NCBI GenBank assembly: GCA_903928685.1
Contig: CAIYRS010000021.1
Coordinates: 1 to 64,000 of the forward strand
Direction of reading: 5' to 3'
Source of the DNA: an uncultured Methylococcaceae bacterium
GTDB lineage: Bacteria; Pseudomonadota; Gammaproteobacteria; Methylococcales; Methylomonadaceae
DNA: 64,000 bases
Positions 1 to 64,000 of this stretch are shown in pieces (positions within the stretch are counted from its first letter, which is position 1; each line of letters opens with the position of its first letter). Under the pieces are notes generated by a model. That model made no database searches. It saw nothing but the letters and a program-made list of their open reading frames with translations, and had not been told where the DNA came from. The translations under genes and the position numbers were made by a program.

Positions 1-464
1 CGTTAGTCCCAGGTAGCCCTCATCGCAACCGGCGTTTTTTCGAGCATGCTTTTCGCGAAGAATAAAATGCAACCGGGCGATGCTGAGGGCGTAGAGTCAG
101 TGGCACGATGTCCCGATCCCCTTGTTGGGTCGGGACGATATGGTGACAGGACGCCCTGGGCTTGCGAAGCAATCTAACCGTCGCGTAGTTTTTGCGGATT
201 TTCGGGCAGGACGCCCAGAAAATCTTTACGCAAAAATAGCGACTCGCTTATTTATTATTGTTGTTCTTTTCTGGACTCGTTTGAATCCACCGCCACTATG
301 GCAGGTTTCTACGGCGATGCAACAAATAGTCAAGTTGGGGTAAAGTTTTAAAAGTGATAGTGGATCAAATATTTATAAAGATTTTTACGAGAGGTGGTGC
401 TGTTTGGCGAGCTGGCATGAAAAGTTTTTCATACCAACAACCATGAATTTGCGTGTAACTGCTG

Positions 465-788
465 TTAATAACGCTTAACGCCACTATCGCAATCCCGCGA
501 CCAAGCATCAATGCCACCTTGTAAATTGCTTATGTCGGTAAACCCGGAATGCACTAAAAAATTTGCTGCTTGCATACTGCGCATACCGTGATGGCAGATG
601 GCGACGATGGCTAGGTTTTTATCCAGCTCGTCTAAACGGGCGGGCAATTGGTTTAACGGTAACAAGGTGCTGCCAGCAATATTGGCGTAGTTAAATTCAT
701 TCGGCTCGCGTACATCCAATAACAATAAGGTGTCATTAGCGTCTAAGCGTTGTTTTAATTCGATGGCGGTAAGTTGTTTTATAGACAT
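465..788 (-). CDS. Rhodanese-like domain protein
   Basis: 107-aa ORF with LLLDVREPNEF and catalytic-loop-like ICHHGMRS motifs. Confidence 0.85.
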   Translation of the reverse strand: MSIKQLTAIELKQRLDANDTLLLLDVREPNEFNYANIAGSTLLPLNQLPARLDELDKNLAIVAICHHGMRSMQAANFLVHSGFTDISNLQGGIDAWSRDCDSGVKRY

Positions 789-881
789 GGCGATACTTAT
801 TTATAAGGTTGGGTTGGGAATGTTTAGCTTGTGTGGTTATCGGATAACCCAGCAGTGCCGTTAAGGCGTCGCTGAATAAAG

Positions 882-1067
882 TCTTCGACAAGCTCAAACC
901 GAACGGTAACTAAATTGATTCCGTTCGTGCTCGACTGCATGGATGCAGGAGGTAGAGCAACGCATGGAGCAGTTGCCGAGAGCTTGTCGAAGCATGAGCG
1001 GCTCAATTTACGGGCGGCGGATTTTTCCGTTCATCCTTCGACAGGCTCAGGACGAACGGAAAAATCC
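882..1067. repeat. REP-like palindromic repeats (CCGTTCRTGCTKAGCTTGTCGAAGCATGAACGG family), three copies, the middle one interrupted
   Basis: ttcgacaagctcaaaccgaacgg at 882-906; interrupted copy 921-1001; ggatttttccgttcatccttcgacaggctcaggacgaacggaaaaatcc at 1019-1067. Confidence 0.85.
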
Positions 1068-1072
1068 TTAAC

Positions 1073-2239
1073 TTAACGACATTGAATAAACCGCTCCAGC
1101 CGTTCCATGGCTTCTGCCATTCTGGCGATGGAGGTGGTGTAGGCAAAGCGTAAGTATTTTTCGGCATCATGGCTGCCAAAATCTTTGCCGGGCGTTACGG
1201 CTACGGCTTCGGCTTCTAAAAAGTCGGCGGCAAATTGAAAGCTGTCATCGGTAAATTGGCTGCAATCGGCGTAAATATAAAACGCCCCTTCTGGCTTTAC
1301 TGCCACTTTAAAGCCTAAGCGTAGCAAGCTGTCGTAGAGAAAATCCCGGCGCTCTGCCAATACTTCTCGACGGCGTTCTAATTCTACCAAGGTCTCGGCA
1401 GAAAACGCGGCTAATGCGGCGTATTGTGAGGCGGTTCCGGTGGCGATAAAGAGGGTTTGCGCGAGTTTTTCTGCGGATTCAATCATCACTTCCGGCACAA
1501 TCAGCCAACCGATGCGCCAGCCAGTCATGCCGAAATATTTGGAAAAACTGTTGATGACGAAAACCTCGTCGCTGTATTGCAAGGCGCTGCTGGCGGTTTG
1601 CCCATACGTTAGGCCGTGATAGATTTCATCGGCATAAAAATAACCGCCCAGCGCGTGGGTGGCGGCGACGGCGGCTTGTAGCTGGGCATCGGCAATCACT
1701 GTGCCAGTCGGGTTGGATGGCGAGGCTAACAGTACGCCGTTGCTGTTGTTTGTCCAATGTTGGTGGATTAATGCGGCGGTCAGCTGGTAGCCGGATTCTG
1801 CGGTGACGGGAATGGCGATGGTATCAGCACCGTACAAGCTGGCAAAATTGCGGTTGCACGGGTAGCAGGGGTCGCTCATCAACAGGTTTTGCCCAGGGTT
1901 TAAGGCAATGCCGAATGCCAATAAAAGCGCGCCGGATGCGCCTGGGGTGATAAAGACCTGTTGCGGCTTGATGCTAACGCCGTAAGTGTGTTGATAATAG
2001 TCGGCGATTTTTTGCCGCAATTGCGGCAAACCTGCGGCGGAAGTGTATTTAACTTCGCCTGTTTTAATCAGGTTGATGGCGGCATCGACAATCGGTTGCG
2101 GCGTGGGAAAATCCGGCTCGCCGACTTCCATGTGGATGACATCACGGCCTTGAGCCGCCAATTCTTTGGCCCGATGCAATAGCGCCATTACATAAAACGG
2201 GGAAATTGTTTGCAGCCGCTGTGCTAATGTCTTGTCCAT
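1073..2239 (-). CDS. Class I/II pyridoxal-phosphate-dependent aminotransferase
   Basis: 388-aa ORF; SPSNPTGTV, YADEIYHGL and NSFSKYFGMTGWRIGW PLP-lysine motif. Confidence 0.93.
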   Translation of the reverse strand: MDKTLAQRLQTISPFYVMALLHRAKELAAQGRDVIHMEVGEPDFPTPQPIVDAAINLIKTGEVKYTSAAGLPQLRQKIADYYQHTYGVSIKPQQVFITPGASGALLLAFGIALNPGQNLLMSDPCYPCNRNFASLYGADTIAIPVTAESGYQLTAALIHQHWTNNSNGVLLASPSNPTGTVIADAQLQAAVAATHALGGYFYADEIYHGLTYGQTASSALQYSDEVFVINSFSKYFGMTGWRIGWLIVPEVMIESAEKLAQTLFIATGTASQYAALAAFSAETLVELERRREVLAERRDFLYDSLLRLGFKVAVKPEGAFYIYADCSQFTDDSFQFAADFLEAEAVAVTPGKDFGSHDAEKYLRFAYTTSIARMAEAMERLERFIQCR

Positions 2240-2349
2240 AAGGTTTTTAGCTATAAAAAAGCGGTAAATGATAGCAATATTCCTTGCTATGCGCGTGCTA
2301 TTCTGCTAAAAATGCGCGGTTTTATTAATATTGTCCTAGGAGTTAATGG

Positions 2350-2787
2350 ATGACCGATAGTTCTAAAGCGGCAGCAGCTTCACCATTCAGTTTCAAGCCA
2401 TACCAAGAAGTCCCTGGCGAAGAGTACATGGATGAAAATCAACTAAAGCACTTTGAGACCATTTTAAAAAATTGGAAGACCGAGTTGATGCACGAAGTAG
2501 ACCGCACTGTGCATTATATGCAAGACGATGCGGCGAACTTTCCTGACCCTAACGACCGGGCAACGCAAGAATCGGAATTCAGCCTTGAGCTTCGCACCCG
2601 TGACCGCGAACGTAAGCTCATCAAAAAAATTGATGAAGCGTTAAAAGAGATTGAATCTGGCGATTACGGCTTTTGCGAATCTTGCGGCATTGAAATTGGC
2701 ATCCGCCGATTAGAAGCCCGTCCTACTGCAACCTTATGTATCGATTGCAAAACCTTGGACGAAATCCGCGAAAAACAAATGGGTTAA
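2350..2787 (+). CDS. dksA: RNA polymerase-binding protein DksA
   Basis: [27 protein letters not shown] zinc finger typical of DksA; followed by gluQ as commonly seen. Confidence 0.95.
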
Positions 2788-2799
2788 GCGCTATCCGCA

Positions 2800-3696
2800 A
2801 TGCCACAACAGCCTGAGGTTATTGGTCGGTTTGCCCCTTCGCCTACCGGCCCGTTGCACTTGGGTTCGCTGTATGCCGCACTGGGCAGTTTTCTTGAGGC
2901 GCGTAGCCAACAAGGCCGCTGGTTGCTGCGGATTGACGACCTCGACATACCGCGTAACGTTAAAGGCGCAGATAGCCTAATCTTAACCACCTTAGACCGC
3001 TTCGGCCTGCATTGGGACGGCGCGGTGATGTACCAAAGCCAAAATAGCGACAGTTACCAGCAACTATTACGGCAACTTGAGCAGCAAGCGCTGCTTTATC
3101 CCTGCATCTGTTCCCGCAAAATCCTAGGCGATCAGCTTATTTATCCCGGCACTTGCCGTCACCTAGCTAGCATCCCCGACCAAGCTTCCGCATTACGCAT
3201 CAAAACCTTGCCAATCGATATTGGTTTTGACGATAGCTTGCAAGGCGCGCAAAGCAGCAATCTAGCCGACCAGCACGGCGACTTTATCTTAAAAAGAAAA
3301 GACGGCATCATCGCCTACCAATTTGCCGTGGTGGTTGATGATTATTTACAGCAAGTTAACCATGTAGTTCGTGGCGTGGATTTGCTGGAAGTCACCCCCA
3401 GGCAAATCTATTTGCAACAAGCACTAGGTTTAGCCACTCCCCGCTATAGCCACTTGCCGATTATTGCCGATAAGCACGGCAACAAACTCAGCAAACAAAC
3501 CAAAGCCCAAGCTGTGGATTTAACCAACCCGCAGCAAACCTTGTTCCATTTGCTACAGTTATTAAAGCAAAACCCACCCGCCGAACTGGCGTTTTTAGCC
3601 GTCGACCAACAACTAGCGTGGGCGACAAAGCATTGGCAAGCCGCGCACATAGCAGACATCCAAACCATAAGCCTTACTATTGACGTTACGAAGTGA
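2800..3696 (+). CDS. gluQ: Glutamyl-Q tRNA(Asp) synthetase
   Basis: GRFAPSPTGPLHLGSLYAALGS and HGNKLSKQ motifs; short GlxRS paralogue adjacent to dksA. Confidence 0.93.
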   Translation: MPQQPEVIGRFAPSPTGPLHLGSLYAALGSFLEARSQQGRWLLRIDDLDIPRNVKGADSLILTTLDRFGLHWDGAVMYQSQNSDSYQQLLRQLEQQALLYPCICSRKILGDQLIYPGTCRHLASIPDQASALRIKTLPIDIGFDDSLQGAQSSNLADQHGDFILKRKDGIIAYQFAVVVDDYLQQVNHVVRGVDLLEVTPRQIYLQQALGLATPRYSHLPIIADKHGNKLSKQTKAQAVDLTNPQQTLFHLLQLLKQNPPAELAFLAVDQQLAWATKHWQAAHIADIQTISLTIDVTK

Positions 3697-3733
3697 CGGT
3701 TTTCGTCCCGTTTACCGCGCCGAGCACCACAGG

Positions 3734-3901
3734 TTTTGTCGTGAATAGCCCGAAGGGGCGCGGCATGGAAGCCGCGCGTCGGTAAAGGGGCAGGAAGCCC
3801 CTTTTGCCGACCCACGACAAAATCGAGGAGCGCAGGAAGAAGCGGTAATCGGGCCGCCTTTTCTTTGGCTACTTTCTTTTGGCGGCGCAAAAGAAAGTAG
3901 C
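3734..3901. repeat. Structured intergenic repeat with nested hairpins
   Basis: TTTTGTCGTG (3734-3743)/CACGACAAAA (3813-3822) enclosing GCGCGGC..GCCGCGC and GGGGC..GCCCC hairpins; then ggctactttcttttg/caaaagaaagtagct at 3867-3901. Confidence 0.7.
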
Positions 3902-4045
3902 TCGCCTTCGGGTGCGAGAACCCGATTTAAAAATCGTCGCGGTAGCGACTCATTATTATTTATATTTCTTATAGCAGAGAGTGTCTGCGTAACAACAGAT
4001 CATCAGTTATAATCGCCACTTTGTTTGCCAGTACGGTTGACCACC

Positions 4046-5533
4046 ATGACGCCAGAAGACTTTAACCTACAAGCCCGATTAGGCTATAACCGCATCCCCA
4101 TTTGCCAAGAAGTCTTGGCGGATTTGGATACCCCATTAAGTGCCTACTTAAAATTAGCGGACGGCCCGTATTCTTATCTATTTGAATCGGTACATGGTGG
4201 CGAACAATGGGGCCGTTATTCCATCATCGGCTTGCCTTGCAAAACCGTCGTTAAAATTACTGGCAAACATATCCGGGTAGAAATCAATGGCGACTTATCC
4301 GAAAGTCTCGACCACGAAAATCCCTTGGTGTGGATAGAGCAATTCAAAGCCCGGTTTAACGTCCCAGACATCGACGGCTTGCCGCGTTTTAGCGGTGGCT
4401 TGGTCGGCTATTTTGGCTATGAAACCATCGCCTACATCGAGCCGCGTGTTTGTAAAGTCAACAAGCCCGACCCACTCGGCTGCCCCGACATTGTCCTGAT
4501 GGTATCCGAAGATATATTGGTGTTCGACAACCTCTCCGGCAAACTGCTGCTGCTTACCCACGCAGACCCGTCCGAAGAAAACGCCTACCACAACGCCATC
4601 GCCCGATTGCAACAACTGGCAAGCAACCTGCGGGAAATACAGGCCAAAACTGCCCGTCATCCCAACCCCAAAATAATCAGCGAAGACGATTTTGTTTCCG
4701 GCTTTACCCAGGCTGGCTATGAACAAGCCGTAAAAACCGCCAAGAAATACATCACCGATGGCGACATCATGCAAGTGGTGCTGTCGCAACGCATGTCCAT
4801 CCCTTACAGCGCCGCGCCGTTAAACTTGTACCGCGCCTTACGCAGCTTAAACCCCTCGCCGTACATGTTCTTCCTTAATTTGGACGACTTCCATATTGTC
4901 GGCTCATCGCCGGAAATATTGGTGCGCTTAGAGGACGATACCGTCACCGTGCGCCCAATTGCTGGCACACGCCGACGCGGCAGCACCCCAGAATTGGATT
5001 TAGCCTTAGAGCAAGAACTACTGGCAGACCCCAAAGAAATCGCCGAACACCTTATGCTTATCGACTTAGGCCGTAACGATGTCGGACGGGTAGCAGAAAT
5101 CGGCAGCGTAAAACTCACCGACAAAATGATTGTTGAACGCTATTCGCACGTCATGCACATCGTCTCCAACGTCACTGGCAGCTTGCAATCCGGCAAAAAT
5201 GCCTTTGACGTATTAGCGGCAACCTTTCCAGCTGGCACCGTCAGCGGCGCGGCAAAAGTCCGTGCTATGGAAATTATTGATGAGCTAGAACCCGTCAAAC
5301 GCGGTGTTTATTCTGGCGCAGTTGGCTACATTTCCTGGTCGGGCAATTTAGATACCGCCATCGCCATCCGCACCGCCGTCATAAAAGACAATACCTTACA
5401 TATACAAGCAGGTGCGGGGATTGTTTACGATTCCGTCCCCACCAGCGAATGGGAAGAAACCCTCAACAAAGGCCGCGCCATTTTCCGTGCCGTCAGCATG
5501 GCGGAAGCGGGTTTACAAGGAGAAAGCGCATGA
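4046..5533 (+). CDS. trpE: Anthranilate synthase component I
   Basis: Chorismate-binding motifs ([39 protein letters not shown]); ORF from 4025, probable ATG at 4046. Confidence 0.95.
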
Positions 5534-6117
5534 GCGTAAAACTGGTCATGGTCGATAATTACGACTCCTTCACCTACAACCTAGTCCAATATTTTGGCGA
5601 ACTCGGCGCGGCGGTTACTGTTGTCCGCAACGACCAAGTCAGCGTAGAAGACATCGCCGCCTTAGCGCCCGATAAAATCGTCATCTCCCCCGGCCCTTGC
5701 ACCCCCAAAGAAGCCGGCATATCGGTCGCCACCATCAACCGCTTCAAAGGCCAAATCCCCATTTTAGGCGTGTGCTTAGGCCACCAAAGTATCGGTTACG
5801 CGTTTGGCGGCAATATCATCCACGCCAAAAGCATCATGCACGGCAAAACCTCACAGGTTTACCACCATGATTTGGGCGTGTTTAAAGGCTTAAATAACCC
5901 GTTCACCGCCACCCGTTACCATTCCTTGGTGATTGAACAAGCCACCATCCCCGATTGCTTAGAAGTGACCGCCTGGACGCAAGATGCCGACGGCAACCAA
6001 GACGAAATCATGGGCGTACGCCACAAAAGCTTCGATATAGAAGGCGTACAATTCCACCCAGAATCCATCCTGACCGAACACGGGCATGACATGTTGCGGA
6101 ATTTTTTGCAGCGATAG
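5530..6117 (+). CDS. trpG: Anthranilate synthase component II (glutamine amidotransferase)
   Basis: [26 protein letters not shown] and GVQFHPES motifs; ATGA overlap with trpE stop. Confidence 0.95.
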
Positions 6118-6151
6118 ATGGTTATCGTTAATACCGTTCTCAATCAATCTT

Positions 6152-6300
6152 GAATTGACGGTATCATTTTCGTAGGGGCGAGCGGCTGCTCGCCTTTGGT
6201 CGCAGCAGTATTGGGTAAAGGCTCTAAAAAAGGCGGACAACCGTCCGCCGCTACGATGCTAGATTGACCCGACAAAAAATCATCGGCTGAATACTTAAGC
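6152..6300. repeat. Dispersed composite repeat, copy 1
   Basis: Closely resembles 16757-16912: gtaggggcgagcggctgctcgcctt ... aaaaaaggcggacaaccgtccgcc ... gattgacccgacaaaaaatcat. Confidence 0.75.
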
Positions 6301-7002
6301 CCGCGCACAAACCCACACATCCACCTTCTCCACCCCCGCTTTTTTCAACACCTTCGCCAACTCATCCATCGTTGAACCTGTGGTCATCACGTCATCAATA
6401 ATCGCCACATGGCTGGCGGCTATCGGCTTTACCACCGCAAAGGCATTTTTGATATTTTTCCGGCGTTGCTTGGCAGTCAAATTACTTTGCTGCGGTGTGT
6501 TGCGTAGGCGTTGGCAGCTAGACAAATCTAACGGAATTGCCAATTCTTTACTGACAGTACGGGCGATTTCTATCGATTGGTTAAAGCCGCGTTGCCGATA
6601 ACGGCTTTTATGCAAAGGCACGGGGATTAACAATTCCGGCTGCCGATGGCTATCACGCAACTGGTCTGCCAACAACTGCCCCAACAAACGCGCATTTTTA
6701 TAAGTGGCACCAAATTTTAACGTCGTCACCAAATGCCGGATCGCACCTTGATGGATATAAGGCGCGTGGGTTTCATCAAACGCCGGAGATTGGGCAATAC
6801 AGCGTCCGCACAACATCGGCACCGCTGGCGGTAGCGCAAAATGTTCGCCGCATTGATAACAGCAATGGTGGTTTTGCAATAAATGTTGCTGGCAAATCAA
6901 GCAAATATCATGGTTTTGCCAGCCCGCATTCCCGCATAACAGGCAAGTAGGCGGCAATACGTAATCCTGTATAATGTTCAGCCAGTTGTCTACCCAATTC
7001 AT
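6295..7002 (-). CDS. comF: ComF family protein / phosphoribosyltransferase
   Basis: N-terminal CxxC pairs (CLLCGNAG, CLICQQ, CYQCGE, CGRC) and PRTase motif VAIIDDVMTTGSTMDEL. Confidence 0.93.
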   Translation of the reverse strand: MNWVDNWLNIIQDYVLPPTCLLCGNAGWQNHDICLICQQHLLQNHHCCYQCGEHFALPPAVPMLCGRCIAQSPAFDETHAPYIHQGAIRHLVTTLKFGATYKNARLLGQLLADQLRDSHRQPELLIPVPLHKSRYRQRGFNQSIEIARTVSKELAIPLDLSSCQRLRNTPQQSNLTAKQRRKNIKNAFAVVKPIAASHVAIIDDVMTTGSTMDELAKVLKKAGVEKVDVWVCARA

Positions 7003-7063
7003 AATAACAAGTTGATAAGTATGGTTACATGCTTAGCAATAACTATAGTCGGAGTTATCCCCC

Positions 7064-8026
7064 ATGTCTGTATTACGCCACGATTGGCAATTAGCCGAAG
7101 TCCAAGCCCTGTTTGATTTACCGTTTAACGACTTGATTTTTCAAGCACAAAGCGTACACCGTCAAAATTTTGATCCCAACGAAGTGCAAATCAGCAGCTT
7201 GCTCAGCATCAAAACCGGATCGTGTTCAGAAGACTGCGGCTATTGCCCACAAAGTGCGCGTTACGACTCCGGCCTAAAATCCGAAGCCTTGATGCCCATA
7301 GCCGAAGTCATCCAAGCCGCACAACAAGCCAAAGACCAAGGCGCATCGCGTTTCTGCATGGGCGCGGCGTGGCGACAACCAAAAGACCGCGACATCGAAC
7401 GCGTCGTGGAAATGGTGCAAGGCGTGAAAGCCTTAGGCATGGAAACCTGCGTAACCTTAGGCATGTTGACCGACACACAAACCGCACGGCTCAAAGAAGG
7501 CGGCCTCGATTACTACAACCACAATCTGGATACTTCCGAAGATTACTATTCCGAAGTCATCACCACCCGCACCTATAAAGACCGCTTAGACACTTTGGCA
7601 CGGGTACGCGATGCGGGTATCAATGTTTGCTGCGGCGGCATCGTCGGCATGGGTGAGGGCGAACAAGACCGCGCTAAATTGTTGATCGAATTGGCGAACA
7701 TGCCTAAACACCCGGAAAGCGTACCGATCAACATGTTGGTACAAGTCGAAGGCACACCGCTGATGGGCACAGAAAAACTCGACCCGCTAGTCTTCATCCG
7801 CACCATCGCCGTCGCCCGCATCTTAATGCCGACCTCCCGCGTCCGCCTCTCCGCAGGCCGCAAAGAAATGAGCGACGAAATGCAAGCCTTGTGCTTCTTA
7901 GCCGGCGCGAACTCGATTTTTTATGGTGATAAATTGCTGACGACTGATAACCCAATGACTAACCATGATGTGGCATTGTTTGATCGCTTGGGGTTGCATT
8001 CGGGTGGGTCTAGTTATGCGAATTGA
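7064..8026 (+). CDS. bioB: Biotin synthase
   Basis: Radical SAM motif [55 protein letters not shown]. Confidence 0.97.
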
Positions 8027-8279
8027 AGATTTTTAGGTTGGGCTGACTTTAGTAAATTAAGCATTTTAGCAATGCGATCAACGAACTAAAAATTAAAAAA
8101 TATCTAAATTCATTGATAAAATCAGGGAAAAATATCCCGATATTTCAATACAAATTTATAGATGGATACTCAGTCAAGCAGTGAAATTAGAAGACAAATG
8201 GTATTCGTCAATGATGGAAGCTTTTTTGCAAGCAGCAACTGATGCTATTAAAAATTATTTGTAAATGGTGGATTGAGTC

Positions 8280-8594
8280 ATGGCGAATAAATGGAACGTT
8301 CCAGTTTGGCTAGAAACGGAAGTAAGAGAAAGAGATAAGGCTTGTGTTTATTGTGGTGTTGAATTTACGCCTGCCAATGTCTCCAGGAAGTCTGCAGCCA
8401 GCTGGGAGCACATCATTAATGATGCAACAATTATCACCAGAGAAAATATAGTTCTTTGTTGTTGCGGGTGCAATGCCAGCAAGGGTCAAAAGCAGCTCTC
8501 TGTTTGGTTGCAATCTAAATACTGCAAAGAACGTGGTATTACTGCTGCTTCAGTGGTATCAATTATCAAAATAGCAATTTCAAATAGCCTATGA
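8280..8594 (+). CDS. HNH endonuclease-like protein
   Basis: CVYCGVEF ... ASWEHIIND ... ENIVLCCCGCNASKG: HNH arrangement with CxxC pairs. Confidence 0.75.
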   Translation: MANKWNVPVWLETEVRERDKACVYCGVEFTPANVSRKSAASWEHIINDATIITRENIVLCCCGCNASKGQKQLSVWLQSKYCKERGITAASVVSIIKIAISNSL

Positions 8595-8640
8595 GTTAAC
8601 ACACAATACGTGGCTATGGAATGTAATATCGCTGAAGTCA

Positions 8641-8676
8641 GGTAGGGTGGGCAACGCTTTTCTGCCCACCCTACCT
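8641..8676. repeat. Inverted repeat GGTAGGGTGGGCA...TGCCCACCCTACC
   Basis: Near-perfect 13-nt arms read directly. Confidence 0.8.
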
Positions 8677-8739
8677 GACTGTTTTATGAGTAGGGCGCAT
8701 TAGCGATAGCGTAATGCGCCGGATGCTTGAGATTAACAT
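8648..8739. repeat. Direct repeat, left copy (paired with 9214-9306)
   Basis: cctgactgttttatgagtagggcgcattagcgatagcgtaatgcgccggatgcttgagat repeated on both sides of the 8745-9128 ORF. Confidence 0.85.
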
Positions 8740-8744
8740 TTACC

Positions 8745-9128
8745 CTACTTGATTGCTTTACGGGTTAAGTAGATCGCAAGGCCTATCATTCCACATAAAA
8801 ATAAAGCTAAGGCCGGAGTAAAAAAGTAGATACCAACAAACATTGCTGCAGCAAGAGCTTTCGCCCCCTCATGTATTCCCAAAAAAAATAAGCCGAAACC
8901 AGAAAGAGATAAAACATTTGCAATGCCAAATACAAAGTGGACTAATTTATGCAACTTAAAGGTTTGATTGTCTATTGTTAGACGAAGAAGCGTAAATAAA
9001 ATTAGGACAAGACCGCAAAATGAGATTTGTGTAAATAATCCATGTACTGATTTAAATAAAAACGAACTCAAAATCGACAGTATTATGGTGAAAGCAAGTG
9101 CAAGATTGGCAAGTAAAAGATTAAACAT
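8745..9128 (-). CDS. Hypothetical membrane protein
   Basis: 127-aa ORF with about four hydrophobic segments. Confidence 0.6.
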   Translation of the reverse strand: MFNLLLANLALAFTIILSILSSFLFKSVHGLFTQISFCGLVLILFTLLRLTIDNQTFKLHKLVHFVFGIANVLSLSGFGLFFLGIHEGAKALAAAMFVGIYFFTPALALFLCGMIGLAIYLTRKAIK

Positions 9129-9213
9129 TTGTTAAATCAACGTTGATGTAAAGGGTTTAGATAGTAGGACGGTTTCGGCGATAGTTTTGGGTGATTTTTT
9201 GCGTAGATACTCT

Positions 9214-9306
9214 GTGGGCAATGCTTTTCTGCTCATCCTGCCTGACTGTTTTATGAGTAGGGCGCATTAGCGATAGCGTAATGCGCCGGATGCTTGAGAT
9301 GAACAT
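9214..9306. repeat. Direct repeat, right copy (paired with 8648-8739)
   Basis: See 8648-8739. Confidence 0.85.
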
Positions 9307-9497
9307 ACGGTGCAATACGGCTAGCGCCTATTGCACCCTACAAAATGCGTGTTACGGGTTAAACACGAACCGCTGTTTCGATTGATGGGTTGGGCATCAT
9401 GGCGCTACTCGGTTGGCCCAACGTCCATTCCATCGTAAGACTCAAGGTGAAACTTATCAGCTAGTTCATAGAATTCGTGGTTACGCTTATTGAGCCC

Positions 9498-9755
9498 GTA
9501 GGGTGTATAAGCGAAGCGTCATACACCACATCGGGATTGTAATCACTACAAACGGATTTACCGCTCCTCTTTATTCATTCCTGCCATGAATTGACTCTAA
9601 ATGGCGTGTTGTCTATTCACAATTTGGTGTATGGCGCTTCGCTTATACACCCTACAATTTGATGAAAAATGAATTAGCCAAGTAGGTACGCTGTGCGTAC
9701 CTTTTACATCGCTATTGTTGTAGTGAATGATGGTACGCACAGCGTACCCTACTCA
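9498..9755. repeat. Cluster of intergenic palindromic repeats
   Basis: gtagggtgtataagcgaagcgtcatacacc; ggtgtatggcgcttcgcttatacaccctac; ggtacgctgtgcgtacc; ggtacgcacagcgtaccctac. Confidence 0.75.
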
Positions 9756-9919
9756 AAAACGTATTAGGCAGATTCACGCTAATAACTTGTTAATCAAAGC
9801 TTTAATGCCATGAGATCATGCCGAGCCATAGGATGCGCTTCGTGCCTCAGCACATCCTATATTTCTACTTAACCGTTAATTCACAACCCCGTCAAAACCA
9901 CAAAAACAGGAGCAACATT

Positions 9920-10360
9920 ATGAGTATGAATATCTTTTTTCGCGCTTTTACCCAACCTGAAATTGAAGCGATGGTGAATGACCATAGCTTGATTGACCAA
10001 TGGGTTTTGGAAGATGAAAAGTACACGCTGAATACCGATGTGGAAACCGCGTGGGATGTTTTGGCGGCGATACTGGATGGCGTGGGATTTTGGATAGGCG
10101 TGGAAGTGGACGATGCTTTATTTAATGGCTGCAATTTGATTTCAGCGGCGGAAGTTAAAGTCAATGCCGAAAAATTGGCGGCGTGGACGCACGCACAAAT
10201 CATGGCGGGTATGAGCGCTTTAGGTGATAGCTCGGATTTATACCACTTTGAGGTTTTTCAAGACGATGACGAATACCTATTGGAACAATTCGATTGCTTA
10301 CAGAGTTTTTATAAACAAGCCGCCGAACAAGGCTTAGGCGCGTTGTCATACGCGGCTTAG
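9920..10360 (+). CDS. DUF1877 (YfbM-like) family protein
   Basis: MSMNIFFRAFTQPEIEAM...EDEKYTLNTDVETAWDVLAAILDG resembles DUF1877; ORF opens at 9818 but the SD-preceded ATG is at about 9920. Confidence 0.65.
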   Translation: MSMNIFFRAFTQPEIEAMVNDHSLIDQWVLEDEKYTLNTDVETAWDVLAAILDGVGFWIGVEVDDALFNGCNLISAAEVKVNAEKLAAWTHAQIMAGMSALGDSSDLYHFEVFQDDDEYLLEQFDCLQSFYKQAAEQGLGALSYAA

Positions 10361-10370
10361 GGGGATTGAC

Positions 10371-10396
10371 CTTTCAGGTTTTAAAAACCTGAAAAG
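10371..10396 (+). terminator. Hairpin terminator downstream of the DUF1877 gene
   Basis: ctttcaggttttaaaaacctgaaaag inverted repeat directly after the stop codon. Confidence 0.6.
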
Positions 10397-10530
10397 TCTA
10401 GGTTTTGGATGATGTCCACCGATTATGCGGTAAACGGTGGGCAGAAAAGCCTGCCCACCCTACAACTAAAATCTTATTAAACCTGTTACAAGCCTGTTCC
10501 AGGACAGGTATTTTTAATGCGGATGCCGTA

Positions 10531-10558
10531 AGGAGTCCAAAACATGTTTTGGACTCCT
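10531..10558. repeat. Perfect palindrome AGGAGTCCAAAACATGTTTTGGACTCCT
   Basis: 28-bp self-complementary; one of five family members in the window. Confidence 0.95.
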
Positions 10559-10574
10559 AAAACAAAATAAAGGC

Positions 10575-11867
10575 TTATTTGGCTTTAATCGGTACATCTC
10601 TGGGTTTTGCGCCTGTATACAATTGGCGCGGTCTGCCGATTTTTTGCTCAGGATCGGCAATCATTTCATCCCAATGGGCAATCCAGCCGACGGTGCGGCC
10701 CATTGCAAACATGGCGGTGAACATATTGGTTGGGATGCCTAGGGCATGTAAGACGATGCCGGAGTAAAAATCGACATTCGGGTAAAGTTTTTTCTGGATG
10801 AAATAATCATCTTCAAGGGCGATACGCTCTAATTCCAATGCTAATTTGAACAACTTCAAATCGTGCAAATCCAGCTCATTCAATACTTCATGGCAGGTTT
10901 CCCGCATTAAAGTAGCGCGCGGGTCGTAATTTTTGTAAACCCGATGACCAAAACCCATTAAGCGGAACGGGTCGTTTTTGTCTTTGGCTTTAGCGATAAA
11001 TTCCGGGATGCGGGAAACATCGCCAATTTTTTCTAACATCGTCAGTACGGCTTCGTTAGCACCGCCATGAGCAGCACCCCAGAGGCAAGCGATACCCGCA
11101 GTAATACAGGCAAATGGGTTTGCGCCGCTAGAACCTGCTAAACGCACGGTAGACGTGGAGGCATTTTGTTCGTGATCGGCATGTAAAATTAAAATGCGGT
11201 CAAGGGCGCGGACTAAGACGGGGTTGGGGACAAAATCATCACAAGGCGTTGCCAACATCATGCGGAGAAAGTTTTCCACATAGCTGAGTTTGTTTTGTGG
11301 GTACATAAATGGCATACCGACACTGTATTTATGGCACATAGCAACAATGGTCGGGACTTTGGCAATCAAGCGGATGGCGCTGATTTCGCGGTCTTTTTTG
11401 GTACGGATGTCGAGGGTGTCGTGATAAAACGCCGATAACGCACCCACTACACCGACCATAATCGCCATTGGATGCGCGTCGCGGCGGAAGCCTTTGAAGA
11501 AGTTGGTCAATTGATCGTGCACCATGGTGTGCATGGTGACGTGGTGGGTAAATTCCTTTAATTCTTCTTCATTAGGCAATTCGCCGTTCAATAACAAATG
11601 GCAAACTTCCAAGAAAGTGCAATGTTCTGCCAATTGTTCAATCGGGTAACCGCGATATAACAGAACGCCCAAATCACCATCAATAAAGGTAATGCTGGAG
11701 CGGCAACTGGCTGTCGAATTAAAACCAGGATCGTAGGTAAACATGCCTGTATTTTTATACAAGGCTTGAACATCAACAACATCAGGCCCCGTGCTTCCCG
11801 TTAATATGGGTAATTCACACAAGGTTTTATCTTGATCGTTCAAACTAAGTATTTGCGGATTGGTCAT
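10575..11867 (-). CDS. gltA: Citrate synthase (type II)
   Basis: [52 protein letters not shown] motifs. Confidence 0.97.
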
Positions 11868-11916
11868 GGTTTTCCCTCTGTTTTAAATCGTTATATCGTT
11901 ACGGTTTTTATCGGGT

Positions 11917-12567
11917 TTATTTTGCTTGGCTGTTAATAATGGCTTGTTGTGCCAATTCGGTGACTTTTGCCCAATTTTTTGCTTTGACGGCATCGCCTGG
12001 TGCTAACCAAGAGCCACCCACGCAAGCCACATTCGGCAAGGCTAAATACGCTAAATAGTTTTCTGGTGAAATGCCGCCTGTTGGGCAGAAAGTCACTTGC
12101 GGTACTGGGCCGGCGATGGCTTTTAACATCGGGATGCCGCCAGCGGCTTCGGCAGGGAAGAATTTGAAATGATCCAAACCGTATTCCATGCCCAACATCA
12201 ATTCAGACAAGCTGGCAACGCCGGGGATCAAGGCGATATTGCCGTTAACCGCCGCTTCCAATAAGGTTGGCGTTAAACCAGGGCTGATGGCAAACACAGC
12301 GCCCGCGTCTTCAGCGGCTTTGAGTTGTTCAGGGTTTAAGATAGTACCTGCGCCGACAATGGCGTCTTTGACGTTTTCGCTAATCAGTTTGATGGCTTCT
12401 AAGGCAATCGGCGTACGCAAGGTGATTTCTAATACTTTAATGCCGCCATCGACCAAGGCTTGTGCGAGCGGTACGGCGTCGTCCAAGTTTTGGATGACCA
12501 TGACCGGCATCACCGGGCCTGCGTTTAAGACGTCTTTCGGGTCGATTTTCCAGTTTTTTTGAGTCAT
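11917..12567 (-). CDS. eda: 2-dehydro-3-deoxy-6-phosphogluconate aldolase
   Basis: VLEITLRTPIALEAI, VGAGTILN, KFFPAEAAGG and CPTGGI motifs. Confidence 0.95.
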   Translation of the reverse strand: MTQKNWKIDPKDVLNAGPVMPVMVIQNLDDAVPLAQALVDGGIKVLEITLRTPIALEAIKLISENVKDAIVGAGTILNPEQLKAAEDAGAVFAISPGLTPTLLEAAVNGNIALIPGVASLSELMLGMEYGLDHFKFFPAEAAGGIPMLKAIAGPVPQVTFCPTGGISPENYLAYLALPNVACVGGSWLAPGDAVKAKNWAKVTELAQQAIINSQAK

Positions 12568-12593
12568 TTTTTAATTCGCTTTAAGTTATTTCA

Positions 12594-12673
12594 GTAGGTT
12601 GGGGTGAGTGAGCGAACCCCAACAAGCTTGTTGGCATGGGTTTGTTGGGGTTCCTGCGTCACCCCAACCTACA
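12594..12673. repeat. Long inverted repeat between edd and eda
   Basis: gtaggttggggtgagtgagcgaaccccaac ... gttggggttcctgcgtcaccccaacctac. Confidence 0.8.
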
Positions 12674-12677
12674 TTAA

Positions 12678-14498
12678 TTAATCACAAACAAACAAATTGG
12701 ACGCACCAGTTTCCGCTGATGAGGCATTTAAGCGGAAGCGTCCGAACATTTCCCGGCCCATGCCGTAATGGTGGTTTTTCGCAGTGTTCGGCACAGGTAC
12801 GCGAGCGTTGAATTCAGCTTCGTCAACCAAGACGTTAACATCACCCGTTTGCAAGTTCATGGAAATAATATCTCCGTTGTGAACTTTTGCCAGCGGCCCG
12901 CCGACTTCACATTCAGGGCACATGTGGATGGCGGACGGCACTTTGCCGGATGCGCCGGACATACGCCCGTCAGTAACCAAGGCGACTTTAAAGCCTTTGT
13001 CTTGCAGCACGCCCAATGGCGGCGTGAGTTTGTGCAATTCCGGCATACCGTTGGCGCGCGGGCCTTGGAAGCGGATAACGGCAACAAAATCTTTTTCCAA
13101 CTCGCCACGTTTGAAGGCTGCCAACATGTCTTCTTGGTCATCAAAAACGATGGCAGGTGCTTCGACAATTTGATGGTCAGCTGATACCGCCGATAATTTC
13201 GATACGCCGCGCCCTAAATTGCCTTTCATCACATGCAAACCGCCACCTGTGGCGAACGGTTGCGCGACGGTACTGAGCACTTCAGGGTCTAAAGATTGTT
13301 CAGGTACAGGTTCCCAAACCAATTTTTCGTCGATCAGTTTGGGCTCTTGGCAGTAGCTGTCCATGCCTTTTTTATCGGCAATGGTGAGGATGTCTTCGTG
13401 CAACAGGCCATTACGCAACAGCTCGGCAATCAACACGCCCATACCGCCAGCGGCTTGGAAATGGTTAACGTCGGCAGAGCCGTTCGGGTAAATTTTGGCG
13501 ATTAACGGTATGGCTTTGGACAATTTGTCGAAATCGTCCCAGTTCAGCACGATGCCGGAAGCGCGGGCGATAGCGATCAAGTGCATGGTGTGGTTGGTTG
13601 AGCCGCCTGTCGCCAGCAAACCGATAACGGCGTTGACAATGGCTTTCTCGCAAACCATGTGCGCGATAGGCCGCCAGTCATCACCCATCGAGGTGAATTT
13701 CAATACTTGGCGCGCGGCTTCTTTGGTCAGCTCGTCACGTAACGGCGTGTAAGGGTTGATGAATGAGCTACCGGGCAAATGCAAGCCCATGATTTCCATC
13801 ATCATCTGGTTGCTGTTGGCGGTGCCGTAAAAAGTACAGGTGCCGGGACTGTGGTAAGACGCCATTTCCGCTTCCAGCAATTCTTTACGGCCAATTTTGC
13901 CGACTGCATAGGCTTGGCGGGCGCGGGCTTTTTCTTTGTTGGTCATGCCGCTGGGCATGGGGCCGGCTGGCACGAACGCCGCAGGCAAATGCCCGAAACT
14001 CAATGCACCAATCAGCAGGCCTGGGACGATTTTGTCACACACGCCTAAATATAAAGCGCCGTCGAACATGTTGTGGCTCATACCGATAGCGGTCGCCATG
14101 GCAATCAAATCGCGGCTGAACAAGGACAATTCCATGCCAGCTTCGCCTTGGGTGATGCCGTCGCACATGGCAGGCACGCCGCCAGCAACTTGTGCGACAC
14201 CGCCCGCTTCGCTCACCGCTTGTTTAATCAAATCCGGCGCGTCTTTATAAGGTTGGTGGGCAGACAACATGTCGTTGTAAGCAGTGATGATGGCGATATT
14301 GGGTTTGTAGTCGGCCTTTAAATCGGCTTTTTCAGCGGCACTACAAGCCGCAAAACCATGCGCCAAGTTACCGCAGCCCTTACCCACACGTGTAGGTGCG
14401 TTTCTGGCGACTTTGTCGATGTATTGCAAATACGCGGAACGCGTCGGATGGCTGCGTTCGATGATCTCTTGGGTAACTTTCTCGATGATGGGGTGCAT
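12678..14498 (-). CDS. edd: Phosphogluconate dehydratase
   Basis: 606-aa [75 protein letters not shown]. Confidence 0.97.
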
Positions 14499-14565
14499 AT
14501 TTAAAACCTAGTTATTTTTGTAAGGTACGCCAAAATACTAACCATATAATTAGTTGGCGGATTAA

Positions 14566-16038
14566 TTATTCTTCCCAAGCCCTGCCATCCCTAGCAATCA
14601 GGGCGACGGAGGCTATCGGCCCCCAAGTGCCTGCCGCATAAGTTTTTGGCTTGGCGTAACGTTCTTTCCATGCTGTTTGGATGGAATCTACCCACGTCCA
14701 CGCTTGTTCAATTTCTTCCCTGCTTAAAAATAATGTGGGATTGCCGCGCATAGCTTCCAAGACTAATTTTTCATAGCCACCAAAAATCCGGCTCTTTTTA
14801 AAATCATCGGAGAAGCTTAAATCCAATTTGGTTTTTTGCAGTTTGATGTGCGGGTCTTCAATACCAGGAATTTTATTGAGCATCTCAATTTCCACGCCTT
14901 CGTTGGGCTGTAAATGGATAATCAATTTATTGGGCGGCAAATCGCGGAAGCTGTTGCGGAAAATATTGTGCGGCAGTTGCTTGAAGTACACGACAATTTC
15001 GGTGCGCTTGTTTGGCATACGTTTGCCAGTACGCATATAAAACGGTACGCCTGCCCAACGCCAGTTATCAATATCTACGCGGATGGCGACAAAGCTCTCT
15101 GCGGTACTTTCAGTATTTGCGCCCTCTTCTTCCAAATAACCGGGGACGGCAACGCCTTTTACATAGCCTGCGGTGTATTGTCCACGCACGGTTTTTTCTT
15201 CAACATTGCGCTTGGTAATAGGCCGCAAGGCTTTCAGGACTTTAATTTTTTCACTATGGATGCTGGCGGCTTCCAAGTTAACTGGCGGCTCCATGGCGAT
15301 GAAGGTCAAAATCTGCAACAAATGGTTTTGCAGCATGTCGCGCAGCTGCCCAGTTTTGTCGAAATAATCCCAGCGGCCTTCAATACCGACTTCTTCACCG
15401 ACGGTAATTTGAATGTGGTCAATGGTATTGTGATTCCAATTGGTGGTGAAGATGGAATTGGCAAAACGCAAGGCCAACAAATTCAATACGGTTTCTTTGC
15501 CGAGATAATGGTCAATTCGGAAAACTTGGCTTTCTTTGAAAACGCTGGCAACCACATCATTGATTTCTTTGGACGATTTCAAATCATGCCCGATGGGTTT
15601 TTCCATAACCATGCGCGATTCATCGGTCAACACACCAGAATGCGCCAAGCCTTGGCAAATGCTTTTAAACAAGAATGGCGACACGGCAAAGTAATTGACC
15701 ATAATACGTTTGTCGGCATCGATGATGGTTTTTAGGCTTTGGTACTGCGCCATATCCATCAAATCAATCTGCAAATACGCCAAACGGGTAGCAAACCGCT
15801 GCCAAACCGCATCATCTAAGGCTTCGCTCAAAAATTCTTGCAAGCTTTTATGGGCTATTTCAATAAATTCTTCATTGCTGAACTCATGCCTATCCACACC
15901 GGTAATGCGGGTATCCGGCTTCAATAAATTGGCATTTTCCAGCCGATAAAGGGAGATGATTAGCTTGCGCCGTGACAAATCACCCAAGGCGCCATAAATC
16001 ACCAAATCACAAGGTTTAAATGCTTCTTTATCTATCAT
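14566..16038 (-). CDS. zwf: Glucose-6-phosphate 1-dehydrogenase
   Basis: GALGDLSRRKLIISLYRL; active-site RIDHYLGKETV; RTGKRM. Confidence 0.97.
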   Translation of the reverse strand: MIDKEAFKPCDLVIYGALGDLSRRKLIISLYRLENANLLKPDTRITGVDRHEFSNEEFIEIAHKSLQEFLSEALDDAVWQRFATRLAYLQIDLMDMAQYQSLKTIIDADKRIMVNYFAVSPFLFKSICQGLAHSGVLTDESRMVMEKPIGHDLKSSKEINDVVASVFKESQVFRIDHYLGKETVLNLLALRFANSIFTTNWNHNTIDHIQITVGEEVGIEGRWDYFDKTGQLRDMLQNHLLQILTFIAMEPPVNLEAASIHSEKIKVLKALRPITKRNVEEKTVRGQYTAGYVKGVAVPGYLEEEGANTESTAESFVAIRVDIDNWRWAGVPFYMRTGKRMPNKRTEIVVYFKQLPHNIFRNSFRDLPPNKLIIHLQPNEGVEIEMLNKIPGIEDPHIKLQKTKLDLSFSDDFKKSRIFGGYEKLVLEAMRGNPTLFLSREEIEQAWTWVDSIQTAWKERYAKPKTYAAGTWGPIASVALIARDGRAWEE

Positions 16039-16382
16039 GTTTTAGGTTTCACCGATTTTTACGGTAAGGCTGGTTAAGGGATACAGCAATTAATATGCCG
16101 ACAAATTAAGGGTCAATTATCTCAGAATTCATACCAAGATGCTTATTGATTGTGGCAATTCAGCCCTTGCCACAATAGCATACGCACTAGCACTGGGCGA
16201 CCTGCTCGGCTGGCTTGCCTAATAATGGTGCAAAAAAGCCAGGCGGTTTAACTGCGGCAAATGCCTTGATTTCCCGTCTATGTCCTTTAATATAAGTGCC
16301 ACGCGGCGGCAGGGTAAACACCAATGCTTACCCAAAAGCGCTATCTTTAACGACTAAATTAATCAAAAGCCAACAAACTGAC

Positions 16383-16727
16383 ATGAACAAAGCCGTAACC
16401 GACACCGCATCCACTGATATTTTTTCCTCGGCATTTTTACTGGGCAATGTAGGCGCACCGTTTATCATCGGTATGGCGGTTGGTTATTTCGCCAAAAAAA
16501 TGTTGCGTACTGCGTTATTTTTGGGCGGTGCTGCCATTGTGGTGCTGTTTGCGTGCGAGTACTACGGCGTTATCCACATTACCGACGCCCAGCTTGAAAG
16601 CGCCGCCAGCACCGCAACAGACGCGGCTAAATCTTCTGGCGATTTTTTATTACATCGCCTATCAGACTTCACCAGCAAAGGCCTGAGCGCGACGGCAGGC
16701 TTTTTTACTGGCTTTAAATTAGGCTAA
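16383..16727 (+). CDS. FUN14-like small membrane protein
   Basis: GAPFIIGMAVGYFAKKMLRTALFLGGAAIVVLF with amphipathic C-terminal helix; ORF opens at 16296, ATG at 16383 preferred. Confidence 0.55.
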   Translation: MNKAVTDTASTDIFSSAFLLGNVGAPFIIGMAVGYFAKKMLRTALFLGGAAIVVLFACEYYGVIHITDAQLESAASTATDAAKSSGDFLLHRLSDFTSKGLSATAGFFTGFKLG

Positions 16728-16756
16728 GGTTTAACCGCTTTGAGCGGCGAATGGCT

Positions 16757-16912
16757 TACCCTATCTGAATTGTCGGTATTATTTTCGTAGTGGCGAGCGG
16801 CTGCTCGCCTTATCACAGCAGATTCTGGTATGGGTTCTTAAAAAAGGCGGACAGCCATCCGCCCCTACGGGATCGGATTGACCCGACAAAAAAATCATTG
16901 ACTGAGTACTAG
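16757..16912. repeat. Dispersed composite repeat, copy 2
   Basis: Aligns with 6152-6300. Confidence 0.75.
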
Positions 16913-16918
16913 GCCACC

Positions 16919-17752
16919 ATGCACCAATACTTAAACCTGCTCGACAAAATCCTCAGCGAAGGCCACCGCAAAGCTGACCGCACTGGCAGCGGCACGTTGT
17001 CTATTTTCGGCCATCAACTGCGCTTTGATTTAAACCAAGGCTTCCCCTTAGTCACCACCAAAAAAATCCATTTAAAATCCATCATTCATGAATTGCTGTG
17101 GTTTTTGCAGGGCGATACCAATATCGGTTATTTGCAACAGCATCAGGTGAGTATTTGGAATGCGTGGGCGGATACCGCAGGCGATTTAGGGCCAGTGTAC
17201 GGTCAACAATGGCGCTCTTGGCCCACTGCCGATGGCAAGCAGATTGACCAATTGCAACAAATACTTACGCAACTGACTACTACGCCAGATAGCCGCAGAA
17301 TGCTGGTTTCCGCGTGGAATGTTGCCGATCTGCCGGATGAAAGCATTAGCCCGCAAGCCAATGTTGCCGCCGGAAAAATGGCTTTAGCGCCCTGCCATGC
17401 TTTGTTCCAGTTTTATGTTGCTGACGGGAAATTATCTTGCCAACTTTACCAACGCAGTTGCGACACGTTTTTGGGTTTGCCTTTTAATATCGCCAGTTAT
17501 GCGTTGTTGACGCATATGATTGCCCAACAAGTCGGCTTAGGTGTAGGTGATTTTATTTGGACGGGCGGCGATGTTCATCTGTATCTAAACCATTTGGAAC
17601 AAGCGCGTTTGCAGTTATCCCGCGAACCTTTGCCATTACCGACTTTGCAATTTATACGCAAACCGCCATCGTTGTTTGACTACCAATATGAAGATTTTGC
17701 CCTGTTAGATTATCAGGCGCATGACCATATCAAAGCGGCAATTTCTGTTTAA
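16919..17752 (+). CDS. thyA: Thymidylate synthase
   Basis: [70 protein letters not shown]. Confidence 0.98.
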
Positions 17753-17867
17753 ATCTAAGGCTTATGTCCACGAACGGCACGAAAAGACACGAAAAATGGC
17801 ATTGAAATCTGACAGCTGTTCACAACACAAGCTTCCTACCGATAGAAACACTAAAGTCCTTTAATTT

Positions 17868-17897
17868 TTGGAGTCCAAAACATGTTTTGGACTCCAA
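17868..17897. repeat. Perfect palindrome TTGGAGTCCAAAACATGTTTTGGACTCCAA
   Basis: 30-bp self-complementary. Confidence 0.95.
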
Positions 17898-17983
17898 CTT
17901 GGCTATCGTTCCCACGCCGGAGCATCACTGCCATTAAGTTAAGAATTTATAATACTTATCAATAGGATGCGATAGTTGTGGCA

Positions 17984-18032
17984 GGATTTTTCCGTTCGTC
18001 CTGAGCTTGTCGAAGGATGAACGGAAAAATCC
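17984..18032. repeat. REP-like palindrome
   Basis: ggatttttccgttcgtcctgagcttgtcgaaggatgaacggaaaaatcc. Confidence 0.9.
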
Positions 18033-18085
18033 GTGAGCAAAGACTTAAACCATTCATGCTTCGACAAGCTTGTATGGTAAAGCTT

Positions 18086-18262
18086 AAGAGAATCGGGGAA
18101 ACTTTGGGTGTCGGGATGGAGGGACGTCGACAAGTATCTGCTTAGACAGCCCTCGCTGAGAGTTCATCCCATCGCGTCTTCCAGGGTCGATGAAGAATCT
18201 AGCGGTCAGACCGCCGATTTGTGCACAAGCTTACCCGGCAGAAGCACCACCCCGACTCTCTT
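18086..18262 (+). ncRNA. Putative IS110 bridge RNA (about 177 nt)
   Basis: Closing stem AAGAGAATCGGGG (18086-18098)/CCCCGACTCTCTT (18250-18262), 12 of 13 pairs. Target loop guides TCGACAAG (18127-18134) and GCTGAG (18155-18160). Donor loop guides AGAATCT (18194-18200) and ACAAG (18225-18229). Internal hairpin GCGGTCAGACCGC (18202-18214). Confidence 0.85.
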
Positions 18263-18284
18263 ATTTTCAATAGCCGGAGGATTT

Positions 18285-19238
18285 ATGAAAAGCGAAATGT
18301 TGATTGGAATCGATGTGGCGAAGGATGAGTTGGTGATTGATTCAGGGCAAGGGCTTGTCACCATTGCCAATACCCCGTCAGCCATTGATGCCTGGCTGGC
18401 GACCTTGCCAGAGGAAAGTTATCTGGGGCTGGAGGCGACGGGGACCTATCATCAACAGGTCGCCAACCGTGCGGTATCGATGGGCAAGGTTGTCTATGTG
18501 CTCAACCCACGTGACATGCGCCATTATGCGCTCGGCTTAGGGCGGCGCGGCAAGACGGACCGGGTGGACGCCCAAATGATCCGGCGCTTCATCACGGCCG
18601 AACGGTGCCATTTACGCCCCTACCAACCAGCCACGGAAGTGCATCACCAATTGGCTTTGCTGCAACGGCGGCGTGCGACCGTCGTCAAACACCGCCAAGC
18701 CCTGCACAAAGCCTTGCGGGGCATGAACGAACTGGCCGCGCCTATCCGTGCGGCCTTGCTGTCCTTGGACGCCTTGCTGACGAACATTGACAAGCAAATG
18801 AATGGCTTGTTAACGCGGCAACCGATGCTTAAAGCCGAAGCCCGGCGACTTGAAAGCATACCGGGCATTGGCCGGCAAACCTCAACACAGCTTGCCGTCT
18901 TGTTTGATCGTGTACCGTTAAGCGGCAGCGATGCCGCCGTGGCATTTGTGGGGCTTGATCCTAGGGCCAGTGATTCAGGGCAAAAGCGGGGGCGGCGGCG
19001 TGTGTCCAAGCGTGGGCCGGCCGAGTTGCGGCGGTTGCTGTACAACTGTGCCCAGGCGGGGGTCAAAACCGCCGTGTGGAAACCTTATTACCAAGCCTTA
19101 CTCGCCAGAGAATTCTCTGCGACCCAGGCACTGGTCATCCTGGCCAGGAAATTATTACGCATCGCCTTCTCGCTTTGGCGTCAAGCCGATGCCAGATTCG
19201 ATGCACAGAAAATAGGCTGCATTAAAGTTGCAGCTTGA
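18285..19238 (+). CDS. IS110-family transposase (DEDD RuvC-like plus Tnp20 domain)
   Basis: MLIGIDVAKDELVID ... LGLEATGTYH ... GRRGKTDRVDAQMIRRF ... LESIPGIGRQTSTQLAV ... FVGLDPRASDSGQKRGRRRVSKRGPAELRRLLYNCA; SD ggagg upstream of the ATG at 18285. Confidence 0.95.
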   Translation: MKSEMLIGIDVAKDELVIDSGQGLVTIANTPSAIDAWLATLPEESYLGLEATGTYHQQVANRAVSMGKVVYVLNPRDMRHYALGLGRRGKTDRVDAQMIRRFITAERCHLRPYQPATEVHHQLALLQRRRATVVKHRQALHKALRGMNELAAPIRAALLSLDALLTNIDKQMNGLLTRQPMLKAEARRLESIPGIGRQTSTQLAVLFDRVPLSGSDAAVAFVGLDPRASDSGQKRGRRRVSKRGPAELRRLLYNCAQAGVKTAVWKPYYQALLAREFSATQALVILARKLLRIAFSLWRQADARFDAQKIGCIKVAA

Positions 19239-19388
19239 CTAAAACCATAGAATCTCAGCACGAACGGTTTAAGCCTTTGGTTCATATTATTTTTTCCTTA
19301 ACTTAATGGCATTGACGCCGGAGCATGGGAACTATAAATACCCACCCACTCATGTTCGTGTTTTTTCGTGCTTTTCGTGGACAATCAT

Positions 19389-20294
19389 TTACGCCAACTG
19401 CGCTTGGTGAGCCAGCCGTAATAAATCCGCCAACAGCATAATTAATTGCTTACGGTTGCTGGTTTTTCGCCAGACCAGTCCGATACTGCGATACGGCGCT
19501 GGCTCGGTAAATGGCAGATAGCGGATGCTGTGGTCACTGGCTTGGGCGGCAATGCGCGGCATAAAAGTGATTCCTGTCCCCGCCCGTACCATCTGTCTTA
19601 AAGTCTCCAAACCTGTCGCCCGGACATCCGTATCTTCTTCAAGAAAATGCGCTTGGCAAACTTGCAAAGCCTGTCCGCGTAAACAATGGCCTTCATCCAA
19701 TAACAACAGCGCTTGCCCTTGCAAATCCTCAGGGCTTACCTCCGCCTTGGCAGCCAAAGGATGGTCGCCAGCGACGGCTAACAAAAACTCATCCGTGAAT
19801 AGGCTGACCGATTCCAAATAATCATCAACCACAGGCAGCGCCAATAAGGCGACATCCATTTGCCCGTTTTTTAATTGCAGCAGCAATTGCTCGGTTTTTT
19901 CTTCCACCAAAATCAAGCGAATCTGCGGCAGTTGCTGTTTTATCAGGGGTACTAATTGCGGAAAAATATAGGTGGATAAGGTTGGGAATGCGCCTAACCG
20001 TAAATTGCCCGCCAACGGGTCTTGGGCGATACGCGCCAATTCGTTGATGTGTTCCACTTCCCGCAGAATACGACGCGCCGACGCGATAATGCTTTCGCCC
20101 AATTCTGTCGCCAGCACTTTTTTGTTGGTGCGCTCAAAAATCTTTACGCCCAAACCGTCTTCCATTTTTTTTATTTGGGTACTTAAGGTTGGCTGGCTGA
20201 TAAAACAGCGCTCCGCCGCTTGCACAAAGCTGCGTAAATCGGCAACGGCAATTAAGTAATGCAAATCCCTCAAATTCATAATTTGTTCCGGCAA
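19389..20294 (-). CDS. oxyR: LysR-family hydrogen peroxide-inducible regulator OxyR
   Basis: LysR HTH; GHCLRGQALQVC matches the OxyR redox-cysteine segment; start may be 20276. Confidence 0.85.
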   Translation of the reverse strand: MPEQIMNLRDLHYLIAVADLRSFVQAAERCFISQPTLSTQIKKMEDGLGVKIFERTNKKVLATELGESIIASARRILREVEHINELARIAQDPLAGNLRLGAFPTLSTYIFPQLVPLIKQQLPQIRLILVEEKTEQLLLQLKNGQMDVALLALPVVDDYLESVSLFTDEFLLAVAGDHPLAAKAEVSPEDLQGQALLLLDEGHCLRGQALQVCQAHFLEEDTDVRATGLETLRQMVRAGTGITFMPRIAAQASDHSIRYLPFTEPAPYRSIGLVWRKTSNRKQLIMLLADLLRLAHQAQLA

Positions 20295-20386
20295 AAAGCA
20301 AGCGATGGCTTTAAGTGTGCGTTAAAAATTTATCCGACGCAATCACCCATTAATCTATAATGCCGCAACCTTTATAACGAGCTGAT

Positions 20387-21595
20387 GTGGAGCAAACAGT
20401 GCAGGAAGATGTATTAGCAAACCTTTTACGAGGGACTGATGAGGTTTTGGTTGAGCAGGAATTGGTCAAAAAATTGGCGGAAAATCGGCCTTTACGGATT
20501 AAAGCGGGTTTTGATCCCACCGCGCCTGACCTGCATCTGGGGCATACCGTCCTTATTAATAAGCTAAAACAATTTCAGGATGCAGGCCATGAGGTGCTAT
20601 TCCTGATTGGCGATTTCACTGGCATGATCGGTGACCCCACTGGCAAAAACGCTACCCGTAAACCCTTAAGCCGCGAAGATGTGCTGGCGAATGCGGAAAC
20701 TTACCAAAGCCAGATTTTTAAAATCCTTGACCCTGAAAAAACCCAAGTGATGTTCAATTCCACTTGGATGAACGCCATGTCGCCTGCGGATTTAATCCAA
20801 ATTGCCGCCAAACATACCGTCGCGCGGATGTTGGAACGCGATGATTTCAGCAAACGTTTTAAAGGCGGACAGCCTATCGCCATCCATGAATTCTTATACC
20901 CGCTGATTCAAGGTTATGATTCGGTTGCCATGCGCGCGGATGTAGAGTTGGGCGGTACCGACCAAAAATTCAATCTATTGGTTGGACGGCAATTGCAAGA
21001 AGTGTATGGGCAAAAACCGCAAGTGGTTATCACCATGCCGATTTTGGAAGGCTTGGACGGCGTGCAAAAAATGTCCAAATCGCTAAATAATTACGTCGGT
21101 ATCGCCGATGCGCCGGATGATATGTTCGGCAAGTTGATGTCTATTTCTGACGAGTTAATGTGGCGTTATTTTGAATTGTTAAGCTTCCGCCCTATGAGTG
21201 AAATCAAGCAATGGCGGCAAGAATGCGAACAAGGCGCTAATCCGCGCAATTACAAAGTCAAATTGGCGCAAGAAATTATCGAGCGTTTCCATACTGCCCA
21301 AGCCGCTGAAAAAGCCTTGGAAAATTTCGAAGCACGTTTCCAACGCGGTGCATTACCGGATGACATCACCGAAATTAGCCTGCCTGCTGAAGGTGGCGGT
21401 TATGCCATCACCAAGCTGTTAAAAGATGCTGGGCTAACTGATAGTACCTCGGAAGCCATGCGGATGATTAACCAAGGTGCGGCAAAAATTGACGGCGAAA
21501 AAATCACGGATACTAAATTGGAAATGCCAGTCGGCAGCTCGCATGTTTACCAAGTTGGAAAACGCAAATTTGCTAAGGTTACTATCACCGCTTAG
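20387..21595 (+). CDS. tyrS: Tyrosyl-tRNA synthetase
   Basis: [30 protein letters not shown] and C-terminal S4 domain. Confidence 0.96.
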
Positions 21596-21728
21596 TCACA
21601 AATGTCGGGTTACGCTGTCACTAACCCGACCTACGCAACTTTAAATACCCTTAATGCGTTAAATGACGTATATCGGACAGCCATTGTCTTTCTTTAAAGT
21701 GGTTTCCACTTATAAGGAGTTGCCTGTC

Positions 21729-22313
21729 ATGAATACCCAAAGATTTTGGACTAAACCGTTATCGCGATTAAATTGGCTGCTTGGTAGTTTTGCCTTAAGC
21801 GCTTGGACGCTAGCTGTCGCCGATTTGGGCCAACATCACCCTGCCGATAAAATCGAAATAAGCAGTATTGTCTTCTCTATAGCTGCCGAAAGCAGCCAGC
21901 AATTTGGTGTTACCTTGTCTGAACAAGTGCTAGCAGCACAAATCAGCCATACGCTGGCGGCTTGGCATTATCCGGTGAATACCACCGCAAACAATCGCAC
22001 GTCGCATCGGCTACAAGCGGTAATCGGGGCGATGCACTCCGATGCCACGCCGCTTAATTTTTTGTTTGGCAGCGATTTTCAAAGCGCACAAGTCATCCCG
22101 ATTAGCTGCCAGTTAACCAACCCAGGCTCATCAAAACCTTTGGCAAAATTCCAAACCAGCGTGGTTGCCAGTGATTGGCAAAATACCTCTGTTGCAGCGA
22201 ATGCCGACGTTATCACCGCTAAACTCAGTGATGCGGTAAGTTCTGTGTGTTTCAATATGTTGGATAAACTAGCCTTATCCAACACCATTGCACTAACAGC
22301 CACCAACGAATGA
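21729..22313 (+). CDS. Hypothetical secreted/periplasmic protein
   Basis: Signal-peptide-like N-terminus LLGSFALSAWTLAVA; ATGA overlap with the downstream sensor kinase; ORF opens at 21663, ATG at 21729 preferred. Confidence 0.6.
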   Translation: MNTQRFWTKPLSRLNWLLGSFALSAWTLAVADLGQHHPADKIEISSIVFSIAAESSQQFGVTLSEQVLAAQISHTLAAWHYPVNTTANNRTSHRLQAVIGAMHSDATPLNFLFGSDFQSAQVIPISCQLTNPGSSKPLAKFQTSVVASDWQNTSVAANADVITAKLSDAVSSVCFNMLDKLALSNTIALTATNE

Positions 22314-25300
22314 GAAACAACCTTTACCAAAACATTGCCAAGGTACGCCGCGATTACAACTCGTGGGTTGCCAATGAAATGTTGGAAGATTACGCCTTAC
22401 GGTTTGCCCCCAGAAGTTTTCGCAAATGGACGGAATTTCAAGTCGCCAACACCGCATTTGGCTCAACATCTTTTTTAGTGCTGGAAGCTATTGGCGGTTT
22501 TTTAACGGTCAATTACGGTTTCACCAATGCCTTTTGGGCAATCTTAGCCGTGGGTTTGGTGATTTTTATTATCAGTACGCCAGTCAGTTATTACGCCGCC
22601 CGTTACAACATCGATATTGACCTACTCACCCGCAGCGCTGGGTTTGGTTATCTTGGCTCCACCGTCACCTCCTTAATTTACGCGTCTTTCACCTTCACGC
22701 TGTTTGCGCTGGAGGCCTCGATTATGTCCTTGGCTTTGGAATTGTATTTCCATATCCCAATAGCCACCGCCCACATCATCAGCGCCATCATCGTTATCCC
22801 CTTAGTCACTTTCGGCATCACCACCATTAGCCGTATGCAACTGTGGACGCAGCCGTTATGGTTGTTACTGCTGATTACTCCGTATATTGCCGTGGTGCAA
22901 TACGAACCCGACGCCCTACTCACTTTGGAAAGTTATTTTTGGATAGCTGGGAGCGGTCAAGGCTTTAATTTGCTGATGTTTGGCAGTGCCACCACCATTG
23001 CCGCCTCGATGGTGGCGCAAATCGGTGAGCAAGTGGATTTTCTGCGTTTTATGCCGGAAAAAACCGCTAAAAACAGTCGGCGGTGGTGGTTTGCGGTGCT
23101 TGCCGCAGGGCCAGGCTGGATTATTTTTGGTATGGCAAGACAATTGGCAGGCGCATTACTGGCGCATTTAGCAATCCGTCACGGCATCCCCGCCGAACAC
23201 GCCCACGAACCCACGCAAATGTATCTGATTGCCTATAACCAATTGCTGGATAACCCACAATTGGCCTTAGCCATCACCACTTTATTTGTCGTGCTTAGCC
23301 AAGTTAAGATTAATGTCACCAACGCCTATGCTGGCTCGCTGGCTTGGTCGAATTTTTTCTCGCGCATTACCCATAGCCATCCTGGGCGGGTTATCTGGTT
23401 GTTATTTAATGTCTTAATCGCGCTGTTGCTGATGGAATTTGGCGTTTTTAACGCCTTGGAAAAAGTGCTGGGGCTATTTTCCAATATGTCCATCGCGTGG
23501 ATTAGCGCGGTGGCGGCAGATTTAATGATTAACAAACCCTTCGGATTAAGCCCCAATTTAATCGAATTTAAACGCGCTTACCTGCCCGATTTAAATCCCG
23601 TCGGCATGATTGCCACCTTGTGCGCCTCGCTCTTGGGTACCTTGGCGTATATCGGCGCATTTGGCGAATACGCCCAGGCTTTCTCGGCGCTTATTTCCTT
23701 ATCAGTCGCATTTATCCTTGTTCCCAGTATCGCCTTTGCCACCCGTGGCAGACATTATTTAGCCCGCGATCGCGTCATCAACAATCAGCAATCGCACAGC
23801 ACTTGCGTGATTTGTGAGAATAATTTTGAGCAGGAAGATATTGCCTTTTGCCCCGCTTATGACGGCAGCATCTGCTCGTTATGCTGCACCTTGGATGCCC
23901 GTTGCCTTGATGCTTGTAAACCCGGTTCTAGGCTGGATGATTATCTGGAAATAGTTGCCAGTCGCTTTATGCCAAAAGCCATGCTGATGACGGTAAAACT
24001 ACGGTTATTGCGGTTTTTTTTACTGTTTATGTTTCTGTCGATACTGACCAGTATTTTTATCGGCATCATTTATTACCAAGATTTATTGGCGGCGGAAAAA
24101 TACTTACCGTCCTTTAATTTGTTGCTGGGCAATTTCATCAAAATTTATGCGTCATTACTGGTATTTATCGGCTTATGCACTTGGTGGTTAATTTTAAATG
24201 ATGAAAGTCGCCGCGTGGCCCATGAAGAAACCGCCAAGCAAACGCAATTGTTGTTGATGGAAATCGACGAACACGAAAAAACCGACGGCAAATTACAGCA
24301 AGCTATGGAAATGGCTGATTCTGCCAACACCGCCAAAAGCCGTTTTTTAAGCAGCATGAGCCATGAAATCCGCTCGCCACTGAACAGCATTGTTGGTTAC
24401 GCCCATATCCTCAATAACGATCCCACCATCCCCGAACACCGCAGGCAAGCGGTGGAAACCTTAAAACGCAGCGGCGAGCATTTATCGGCATTAATTGAAG
24501 ATATTTTGGATATTGCCCGTATTGAAGCGCGTAAATTTGAGATTAAAAGCGAGCCAATTAACTTCGCCAATTTTCTAGGCCATTTGGTGTTTATCTTCAA
24601 AGCGCAAGCCGAAGACAAAGGCTTGGCGTTCCATTGTTATTTTGCCAATAACCTGCCGCAACGGGTGCGTGGCGATGAAAAACGCGTTGGGCAAATCCTT
24701 ATCAACCTGCTGGGCAATGCCATTAAATTCACCCATGCGGGCGAAATTAGCTTCCGCATCAGTTACAGCGGCGGTGTGGCTAATTTTCAGATTAGCGATA
24801 CGGGCATCGGCATTGAGGAAGAAAAACTTCAAGCCATATTCCAGCCATTTACCCGCCTGCATTCGCCCACAGGTAACGCCAATATCGGCAGCGGTTTGGG
24901 TTTAACCATCAGCAAAGTGCTAGTGGAAATTATGGGCGGCGAGTTGACGGTAAAAAGCGAGGTCGGTCAAGGCTCTAGTTTTACGGTACGCCTACTTCTG
25001 CCCAGCTTGCCGACAGAAACAGCAGCCCCGGATGTGCCGCAACAAATCATTGGTTACCAAGGGCGCAGAAAAAAACTCTTGGTTGTGGATGACCAAAGCG
25101 ACCATCGCCAAGTTATCTTGGCAATTTTGGAACCGCTGGGGTTTTATTTGGAAGAAGCCTGTTCTGGCGAGGATTGTTTAAGCAAAATTGCCAGCATAAA
25201 TCCGGATTTGGTTTTGCTGGATTTATCCATGTCTGGCATTACTGGCATTGAAACCGCGCAACAGCTACGCCAAAACGATTACAGCATGCCTATCATGGTA

Positions 25301-25669
25301 CTCAGTGCCAATGCTTACCCATCTGATCGGCTTGCTGCTATTAATGCAGGTTGTAATGACTTTTTAGCCAAACCCATACCCGTCGATGAGTTATTGCAAA
25401 AACTGCAATTGCATTTAGGCTTAGTCTGGCTATCCGAAGAACAAAAAAACCCCAATATCAGCAATAGCACCGATTCACTTGCCCTACCCCCACAAGCGGT
25501 CATAGACGATCTAATCCGCTTTGTGCGTATCGGCGATATACTCGGCTTAAATAGACACATTGACCAATTAAGCAAACAGGCGCCTGAATATCAAAATTTC
25601 CTTATTAAAATCAAAAAGCTATCTAGCGAATTTCGGATTGGCGAAATCCGGAAGCTATTACAGATGTAA
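22310..25669 (+). CDS. NCS1-type purine/cytosine permease-like domain fused to hybrid histidine kinase (HisKA-HATPase-REC)
   Basis: Multi-TM N-terminus (FRKWTEFQVANTAFGSTSFLVLEAIGGFL); Cys-rich CVICENNFEQEDIAFCPAYDGSICSLCCTLDARCLDAC; SSMSHEIRSPLNSIVG; ISDTGIGI; GSGLGLTIS; REC DLVLLDLSMSGITG. Confidence 0.85.
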   Translation: MRNNLYQNIAKVRRDYNSWVANEMLEDYALRFAPRSFRKWTEFQVANTAFGSTSFLVLEAIGGFLTVNYGFTNAFWAILAVGLVIFIISTPVSYYAARYNIDIDLLTRSAGFGYLGSTVTSLIYASFTFTLFALEASIMSLALELYFHIPIATAHIISAIIVIPLVTFGITTISRMQLWTQPLWLLLLITPYIAVVQYEPDALLTLESYFWIAGSGQGFNLLMFGSATTIAASMVAQIGEQVDFLRFMPEKTAKNSRRWWFAVLAAGPGWIIFGMARQLAGALLAHLAIRHGIPAEHAHEPTQMYLIAYNQLLDNPQLALAITTLFVVLSQVKINVTNAYAGSLAWSNFFSRITHSHPGRVIWLLFNVLIALLLMEFGVFNALEKVLGLFSNMSIAWISAVAADLMINKPFGLSPNLIEFKRAYLPDLNPVGMIATLCASLLGTLAYIGAFGEYAQAFSALISLSVAFILVPSIAFATRGRHYLARDRVINNQQSHSTCVICENNFEQEDIAFCPAYDGSICSLCCTLDARCLDACKPGSRLDDYLEIVASRFMPKAMLMTVKLRLLRFFLLFMFLSILTSIFIGIIYYQDLLAAEKYLPSFNLLLGNFIKIYASLLVFIGLCTWWLILNDESRRVAHEETAKQTQLLLMEIDEHEKTDGKLQQAMEMADSANTAKSRFLSSMSHEIRSPLNSIVGYAHILNNDPTIPEHRRQAVETLKRSGEHLSALIEDILDIARIEARKFEIKSEPINFANFLGHLVFIFKAQAEDKGLAFHCYFANNLPQRVRGDEKRVGQILINLLGNAIKFTHAGEISFRISYSGGVANFQISDTGIGIEEEKLQAIFQPFTRLHSPTGNANIGSGLGLTISKVLVEIMGGELTVKSEVGQGSSFTVRLLLPSLPTETAAPDVPQQIIGYQGRRKKLLVVDDQSDHRQVILAILEPLGFYLEEACSGEDCLSKIASINPDLVLLDLSMSGITGIETAQQLRQNDYSMPIMVLSANAYPSDRLAAINAGCNDFLAKPIPVDELLQKLQLHLGLVWLSEEQKNPNISNSTDSLALPPQAVIDDLIRFVRIGDILGLNRHIDQLSKQAPEYQNFLIKIKKLSSEFRIGEIRKLLQM

Positions 25670-25711
25670 AAAATAACAATTTATAATCAATAGCTTAGGT
25701 ATATCTTCCGA

Positions 25712-26656
25712 ATGACTACTAATTTTAACAGTAATGGCACAGTAATGATTGTGGATGACACCCCAGGCAATCTGGCGTTGTTGTCTGACACCCTTTCAGA
25801 AGCCAATTATCGGGTATTGGTTGCTACTGATGGCTTGTCCGCCATCGAGCAAATGCACTATTTAAAACCGGACATCATCCTATTAGACGTAATGATGCCG
25901 GGCATTGACGGCTTTGAAACCTGCAATCGCCTTAAATCCGACCCGGATACCGCGCATATTCCAGTGTTATTTATGACGGGTTTAAGCGAATTGGATGATT
26001 TGCTGCGTGGCTTTGGCGAAGGCGCACAAGATTATATTGTTAAACCGATACGCCCACCGGAAGTGCTTGCCCGTATTGAAGTGCATTTAAGCCAATCACG
26101 GACGTTTAAACGGGTAGAAAACGCGCTACAACTTAGCGATTTTTCTGCCCTTAGTATTGATGGCTCAGCGCGGATTGTGTGGTCTACGCCGACTGCAAAA
26201 CAATGGCTGACGGAATTCAAGCAACAACATGGATCAGTAATAAGCAATGAAGCGGAAGACAGCCTGCCTGACTTGATCGCCGATTGGGCAAAATTAGCAA
26301 TATCGGCAATAAATCAGCCAGAGCAAGCCAATTATGCCGACTTTTCCTCTAGCAACGGCTTTTCGGTAAAAATGGATATGAGTACCCATGCGGGGGAATA
26401 TTTACTGCTTTTGCAAAAAACCGCTGGCGATTGGGATTTGCAATCCTTGCGTGATTCCTTGGGATTGACTTTCCGCGAAGCAGAAATTCTGATGTGGATA
26501 TCCAGAGGTAAAACCAATAAAGAAATCGGTATGATTCTGGGCAATAGCCCTAGAACCATCAACAAGCATTTGGAACATATTTTTGAAAAACTGGGCGTAG
26601 TAACCCGCGCCGCAGCGGTCACTATGGTATTGCAACAACGTGTTGGTAATGCTTAA
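25712..26656 (+). CDS. Response regulator with REC domain and LuxR-type HTH
   Basis: DIILLDVMMPGIDGFETC; GLTFREAEILMWISRGKTNKEIGMILGNSPRTINKHLEHIFEKLGV. Confidence 0.93.
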   Translation: MTTNFNSNGTVMIVDDTPGNLALLSDTLSEANYRVLVATDGLSAIEQMHYLKPDIILLDVMMPGIDGFETCNRLKSDPDTAHIPVLFMTGLSELDDLLRGFGEGAQDYIVKPIRPPEVLARIEVHLSQSRTFKRVENALQLSDFSALSIDGSARIVWSTPTAKQWLTEFKQQHGSVISNEAEDSLPDLIADWAKLAISAINQPEQANYADFSSSNGFSVKMDMSTHAGEYLLLLQKTAGDWDLQSLRDSLGLTFREAEILMWISRGKTNKEIGMILGNSPRTINKHLEHIFEKLGVVTRAAAVTMVLQQRVGNA

Positions 26657-26733
26657 ACGCTAACGGATTATTTTTATAACCCTGCGTTCTCTATCGCTTT
26701 ATCGTATAAATTTCCGCCACTATTTCTAGCGAA

Positions 26734-26763
26734 TTGGAGTGAAAAACATGTTTTTCACTCCAA
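26734..26763. repeat. Variant palindrome TTGGAGTGAAAAACATGTTTTTCACTCCAA
   Basis: 30-bp self-complementary, compensated variant of the AGTCCAAAACATGTTTTGGACT family. Confidence 0.95.
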
Positions 26764-26931
26764 CAAACCGCAATCTTGCCGACATCCAAAACCTATCCTA
26801 TCCGCCTGATAACACCTCATCTGCACACTAGAGATATTTTCGGATTTTAGCGCGAAACATCGCAAGCATCCTGCCCGCTACATACCATCAAGACATCCAC
26901 CGCCAAAATCCGAAAACCTGACTGTTAAGCG

Positions 26932-26937
26932 TATAAT
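26932..26937 (+). promoter_or_regulatory. Possible -10 box (TATAAT) upstream of the YqhA-like gene
   Basis: gcgTATAATgcc; no convincing -35 at standard spacing. Confidence 0.3.
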
Positions 26938-27017
26938 GCCTGATTTTTATCCACTGCCGTTACCCCCAGCATCCGTCTGGTTTAATTGGCTAGTATTGAT
27001 TTTAAAGGGTTATCACT

Positions 27018-27524
27018 ATGCGCTTAATACCGCAATTGGAATACACCATGGAACGCATCATGTATGCCAGCCGTTGGTTATTGGCACCGATTTATGTCGG
27101 CATGAGTTTGACGTTATTGGCTTTGTCCATTAAATTTTTTCAAGAACTGTTCTATTTTCTGCCACATATTCTTGATCTCAGCGATTCCAATTTGGTCTTG
27201 GCTTTTCTGAGCCTGATTGATTTGTCCTTAGTCGCTAATCTCATCGTTATTGTCATGTTCAGCGGTTATGAAAATTTTGTCTCGCGCTTGGATATAAGCC
27301 CGACCGCCGAAAAATTAGAATGGTTAGGCACGCATGATTACACCTCCCTTAAATTAAAAGTCGCTGCTTCCATTGTCGCCATTTCCTCCATTCATTTACT
27401 AAAAGTGTTTATGAATATTGAAGATACCGCCAATGAAAAAATCCTTTGGTATGTGGTAATACATTTAACGTTTGTATTATCGGCTTTCGCTATGGGTTAT
27501 CTGGACAAGCTCACCAAACATTAA
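27018..27524 (+). CDS. UPF0114/YqhA-family membrane protein (TIGR00645-like)
   Basis: [34 protein letters not shown] ... [10 protein letters not shown]; start may be at 27048. Confidence 0.85.
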
Positions 27525-29155
27525 TGATGAAATTACTACTCTTAGGCACAGCCGCCTGCCATTTGTGCGAAGACGCTGAAGTTATCATCAGCCATTGCCA
27601 ACCATTACATCCGCAATTGCTGGTTGAACACATCGACATCGCCGAAGCAACCGAGTGGCAAGCCCGTTACGCTATCCGTATTCCCGTACTTTATCATCCA
27701 CCATCGCAACAAGAACTGGCTTGGCCGTTTAACCAAGCTGACGTCATCCACTTTATCGAAACCATAAACATGACCGAAAACTACCGTATTGAAAAAGACA
27801 GCATGGGCGAATTGAATGTGCCAGCCGATGCTTTGTATGGCGCACAAACCCAGCGTGCTATTGATAATTTCCCCATCAGCGGTTTAGCCATGCCGCCTGC
27901 GTTCATTAAAACCGTGGCCTTGATTAAAAAAACCGCCGCGCAAGTGAATATGCAATTGGGTGAGCAAGATACTGATACAGGCAATGCCGTAGTAGCCGCC
28001 GCCCAATTAGTCATCGATGGGCAACATGCCGAACAATTTCCTATTGACGTTTTTCAAACCGGTTCTGGCACCAGCACCAATATGAATGTCAACGAAGTCA
28101 TCGCGCACCTTGCTACAGAACTTTCAGGTAAAGCCGTTAGCGCGAATGATGATGTCAATCGTGGGCAAAGCAGCAACGATGTTATCCCGACTGCCATCCA
28201 TATCAGCGCCGCCATGCAATGCCATCAACAGTTATTGCCCGCTTTAGCGTATTTGGCTGAAACCTTGGAAAGCAAAGCGGCGGCCTTAGACGGCGTCACC
28301 AAAACTGGACGCACCCATTTAATGGATGCCATGCCAGTGCGGATGAGCCAGGAGCTGGGTGGTTGGGCATTGCAGATACGCAACGGCATCGCGCGGTTAA
28401 ATGCCAGCTTACCGAGAATTTATAAACTCGCCCAAGGCGGCACAGCGGTAGGCACGGGTATTAACGCACATCCTGAATTTGCCGCCCGTTTTGCACAGCT
28501 GTTATCCACAGAAACAGGCTTGCCGTTTGCGGTGAATGAATCTTTATTTGAAAGCTTAAGTTGCCAAGATGCTGTGGTGGAATTATCGGGGCAAATGAAA
28601 GTGATCGCCGTCAGCCTGATGAAAATCGCGAATGATTTGCGTTGGATGAACAGCGGCCCATTGGCTGGTTTAGGAGAAATTGAACTCCCTGCCCTGCAAC
28701 CTGGCAGCAGTATTATGCCGGGCAAGGTCAATCCGGTAATCCCTGAAGCCACGGCAATGGTCGCCGCGCAAGTGATTGGCAACGATGCCACTATCACCAT
28801 CGCCGGACAAAGCGGCTCTTTTCAGTTAAACGTGATGTTGCCTGTCATCGCTTACAACTGCCTGCAAAGTATTGAATTGCTGGCGAATGTCAGCCGTTTG
28901 TTGGCAGATAAAGCCATCGCTGGGTTTGTGGTTAGGCAAGATAATTTACAACAAGCTTTGGCGAAAAACCCTATCTTGGTAACCGCATTAAACCCGATTA
29001 TTGGTTATGCCAAAGCCGCAGAAGTGGCGAAAGCCGCCTACAAACAAGGCCGCCCGATTATTGACGTGGCAGCGGAGATGACTGAGTTAAGCGTTGCCGA
29101 ATTGGAGAAATTGCTGGAACCAGGTCAGTTGACCTGTGGTGGAATTAGCGGTTAA
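27524..29155 (+). CDS. fumC: Glutaredoxin-like (DUF836) domain read in frame into class II fumarate hydratase; fumC alone would be 27770-29155
   Basis: [21 protein letters not shown] ... FIETIN followed without stop by MTENYRIEKDSMGELNVPADALYGAQTQRAI ... GSSIMPGKVNPVIPEA. Confidence 0.85.
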   Translation: MMKLLLLGTAACHLCEDAEVIISHCQPLHPQLLVEHIDIAEATEWQARYAIRIPVLYHPPSQQELAWPFNQADVIHFIETINMTENYRIEKDSMGELNVPADALYGAQTQRAIDNFPISGLAMPPAFIKTVALIKKTAAQVNMQLGEQDTDTGNAVVAAAQLVIDGQHAEQFPIDVFQTGSGTSTNMNVNEVIAHLATELSGKAVSANDDVNRGQSSNDVIPTAIHISAAMQCHQQLLPALAYLAETLESKAAALDGVTKTGRTHLMDAMPVRMSQELGGWALQIRNGIARLNASLPRIYKLAQGGTAVGTGINAHPEFAARFAQLLSTETGLPFAVNESLFESLSCQDAVVELSGQMKVIAVSLMKIANDLRWMNSGPLAGLGEIELPALQPGSSIMPGKVNPVIPEATAMVAAQVIGNDATITIAGQSGSFQLNVMLPVIAYNCLQSIELLANVSRLLADKAIAGFVVRQDNLQQALAKNPILVTALNPIIGYAKAAEVAKAAYKQGRPIIDVAAEMTELSVAELEKLLEPGQLTCGGISG

Positions 29156-29218
29156 CGCTAGCTTGAATGACGGGATGCTGATGGATTTAGCATCCCAATT
29201 CGAAGGAAGTTTTATAGT

Positions 29219-29333
29219 TCCCACGCTCCAGCGTGGGAATTCATCCTACAACGCTCCAGCGTTGTTTGCTGGTGAAACGCAACGCTGGAGCGTTAGCGGC
29301 GGCATTCCCACGCTGGAGCATGGGAACGATAAG
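29219..29333. repeat. Inverted/direct repeats of the gttcccacgctccagcgtgggaa family
   Basis: gttcccacgctccagcgtgggaattcatcctacaacgctccagcgttg ... caacgctggagcgtt ... ttcccacgctggagcatgggaac. Confidence 0.85.
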
Positions 29334-29343
29334 TAACCGATCC

Positions 29344-29877
29344 TCACCTATCCAAATTAGCCTGCCACATTGCAAACCATTCCGTCAGTTCCCGCATCTC
29401 GCCCAACCCAGAGAGGCGGCGGTCGATGGTATCTTGATTTCCCCAAACCACTTCATCCAAACCACCTTCTGCTACTTGCGCTTGGATGTCTTTGCAGTAA
29501 AGCCCTTGGTCACGTTGGACGTAAAAGCCGTAAGTCCGGCAAGCTACCGGGCGGTGCTGGTAAACCCGACATGCGCCTGCTGATTGGTCTAGCAACGGAC
29601 AAACAATCGGCCTTGATTCTTGCAGGGACAACACCTGAATACCTTCACCAATTTGCTGTAATTGTTCCGCTGGCAATGCCGCTAAACCTTCCCGCAACAA
29701 ATCCCATTCTATAGCGGTAAGCTGAGGAATTTCAGCCAGCCGCCGACAGCAACCATCACAACCTAAACGACACAGCCAATCAGTTTGGTTTTTGCGAATG
29801 TCTGTAACCCGCGCTTCTATATCGCTATGAAGTTGGGTAAGTTTGCTGGCGTTATTATTCATGTCGGAACTCATCAT
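29344..29877 (-). CDS. YkgJ-like cysteine cluster protein
   Basis: WLCRLGCDGCCRRLAEIPQLT ... CPLLDQSAGACRVYQHRPVACRTYGF. Confidence 0.8.
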   Translation of the reverse strand: MMSSDMNNNASKLTQLHSDIEARVTDIRKNQTDWLCRLGCDGCCRRLAEIPQLTAIEWDLLREGLAALPAEQLQQIGEGIQVLSLQESRPIVCPLLDQSAGACRVYQHRPVACRTYGFYVQRDQGLYCKDIQAQVAEGGLDEVVWGNQDTIDRRLSGLGEMRELTEWFAMWQANLDR

Positions 29878-30025
29878 TCATGAAATACAGATCATCATAA
29901 AATTCAATAGGTTGTGTTAATTTTATAGTTCACACGCTCCGGCGTGGGAATTCATCGTCGAACGTTCCAGCGTTGTTTACTGGTGAAACGCAACGCTGGA
30001 GCGTGGGAACGATAGAAAGGCTTTA

Positions 30026-30155
30026 ATATTCATGTTATTACGATTATTTTTGCAGTGCACACCAATTGTAGGTCGGGTTAGCGATAGCGTAATCCGATGC
30101 ACTCAGCAGCAAAAATGTCGGGTTACGCTATCACTAACCCGACCTACTCACTCAT
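30026..30155. repeat. Composite dispersed repeat, copy 1 (paired with 56090-56215)
   Basis: aatattcatgt..tacgat..atttttgcagtg ... gtaggtcgggttagcgatagcgtaa ... tgtcgggttacgctatc.ctaacccgacctac. Confidence 0.8.
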
Positions 30156-30169
30156 ATTCAATCCATTGA

Positions 30170-31474
30170 TTATTTAACGGTGACTTGACCGTTCATTAGC
30201 ATGGGGAGAAGCCAGTCGCGAATTTGAGATAGTTTTTGACTTTCCCAAACATTCACGTTTATAGCTTTATGCAATGGACGAACCTTTTCTGTAAAACTCT
30301 GAAATATAAAATCGGGGGGTATTATTATTGGGATGCTTCGAAGAGTACCTAAAGTTACATACGGCTGTGATGTGCCAGTCGATTGATTTTGCTTGAGATA
30401 AAACTTACCAATATCTGATGTGACGGAAGAAAAAATATAATCGGCCCAATCTGGCGATTGAGAGGTTTTGAATAACCCAATATTCTTGATCGCAAAAGGA
30501 GTTTCGATTTTCATAATCCATTGAGATAGGCCAATTGTTCCAATCATAGATAACAAAAAGTCGCCTTCATCAACTTTACTGCGCTTATTAACTGCCTCAA
30601 AATCTTCATCAGAAATCAAATAAGCATCGGCAAAGTCTATCCCAGAGTCTTTTAAATGCTTTGAAGTAATTAGGTATTGACCACTCTCTGAAGGTTTTGG
30701 CGAATCATGTGTTCCATCACGCACATCGATTAGCTTTTCTATCGGTTTCCACTCCCACCCCTCCGGTATTTCCCGTTTCAGGGTTGGGTTGTAGAACATT
30801 TTGCCGCCGGAGGATTTGTAGGGTTTACCGTTGGCGGCGGGCTTGCCTTGGGCGAAGTCGAAGGGAAAGTCGAACTGCACAAACCAGTAGTCATACAAAG
30901 TCTTCGCCATCGCTTCCAGCTCGGCGTTGATGCGGTTGTTGAGTTCGATTTTTTTATCTAACGTCGATAAAACAGAAACAATTTTGTCTTGATAATCTTT
31001 TTCCGGAATCTTAAATTTAAGTCCTGTCAGGTATTCGATATTAATGTTGTCTTGAATGCTTCCACTTGCGGAGTTTTGAATAGCTTCTCTGATATATGTA
31101 AAAACATAATGCATAAAAAGCTCTGATGATTTTTCTGGATAAGCATTAAAGCCAACAACACTATCTGGAAAACACATTGGATAACCGAGTAGCGAAGTTT
31201 CGGCAATATTGGCAGCAATTGTGATACAGAGTGTGTTTGCCTGCCAAATTTGACTCTGAGCCAAACCAAATTCATTGTAATTAGCATTGTGTTTTCTTAT
31301 AAACAGGTTTGCATCTTTTACTTCGCCAGTTTGTACAAGTGGAAAAGAACCATTTTCAAATAACTTAGGGTCGTTTCTTGGCCTATGTTTAGACTTGCCT
31401 CTACGGAATGAACCAAGCTCAGAAAGTTGCTTATTTTGCCAATGTGCGTTGAACTTAGACTCGTTAATTATCAT
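30170..31474 (-). CDS. hsdS: Type I restriction enzyme specificity subunit HsdS
   Basis: Two TRD-like halves; INAELEAMAKTLYDYWFVQFDFPF and KMFYNPTLKREIPEGWEW; ORF extends to 31552, but the upstream 26 codons derive from a repeat. Confidence 0.93.
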   Translation of the reverse strand: MIINESKFNAHWQNKQLSELGSFRRGKSKHRPRNDPKLFENGSFPLVQTGEVKDANLFIRKHNANYNEFGLAQSQIWQANTLCITIAANIAETSLLGYPMCFPDSVVGFNAYPEKSSELFMHYVFTYIREAIQNSASGSIQDNINIEYLTGLKFKIPEKDYQDKIVSVLSTLDKKIELNNRINAELEAMAKTLYDYWFVQFDFPFDFAQGKPAANGKPYKSSGGKMFYNPTLKREIPEGWEWKPIEKLIDVRDGTHDSPKPSESGQYLITSKHLKDSGIDFADAYLISDEDFEAVNKRSKVDEGDFLLSMIGTIGLSQWIMKIETPFAIKNIGLFKTSQSPDWADYIFSSVTSDIGKFYLKQNQSTGTSQPYVTLGTLRSIPIIIPPDFIFQSFTEKVRPLHKAINVNVWESQKLSQIRDWLLPMLMNGQVTVK

Positions 31475-31497
31475 ATTGCAATCCAGATGAGGAATGT

Positions 31498-31740
31498 GCT
31501 GAACAACGTGAAGCGCATCGATCGCGATTGATGCGCCTCCTTGCGTCGGCACATCCTACAAATACGTTGAAGCCCTGTAGCGTGGGCAAACGGCTTTATC
31601 GTTTGCCCACGCGGAATCAACGGTGGGCACAAAACAGCCGTGCCCACCCTACAATTGCCCGTCATTCCAGACAAGTAGTAAATAGGATGCGCTGAACAAC
31701 GTGAAGCGCATCGGTCGCGATTGATGCGCCTCTTTGCAAC
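31498..31740. repeat. Two direct copies of a gaagcgcatcGATCGCGATTgatgcgcc repeat plus gtgggca inverted repeats
   Basis: gctgaacaacgtgaagcgcatcgatcgcgattgatgcgcctc at about 31498 and a copy at about 31690. Confidence 0.8.
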
Positions 31741-31754
31741 TTGCCAAACCGAAA

Positions 31755-32162
31755 TCACTTAGGTATTTCACAAACTGGCGCCAGACCAAGACGCTTGGCA
31801 CGACGCGCTAATTTTCGGTCATCGAAGGTTAAAAATGCGCTGCAATCCTTAGAAGCTGCCAAATGTAAGGCATCTGCGAATTCAAGGCCTGACCGACACC
31901 AAGCAATGGCGGCTCGAAGAGTTAGGCCATCCTCAATTGCAACATTGGGTAAGTCCTGGAGATGCTCCAAAACCGTCATGACTTGTTCGACTGGGAAGAG
32001 AAATTTTTCGGCCTGGGTTAGCACCCAGAAAAACTCAAGCACTACCGTTTTGGTGACGAATAGTTCGGCTTCGTCACGGAAGAGGCGCATGGCAAGCGGC
32101 GATTGCAGGTCATCATCCTGCGCGTAGTAACGCACCAGAATGTTGGTATCGACTGATTTCAT
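31755..32162 (-). CDS. PIN-domain (VapC-like) toxin
   Basis: MKSVDTNILVRYYAQDD ... LEFADALHLAASKDCSAFLTFDDRKL acidic PIN residues. Confidence 0.9.
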   Translation of the reverse strand: MKSVDTNILVRYYAQDDDLQSPLAMRLFRDEAELFVTKTVVLEFFWVLTQAEKFLFPVEQVMTVLEHLQDLPNVAIEDGLTLRAAIAWCRSGLEFADALHLAASKDCSAFLTFDDRKLARRAKRLGLAPVCEIPK

Positions 32163-32404
32163 AAGGACTTAGCTGCGCCTTTGGCAATGGCATCGTCCAT
32201 TTCTTCTAAGGTCACCTTTGCTCCCTTATAAGCCAGTATGTTCGGGCCGTCTTCAACCCGCGACATTTTGCTGGCGACTAGCGGCCTGATGACTATAGCG
32301 TCTCCTTGACGTTCAAAAGCCAGTTCTACACCGGGTTTTAAATCTAAAGCGTGAATCAGATGGTCTGGGATGTGGACATCGCCATGAATGGATAAGGTTG
32401 ACAT
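32159..32404 (-). CDS. AbrB/MazE-like (SpoVT-AbrB fold) antitoxin
   Basis: MSTLSIHGDVHIPDHLIHALDLKPGVELAFERQGDAIVIRP; ATGA overlap with the PIN gene; ORF opens at 32476, ATG at 32404 preferred. Confidence 0.85.
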   Translation of the reverse strand: MSTLSIHGDVHIPDHLIHALDLKPGVELAFERQGDAIVIRPLVASKMSRVEDGPNILAYKGAKVTLEEMDDAIAKGAAKSL

Positions 32405-32541
32405 AGATGTTTTATCGCAAAAATTTAATTGTACACGAATGTATTGCTTGGCTTTTTCATTTATTACCTGACCCAAAACAACCGCTTTACTGTCTTTAAG
32501 TTTAGGAATCTCTGGATAAGTTGATTACTTACATGCTTCGG

Positions 32542-32633
32542 TCAGGACGTGGCTTTGAGGATTTCGTAATAATGGCTCCAACTCAATTTGTGGGACAGTG
32601 TCCCACTATTTGGAAAGCTCAAATTCGACGATG
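32542..32633 (-). pseudogene. Remnant of a DUF1016/YhcG-like PDDEXK nuclease N-terminal domain
   Basis: Minus-strand translation gives ...SFPNSGTLSHKLSWSHYYEILKATS*, like the LSWSHYxELL motif of DUF1016 N-terminal domains; no intact ORF. Confidence 0.55.
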
Positions 32634-32702
32634 TGGTGGACGCTATGCAGCCGTTGGCCTATGCCTTGTAGTAAGCCAGAATAATGGTCTGGCTGCGCTG
32701 GA

Positions 32703-34337
32703 TTACTCATACTTCAACCCCGCCAGTTGTTGTTTAATTTCCGCTTCCAGCTCCCGCGATTGATTGAATAAGCTGTCCAAATTGTCAGTAAACGCCCGCA
32801 TCTTCTCGGCAAACTGCTCCGGCGTTATATCGACATATTCAATTTTGACATCGAAATACTGTCCGGCGCTGAGTGAGTAATTCTTGGCGGCAATGTCGTC
32901 GTAGTCGATAACCACCGAAAAATCTTCCTCCTGCTGTTTGCCATTGAACACGTCGATGATGCGTTGTTCTTCGGCGGTGGTGAGTACGGTTTTCTGGTTT
33001 TTGCCTTCTTTAACTTTCTGCCCCAAATTTGAGGCATCGATCAGTACAACTTTATCTTTATTACTCGCATCAATGAATAGAATTGACACGTTAGTGCCCG
33101 TGGTGGCGAAGATGTTGCTGGGCATGGACACCACGCCCGCGAGCATTTGCTTATCCACCAAATGTTCGCGGATGGCTTTGTCGATGCCGGACTGGGCGGT
33201 AATAAAGCCAGTCGGCACTACTACTGCCGCTTTGCCGCCGGGTTTGAGCGAGTAGATGATGTGTTGCAGGAACAACTGGTAGATTTCCATTTTGTCGGTG
33301 GCCTTGGCTTTAACCTTGGGGATACCAGCAAAAAAGCGTTCTTTATTGGCTTTGCTGTCCAAATCATCGCGAAAATCGCTAAAGTCCATTTTGAACGGCG
33401 GATTAGAAACGATGTAATCAAAGCGTTTTAACTCGCTGCCGTCCTTGTGCGAGGGATGCAGCAAGGTGTTGCCTTGGACGACGTTGGGAATGGAATGCAC
33501 CAGATTGTTTAGAATCAGATTCAACCGTAACAGGTTGGATGATTTTTGCGAAATGTCTTGGGTGAATATCGAGCAGCAGTTTTCGCCAATAGCGTGGGCG
33601 ACGTTCATCAACAAAGTACCAGAACCAGCGGACGGGTCGTAGACGCTGACGTTTTTGACGATACCTTGTTGATTCTCCGGCACAAGTATCGCCGCCATGA
33701 TGCGGGCTACGGCGTGCGGAGTGTAATACTCGGCGTATTTGCCGCCGCTGTTGCTGTTGTAGTCTTTAATCAAGTATTCGAAGATGGTGGCGTAGAAGTC
33801 GAATTTTTGGTTAAAGATGCGCTCGAAGCTGAATTCCACCAGTTTGTTGATGAGGGCGCGGCAGAATTCGTCGCGTTTGGCATCGTCGGCAATGTAATTA
33901 CTGAGGCGATCAAACAGCACCACTTTCGCGCCGCCGTCGGTTTTGACCGCAAACACGTCGTTGTTAGTGCTGGCGATGTCTATCAGAGTGTCATCAAACA
34001 GTTTGGCGAAGTCCGGCGCGTTTTGCTGGCTGAACAGGTAATTGATGAAATGGCTGGGTTTCAGCCGCGCGGTATCGGGGCCGAGTTGCAATTGCAGCAT
34101 TTCCAGATCGTCGGCGCTGAGTTTTGCCAGTGCGTCTTCCCATTTATCGGCTTTGGCGATGGATTCGTCGAGCTTTTTGGCTTCGAACGCGAATTTGTCG
34201 TTTAAGAATTTATACAGGAAAGTCTGGGTGATGATTTTGAACTCGTTGCCATCGTTGCCTAAGCCGTAATTGGCGCAAATGGCTTTCAGGCTGTCGATCA
34301 GGCTTTTGGTTTTTTGTTGAAACTCCAGTTCTACCAC
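32703..34337 (-). CDS. hsdM: Type I restriction-modification DNA methyltransferase HsdM
   Basis: KYAEYYTPHAVARIMAAIL; DPSAGSGTLLMNVAHAIG; DYIVSNPPFKMDF (NPPF). Confidence 0.96.
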   Translation of the reverse strand: MVELEFQQKTKSLIDSLKAICANYGLGNDGNEFKIITQTFLYKFLNDKFAFEAKKLDESIAKADKWEDALAKLSADDLEMLQLQLGPDTARLKPSHFINYLFSQQNAPDFAKLFDDTLIDIASTNNDVFAVKTDGGAKVVLFDRLSNYIADDAKRDEFCRALINKLVEFSFERIFNQKFDFYATIFEYLIKDYNSNSGGKYAEYYTPHAVARIMAAILVPENQQGIVKNVSVYDPSAGSGTLLMNVAHAIGENCCSIFTQDISQKSSNLLRLNLILNNLVHSIPNVVQGNTLLHPSHKDGSELKRFDYIVSNPPFKMDFSDFRDDLDSKANKERFFAGIPKVKAKATDKMEIYQLFLQHIIYSLKPGGKAAVVVPTGFITAQSGIDKAIREHLVDKQMLAGVVSMPSNIFATTGTNVSILFIDASNKDKVVLIDASNLGQKVKEGKNQKTVLTTAEEQRIIDVFNGKQQEEDFSVVIDYDDIAAKNYSLSAGQYFDVKIEYVDITPEQFAEKMRAFTDNLDSLFNQSRELEAEIKQQLAGLKYE

Positions 34338-37300
34338 GCGCGGGCTCCGCTGTTAAATTCGTTCAAGTATTCGGCAACAACCAGATGGTTGATATAACGG
34401 CTGGTGTCTGGATTGAGTTTAATTTGTTGCTGTTTCATAAAGCGATTGATGACAATCGGCATTAGCGTTCTCTCAAAATAGCTTTCATTATCAATTATTT
34501 GGGTGTTTTTCAGCACTTGTTCGTCGGCATCTTGTTTGACACCTCTCAGGGCTTCGAAGATTTTGCGTTCGGAATCGGACAAGCCGCCGCGTTCAAGCAG
34601 GCGTTTGTGCAATCGGGTGTATTTGGCATCGCCTTGGTATTTTTGCCGCAATTGATTGTTCTGGCGGTTGAGCTCTTTAACCCGCTCGTGGATTTTGTTC
34701 AGGGTGAAAATATTGGCATTCATTTCTTCCTGAGTTACTTCCGACAAATTCTTATTCTTGAACAGCCGTTCCAGTTCTTCTTTGAGGGTGATGAATTTGG
34801 GGTCTTGCTGGTCGAAGTTGCTAGCCAGGGCTTCGCGGGTTTGCCGCAGGGTGTTTTTCAGTTTGTCGGCTAGCACCAGCTCTTGTTCGCCGATTTTGGT
34901 GAACTGAAAAATCACATCTTCCAGCGCGATGTTTAGCAAATTGGCGCTATCGCTGCCTTGTTCCAGGGTTTCTTTAAGATTGAGCAAATCCAAGCGGTCG
35001 CTGGTTTCACGGAATAGCTTGTTGAGCTTTTCAAAATCCAGATGCTGTAGAAAGTCGTATTCGCCTTGTAGACGGATCAGGTTGTAGAGGCTTTTTGCAT
35101 CGGCTAGGGCTTTTTTCAGCGCCAGCACCTGTTCACGGTCATTGATTTGATTGAGTTGCAGGGAAAATTCTTCGGCATTGTCCAGATTGAAGCGAAACAA
35201 TACGTCTTTGAGGTGTTCAATCTCGGCGCGGATTTCTTCACGGCTTTTGAACAGCTTGGAGTATTGCTCCAACTCGTCGCCCAGTTCACCTTGCAGTTCT
35301 TCGAAATAGCGGCGGTTGGTTTCGTCGAATTCCTTGCTGATGTCGGCAAAGTCCACCACATAACCGTAGCGAAAATCTTTGTAACTGCGGTTGACGCGGG
35401 TTAGCGCTTGTAAAAGGTTGTGGGCTTTGAGTACCCGCCCCAGATACAGCTTTTTCAGGCGTTTGGCATCAAAGCCTGTCAATAACATGTTGTACACAAA
35501 TAGAAAGTCGATTTTTCCGGCTTTGAAGTCTTCCACCCAGGCTTTGCGTTCTTCTTTAGTGCCAATGTCGTGCAGAATCAAAGCGGCGCTGGTCACTTTA
35601 TTGGCGGTTTTTTTCTGGCTTTTGTAATCAGCTTTGGGTTCGGCGACGTGTTTCAGTTGGATAAACTCAAGGTCGTTGGCGGCTTGCGGTGCGGCTGGTT
35701 TGGCGTATTTAGCGTTGAACAGTTCGAAGAGTTGTTTAGCTTGCTCTGAGCTGTCGCAAATCACCATGCCGCCAATCGCCGCATCATTCAAAGCACCCCG
35801 GCTTTTTTCAAAGTCGCTGACGATGTAATCCAGCATGGGTTCAACAAAGTTGGGATGGGCGTAAACCTGCTTTTTGTCGAGGTCGCCTTGCTGAATATGC
35901 AAGTCAGCCAAAGCTTTTTGCAGTGCTAGTTTGTAGTTGGTGGCGATTTCCTCGCGGATCAGGCGCAGGGTGTAGCCGTCGGCAATGGAGGCGTTGTAGT
36001 AATACTTGTGGATGTAATCACCAAACAACATGCGTGAGTTGTAATCGCTGCCCAGCAGCGGCGTGCCAGTCAAGCCGATTTTGATGGCGTTGCGGTCGGA
36101 TTCGTCCAGATTAGCTAAAAAGCTGCCTTTGGGGTTATAGCTACGGTGTACTTCATCGAGAAAATACACACGCTGGATGCTGACATTGTAGTCTTGGTTT
36201 GAAACCACGTCTGGGTCATCTGCAAATTTCTGGATATTGACTACGGTAATTTCCGGTTTGCCGGAATGGTTATGGATAACTTGAGTGGCTTTGATGTCGC
36301 GGCTGAAAGCTTCGCGTGAGTCGATGGTGTGCACGGTCAGGCCACGACTGGTGAATTCGGTTTTAGCTTGGATGAGTAAGTCTATACGATCAACAATGAA
36401 GTAAAACTTGGGGATGATGTGCTTTTTCTGAAAATAGTCAGTCAGAAAGCGTACGTTGTAGTAGGCCAACGCCGTTTTGCCGCTGCCTTGGGTATGCCAG
36501 ATGATGCCTTTTTTGATGCCTTCGTTTAATTTGCGCTCAATAGCCTTGGTGGCGAATAGCTGCGGGTAGCGCATGACGTGCTTTTGCAGGCCGTCTGTTT
36601 CGTGCACGTAGGCCAAAGCAAATCGCAAGATAAACGCTAGCCGTTCACGACTGAGCAGCGAGCTGCATATTCGGTTTGTTGGGCGGTTGGGGTCTTTGTT
36701 TGTGATGAATTCGGGGTTGCTGCGGATAACTTCCTTATTGTTGTCTTTGAGCACGCTAAGCTCAGTTTGCTCGGAAAGTGGTTTCAGCAGCGCGGTGAGG
36801 TTTAAGACTTCTTCTTCCCGGAAATAATTGAACACTGGCTTGCCATAAGCTGGGCTGGCGTAATACGCGCCCTGAATGGGCTGTACTTCGTCTTCGTCGT
36901 ACTCCATGTTGTTGGAGAACAGCATTAACTGGGTGATGTTGATGAAGCGCTTGAATTTGGGATTTTGAAAGCGTTTGTTAATGCGGTCGCGCTCTGCAAG
37001 GATGCCTTCGCGGTTGTTGGGCTTTTTAACTTCAATGAACACCAGTGGCATGCCGTTAATCAGTAGCGTGATGTCGGGGCGGAATTCTTCGTCGCCGTTT
37101 TGGCAGGTCAGTTCAGTAATAACGTGGAACAGATTGTTACTGAAGTTTTCAAAATCAATCAACTTAGTGCCGGAGCGGTCGGTCAGCTTTTGGTAGAAGG
37201 CCTGCCCCAGGTCGTCGTTATCCAGCGTCAGTTTGGTTTCTGTGAGTAAGCGGGCAATGTCGCCTTCATCAACGCTTGGGTTGATCTTGGCTATGGCCTG

Positions 37301-37432
37301 ACGGAACAGCGCGGGAAAGATATTGGTGTCGATGTCCCATTGCTGGTCTTTAAGCGACAGGTAGTCGTAACCCAAGCGAACTAAATGCAGAATTGTTGGT
37401 AGCTTGACGCGCGTGTCTTCGTTGAACTTCAT
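34331..37432 (-). CDS. hsdR: Type I restriction endonuclease subunit HsdR
   Basis: VFIEVKKPN nuclease motif; GIIWHTQGSGKTALAYYNVRFL Walker A; FLDEVHRSYNPKG; TGTPLLG; overlaps hsdM by 7 bp. Confidence 0.96.
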   Translation of the reverse strand: MKFNEDTRVKLPTILHLVRLGYDYLSLKDQQWDIDTNIFPALFRQAIAKINPSVDEGDIARLLTETKLTLDNDDLGQAFYQKLTDRSGTKLIDFENFSNNLFHVITELTCQNGDEEFRPDITLLINGMPLVFIEVKKPNNREGILAERDRINKRFQNPKFKRFINITQLMLFSNNMEYDEDEVQPIQGAYYASPAYGKPVFNYFREEEVLNLTALLKPLSEQTELSVLKDNNKEVIRSNPEFITNKDPNRPTNRICSSLLSRERLAFILRFALAYVHETDGLQKHVMRYPQLFATKAIERKLNEGIKKGIIWHTQGSGKTALAYYNVRFLTDYFQKKHIIPKFYFIVDRIDLLIQAKTEFTSRGLTVHTIDSREAFSRDIKATQVIHNHSGKPEITVVNIQKFADDPDVVSNQDYNVSIQRVYFLDEVHRSYNPKGSFLANLDESDRNAIKIGLTGTPLLGSDYNSRMLFGDYIHKYYYNASIADGYTLRLIREEIATNYKLALQKALADLHIQQGDLDKKQVYAHPNFVEPMLDYIVSDFEKSRGALNDAAIGGMVICDSSEQAKQLFELFNAKYAKPAAPQAANDLEFIQLKHVAEPKADYKSQKKTANKVTSAALILHDIGTKEERKAWVEDFKAGKIDFLFVYNMLLTGFDAKRLKKLYLGRVLKAHNLLQALTRVNRSYKDFRYGYVVDFADISKEFDETNRRYFEELQGELGDELEQYSKLFKSREEIRAEIEHLKDVLFRFNLDNAEEFSLQLNQINDREQVLALKKALADAKSLYNLIRLQGEYDFLQHLDFEKLNKLFRETSDRLDLLNLKETLEQGSDSANLLNIALEDVIFQFTKIGEQELVLADKLKNTLRQTREALASNFDQQDPKFITLKEELERLFKNKNLSEVTQEEMNANIFTLNKIHERVKELNRQNNQLRQKYQGDAKYTRLHKRLLERGGLSDSERKIFEALRGVKQDADEQVLKNTQIIDNESYFERTLMPIVINRFMKQQQIKLNPDTSRYINHLVVAEYLNEFNSGARAW

Positions 37433-37580
37433 GTAAACCTTTGCAAAAAGCTAAGCCGTTAATTTACGCCGCGTATTGCCATTCAATCAGTATCGCTTTT
37501 GTTTGGACGGCAAATTAGGGATTTTGGAAAAATGGTTCTTTTAGGGATAGGTTCTTAAGGAAGTACTGAACTAATCGATC

Positions 37581-37651
37581 CCGTTCATGCTTCAACAAGC
37601 TCAGCACGAACGGAATCATTTAGTTACCGTTCGGCCTGAGCTTGTCGAAGG
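37581..37651. repeat. Pair of REP-like repeats
   Basis: ccgttcatgcttcaacaagctcagcacgaacgg (37581-37613) and ccgttcggcctgagcttgtcgaagg (37627-37651). Confidence 0.9.
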
Positions 37652-37735
37652 CTTTGTTCGGCGATTCCTTAACCTTCTGGCTTATAAAATTGTGAGACAA
37701 ATTTAAGAAATTATGAGATCTGACACACTAGCAGT

Positions 37736-40150
<2,415 letters not shown>

Positions 40151-40192
40151 TTATTTTCCTGGTTTTCATATCACTTTTGTTCCACATGAAAC

Positions 40193-41266
40193 TTACAACT
40201 GTTTAATGTTCCCTTGTTCCACGTGAAACAACCTGTAGTTCTTTATTAGTTCAACACTACCAAAATCCGCCATTTCAGTCGCCGTTATAAAAACTTGGCA
40301 TGGTAAGTCAGCCAAAAATTCAAGCAATTTGGCTCGGTTGCTTATATCTAATTCTGCGGCAAAATCATCAATCAAAATACAACTCATAGCATTCTGTTTA
40401 TTGGCTAATAATTGTACTTGGGCAAGTTTTAAACTTAGTACCAACAATTTCAATTGACCACGTGAAACAAAGTCTTTTGCCAATTGCTTATTCACTGTAA
40501 TTAAGAAATCTGCACGATGCGGGCCACTATGGGTAAAGCCGTAACGCAAATCCCTATCTAAGTCTGCTTCCAATAGCTGTAGCAATGGAATTTCAGTATC
40601 CCAACCCGAAACTAAACTTATGTCCAGATATTCAAAATCAAGAAATTTTTTAATAATTTCAAGAAATACAGGTTTAAGGTTGCTTAGATATTGCCGACGA
40701 GAAACATCGACTATTGTACCGTAATACGCCAATTCTTTATCCCAAACATTCAACTGTTGGCTTTGTTTGGATTTTAATAAGCTATTTCGTTGCGACAAGG
40801 CTTTCTTAAATCGTCGCCACGCCTGCAAAAAATGTTCATCGTGATTAAACACGCCCCAGTCCAAAAACTCCCTTCTAATTTGAGGGCCAGCATCTAACAA
40901 CTCATAACTTTTAGGGTGAATTAATTGCAACGGCAGCGCATAAGCCAGATCAGCTCGTTTTTGTGATGGTTGCCGATTGATATGAATTTCTATCGCTTTG
41001 CCATCCAGCTGTATACCCAATTGCTGTATTTGATGTTGGTGACTTAACTGACCAGCAACAACCAGATGCTGTTGCTGAGTATTGATAACAGATTTAATGG
41101 AAGCAGAACGAAAGGATTTCGCCCTGCCTAAAATGTAAATCGCTTCTAGGATCGAACTTTTACCGCTGGCATTTTCACCAAAGATAAAGTTGATATGTTC
41201 AGAGGGTTTAATAGATTGCTGTTGGATATTTCTGACATGATAAATATCTAATTTAAGTAACCCCAT
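40193..41266 (-). CDS. recF: DNA replication and repair protein RecF
   Basis: INFIFGENASGKSSILEAIYILGRAKSFR; position between dnaN and gyrB. Confidence 0.96.
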   Translation of the reverse strand: MGLLKLDIYHVRNIQQQSIKPSEHINFIFGENASGKSSILEAIYILGRAKSFRSASIKSVINTQQQHLVVAGQLSHQHQIQQLGIQLDGKAIEIHINRQPSQKRADLAYALPLQLIHPKSYELLDAGPQIRREFLDWGVFNHDEHFLQAWRRFKKALSQRNSLLKSKQSQQLNVWDKELAYYGTIVDVSRRQYLSNLKPVFLEIIKKFLDFEYLDISLVSGWDTEIPLLQLLEADLDRDLRYGFTHSGPHRADFLITVNKQLAKDFVSRGQLKLLVLSLKLAQVQLLANKQNAMSCILIDDFAAELDISNRAKLLEFLADLPCQVFITATEMADFGSVELIKNYRLFHVEQGNIKQL

Positions 41267-41276
41267 AGCTGATTAT

Positions 41277-42377
41277 TTACAATCGCATTGGCATAACAAT
41301 AAATTTATACAAGCCGTCATTCGGTTCATGAATAAAACAACTGCTGATATTACTGGCAATGGTAAGTACGGCTAATTCAGAATCTAAATTTGAAATGGCA
41401 TCCAACAAATATTGGGCATTAAAAGCAATAGTAAGATCATCACCCGTGTATTCAATCAGCATTTCTTCTTCAGCTTCATCATGTTCGGGGTTGTGCGTTG
41501 AAATCTTTAAGCTACCGGAAGCAATATCCAAGGTAATGCCTTTAAATTTTTCGTTCGATAAAATGGCAACCCGCGTTAAAGCTTCTTTCAAAAATTGTTT
41601 TTGAATGTGTATTTCATTAAAAAAATCTTGTTGGAAGACTTTACTGAAATCAGGATATTTTGAATCGACTAATTTTGCTGAAAACTGCAAATTTTCAATA
41701 TAGACCCGAATATTGTTCGCTGAAAACTCAATGGTTAAATCTATATCAGGATTATCCAATAATCGGCTTAATTCCAACGCGCCTTTTCTTGGCAAAATAA
41801 TTCTTGCTTCAAACCCAGTTGCTTGCGGCAATTGATCTTCGTAAATCGACAACCTATGGCCATCAGAAGCAACCAATTTCAATTTGCTATTGGAAATATG
41901 CAATAACAGGCCATTGAGATAATAACGGACATCCTGGTTAGCCATGCAAAACATGGTTTTTTCTAAAGCACGTTTAAAACTGCCAGAATTAATAGTGAAT
42001 TGGTTTTCAAATTCAGATTCGGTAAATTCAGGGTAATTATCCGCTGGCAAACAACTCAAAGAAAATCGGCTTCGGTTAGACGAAATTTTCATTTTGTCAT
42101 CTTGCACTTCAAGCTTGATCTCAGCGCCGCTAGGCAATAATCGGCAAATATCTAAAAACTTTCTCGCCGGAACCGTTATTGCGCCATCTGAAGTGGGTGC
42201 AATAGCAATTTTAGCGATAATCTGAATTTCAAGATCCGTACCCGTCAAAATCAAATGATTATCTTTAATGACCATCAGCACATTCGCAAGAATAGGCATG
42301 GTTTGTCTTTTTTCAATAACACTGACTATTTGTTGTAGTGGCGTTAATAATTCTTCCCGATTGATAATAAATTTCAT
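41277..42377 (-). CDS. dnaN: DNA polymerase III beta clamp
   Basis: MKFIINREELLTPLQQIVSVIEKRQTMPILANVL; C-terminal YKFIVMPMRL. Confidence 0.98.
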   Translation of the reverse strand: MKFIINREELLTPLQQIVSVIEKRQTMPILANVLMVIKDNHLILTGTDLEIQIIAKIAIAPTSDGAITVPARKFLDICRLLPSGAEIKLEVQDDKMKISSNRSRFSLSCLPADNYPEFTESEFENQFTINSGSFKRALEKTMFCMANQDVRYYLNGLLLHISNSKLKLVASDGHRLSIYEDQLPQATGFEARIILPRKGALELSRLLDNPDIDLTIEFSANNIRVYIENLQFSAKLVDSKYPDFSKVFQQDFFNEIHIQKQFLKEALTRVAILSNEKFKGITLDIASGSLKISTHNPEHDEAEEEMLIEYTGDDLTIAFNAQYLLDAISNLDSELAVLTIASNISSCFIHEPNDGLYKFIVMPMRL

Positions 42378-42409
42378 AGTGTATTTATATTATTACTATT
42401 AGCGACATA

Positions 42410-42867
42410 AAAAACTGTGGAAAACGCATAATACTTGTTATATTTCAATAACTTAAGTAAAAATTAATTGGCCTTGGGTATTGTTGGTAAGTTGTGTACA
42501 AGTTATTTAACTAAATTGCCTACGGTGTTGTACACAGAAAAGCTAACAGAAAACAGTGCTTTTATTAACAAAGTTATCCACAATATAAAAAATCTTGGTT
42601 AGCGGTAAATCCACATCAAAAACGTGATTTTAATTAATATCTGCTAATAATAATTAAGTTATCTTTTTTAAACTTATTACTATTAGAGAGCTTAAAAATC
42701 CGGTAAAACCTATTATTTACCATAAATATTAATAGCTTATTTAAAAAATAAAGTTGTTTTTTAACTGTGTATAAGTTGTGGGTAAAAATAACCGTTAAAA
42801 ATCTAATTTAGTTACCCACATTCTTGCCCACAAAAAACCATGGCTTTACCCACAAAGTTATCCACAG
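42410..42867. other. Putative chromosomal replication origin (oriC)
   Basis: AT-rich dnaA-dnaN intergenic with DnaA-box-like 9-mers: TTATCCACA 42574 and 42858, TGTGTATAA 42766, TGTGTACAA 42493, TTGTACACA 42528, TGTGGGTAA 42777, TTACCCACA 42812 and 42846. Confidence 0.8.
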
Positions 42868-44184
42868 TTAATGGGATAAAGTCCGTAACAAATTGGAATA
42901 ATCTTCAGCAATCTTATGATCTGCTTCTTTTAATTCCGCAATACGTTTACAGGCATTAATAACTGTAGTGTGATCGCGTCCGCCAAAAGCATTGCCAATT
43001 TCTGGAAAGCTGTGTGATGTTAATTCCCGTGCTAAACACATCGCCACTTGCCTAGGCCGGGTAATGGTTTGTTTACGGTTTTTTGAAGATAAATCCGCCA
43101 CCCGAATTTTGTAATATTCAGCAACGGTTTTTTGGATATTATCGATATTGACCAACTTATCCTGTAAAGAAAGCAAATCGTGCAAGGCTTCTTTGGTAAA
43201 GTCGATGGTTATATCCCTACCGGTAAATTGGGCATTGGCAATAACTCGCCGCAATGCCCCTTCCAAATCACGGACATTGGATGGGATTTTTTTGGCGATA
43301 AAAAAAGCGACTTCCTGAGCCAGGTTGACATTAACCAGATTGGCTTTTTTCATCAAAATCGCCGCCCGGGTTTCCATATCAGGTGGTTCGATAGAAACTG
43401 GTAATCCCCAGCCAAAACGCGATTTAAGGCGATCTTCCAACCCCGTTATTTCTTTAGGATATTTATCGCAAGTCAAAATAACTTGGTGCTTTTTTTCAAG
43501 TAAGGTGTTGAAGGTGTGGAAAAATTCTTCTTGTGAACGCTCTTTACCAGCAAAAAATTGAATATCATCAATCAGCAAAACATCAATACGCCGATAAAAC
43601 TCCTTAAAGGCATCGATAGAGTTTTGTTGCAGCGCCCTCACCATATCTTGGACAAATTTCTCAGAATGTAAGTAGACAATATTGGCAGAAGGATTTTTTT
43701 CAAAAATGGCATTGCCAATTGCGTGCATCAGATGGGTTTTCCCCAATCCGGAACTGCCGTAAATTAACAGTGGATTATAAGCTTTGCCACTATTTTCAGA
43801 GACTTGGATGGAAGCCGCGCGGGCCAACTGGTTGGACTTGCCTTCCACGAAATTATCAAAGGTAAACGCCTTATTCAGAAAATTTAAGCTAGCTTTCTTC
43901 ACTTCCTTATTTTTTACGCTGCCCATGACCGCAGGCGCAGGAGATTTTCTGGAGCCAATTTCCAAACTCAAGGTTAAGCTTCCGTTAGAAAACTCATCGA
44001 TGGAGCTTAACAACTTTGTAAAATAATGTTGTTTTACCCAATCTAAAACGAAACGGTTAGGTGCTAAAAGTTTAATTTGCCCGTCGCTTTCTATTGCTTG
44101 TAGTGGCCTGATCCAGGTGCTGAAGTCACTGGTAGTGATTTCGTTTTCAAGTTTTGCAAGGCAGTTATCCCAAATTGAGCTCAT
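42868..44184 (-). CDS. dnaA: Chromosomal replication initiator DnaA
   Basis: [67 protein letters not shown]. Confidence 0.98.
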
Positions 44185-44402
44185 TACGATTAAAGTTTTT
44201 CTGTTGTTTAGTTGATTGTTTGAATTTCGCTGGTATTAATTGCAGGGCAGTTTTAAGCGAACAAAAGTTAATATTCAAGATTTTACAGCACTATACAGTA
44301 ATAAAACTTTCGTCTACAGAATTGACAGTTAAAAGGCTTTAATTTACTATCTTCGGTCTTTTTATCCATTTTTGTTAACTTTCACCCACTCAGGTTTTAA
44401 TC

Positions 44403-44537
44403 ATGAAAAGAACATACCAACCCAGCAAAATCAAACGTGTAAGAACACATGGCTTTCGTGCCAGAATGGCAACCGTCGGCGGACGCAAAGTATTGAACGC
44501 CCGTAGAGCCAAAGGACGCGCTAAATTAGCCCTTTAG
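44403..44537 (+). CDS. rpmH: 50S ribosomal protein L34
   Basis: 44-aa [44 protein letters not shown]; not in the supplied ORF track (below size cutoff). Confidence 0.98.
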
Positions 44538-44548
44538 CCTTATGCTGC

Positions 44549-44914
44549 GTGGCAGATAATGATTTCAGTTTTCCGCCACAACTACGGCTGAAAAAACCTG
44601 CGGATTATAAAAAAGTATTTGCCAAGCCAGTAAAATCGAGTGACCAATATTTTACCTTATTAGCAATTAGGAACGATTTGGATCACCCAAGACTGGGTTT
44701 GGCGATAGCAAAAAAAAATATAAAAAAAGCGGTACACAGAAATCTTATAAAGCGTACGGTAAGGGAAAATTTCAGGATACAACAAAATTTGGGCAATATA
44801 GACATTGTCGTTCTGGCCCGACGGGAAGCAGTCGATGCCCCGCTGGAATCATTAAGAAAGTCATTGGAAAAACACTGGCACAAGTTGGTAACCCGATGCG
44901 CTTCATGCTCATAG
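44549..44914 (+). CDS. rnpA: Ribonuclease P protein component
   Basis: [29 protein letters not shown]; directly after rpmH. Confidence 0.95.
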
Positions 44915-45120
44915 CCTTAATAAAGTTTTACAAATACTTTATTAGTCCCTTGCTTGGTTCTAATTGCCGATTTTACCCAAGCTGTTCAAGTTATTCCTTA
45001 GAAGCCATACAGCGTCATGGCGCTTTAATGGGTGGTTACCTTACGCTTAGAAGATTATTGAAATGTCATCCTTTCCATGAAGGTGGCATTGATACCGTTC
45101 CAGAAAAATTGGGTAAATAA
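44896..45120 (+). CDS. yidD: Membrane protein insertion efficiency factor YidD
   Basis: [34 protein letters not shown]. Confidence 0.96.
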
Positions 45121-45122
45121 GA

Positions 45123-46826
45123 ATGGACAATATAAGATTTGTACTGATAGTTGTTTTTGCCATGCTAGTCATCATGCTGATGCAAGCGTGGGAAATTGAT
45201 TACGGCCCAAAGCCGCCTGTCGCGGTAACCGCCGAGGCAACTTTAGCAAGTAAAGACGACTTACCATCCGCTTCTGGCACACCAGAAACACCTGCAACTG
45301 GAAATATTTCAGCACCAGCAGCCATAAATGCCGCGCCTATTAGCAAAGGCATTACCATCAAAACCGACGTTATCGCCGTTGAAATTGATAGCCAAGGCGC
45401 AACCTTACGCAATCTTGACCTCCTAACCTATCCCCTAGAACAGGACAACAGCATTGTAAACACAGTGCGGGCGTTAATAGGCTTGTCGGTTTCCGAGAAA
45501 AACCACAACCCAGTCAGATTGTTTAATGCCGATCAAGAAAAATTGTTTTTGGCGCAAAGTGGCTTGATTGCTGGCAGTGGCTCATCAGCCGCCGCAAACC
45601 ATTACAGCGTATTCACTAGCCAGCAAGACAGCTACAGCCTGCAAGATGGTCAAGATAGCCTTAGCGTACCACTAACATGGACAGACAATAACGGCCTTAC
45701 CGTCACCAAAACCTTTACTTTCAAACGTGGCAGTTATGAAATTGGCTTAAGCCAAGAAATTAACAACACCTCAAGCAAAGCTTGGTCTGGTAGACAATAT
45801 AGCCAATTACTGCGTTTGCCCAATACCGAAAACAAAGGCAATTTCTTAACTGGCGGTATGCGTGCATTTGACGGTGGCGTCATCTATACCGAAAAAGACA
45901 AATACCAAAAAGTCAGTTTTGACGATATGGCAAAAGAAGATTTGGACGTAGCTACCCAAGGCGGTTGGACAGCAATGATCCAACATTATTTCGCCTCTGC
46001 ATGGATACCACCAGCGGACCAAGAAAACCACTTTTATACCAAATCTTTAAAAGACGGCAATTATGTCATTGGCTCGTATTCACCAGCCGTTACTGTAGAA
46101 AGCAATGCCACGGCAAAATTTAGCGCCCAACTGTATGCAGGTCCGAAAGTACAGCCTGTTATGGAAAAAATCGCTAAAGGTTTGGAATTGACAGTTGATT
46201 ACAGCGTCTTGACCTTCATCGGTAAACCGATTTACTGGTTGCTAAACCAACTGCATGATTTAAGTGGCAACTGGGGCGTGGCAATTATCGGCGTAACGCT
46301 GTGCATTAAATTATTGTTTTTCCCATTATCACAAGCCAGTTTCAAATCCATGGCAAAAATGCGGAAAATCCAACCACGCCTGAAAGAATTGCAAGAGCGT
46401 TTTAAAGACGACCGTATGCGTTTCAACAATGAAATGATGGCGATGTACAAAAAGGAAAAAGTAAATCCACTCGGCGGTTGTTTGCCAGTGTTGGTACAGA
46501 TTCCGGTATTCATGTGCTTATATTGGGTACTTAGCGAAACCGTAGAATTCCGCCAAGCGCCATTCATATTATGGATACAAGACTTGTCAGTAGAAGACCC
46601 GTTCTACCTTTTGCCGCTGATTATGGGTGTCACCATGAAAATTCAGCAAAGTCTTAACCCAGCACCGATTGATCCGGTACAGGCAAAGGTCATGAAAATG
46701 TTTCCGATAGTCTTTACCGTATTCTTCCTGTTTTTCCCCGCTGGCTTGGTTTTGTATTGGGTAATCAACAACACCTTATCCATCATCCAACAGTGGTACA
46801 TCACCAAACACATTGCCACTGAATAA
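45123..46826 (+). CDS. yidC: Membrane protein insertase YidC
   Basis: YidC periplasmic domain plus C-terminal [31 protein letters not shown]. Confidence 0.97.
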
Positions 46827-48177
46827 CACCGTGGCTTTACCCCCCTCCGATACCATCGCCGCCATTGCCACACCATCCGGCAATGGCGGTGTCGGCATAA
46901 TACGCATCTCCGGCCCGCTAGTTGCCACACTTGGCAAACAACTCTGCAATAAAAACTTAATTCCCCGTTACGCCAGTTACAGCACATTTACCGACCAAGA
47001 CGGCAATCTCATTGATTCCGGCATTGTCCTGTATTTTCCAGGGCCAGCATCCTATACCGGAGAAGATGTCCTAGAACTGCAAGGCCACGGCGGTGCAGTA
47101 GTGTTAAACATGCTGCTTAAACGCGTCTTGTCTTTAGGGGCGCGACTAGCAAGACCAGGCGAATTTACCGAACGCGCATTCCTCAACAACAAAATTGATT
47201 TAGTCCAAGCAGAAGCCATTGCCGATTTGATTGTCAGCAGCACCGAACAATCCGTGCGTTCCGCGCAAAAATCCATGCAAGGGGTATTTTCTGAGCAAAT
47301 TAACGTACTGGTTGAAGACCTCACCGAAGTAAGGATTTATGTAGAAGCGGCGATAGATTTTGTTGATGAAGAAATTGATTTCCTAACCGATGGCATCGTC
47401 GAAAAGCGCGTCGTTAACTTGCAGCAAAGCATAGAAAAAATCCAGCAAACCGCGAGGCAAGGGCGGTTATTGCGCGATGGTATGACAGTAGTCTTAGCAG
47501 GCAAACCCAACGCCGGAAAATCCAGCTTACTCAACGCTCTAGCAGGCCATGAAGCCGCCATCGTCACCGATATTGCCGGCACCACCCGTGATGTGTTGCG
47601 GGAACGCATCCAAGTAGATGGAATGCCACTGCACATTATTGATACCGCCGGATTAAGGGATAGCGACAACCCCGTCGAACAAGAAGGCATCCGCCGCGCC
47701 CGTGCAGAAATCGACAAAGCCGATAAAATCTTATTATTGATTGATGCCCGCGAACCGGAGCCACAAGAATTACTGGCGAGTTTACCCGCGCATCTGGATG
47801 TCACCCGCATCTACAACAAAATTGACCTGCAAGCTAAGTCGCCAGCCATCGAACAAACCGCCCAAGGCACGCAGATATTTTTATCAGTAAAAACCGGGCA
47901 GGGCATGGAGCTACTTACTCAGCACCTCAAGCAAAGTGTTGGTTACAACGCCAGTGCCGACAATGTTTTCATCGCCCGCACCCGCCATTTAGAAGCCTTA
48001 AAGTCCGCGTATGATTTTGTCGAATCGGCATTAACACAATTACGCATCAACCAAGCCGGAGAGTTAGTTGCCGAAGATTTACGCCAAGCTCAGCAAAGCC
48101 TTGCCGAAATCACAGGCGAATTTACTTCTGACGATTTGTTAGGAAGGATTTTTTCTAGCTTCTGTATAGGAAAATAA
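46813..48177 (+). CDS. mnmE: tRNA modification GTPase MnmE
   Basis: [45 protein letters not shown]-terminal FCIGK. Confidence 0.98.
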
Positions 48178-48244
48178 CAGCAGAGGTAATGCTTAGATTG
48201 GCGTCCAAAATCAATTTCAGACGCCAGCATAAAAAGGGCAGGGC

Positions 48245-48553
48245 TTATTTGCGTGGTACTAAATCAATATCGTTAATCTTGTCGTCGCCGATAGTTTTGG
48301 TATACAGAAAATAACCAGGCGCGTTCACGACCATGGCTTTAGTTGTATCAGAAATATCTAAATGATAGCTGCCCATCGCATCAGTCGCTGTGGATTCTTC
48401 GCCAACTGTTACCGTTGCTGAAGAAATTGGGTTGCCAGTAGGCTTATCACGGACAACGCCACTGATAAGCACGGAAGAGCATCCTGTTAAAGAAGCAAAT
48501 AAAGTAAACATTACAGCAGCAGTCAATTTCGGGTTCATTATGGCTATACTCAT
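48245..48553 (-). CDS. Putative lipoprotein with carboxypeptidase-regulatory-like domain
   Basis: Lipobox LTGC; GVVRDKPTGNPISSATVTVGEESTATDAMGSYHLDI. Confidence 0.65.
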   Translation of the reverse strand: MSIAIMNPKLTAAVMFTLFASLTGCSSVLISGVVRDKPTGNPISSATVTVGEESTATDAMGSYHLDISDTTKAMVVNAPGYFLYTKTIGDDKINDIDLVPRK

Positions 48554-48722
48554 ATTTAAAGGGATTTAAAAGGCTTATTCGATTAACCTTCAGGCGGTGA
48601 ATAATACAAGCTTTGCCGTTAAAACTCTAATGCAGCGCGGCAACGACAAAAAACCGTGCATTCCTACGGCTGATTGACTATGTTATCCAAACTTATTAAA
48701 CCAGCCATTAAGCCGTCCAGTT

Positions 48723-50654
48723 ATGTCCGAACATCACCTTTATCCCGTTAAACCCGCCATTGCCGCTAACGCCCACATCACCCCAGACAGCTACCAGCGC
48801 CTTTACCAGCAATCCATCGCGCAGCCGGAAATATTCTGGGCAGAGCAGGCGACAAGCTTTTTACAATGGCAAAAACCTTGGGATAAAGTCATGGCGTTTG
48901 ATTATCCCACCGCTTATATCCGCTGGTTTGAAGGCGGCAAATTAAACGTCAGCGTCAATTGTTTAGATCGGCATTTGCCGACACGCGCCGAGCAAACCGC
49001 CATCATTTGGGAAGGCGATAACCCCGACCAAAGCCGAACGCTCACCTACCGCCAATTACACCAACAAGTCTGCAAGTTTGCTAACGTCCTAAAAGCCCAA
49101 GGCGTTAATAAAGGCGACCGCGTCTGCATTTATTTGCCGATGATCCCCGAAGCAGCCGTGGTGATGTTAGCCTGCACTCGCATAGGCGCCGTGCATTCCA
49201 TCGTCTTTGGCGGCTTTTCTGCCGAATCCTTAAAAGACCGCATCCTCGACGCCGATTGCCGCCTGCTGGTCTGCGCTGATGAAGGCTATCGCGGCGGCAA
49301 ATTAATCCCCATAAAAGCCACTGTGGATAACGCCGCCAAGTATTGCCCCAACTTAGAAACCATCATCGTCATTGAAAACACCGGAAACCCCATCGAATGG
49401 CAAGCAGAGCGGGATATTCACTACCACCAAGCCATGGCAATTGCCGCCGATGACTGCCCGCCAGAAGCCATGGATGCCGAAGACCCGCTATTCATCCTCT
49501 ACACCTCCGGCTCGACAGGCAAACCCAAAGGCGTACTGCACACCACAGGCGGTTACTTACTGTACGCCGCCATCACCCACAAATACGTATTCGATTACCA
49601 AGAAGGCGAAATTTATTGGTGTACCGCCGATGTCGGCTGGATCACCGGACACTCATACGTAGTTTATGGCCCGCTCTGCAATGGTGCAACCACCTTACTG
49701 TTCGAAGGCGTGCCGACCTATCCCGAAGCCGACCGCTGCTGGCAAATTATCGACAAACATCAAGTCAACATCTTTTACACTGCACCAACCGCCATCCGCG
49801 CCTTAATGGCACAAGGCGACGGCTACGTAACCCGCACCCAGCGCAGCAGTTTGCGGGTGTTAGGCAGTGTCGGTGAACCGATAAACTCCGAAGCCTGGGA
49901 ATGGTATTACCACACCGTCGGCGACAGCCGCTGCCCCATCGTCGATACCTGGTGGCAAACCGAAACAGGCGGCATCCTGATAACCCCGCTCCCCGGCGTA
50001 ACAGCCTTAAAACCAGGCTCAGCCACCTTACCATTTTTCGGCATACAACCTGCCATCGTTGATGGCAACGGGCAATTATTAGAAGGCGAAGCCGAAGGCA
50101 TCTTAGTATTTGACCGCCCATGGCCCGGACAAGCGCGTACCTTATACGGCGACCACCAACGCTTTATCGACACCTACTTTAAAAATTATCCCGGCTATTA
50201 TTTTGCAGGTGACGGCGCCCGCCGCGACCAAGACGGCTACTACTGGATAACCGGACGGGTTGACGATGTCATTAACGTCTCAGGCCACCGACTGGGCACA
50301 GCAGAAATTGAAAGCGCCTTAGATTTGCACGAACACGTCGCCGAATCTGCCGTGGTCGGATTCCCCCACGACATCAAAGGGCAGGGCATTTACGCCTTCG
50401 TCACCTTAAACGCAGGCATCCAACCGTCTGAGCTCATGAAAAAGCAATTGATTGACCTAGTGCGTAAAGAAATTGGCGCAATAGCCAGTATTGATGTCAT
50501 CCAATGGGCACCCGCCTTGCCCAAAACCCGATCCGGAAAAATCATGCGGCGGCTGTTACGGAAAATCGCCGCTAATGAATTGGACAGCCTAGGCGACATC
50601 TCAACACTCGCAGACCCATCCGTAGTCGAAGCTATTATTGCCAATCGCGGTTAA
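48723..50654 (+). CDS. acs: Acetyl-CoA synthetase
   Basis: [52 protein letters not shown]. Confidence 0.97.
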
Positions 50655-50872
50655 TTAGCGATAGAGATTATGGGTAGTAGGTTTAATTTGTAATTCCGAT
50701 TGCTAAGCTGGAGTGCAAACTTCGGTTTGCGCTAATCGAGTAGGTTGGGTTAACTGCGTTACCGTTAACCCAACGCATCGAAGCCATTGATGTTGGGTTG
50801 CTAAAAGACTGCAACCCAACCTGCGATACTGATTAAAGTGGTGGGCAAAAAAGCGTTGCCCACCCTACCAGA

Positions 50873-51193
50873 CTAGGCTGCAATGTATCCATATTGCAGT
50901 AAGCGTTTGCGACAAATAGCAATTTCTTCAGAGGTGAAAAGTGGATGCCATTTTTCATTATTGTAGATCAATGCCTCTATGGTGAGATCAAGTCTCTTGC
51001 GTTCCCAAAGAGCCGTATATCCGTCAGAGATATTGGGTGAATGTATGAGGCGTCGCGCAGCCTCTACACCACGGTGAGCAAAAAGCATATTTAGAAATAT
51101 CGAGGCTTTGTAGTTTACTTCTGAAAGGGCGCGATGATAAATGCCGTGCATTGCATCATCAAATTCATTTACCAGTTGTTCGTTCGATTGCAC
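50873..51193 (-). CDS. Hypothetical protein
   Basis: 106-aa ORF, no recognised domain, codon-like composition. Confidence 0.45.
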   Translation of the reverse strand: MQSNEQLVNEFDDAMHGIYHRALSEVNYKASIFLNMLFAHRGVEAARRLIHSPNISDGYTALWERKRLDLTIEALIYNNEKWHPLFTSEEIAICRKRLLQYGYIAA

Positions 51194-51324
51194 AGTATTT
51201 TCCTAAGTAAGCTAACGTTATAAGGTTGCCCATAAATTTTTAAAATATTAAAACTCATTTATGTTGTTGCATTTTTGGACAGGCCAGATAATGCTCCATT
51301 CTTTAAGCTGTGTAAACGAAGCAA

Positions 51325-51365
51325 GTAGGGCACATTAGCGATTAGCGTAATGCGCCGGATGTTTA
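51325..51365. repeat. gtagggcrcattagcgattagcgtaatgcgccgga palindromic repeat
   Basis: Same family as 8694-8720, 9261-9287 and 53607-53640. Confidence 0.75.
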
Positions 51366-51483
51366 ATGCCCAATATGTGGCGCAATGCCCGTTAGTCATT
51401 GCGCCTTTATTAATTGCGGCATCCCAAATGCTTCAGTTATTATCGCTGCACTTTTAACTACAATAATAAATGAGGAGTGCAAC

Positions 51484-53592
51484 ATGAAAACCACGCATCA
51501 CGGCGGCTGCCCGCACGATTGTCCCGACACTTGTTCCATGGTGTTTGAAGTTGAAGATGGCAAATTAACGGGCGTAAAAGGCAACCCCGACCACCCCATG
51601 ACGCGTGGCGGATTGTGCGTAAAACTCAAAGATTACGAAAAACGCCATTATCACCCTGACCGTTTGCTGTACCCGATGCGCCGCAGCGGCCCGAAAGGCA
51701 GTAAGCAGTTTGAACGCATTAGCTGGGATGAGGCGTTAGACGAAATCGTCAACCGCTGGCAAGCGATCATTGCCGAACACGGCCCGCAAGCCATCGTGCC
51801 TTACAGCTATTTAGGCAACCAAGGCTTGGTGCATGGTTTGAACGGCGGCGATGCCTTTTTCAACCGCTTAGGCGCCACCGTCACCGAACGCACGTTTTGC
51901 GGCGAAGGCTCCAGCACCGCGTGGTTGTTGACCGTCGGCCCCACCGCTGGCGTTGATCCTGAAAGTTTCATCCACGCAAAATACATCATCATCTGGGCCT
52001 GCAACTCGGTCAGCACCAATTTGCACCATTGGCATATCGTCAAAGAAGCGCAGAAAAAAGGCGCGAAAGTCGTGGTGATTGACTCCTACGCCTCCAAAAC
52101 TGCCAAAGAAGCCGACTGGCATATCGCCCCCAAACCCGGCACCGACGGCGCATTGGCCATGGCGATGATCCACACCATTATCGAAGAAGGCTTGCTCGAT
52201 CAAGATTATGTCGATAATTACACCGTCGGTTTCGACGAACTCAAAGACCGCGCCAAAACTCGCACGCCTGAATGGGCAGAAGCGATCACGGGCATTCCCG
52301 CCGACACCATCCGCACTTTAGCGCGTGAATATGCCAGCACCCAACCCGCCGCGATCCGCATGGGCGTGGCGTTGGAGCGCCATCACGGCGGTGGGCAAAC
52401 CATCCGCGCGGTCAGTTGCTTGCCTGCTTTGACAGGTGCGTGGCGGCATGTCGGCGGCGGAGCGTTGCAATTTCCGGTATGGGAACATCCGTATAAATTC
52501 GATGTGATCTGCCGCCCCGATTTAATCCCCGAAGGCACGCGCGTTATCAACGCTTTGCAAATTGGTCGCGCCTTGACCGACCAACCACCTGCGGGTGCGC
52601 CGATCAAATCGTTGATGTGCTGGAACGCCAACCCTGTTACGCAAGCACCGGAAACCGACAAAATCGTCCAAGGCTTAATGAATGAAGACTTGTTCATGGT
52701 TTCGGCGGAACATTTCATATCCGATACCGCCTTGTACGCCGACATTTTGCTGCCCGCCGCAATGGGCGCGGAAATGGAAGACATGATTTTATCGTGGGGG
52801 CATTTGTACCTGACATACAACGCCAAATGCGTGGAAGCACCGGGGGAAGCCATTCCTAATAACGAAATATTCCGCCGTTTAGCGGCGCGTTTGGGCTTTA
52901 CCGAGGAAAATTTCCAATGGTCCGATGGTGAATGTTTGGAACATTACGTCGATTGGAACGCCCCTGCCTGTGACGGCATCGACTTGGCGTATTTGCGCGA
53001 ACACGGTTTTGCACGGCTGAAAGTCGGCACTAAAGACGACCGCGCACCGCATAAAAACGGCAATTTCCCAACGCCGTCGGGCAAATGCCAACTCAAAGCT
53101 GAAGGCGCAACCAACTTCGTCGCCGGCCCGTTCCGGCAAATGTACGATGGCTTCCAATCCGGCGAAACCCTAGACCCTTTGCCCGATTACGTCCCATCAC
53201 GGGAAACCGCCGCCACCAATCCCGAACTGGCAGAAAAATTCCCGCTCAGCATTGTCTCACCCAAAAGCCACGGCTTTTTGAATTCCTGCTACGCCAATAT
53301 GGATCATAAAATCAAAGGCCAAGGCGAGCAGTTTGTGTTGATTAACGCCCAAGATGCCCAGGCGCGGGGCATTAACAACGGCGACAAAGTGCTGGTGTTC
53401 AACGACCGTGGCGGTTTTGAAGGCGAAGCCCGCATCACCGATGATGTCAACGCAGGCTTGATCGTCGCTACGCTAGGCTACTGGCGGCAGTTGAATGCTG
53501 GCACAGTCAACAGCATCAGCTCAGCGGAGTTTTCCAACATGGGTCACGCGCCGTCGTTTTCGGATAATTTGGTGCAGGTGGTGGCGGCTTAA
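51484..53592 (+). CDS. Molybdopterin-dependent oxidoreductase
   Basis: N-terminal Fe-S motif GGCPHDCPDTCSM...GGLCVK; molybdopterin_binding features (GRALTDQPPAGAPIKSLMCWNANPVTQAPET); ORF opens at 51385, ATG at 51484 preferred. Confidence 0.9.
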   Translation: MKTTHHGGCPHDCPDTCSMVFEVEDGKLTGVKGNPDHPMTRGGLCVKLKDYEKRHYHPDRLLYPMRRSGPKGSKQFERISWDEALDEIVNRWQAIIAEHGPQAIVPYSYLGNQGLVHGLNGGDAFFNRLGATVTERTFCGEGSSTAWLLTVGPTAGVDPESFIHAKYIIIWACNSVSTNLHHWHIVKEAQKKGAKVVVIDSYASKTAKEADWHIAPKPGTDGALAMAMIHTIIEEGLLDQDYVDNYTVGFDELKDRAKTRTPEWAEAITGIPADTIRTLAREYASTQPAAIRMGVALERHHGGGQTIRAVSCLPALTGAWRHVGGGALQFPVWEHPYKFDVICRPDLIPEGTRVINALQIGRALTDQPPAGAPIKSLMCWNANPVTQAPETDKIVQGLMNEDLFMVSAEHFISDTALYADILLPAAMGAEMEDMILSWGHLYLTYNAKCVEAPGEAIPNNEIFRRLAARLGFTEENFQWSDGECLEHYVDWNAPACDGIDLAYLREHGFARLKVGTKDDRAPHKNGNFPTPSGKCQLKAEGATNFVAGPFRQMYDGFQSGETLDPLPDYVPSRETAATNPELAEKFPLSIVSPKSHGFLNSCYANMDHKIKGQGEQFVLINAQDAQARGINNGDKVLVFNDRGGFEGEARITDDVNAGLIVATLGYWRQLNAGTVNSISSAEFSNMGHAPSFSDNLVQVVAA

Positions 53593-53941
53593 AAGCGGGC
53601 GGGTAGGGCGCATTAGCGATTAGCGTCATGCGCCGGACGATTAATGCCGAGAGTGTGTTGGTTATGGACTTACCACCTACAAAGGCAATAATTTGGGCAA
53701 AAAAAAGCGGTCAATAGCAATTGACCGCAAAAACCCTTAAACCCTTTAGGAGGTAATGTTCGTAAGAGTGAAGCCATTCTAGCCCTCGCTAACCGTAAAG
53801 AAAATATGGCAATTTGCCGCGCGACAGGATGCCGCAGTCGGATTATAGGGAAATGTAAAAACAGGCCAATTACGACGACAGCTACATTTAGCTAGAGTTC
53901 TTAATCGTTTCTATAACCTCATCATTCCAAAGGAGATAAAT

Positions 53942-55456
53942 ATGCTTGTTCGCTACATTCGAATTCCGTTAACCCTATTGGCTTTGTTGCCGATGGCGGC
54001 AATGGCGGTTTTAACCCCGCAACCCTGGGCGGGATATGCGCATGATGCACAGCATTCAGGCGTTTCTCCGGTTAAATCCCAACCATTACAACGCATTAAA
54101 TGGCAAACCCCTGTCGATTTAAACCGACAATATTCCGGATCGGAATTATTGATCCATTACGGCTCACCGATAGTCACCAAAGCCAACAACATCATCATTC
54201 CAGTAAAAACCGGAGCGACGGATGGCTTTAAAGTAGAAGTGCGTAATGCCGTCGATGGCGTATTAAGGTACACCTTAAACACCGATTACAGCTTGCCACC
54301 GCATAATTGGGTACCTAGTTACAGCCCGACTATGACATCACGCAACCGCTTGTATTGGCCTGGGGCGGGCGGCACTGTGTATTACCGCGACAGCCCAGAT
54401 TTAGCAACCGGAGCAACAGGGCAAATAGCGTTTTACGGCAATGCCAATTACAACGCGGCAAAAGCCACTTACAACAGCGCTATTAAAATCGCCACACCCA
54501 TCACAACCGACCTAGCGGGCAATATTTATTTTGGCTATGTCGCCCTCGGCAGCACGCCGTTAAATTTACAAAGCGGGATTGCCAAAATTGCTGCCAACGG
54601 CTCTGCCACCTACGTTACCGCCAAAGCCGCGTCTGGTAATGATGCCAGCATCAACCGCGTGTTGATGAACAACGCCCCCGCCTTAAATAAGTACCATACC
54701 CGCTTGTATTTTGCCGTTGCCAATAGCAACAATTTTGGCGCAGGCTATTTGGCGATGGTTGATACCGCGACACTCACGCCCATTAGCCATATCCGGTTGC
54801 AAGACCCAAAATCAAAATTAGATGCCTTTTTACCTGCCGATGGCACCGCCTCAGTAACTGTTGGCCCCAATGGCGACGTGTTTTTCGGCGTTTTAGAAAA
54901 TCCCTTCCCGTCCCATAATGATCGCGGCTGGATGTTGCATTTCAACGCGGGTTTAACCCAAACAAAAATACCCGGCTCTTTCGGCTGGGATGCCACAGCA
55001 TCAATTGTTGATGCTAAATTAGTGCCGTCATATACAGGCAAATCAACCTATTTATTGTTTACCAAATACAATAATTATCAACAATTTGCCGATGGTGTAA
55101 ATAAAATCGCCATCCTTGACCCCAACGCCAAAATGCTGGATCCGGTTAACCAATCCACCTATGTAATGAAAGAAGTCATGTCCATTGCAGGCGCAACACC
55201 GGAAATAGTGCCAGGTAAACCCAATGCAGTGCGTGAATGGTGCATCAATTCAGCGGCGATTGATCCTTTCACCAAATCCGCGTTAGCCAATAGTGAAGAC
55301 GGCATACTGTACCGCTGGGATTTCCAAACCAATAGCCTAAGTGAACAAGTAACCTTAACCGAAGGCCTAGGCGAAGCCTATACGCCAACCATAATCGGCG
55401 TAGATGGTACGGTTTACGCCATCAACAACGGCATATTGTTTGCCGTAGGCCAGTAA
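53942..55456 (+). CDS. Secreted PQQ-like beta-propeller protein (hypothetical)
   Basis: Signal peptide LTLLALLPMAAMA; repeated strand patterns such as SPIVTKANNIIIPVKTG, TPTIIGVDGTVYAINNGILFAV. Confidence 0.6.
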   Translation: MLVRYIRIPLTLLALLPMAAMAVLTPQPWAGYAHDAQHSGVSPVKSQPLQRIKWQTPVDLNRQYSGSELLIHYGSPIVTKANNIIIPVKTGATDGFKVEVRNAVDGVLRYTLNTDYSLPPHNWVPSYSPTMTSRNRLYWPGAGGTVYYRDSPDLATGATGQIAFYGNANYNAAKATYNSAIKIATPITTDLAGNIYFGYVALGSTPLNLQSGIAKIAANGSATYVTAKAASGNDASINRVLMNNAPALNKYHTRLYFAVANSNNFGAGYLAMVDTATLTPISHIRLQDPKSKLDAFLPADGTASVTVGPNGDVFFGVLENPFPSHNDRGWMLHFNAGLTQTKIPGSFGWDATASIVDAKLVPSYTGKSTYLLFTKYNNYQQFADGVNKIAILDPNAKMLDPVNQSTYVMKEVMSIAGATPEIVPGKPNAVREWCINSAAIDPFTKSALANSEDGILYRWDFQTNSLSEQVTLTEGLGEAYTPTIIGVDGTVYAINNGILFAVGQ

Positions 55457-55619
55457 ACAACTTGGCCTACACCAATGAGGTGATAGCTGTTAGCCATTAT
55501 CAAAATGCTCAAGAGGCAGTTGTTAAAATTTTGGCGGATTTCAAAGCCGCTGATTTGTTCAGCGTGGGCACGAACAGCATGTGCCCACCCTATCCAAGCT
55601 AACCAAATTAAGAAGAAAA

Positions 55620-55904
55620 ATGAGTAAACTAACCCCCACCCAAAACCAATCAGCCGCTAAACAATTAGGCGTTGCCGAAACCTATACAGCTTTTACCGCA
55701 TCCACATCTTTAGATTTACTCGATGAAGGCTATCGGCAAGATTTAAACCAATTGGAAGATGACGGCGAGTTTTCAGCGGATGATGTTGTCCACATTGTCG
55801 AAATGCACACCAAAACCATCCCTTTGCCAGCGGGATTTATGTACGTCGGTATGGAAAGCGAGAACCAAAAACACCAGATTTTTGGGATTGTTGATTTGAA
55901 TTGA
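55620..55904 (+). CDS. Hypothetical protein
   Basis: ATG at 55620 (MSKLTPTQNQSAAKQLG); ORF opens at 55581 within a repeat. Confidence 0.5.
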   Translation: MSKLTPTQNQSAAKQLGVAETYTAFTASTSLDLLDEGYRQDLNQLEDDGEFSADDVVHIVEMHTKTIPLPAGFMYVGMESENQKHQIFGIVDLN

Positions 55905-56059
55905 CTGATGGGCTTGGTTTAAATTAGATCGTCGTTACGCTGGTTACCAAGCTCCAGCTTACCCACAGGGCATAAATGGTAACTCCAAGTCTCAGAAGCT
56001 CTAGCTTCGAGAATGACTGGAAGCAGGAGCTTCCGATACTGCGTTCCCAAGCGCAGCCT

Positions 56060-56250
56060 CACTGCCATTAAGTTAAGAAATAAATATTAATATTCATGTG
56101 GTTACGATGATTTTTTGCAGTGTGCATCAATCGTAGGTCGGGTTAGCGATAGCGTAACCCGACGCACTTAGCACCAAAAATGTCGGGTTACGCTATCGCT
56201 AACCCGACCTACTGATTTTTAATGCTTAAATTCTTAACTTAATGGCAGTG
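56060..56250. repeat. MITE-like element with 20-bp perfect terminal inverted repeats
   Basis: cactgccattaagttaagaa (56060-56079) and ttcttaacttaatggcagtg (56231-56250) bracketing an inverted pair of gtcgggttagcgatagcgtaacccgac. Confidence 0.75.
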
Positions 56251-56381
56251 AAGCGCAGCCTGGGAATGAGCGTCAAAGTTTTGCTAATTTAAAATCCCTC
56301 GCTTGCGACCTTTTCCCCCATTTATCCGTCTTATCTACATCTCCTTGAGATAATCCCATTTTTTACCCACAGGAACACCCC

Positions 56382-56897
56382 ATGAAACGTTTCCACGTCC
56401 ACATTGCCGTTAATGGCATCCAAGAAAGTGTCGATTTTTATAGCAAATTATTCGGTCAGCCGCCTAGCAAGCAGCAAAGCGATTATGCAAAATGGATGCT
56501 GGAAGACCCGAAAGTGAATTTTGCCATTTCCGCCCGAGGCCACGCGCTGGGTTTAAACCATTTTGGATTTCAGGTGGAAACTAGCGAAGAATTGGCGGAA
56601 CTGAAACAACACGCACAAAGCGCATCGGCGGGTAATCTGCTGGATGAAGGCGAAACCGCGTGTTGCTACGCCAATAGCGAAAAGCATTGGACGATAGACC
56701 CGCAAGGGCTGGCTTGGGAAAACTTCTTGACCTTATCGGACGCGCTCACTTTTGGCGAAGACAATATCCCCGTTCCGGAAGCCAATAGCGCCTGCTGTGT
56801 GCCTGTGAATATACCGATCACCAGCATCGGCAAAAGTAAATCAGCCTGCTGCGTTCCTAATCCTGAAGCCAGCGGCACCGATAGTTGTTGTGAATAA
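56382..56897 (+). CDS. ArsI/CadI-family VOC metalloprotein (possible C-As lyase)
   Basis: VOC fold MKRFHVHIAVNGIQESVDFYSKLFG; GLNHFGFQVE; ETACCYA; C-terminal ACCVP..SACCVP..DSCCE. Confidence 0.8.
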   Translation: MKRFHVHIAVNGIQESVDFYSKLFGQPPSKQQSDYAKWMLEDPKVNFAISARGHALGLNHFGFQVETSEELAELKQHAQSASAGNLLDEGETACCYANSEKHWTIDPQGLAWENFLTLSDALTFGEDNIPVPEANSACCVPVNIPITSIGKSKSACCVPNPEASGTDSCCE

Positions 56898-56915
56898 TGA
56901 ACGAAATGGATCAAG

Positions 56916-58472
56916 CTAATGCGCCGCTTTATCCGCCACACACAACCATTTCGCCAAGAAAAACACCACGCCCATCAACGCATAAGCCATGGCCCATTCC
57001 CAAGCGGGAGTTAACGACAGCGCCGTATCGCTAGCTGTCCAGCGGTAAGAATGGATCAAACCGCTGGCGGATAAAAGGCTTGCCGCACCGCTCCACAGCG
57101 CGGCGTTGATAAATTGCCGCTCGATGACCGCGACCGTCATCGCCGCCAAAATCATCGCGGTGAAAATAAAGCCCTGTTCCAAAGCAAATGCACCGTGAAT
57201 CCAAATGTCCGCCATTTGGAAGCGGCTGATTAAATCATTATTAAACACGCTTTGGTTTGCATCGCTGGCGGCACGTACCCCGCTTTTCGCCATGAACGCG
57301 CCCCACGCGGCAATGCCCGGCAACAAGCCCAACACCACAGCAGGCGCGTGACTTTTCGGGGTTTCTTGAAACGCTTGCGCGGCGATAACGATGCCTATCC
57401 ACAACACAATCGCCATGCCCGCATCAATCGGCACGGCCCACGCGATGTACGACAAGCTTCCGGTCAGGCAAATCACCGTCATAAACGCGCCGTTCATGAT
57501 CGAATAACCCACCCGCGCACCCATCGCCTTCCAACCGGGATGACCGATATAAATCGTGGTCGGGAAGCACGAACCAAACACACACGCCGCCAAAGTGCCG
57601 ATACCGTTCGCCATTAACGACGGACGCGTCGGGAAACTGTCACCCGCCGCTTCTGCCGATTCAATGTTCTGCAAAGAGCCAATCACGTTAAATAAACCCA
57701 TCGGGATAATTACCGATAAATACGTCAAGCTTTGCGGCGAAGCCAACGCCGCCCATAAATCACCGACAACGGGTATCGGCAAAAACAATCCCAGGTCGTT
57801 TTCTGGCTTGATGCCCACAGGCGCCAAGCCCATTATCCAAGACAACAACACGCCTAATAACACAGCCACCAAACCGCCCGGAATATTGCCGCGAAATTTC
57901 AGCTTGCCGAAATACACCAATAAAATCACCGCCAAGGTTACCAAACCGACAACCGGATGCGCGTAAGTGCGGAACAAGAAACCCAAGGAAATGAAGGTCA
58001 GGGCAATGCCGGATAAGGTCGATAACAAGGCCGCACGAGGCGTGGCTTTTCGTAAGCGTTCGGCGACAAACGACCCGAACAGCTCGATCAAACCCGAACC
58101 GAAACACGCCAATAAACCCGCTTGCCACGCGATGATGTCAGGATTCGCCGCCCCCGCCGCCACGGCAACCATTTTCGCGGGCAACATCACCAAAAAGATA
58201 TGCGCGAATAATGACACGGTATTGATGCCATAAGGCAAGGCGCAAATGTCGTCACGCCCAGTCAAAGCCGCTAATTGCTTGGCTTGGTAAGCGTAATAAA
58301 GATTGCCGACCAACAAAGACACCGCCGCACCAGGCAAGATATGCCGATAAATTAAGTCATCAGAAAAGCCCAACACATGGCTACATAAACCGACAATCAC
58401 CAGCAATTGCACGAGATTGTCCAAAGCCAAACCAAAAAAACCGTCAATATCGGCACGTACAAACCATTTCAT
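56916..58472 (-). CDS. NCS2-like xanthine/uracil/AzgA-type permease
   Basis: 518-aa multi-TM protein; GRDDICALPYGINTVSLFAH; NVIGSLQNIESAEAAGDSFPTRPSL. Confidence 0.75.
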   Translation of the reverse strand: MKWFVRADIDGFFGLALDNLVQLLVIVGLCSHVLGFSDDLIYRHILPGAAVSLLVGNLYYAYQAKQLAALTGRDDICALPYGINTVSLFAHIFLVMLPAKMVAVAAGAANPDIIAWQAGLLACFGSGLIELFGSFVAERLRKATPRAALLSTLSGIALTFISLGFLFRTYAHPVVGLVTLAVILLVYFGKLKFRGNIPGGLVAVLLGVLLSWIMGLAPVGIKPENDLGLFLPIPVVGDLWAALASPQSLTYLSVIIPMGLFNVIGSLQNIESAEAAGDSFPTRPSLMANGIGTLAACVFGSCFPTTIYIGHPGWKAMGARVGYSIMNGAFMTVICLTGSLSYIAWAVPIDAGMAIVLWIGIVIAAQAFQETPKSHAPAVVLGLLPGIAAWGAFMAKSGVRAASDANQSVFNNDLISRFQMADIWIHGAFALEQGFIFTAMILAAMTVAVIERQFINAALWSGAASLLSASGLIHSYRWTASDTALSLTPAWEWAMAYALMGVVFFLAKWLCVADKAAH

Positions 58473-58579
58473 AGGCGCATCCTTGAAAAAGTTGAAATTA
58501 ATGGTTGGTCATCTTACCGATTTGAAGGTTTAAGCGGTAGTTGGTGGTTAAGGAATTGAAGAACGGGTGAAGTTTTGTG

Positions 58580-58605
58580 GGAGTCCAAAACATGTTTTGG
58601 ACTCC
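58580..58605. repeat. Perfect palindrome GGAGTCCAAAACATGTTTTGGACTCC
   Basis: 26-bp self-complementary. Confidence 0.95.
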
Positions 58606-58674
58606 GATAATGATGGTGTGGAACTTGCTCAGATTTGCTTCGATTAATTGTGAATGGCTTGTGTTGCGGGGAAC

Positions 58675-58723
58675 GGATTTTTCCATTCATCCTTCGACAA
58701 GCTCAGGACGAACGGAAAAATCC
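58675..58723. repeat. REP-like palindrome
   Basis: ggatttttccattcatccttcgacaagctcaggacgaacggaaaaatcc. Confidence 0.9.
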
Positions 58724-58833
58724 TGAAATATACGACCTATCTAATTGATATATAATGTAAATTATTAGCTTAATGGCAGTGATGCCGGAGCGTGGGAACT
58801 ATAAAATTGATTATTGAATGACAGCACTAAACT

Positions 58834-60483
58834 TTAGCCCTGTTCTTGCGCTTGGCTTAAAGCTTCCCACCAATCCAAGCCTTCATGGCCTAATTTTTTG
58901 GACAGGTCACTTAATTCTTGTAAATCCTTTTTTAGTCCAATCTCCTTAGCGATAACATAAGCATTTATCAAAAATGAAATTGCCTCTTCCCGCTTATTTA
59001 GGGTTAAAAGTATGTGTCCGATATTCAATAAAACGGAACACTCACCAACTCTATCAGCAATTATTTTTCTGATTTGAAGTGATTGCATTAAATAAATTAA
59101 CGCACCTTCATGGTTGCCTTTGGAAATTTCGACAACTGCAAAATTATTAAGGGTTGCTCCCTCAGACTGCTTATCACCAATATCTTGTTGGATTTTTAAC
59201 GCACTCTCTAAGTAACCTATACTAGTTTCGTAATCACCTTGGACGTAAGCGGTTATAGCTAAATTATTAAGCGTTATGGCTTCACCGTGTTTATTTCCGA
59301 TTTTTTTGCAGACGTTTAAAGACTCATTCAAAAATCGTAATTCTTCTTCGTAATCTCCCCTTTGATGATAAATTTGAGAAATATTATTAAGAGTTGCCGC
59401 TTTTAGTTCGTAATCACCATGAATTTCACAAATATTCAGCGATTGAGTTAGATAATTTAAAGCTTCTTTGTCATTACCTAAAGCACTATAAATTTGGGAA
59501 ATATTATTTAGTGCGATTCCTTCCATTTGTTGATTTCTAGTGATTTGACAAATTTTAAGTGCCCCGAGTAGGCAGTTTAAAGAGTTTTCATATTCACCTT
59601 TCTTTTTTAAAATCTGTGAAATGTTAATAAGGAGTTCGCATTCCCCGACTTTGTTATTCATGGCTTTATTTACTTGTAACGATTGATCCATGTAACTTAA
59701 GCCTGTGTCGTAATCGCCCAAAGTTATATACATTTGTGAGATATTACTAAGCGCTGCTATTTCCCCTGTTACATTTTTTATTGATTGGTATGCTCCAAGT
59801 GATTTTTGAAACTGACTTAGTGCATGTTGATATTCTCCTATCGAATCATATAGAAGCCCCAACCGATTCAGTAAATCACCTTGAGTTTTCGAAACTGCTT
59901 GTCCTGCCAATTCTTCCAGTAAATTTTCAAGATTAACAATCCAACGCTGTTTTTCTGCCAAGGTCAATTGTCCGACAAAGTTTTCCTTCAAACTTTCCCA
60001 AGTGCTAGTCATCAAACTGAGCTTGTCCGTTTCCGGCAAGTGAAACTCATAAACGCCGCTACGCCAATCGGCAAAGTCGGGTGCTTCGCGGAAAATTTCA
60101 GTCACTAAAAAATCAGGAAGCCAAAACACCACAGGATGATTAATGCGCCCGAAATGTTCGCGCCGCCAGTTGAGTTCTTGCAGGACGTGGCGGTCTTTTA
60201 AATGGTGCAGTTTTTCCAAATCGTAAATAAATACAATGGCTTCATCGCTGGCATCGGCTAGCAAGTACGACATTTGTACATCGATATAAATGTCGTTTTC
60301 GGGAACGAGCGGCAATTCCAGAATGGGTTTAGCAAGATTAGTTTTGAGCGCGGCAACCAACGTTTGCCGCAGTAAGACGGTGTTGCAACTGACAAAATAC
60401 AGGCCAAAACCTTTGCACAGTTGCAGGGCGCGGCGCAGGTTTTTTAGTTCTGGATGTTGGCTAAATAGATCAGGTGCGTCCAT
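58834..60483 (-). CDS. Tetratricopeptide-repeat protein with N-terminal conserved domain
   Basis: At least seven consecutive 40-aa TPR-like units (e.g. EGIALNNISQIYSALGNDKEALNYLTQSLNICEIHGDYE); ORF opens at 60525, ATG at 60483 just after the upstream stop. Confidence 0.85.
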   Translation of the reverse strand: MDAPDLFSQHPELKNLRRALQLCKGFGLYFVSCNTVLLRQTLVAALKTNLAKPILELPLVPENDIYIDVQMSYLLADASDEAIVFIYDLEKLHHLKDRHVLQELNWRREHFGRINHPVVFWLPDFLVTEIFREAPDFADWRSGVYEFHLPETDKLSLMTSTWESLKENFVGQLTLAEKQRWIVNLENLLEELAGQAVSKTQGDLLNRLGLLYDSIGEYQHALSQFQKSLGAYQSIKNVTGEIAALSNISQMYITLGDYDTGLSYMDQSLQVNKAMNNKVGECELLINISQILKKKGEYENSLNCLLGALKICQITRNQQMEGIALNNISQIYSALGNDKEALNYLTQSLNICEIHGDYELKAATLNNISQIYHQRGDYEEELRFLNESLNVCKKIGNKHGEAITLNNLAITAYVQGDYETSIGYLESALKIQQDIGDKQSEGATLNNFAVVEISKGNHEGALIYLMQSLQIRKIIADRVGECSVLLNIGHILLTLNKREEAISFLINAYVIAKEIGLKKDLQELSDLSKKLGHEGLDWWEALSQAQEQG

Positions 60484-60487
60484 TGCG

Positions 60488-61810
60488 TTAAGGGCTTGGG
60501 CTTTGGGTGCGGCGAATTTCGGCAAATTCGTCTTGCAGCCAACGGATGTGGCTTAAGGCCGGATGTAAGGCCGCCCAACGCTCGCCGTTTTCGTATTCAT
60601 GCACTAAGCGCAAACGCAGCAATGGTTCGTATTTTTTGTCGCCATCGGCGGAGATGCGGCGGTCGGTTTGGACTTCGAACAAAAGCGGGACAAAGTCTTT
60701 TTGCAGCATTCGGTCGTAATCTTTGACCAAGTTGCGTATCGCCCGCCCAACATCGCTTTGCCGGATAACGGAGTCGGCAGTTTCGCAGCAGGGACGGATG
60801 AGATGGAATAAGTCGCGGATGGAACCGCCGCTCATGTTGATTAATTCAACGAGCAGGTTTTCATTTTCAAATAAGGTGGCGACGTTTAGGCGTTTTTTTA
60901 TCAATTCGATTAATTTCGCTTGTCCTTCTGGCGTTTGGTATTTGACCATTGGTAAGACAAAGGCGCGGTCGGTGTAATAATCACGCGTATTGAAGGAAAA
61001 GGTGACAGAAATGGGGACGGTGTAAACGATATGGCAATTGGGTGCGTTCAATTGCTCGGCATGGTTGATGTAAAAATCGCTGTGCGTGGATTCGTTGTCT
61101 TTGATGGGGCGATAACCCATTTTTTCCAAGCCATCAATAATGACTACCAAATCGGCATAGCCCTTTTTTTGTAATTGGGTGCGTGCTGCCAGTAACAAGT
61201 CATTGAGTTTAGCAATGAAGAGGCTTAAATCCCTTTCAATAATCCGGCGGATTTCTTTTCGGTGGCTGCTACCGCTGCGAATTTCACCAGTTAATTGGCT
61301 TAGCAAGCTGATAAAGGGCAGAGCTATTTTGGCTTCGCCGCTTGCTGAGGCTTTGGCATTAACTTCTTTGCCGTAAACTTCTGTCATGACAGTGTCTGCA
61401 AACCAACCTTCAATGTCTTTAACCAAGGCCGATTTCAAGGGCATTTTCTTTTCTTTCATTTCCTCGGCGACTGCTTGGGCGATGTTTAGCAACACGTCTT
61501 GGTAGTTGATTTCTGTTTTATCCAGACTTTGCTCAACGTCGATATAGACCACAAAATATTGCCTGTCTTCCAATTTTTGTTGCAGGCGTTTTAATTCGGT
61601 TGATTTGCCGCTGCCGATATGTCCAGTGAATAGTTGTTTATGAAAACCTGCATTTTGATTGGTAAGGGCAATTCGCTTAACTAAGATGTTAATGGAGTCG
61701 CCATTGCGTACTTCTGATAAATCAATGTAACGCAGGTCGTTGGCTTCTAAGGGCAGGTCTGGATTACAGGCGTTGTAAGCGTCATCTAAATTATCAACAG
61801 TGTTATTCAT
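60488..61810 (-). CDS. P-loop (AAA/STAND-like) ATPase
   Basis: Walker A FTGHIGSGKSTELKRL; Walker B-like ADLVVIIDGLEKM; sensor-like CHIVYTVPISVTF; GGSIRDLFHLIR. Confidence 0.8.
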   Translation of the reverse strand: MNNTVDNLDDAYNACNPDLPLEANDLRYIDLSEVRNGDSINILVKRIALTNQNAGFHKQLFTGHIGSGKSTELKRLQQKLEDRQYFVVYIDVEQSLDKTEINYQDVLLNIAQAVAEEMKEKKMPLKSALVKDIEGWFADTVMTEVYGKEVNAKASASGEAKIALPFISLLSQLTGEIRSGSSHRKEIRRIIERDLSLFIAKLNDLLLAARTQLQKKGYADLVVIIDGLEKMGYRPIKDNESTHSDFYINHAEQLNAPNCHIVYTVPISVTFSFNTRDYYTDRAFVLPMVKYQTPEGQAKLIELIKKRLNVATLFENENLLVELINMSGGSIRDLFHLIRPCCETADSVIRQSDVGRAIRNLVKDYDRMLQKDFVPLLFEVQTDRRISADGDKKYEPLLRLRLVHEYENGERWAALHPALSHIRWLQDEFAEIRRTQSPSP

Positions 61811-62077
61811 TGTTTTGTTGCTGCGTTAATGTAAATCGGAAAAAGCGGTTAATGTCGCCCTAATTTTGGAGCAGTATAGTCTTTTGTGGTGTGGTTTTCG
61901 ATGACTGTGCGGCCTTGCTAGTTGTATCTAAAAGGTTTTTAACCACAATATACAAATGCAGATAACACATCTTTGTTAATGGTTTTGAGTTTAATCGGAA
62001 AATCGGAGGGCTAATAACTGAAGTTGCACAGTAACGCGTTTTTCTAATTTCAACCCGCAGAAATTGTCTGCCTAATA

Positions 62078-63616
62078 TCAATTACTAGCAGGCATTCCCT
62101 GCAATTCCACCAATTCTTCGCCTTTCATCGACGGCTGTTCCAATAGCCTTGCCAGCCACGCTTCGGTGCTGGTTTTATTGATGCTCAATACGCCGTTAGG
62201 CCATAAACCCAGTACCAATACTAGCAATGCCGGAATGGTCAGCAGGGCGATTTCCCTTGGCAGTAAATCGCTAGCTTGTTGATTGGCGGGGCATGTTATT
62301 GGCCCGAAAAACGCGCGGCGGCTATACGACAACATGTACGCCGCTGCGAGTACCGCACCTGCTAAGGCGGTGATGCCTAGGCTGGGGTGTCCGAGTAATG
62401 CGCCTAATACCAGCAACAATTCAGCGGGGAAGCCGTTGCTGCCGGGTATGCCGATGCTGGCGGCGACAAATAGGAAAAAAAATGCCGTCAGCTTAGGCAT
62501 GGTTTTCGCCAAACCGCCTAGATGTTGCAGTTCGGTACTGCCTAGACGTTGGTGCAAAAATCCGGCAATCAACATCAGTGAGCCAGCAATGATGGTGAAA
62601 TTGAGCAATTGGAAAATCGCGCCTTGAATGCCTTGCATGTTCAGCGCGGCGATGCCGATGACCACTAAGCCTGCGTGGCTGATGCTGGCAAACGCCAACA
62701 AGCGCCGCAGATTAGTCTGTTGCAGGGCGATTAACGCGCCGTACATTAAGGTGATTGCCCCTAAAATGCCGAGCAGCCAATTAAATTCCACCGCTGCGGA
62801 GGGCGCTAACGGCATGGCAAAACGGATGATGCCGTAAATGCCCAGTTTTAAGCCTAGCAATAGCGCTACCAATTGCGTGGGCGCTTCCAGTGCGGTGCTG
62901 GGTAACCAAGAATGCAGCGGCACTAACGGTGCTTTTACTGCAAAACCTAGTAATAACAATAAAAATATCAGGTTCTGTAAGTTATCCGGCAAGGCGGTTT
63001 GTAACAAAATCGGCAGGCTAAAACTTAAATCTTGCGGCAAGCTGCCGTTTATTTGATTGGCGTGGTTGATGGCTAACAGCACGATGGCGAACAACAACGG
63101 CACGCCGCCAAAGAGCATAAATAAGGTGTATTTGATGGCGGCATGACGGCGTTTTGCGCCTACGCCCCATAAGCCAATCAAGAAAAAAATCGGCGGTAAG
63201 GTCAGTTGCCAAAAAACCAAGAACAACAGCATGTCCAAGGCGGAGAACACCCCGATAGTCATGGCTTCCAACAGCAGCAATAAAGCCAGATGCAGACGGT
63301 TAAAGCTGGCGACGGCATACCAAGAGGCCACGATGGCAAGCAGGGTTAATAATGCTGTCATCGGTAAAAATAATACCGAAATGCCATCCACACCGAGAAA
63401 GAATTCGGCATTTAAACTGGGCATCCACGGGTATTGTTCTAGCAGTTGAAAACCGCTGTCTTCAGGGTTGAACTGCCACAGCACCGCCAGTGTCAGCAGC
63501 AGTTCCAAGCAGGCGACAGCTAAGCCAATCGCCATTGCCAACCGTTGTTTGCCAATGCCGACCACCAATAGTGCGCCTGCTAGCGGCAGGAAAATACTCA
63601 GGCTTAATAGATTCAT
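62078..63616 (-). CDS. nuoM: NADH-quinone oxidoreductase subunit M-like proton-translocating protein
   Basis: 512-aa multi-TM; FFLGVDGISVLFLPMTALLT; LPDNLQNLIFLLLLLGFAVKAPLVPLHSWLPSTALEAPTQ. Confidence 0.85.
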   Translation of the reverse strand: MNLLSLSIFLPLAGALLVVGIGKQRLAMAIGLAVACLELLLTLAVLWQFNPEDSGFQLLEQYPWMPSLNAEFFLGVDGISVLFLPMTALLTLLAIVASWYAVASFNRLHLALLLLLEAMTIGVFSALDMLLFLVFWQLTLPPIFFLIGLWGVGAKRRHAAIKYTLFMLFGGVPLLFAIVLLAINHANQINGSLPQDLSFSLPILLQTALPDNLQNLIFLLLLLGFAVKAPLVPLHSWLPSTALEAPTQLVALLLGLKLGIYGIIRFAMPLAPSAAVEFNWLLGILGAITLMYGALIALQQTNLRRLLAFASISHAGLVVIGIAALNMQGIQGAIFQLLNFTIIAGSLMLIAGFLHQRLGSTELQHLGGLAKTMPKLTAFFFLFVAASIGIPGSNGFPAELLLVLGALLGHPSLGITALAGAVLAAAYMLSYSRRAFFGPITCPANQQASDLLPREIALLTIPALLVLVLGLWPNGVLSINKTSTEAWLARLLEQPSMKGEELVELQGMPASN

Positions 63617-63708
63617 GGTTTTGCTGGTTAGGGTTATTGGTAGTTGTCCACGAACGGCACGAAAGCCACGAAAATGGCTGTTAAGTTAAGATTGATGTCG
63701 CCAATCAA

Positions 63709-63736
63709 AGGAGTCCAAAACATGTTTTGGACTCCT
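63709..63736. repeat. Perfect palindrome AGGAGTCCAAAACATGTTTTGGACTCCT
   Basis: 28-bp self-complementary. Confidence 0.95.
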
Positions 63737-63777
63737 ACAATAAGTTTTTGGACTTGTTATTGAATCGCTGAATAAAG

Positions 63778-63848
63778 CCTTCGACAAGCTCAGGCCGAAC
63801 GGTAACTAATTGATTCCGTTCGTGCTGAGCTTGTCGAAGCATGATCGG
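63778..63848. repeat. Pair of REP-like repeats
   Basis: ccttcgacaagctcaggccgaacgg (63778-63802) and ccgttcgtgctgagcttgtcgaagcatgatcgg (63816-63848). Confidence 0.9.
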
Positions 63849-63870
63849 GATCGATTAGTTCAGCGCTTCC

Positions 63871-64000
63871 TTATTGCTCTTCTAACGGCACCACATCAGC
63901 CTCATCAAGCAACTGGGATGCGTGAATAGGAAAACCTTTGCTGATGGCGGCTGCGGCTTGGTCGATAAAACCCAGCCACGGGGTGGTGTAATAGCCTGTG
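63871..64000 (-). CDS. C-terminal fragment of a CDS running off the window (possibly NuoL-like)
   Basis: Minus-strand reading ...GYYTTPWLGFIDQAAAAISKGFPIHASQLLDEADVVPLEEQ*; product inferred from position upstream of nuoM. Confidence 0.45.
   Translation of the reverse strand, partial: TGYYTTPWLGFIDQAAAAISKGFPIHASQLLDEADVVPLEEQ

What the first reader, a model, noticed from the sequence alone, without database searches (positions are those of the whole stretch)
18069..18284. Decodable IS110 bridge RNA: all four guide segments match the element's actual target and donor
The noncoding left end folds, by eye, into the bridge-RNA architecture. A closing stem AAGAGAATCGGGG (18086-18098)/CCCCGACTCTCTT (18250-18262) has 12 of 13 pairs and encloses two loops. 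Loop 1, with stem GGGATG (18113-18118)/CATCCC (18165-18170), carries TCGACAAG (18127-18134), identical to the 8 nt left of the insertion core (18061-18068). It also carries GCTGAG (18155-18160), the reverse complement of CTCAGC at the right junction (19254-19259). Loop 2, with CTTC/GAAG and GGGT/ACCC stem parts, carries AGAATCT (18194-18200), identical to the element's right end (19249-19255). It also carries ACAAG (18225-18229), the reverse complement of CTTGT at the left end (18069-18073), around a GCGGTCAGACCGC hairpin. Established knowledge: IS110 elements such as IS621 use a noncoding RNA with target and donor loops of this logic and a CT core. The family mechanism is known; this programme and REP-like target appear specific to this element and may be undescribed.
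Basis: partly seen in the sequence, partly recalled or inferred. Interest (0 to 1): 0.92.

Follow-up and report, generated by a model that had tools for sequence, protein, structure and literature searches.

The report
IS110 bridge RNA with readable guides
A small mobile DNA element in a bacterium related to methane oxidisers carries an RNA whose four short guide stretches match the place it jumped into and its own two ends; this is a clear, well-supported new example of the recently discovered bridge-RNA (IS110) system rather than a new kind of thing.

Summary
The element (18069-19253, flanked by CT cores) encodes an intact 317-aa DEDD/Ser recombinase whose solved relatives are IS621 and ISCro4, with an upstream RNA. 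A covariance model built without the window and its closest relatives still finds the RNA (18111-18237, 83.5 bits, E 1.3e-19). Across 55 distinct guide/target combinations from homologues, the left guide matches its own target at 6.6 of 8 positions, against 3.7 for swapped targets (0 of 20000 permutations as high); the right guide behaves likewise. Rare donor-end variants are mirrored in donor guides. The circular form would rebuild a TTGACT-17-TATGGT promoter just before the RNA. The rebuilt empty site is one copy of a dispersed repeat; its 14-bp target occurs 44 times in the genome (0 for the reversed control). Two corrections: the closing stem as drawn is not conserved family-wide in that register, and the target programme is not specific to this element (relatives in other genera and classes share it or nearly so). 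Mechanism and REP targeting are established for IS110 elements. Verdict: new member of a known kind, modest interest. Transcription and activity were not testable.

The parts
18069..19253 (+). IS110-group insertion sequence (left core CT counted in, repeated CT at 19254-19255 left out)
   Evidence: junctions match homologues and empty repeat copies
18061..18068 (+). left target (LT) TCGACAAG
   Evidence: same string in 44 intact target copies
18069..18070 (+). left core CT
19254..19255 (+). right core CT
19256..19259 (+). right target (RT) CAGC after the core
18085..18262 (+). predicted bridge RNA; 5' end inferred from the circle promoter, 3' end from the closing stem
   Evidence: 18111-18237 found by held-out covariance model; outer ends inferred
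18086..18098 (+). 5' arm of closing stem (partner 18250-18262)
   Evidence: 12 of 13 pairs; register not conserved family-wide; end pairing in general supported
18250..18262 (+). 3' arm of closing stem
18113..18118 (+). target-binding-loop stem GGGATG (partner 18165-18170)
18165..18170 (+). target-binding-loop stem CATCCC
18127..18134 (+). left target guide (LTG) TCGACAAG
   Evidence: 8 of 8 with LT; covaries across homologues
18155..18160 (+). right target guide (RTG) GCTGAG, reverse complement of CTCAGC
18161..18161 (+). predicted handshake base A (opposite donor T before the core)
   Evidence: A in 63 of 82 loci examined; role by analogy with IS621
18184..18187 (+). donor-binding-loop stem GGGT (partner ACCC 18233-18236)
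   Evidence: all four pairs show two-sided changes in relatives
18233..18236 (+). donor-binding-loop stem ACCC
18194..18200 (+). left donor guide (LDG) AGAATCT, identical to element right end 19249-19255
18202..18214 (+). donor-loop apical hairpin GCGGTCAGACCGC
18225..18229 (+). right donor guide (RDG) ACAAG, reverse complement of CTTGT at 18069-18073
18230..18230 (+). predicted handshake base C (opposite target G before the core)
   Evidence: inference by analogy with IS621
18285..19238 (+). IS110 recombinase, 317 aa, DEDD (D10, E50, D92, D95) and serine S231
   Evidence: Pfam PF01548 + PF02371; IS621 alignment
19235..19240 (+). -35 TTGACT of the promoter rebuilt in the circle
18073..18078 (+). 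-10 TATGGT of the promoter rebuilt in the circle (17-nt spacer across the right-left junction)
   Evidence: no + strand promoter-like site in the integrated copy

Best explanation
This is an intact IS110-group insertion sequence that uses a bridge RNA. Excision would give a circle in which the joined ends rebuild a sigma-70 promoter that transcribes the left end (inferred). The RNA would bind the DEDD/Ser recombinase (inferred by homology). Its first loop would pair with both strands of a TCGACAAG-CT-CAGC target through LTG and RTG, its second loop with the circle junction AGAAT-CT-TGT through LDG and RDG, and the recombinase would exchange strands at the shared CT core. Shown here: the sequence matches, their covariation with target and donor across homologues, the covarying fold, the conserved catalytic residues, the precise insertion into one copy of a dispersed repeat, and the circle-only promoter sequence. 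Not shown: transcription, RNA binding, recombination.
For: Protein: PF01548 1e-18 and PF02371 2.9e-18; IS621 1.5e-32 and ISCro4 4.8e-31 in the PDB, with aligned D/E/D/D and S. RNA: a model built from 28 relatives, without the window and its close clade, finds 18111-18237 at 83.5 bits, E 1.3e-19, the only hit in the genome; helices covary. Guides: LTG 6.62/8 own against 3.73/8 swapped, 0 of 20000; with 27 targets that differ by at least 3 bases, 6.26 against 3.56; RTG 3.44/5 against 1.97/5, 0 of 20000. Natural re-programming between paralogues of one genome: L005 TTCCCTGG/TTCCCTGG and L009 TTCCTTGG/TTCCTTGG (same loci as L056 and L052). Donor: right end GAACCT with LDG GAACCT in L071 and L074; left end CTTAT with RDG ATAAG in L088. 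Empty copies of the repeat match the rebuilt site; 44 target copies in the genome, 0 for the reversed control.
Against: No expression or activity data. Only one copy in a 117-contig draft, so mobility in this strain is not shown. The minimum-energy fold does not leave the target guides free in a clean loop, and the drawn closing-stem register is not conserved. A few relatives mismatch their left target (L054 4/8, L100 3/8).
Confidence: 0.95

Rival explanations
1. The recombinase itself recognises the REP-like palindrome, and the RNA holds a similar string only because the element captured it; the RNA regulates transposase expression, as proposed for the ISPpu9 small RNAs Asr9 and Ssr9.
For: The target is a dispersed palindromic repeat; the ISPpu9 small RNAs were first described as regulators of tnp translation (PMC8450116).
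Against: Guides covary with many unrelated targets, including single-base changes between paralogues. The seven-copy relative in G598 also sits at sites that keep the left-guide match but lack the repeat's right half (L040 CTCCAGCAG, L044 CTCAAAAAC). Donor guides covary too.
Confidence: 0.03
2. The left end is only a structured 5' untranslated region and the guide matches are chance in a repeat-rich window.
For: The window is rich in TCGACAAGCT-like strings (19 against 2.8 expected) and the fold z-score is only -1.8.
Against: Ordered four-way match at about 1e-6; held-out model E 1.3e-19; covariation.
Confidence: 0.01
3. A decaying, inactive IS110 copy that keeps a fossil bridge RNA (not exclusive with the best explanation, which concerns what the RNA is).
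For: Single copy in the genome; substitutions at 18150 (C) and 18243 (A) weaken helices that close relatives keep.
Against: Open 317-aa frame with all catalytic residues, left guide fully matched, clean junctions.
Confidence: 0.15

Closest known systems
IS621 of Escherichia coli (bridge RNA, IS110 group; PMC11208160, PMC11208158)
   Same: DEDD RuvC plus Tnp serine domains, RNA in the left end upstream of tnp, target loop then donor loop, LTG/RTG/LDG/RDG with CT core, promoter rebuilt in the circle, REP target
   Different: different guides and a different repeat as target; RNA 5' end predicted to pair with the 3' end rather than form a clear separate hairpin
ISPpu9 and ISPpu10 of Pseudomonas putida (IS110 family, REP-targeting; PMC8450116; ISPpu10 cited in PMC11187229 and drawn in PMC11208160)
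   Same: IS110-family elements in REP sequences; ISPpu9 makes small RNAs of about 180 nt; the Pseudomonas relatives found here share the invariant ends CTTGTATGG and ACCATAGAATCT
   Different: target is the Pseudomonas REP; these two named elements were not compared directly here
ISEc21 seekRNA (IS110 type; PMC11187229)
   Same: upstream noncoding region gives a transposase-bound RNA with the bottom-strand match before the top-strand match; natural redirection seen in a relative
   Different: different target; the paper reports a short 74-nt form, not examined here

Membership tests
IS110 group, bridge-RNA recombinase | recombinase with PF01548 (DEDD) and PF02371 (serine) domains, about 300-460 aa | tested here: met
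   317 aa, both domains far over cut-off; D10, E50, D92, D95, S231 aligned to IS621
IS110 group, bridge-RNA recombinase | long left end upstream of tnp, short right end, only short sub-terminal inverted repeats | tested here: met
   left end 216 bp, right end 15 bp between stop codon and core; short ATA/TAT pattern around the donor core
IS110 group, bridge-RNA recombinase | structured RNA in the left end with target and donor loops | tested here: met
   held-out covariance model hit and covarying helices
IS110 group, bridge-RNA recombinase | target guides match both strands of the insertion site and covary with it | tested here: met
IS110 group, bridge-RNA recombinase | donor guides match the element ends | tested here: met
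   exact matches in the window; covariation seen in three relatives only, since donor ends hardly vary
IS110 group, bridge-RNA recombinase | promoter rebuilt across the circle junction | tested here: met
   TTGACT-17-TATGGT; -35 conserved in the near clade, weak in several Pseudomonas relatives; sequence evidence only
IS110 group, bridge-RNA recombinase | RNA transcribed, bound by the recombinase, needed for recombination | not testable with these tools
   needs RNA-seq and an in vitro or E. coli assay
IS621-type RNA layout | separate 5' stem loop before the target loop | tested here: inconclusive
   the window sequence folds into an end-to-end closing stem instead; alternatives exist in relatives
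IS1111 group | RNA downstream of tnp, long right end with long sub-terminal inverted repeats | tested here: not met
   RNA is upstream, right end is 15 bp; the model finds no other copy in the genome

The most novel reading that the evidence does not exclude
In this branch of IS110 elements the two ends of the bridge RNA pair into a long basal stem that competes with the 5' hairpin, giving a two-state RNA that could tune when the recombinase is made or loaded; the window's element is a form in which the end-to-end stem dominates.
Probability: 0.15. Interest if true: 0.45.

Novelty: new member of a known kind. Interest (0 to 1): 0.3.

Why it matters
The mechanism is established, so the main value is practical: a compact IS110 recombinase with fully decoded guides, a relative with seven copies (81% identical) that shows natural mismatch tolerance, and a family with at least 27 distinct natural left-target sequences sharing nearly invariant donor ends. 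That is a ready natural data set on how target guides are re-programmed while the donor side stays fixed.

Tried and rejected
Rfam: no family reaches its cut-off; two sub-threshold AaHKsRNA41 hits lie on the REP-like palindrome and are at chance level. Single-strand folding alone was not informative. The first guide-extraction regular expressions misplaced several guides and were replaced by fixed anchors. Protein search of plasmids gave nothing and viral contigs only one distant relative. The first genome-contig scan with the single protein found nothing; the alignment scan gave 80 loci. A literature search for the repeat string found no paper. A second bridge RNA downstream of tnp in L122 turned out to be a neighbouring second copy of the element. 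The thyA region of same-genus genomes was located but not used for an orthologous empty site, since that DNA is only about 75% identical; dispersed empty repeat copies served instead.

Full report
Observation. The element lies between thyA and a LysR-type gene (gene names by the look of the translations). Every sequence, coordinate and complementarity in the finding is exact. The four guide matches in their stated order never appeared in 400000 Markov copies of the left end; the product of the single frequencies is about 1e-6. Random 8-mers of the window occur in the left end at a rate of 0.0019.

Protein. The frame 18285-19238 (317 aa) carries PF01548 and PF02371. Its only PDB relatives by sequence are the IS621 and ISCro4 transposases. 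The alignment keeps the DEDD residues and the serine that are catalytic in IS621 (PMC11208158).

Element limits. Across about 90 related loci the ends are nearly invariant, CTTGTATGG(T) at the left and ACCATAGAATCT at the right, while the flanks vary. Joining the flanks of the window element with one CT core gives CATTCATGCTTCGACAAGCTCAGCACGAACGG. That is the repeat unit seen in most of 30 empty copies in the same genome; one (L024) is nearly identical over the whole stretch. The 14-bp target occurs 44 times in the genome and 0 times for the reversed control. The target is thus part of a dispersed, REP-like palindromic repeat. Whether it is a REP in the strict sense (spread by a RAYT) is open: the genome gives one weak Y1_Tnp hit only.

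Guides. For 55 distinct combinations of left target and guide context, the guide matches its own target at 6.62 of 8 positions. Swapped targets give 3.73 (sd 0.18), and none of 20000 permutations reaches the observed value. With only targets that differ from each other by at least three bases (27), the figures are 6.26 and 3.56 (highest permutation 4.56). A shift of one base was allowed for own and swapped pairs alike. The right guide matches 3.44 of 5 non-core bases against 1.97, 0 of 20000. Relatedness of the elements is not fully controlled by this test, but the 27-target version removes most of it. Natural re-programming is visible at the single-base level: in genome G140 one copy has TTCCCTGG in both target and guide, a second copy TTCCTTGG in both. 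The seven copies in G598 share one guide and sit at TCGACAAG, TCGACAGG, TCGACAAA and TCGACGAG sites, two of them (L040, L044) without the repeat's right half. This argues for guide matching over recognition of the palindrome as such.

Donor side. Donor ends hardly vary, but where they do the guides follow: right end GAACCT with guide GAACCT in L071 and L074, left end CTTAT with guide ATAAG in L088. The base after the right donor guide is C in nearly all relatives, where most targets have G before the core, and G in the L087 group, whose target has C there. This fits the handshake pairing described for IS621, but it is one clade, so it is suggestive only.

RNA fold. On 32 homologues the consensus helices form standard pairs in 97.5% of cells, with 54 two-sided changes against 13.7 in shuffles and 1-6 in slid controls. 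A model built from 28 relatives without the window clade finds 18111-18237 with 83.5 bits, E 1.3e-19 in the window, and nothing else in the genome. It also finds the held-out relatives. A test of end-to-end pairing in any register shows own arms pairing better than swapped ones (mean -27.0 against -23.9 kcal/mol, 3 of 20000). So an end stem is likely in this branch, in different registers. IS621 has a separate 5' stem loop instead.

Expression. In the circle the junction reads TTGACT-17-TATGGT; the -35 matches at least 5 of 6 in most near relatives and is weak in several Pseudomonas relatives. The integrated copy has no promoter-like site on this strand. A start shortly after 18078 would fit an RNA of about 178 nt ending at 18262, close to the 177 nt of IS621. 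This is sequence evidence only.

Place among known systems. IS110-group bridge RNAs, their guides, their REP targets and natural redirection are described (PMC11208160, PMC11208158, PMC11187229, PMC1525189). The window element meets every defining feature that could be tested and is filed as a new member of a known kind. The host family is inferred to be that of Methylomonas and Methyloglobulus, because genomes with the same family code hold loci identical to those records.

Right: the guide decoding, the junctions, the core and the family. Overstated: the specificity and likely novelty of the programme, and the closing stem as a family feature. Missed: the promoter in the circle, the handshake bases, and the natural experiments in relatives that make the case.

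Noticed in passing
18108-19238: An in-frame GTG start gives a 376-aa reading that runs over the RNA; the ATG at 18285 with GGAGG just upstream is the likely start, so automatic annotation could mis-extend the recombinase.
   Followed up: partly
window, e.g. 885, 981, 18004, 37639, 58694, 63781, 63828: TCGACAAGCT-like strings are strongly over-represented (19 against 2.8 expected), part of a dispersed palindromic repeat with several composite forms.
   Followed up: partly
L002 (G000:C7:22220-22996) and L003 (G000:C80:15740-15988): Two more distant IS110-like proteins in the same genome, about 30% identical, with no match to the RNA model.
   Followed up: no
L054: Left flank does not match its guide (4 of 8) while the right flank is a repeat-type target; the flanks may come from two sites after recombination between copies.
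   Followed up: no
L122, 1782-2953 and from 3134: Two copies of the element sit next to each other in neighbouring repeats (Pseudomonas triticifolii).
   Followed up: yes
L070, L081, L123 left ends: The 5' hairpin arms and the end-to-end closing stem use the same letters (CAAGTCT...AGACTTG versus CTTGTCGGGG/CCCCGACAAG), so the two folds exclude each other.
   Followed up: partly
L087 group (Pseudomonas sp. KNUC1026): The base after the right donor guide is G where the target has C before the core, fitting handshake pairing; one clade only.
   Followed up: partly
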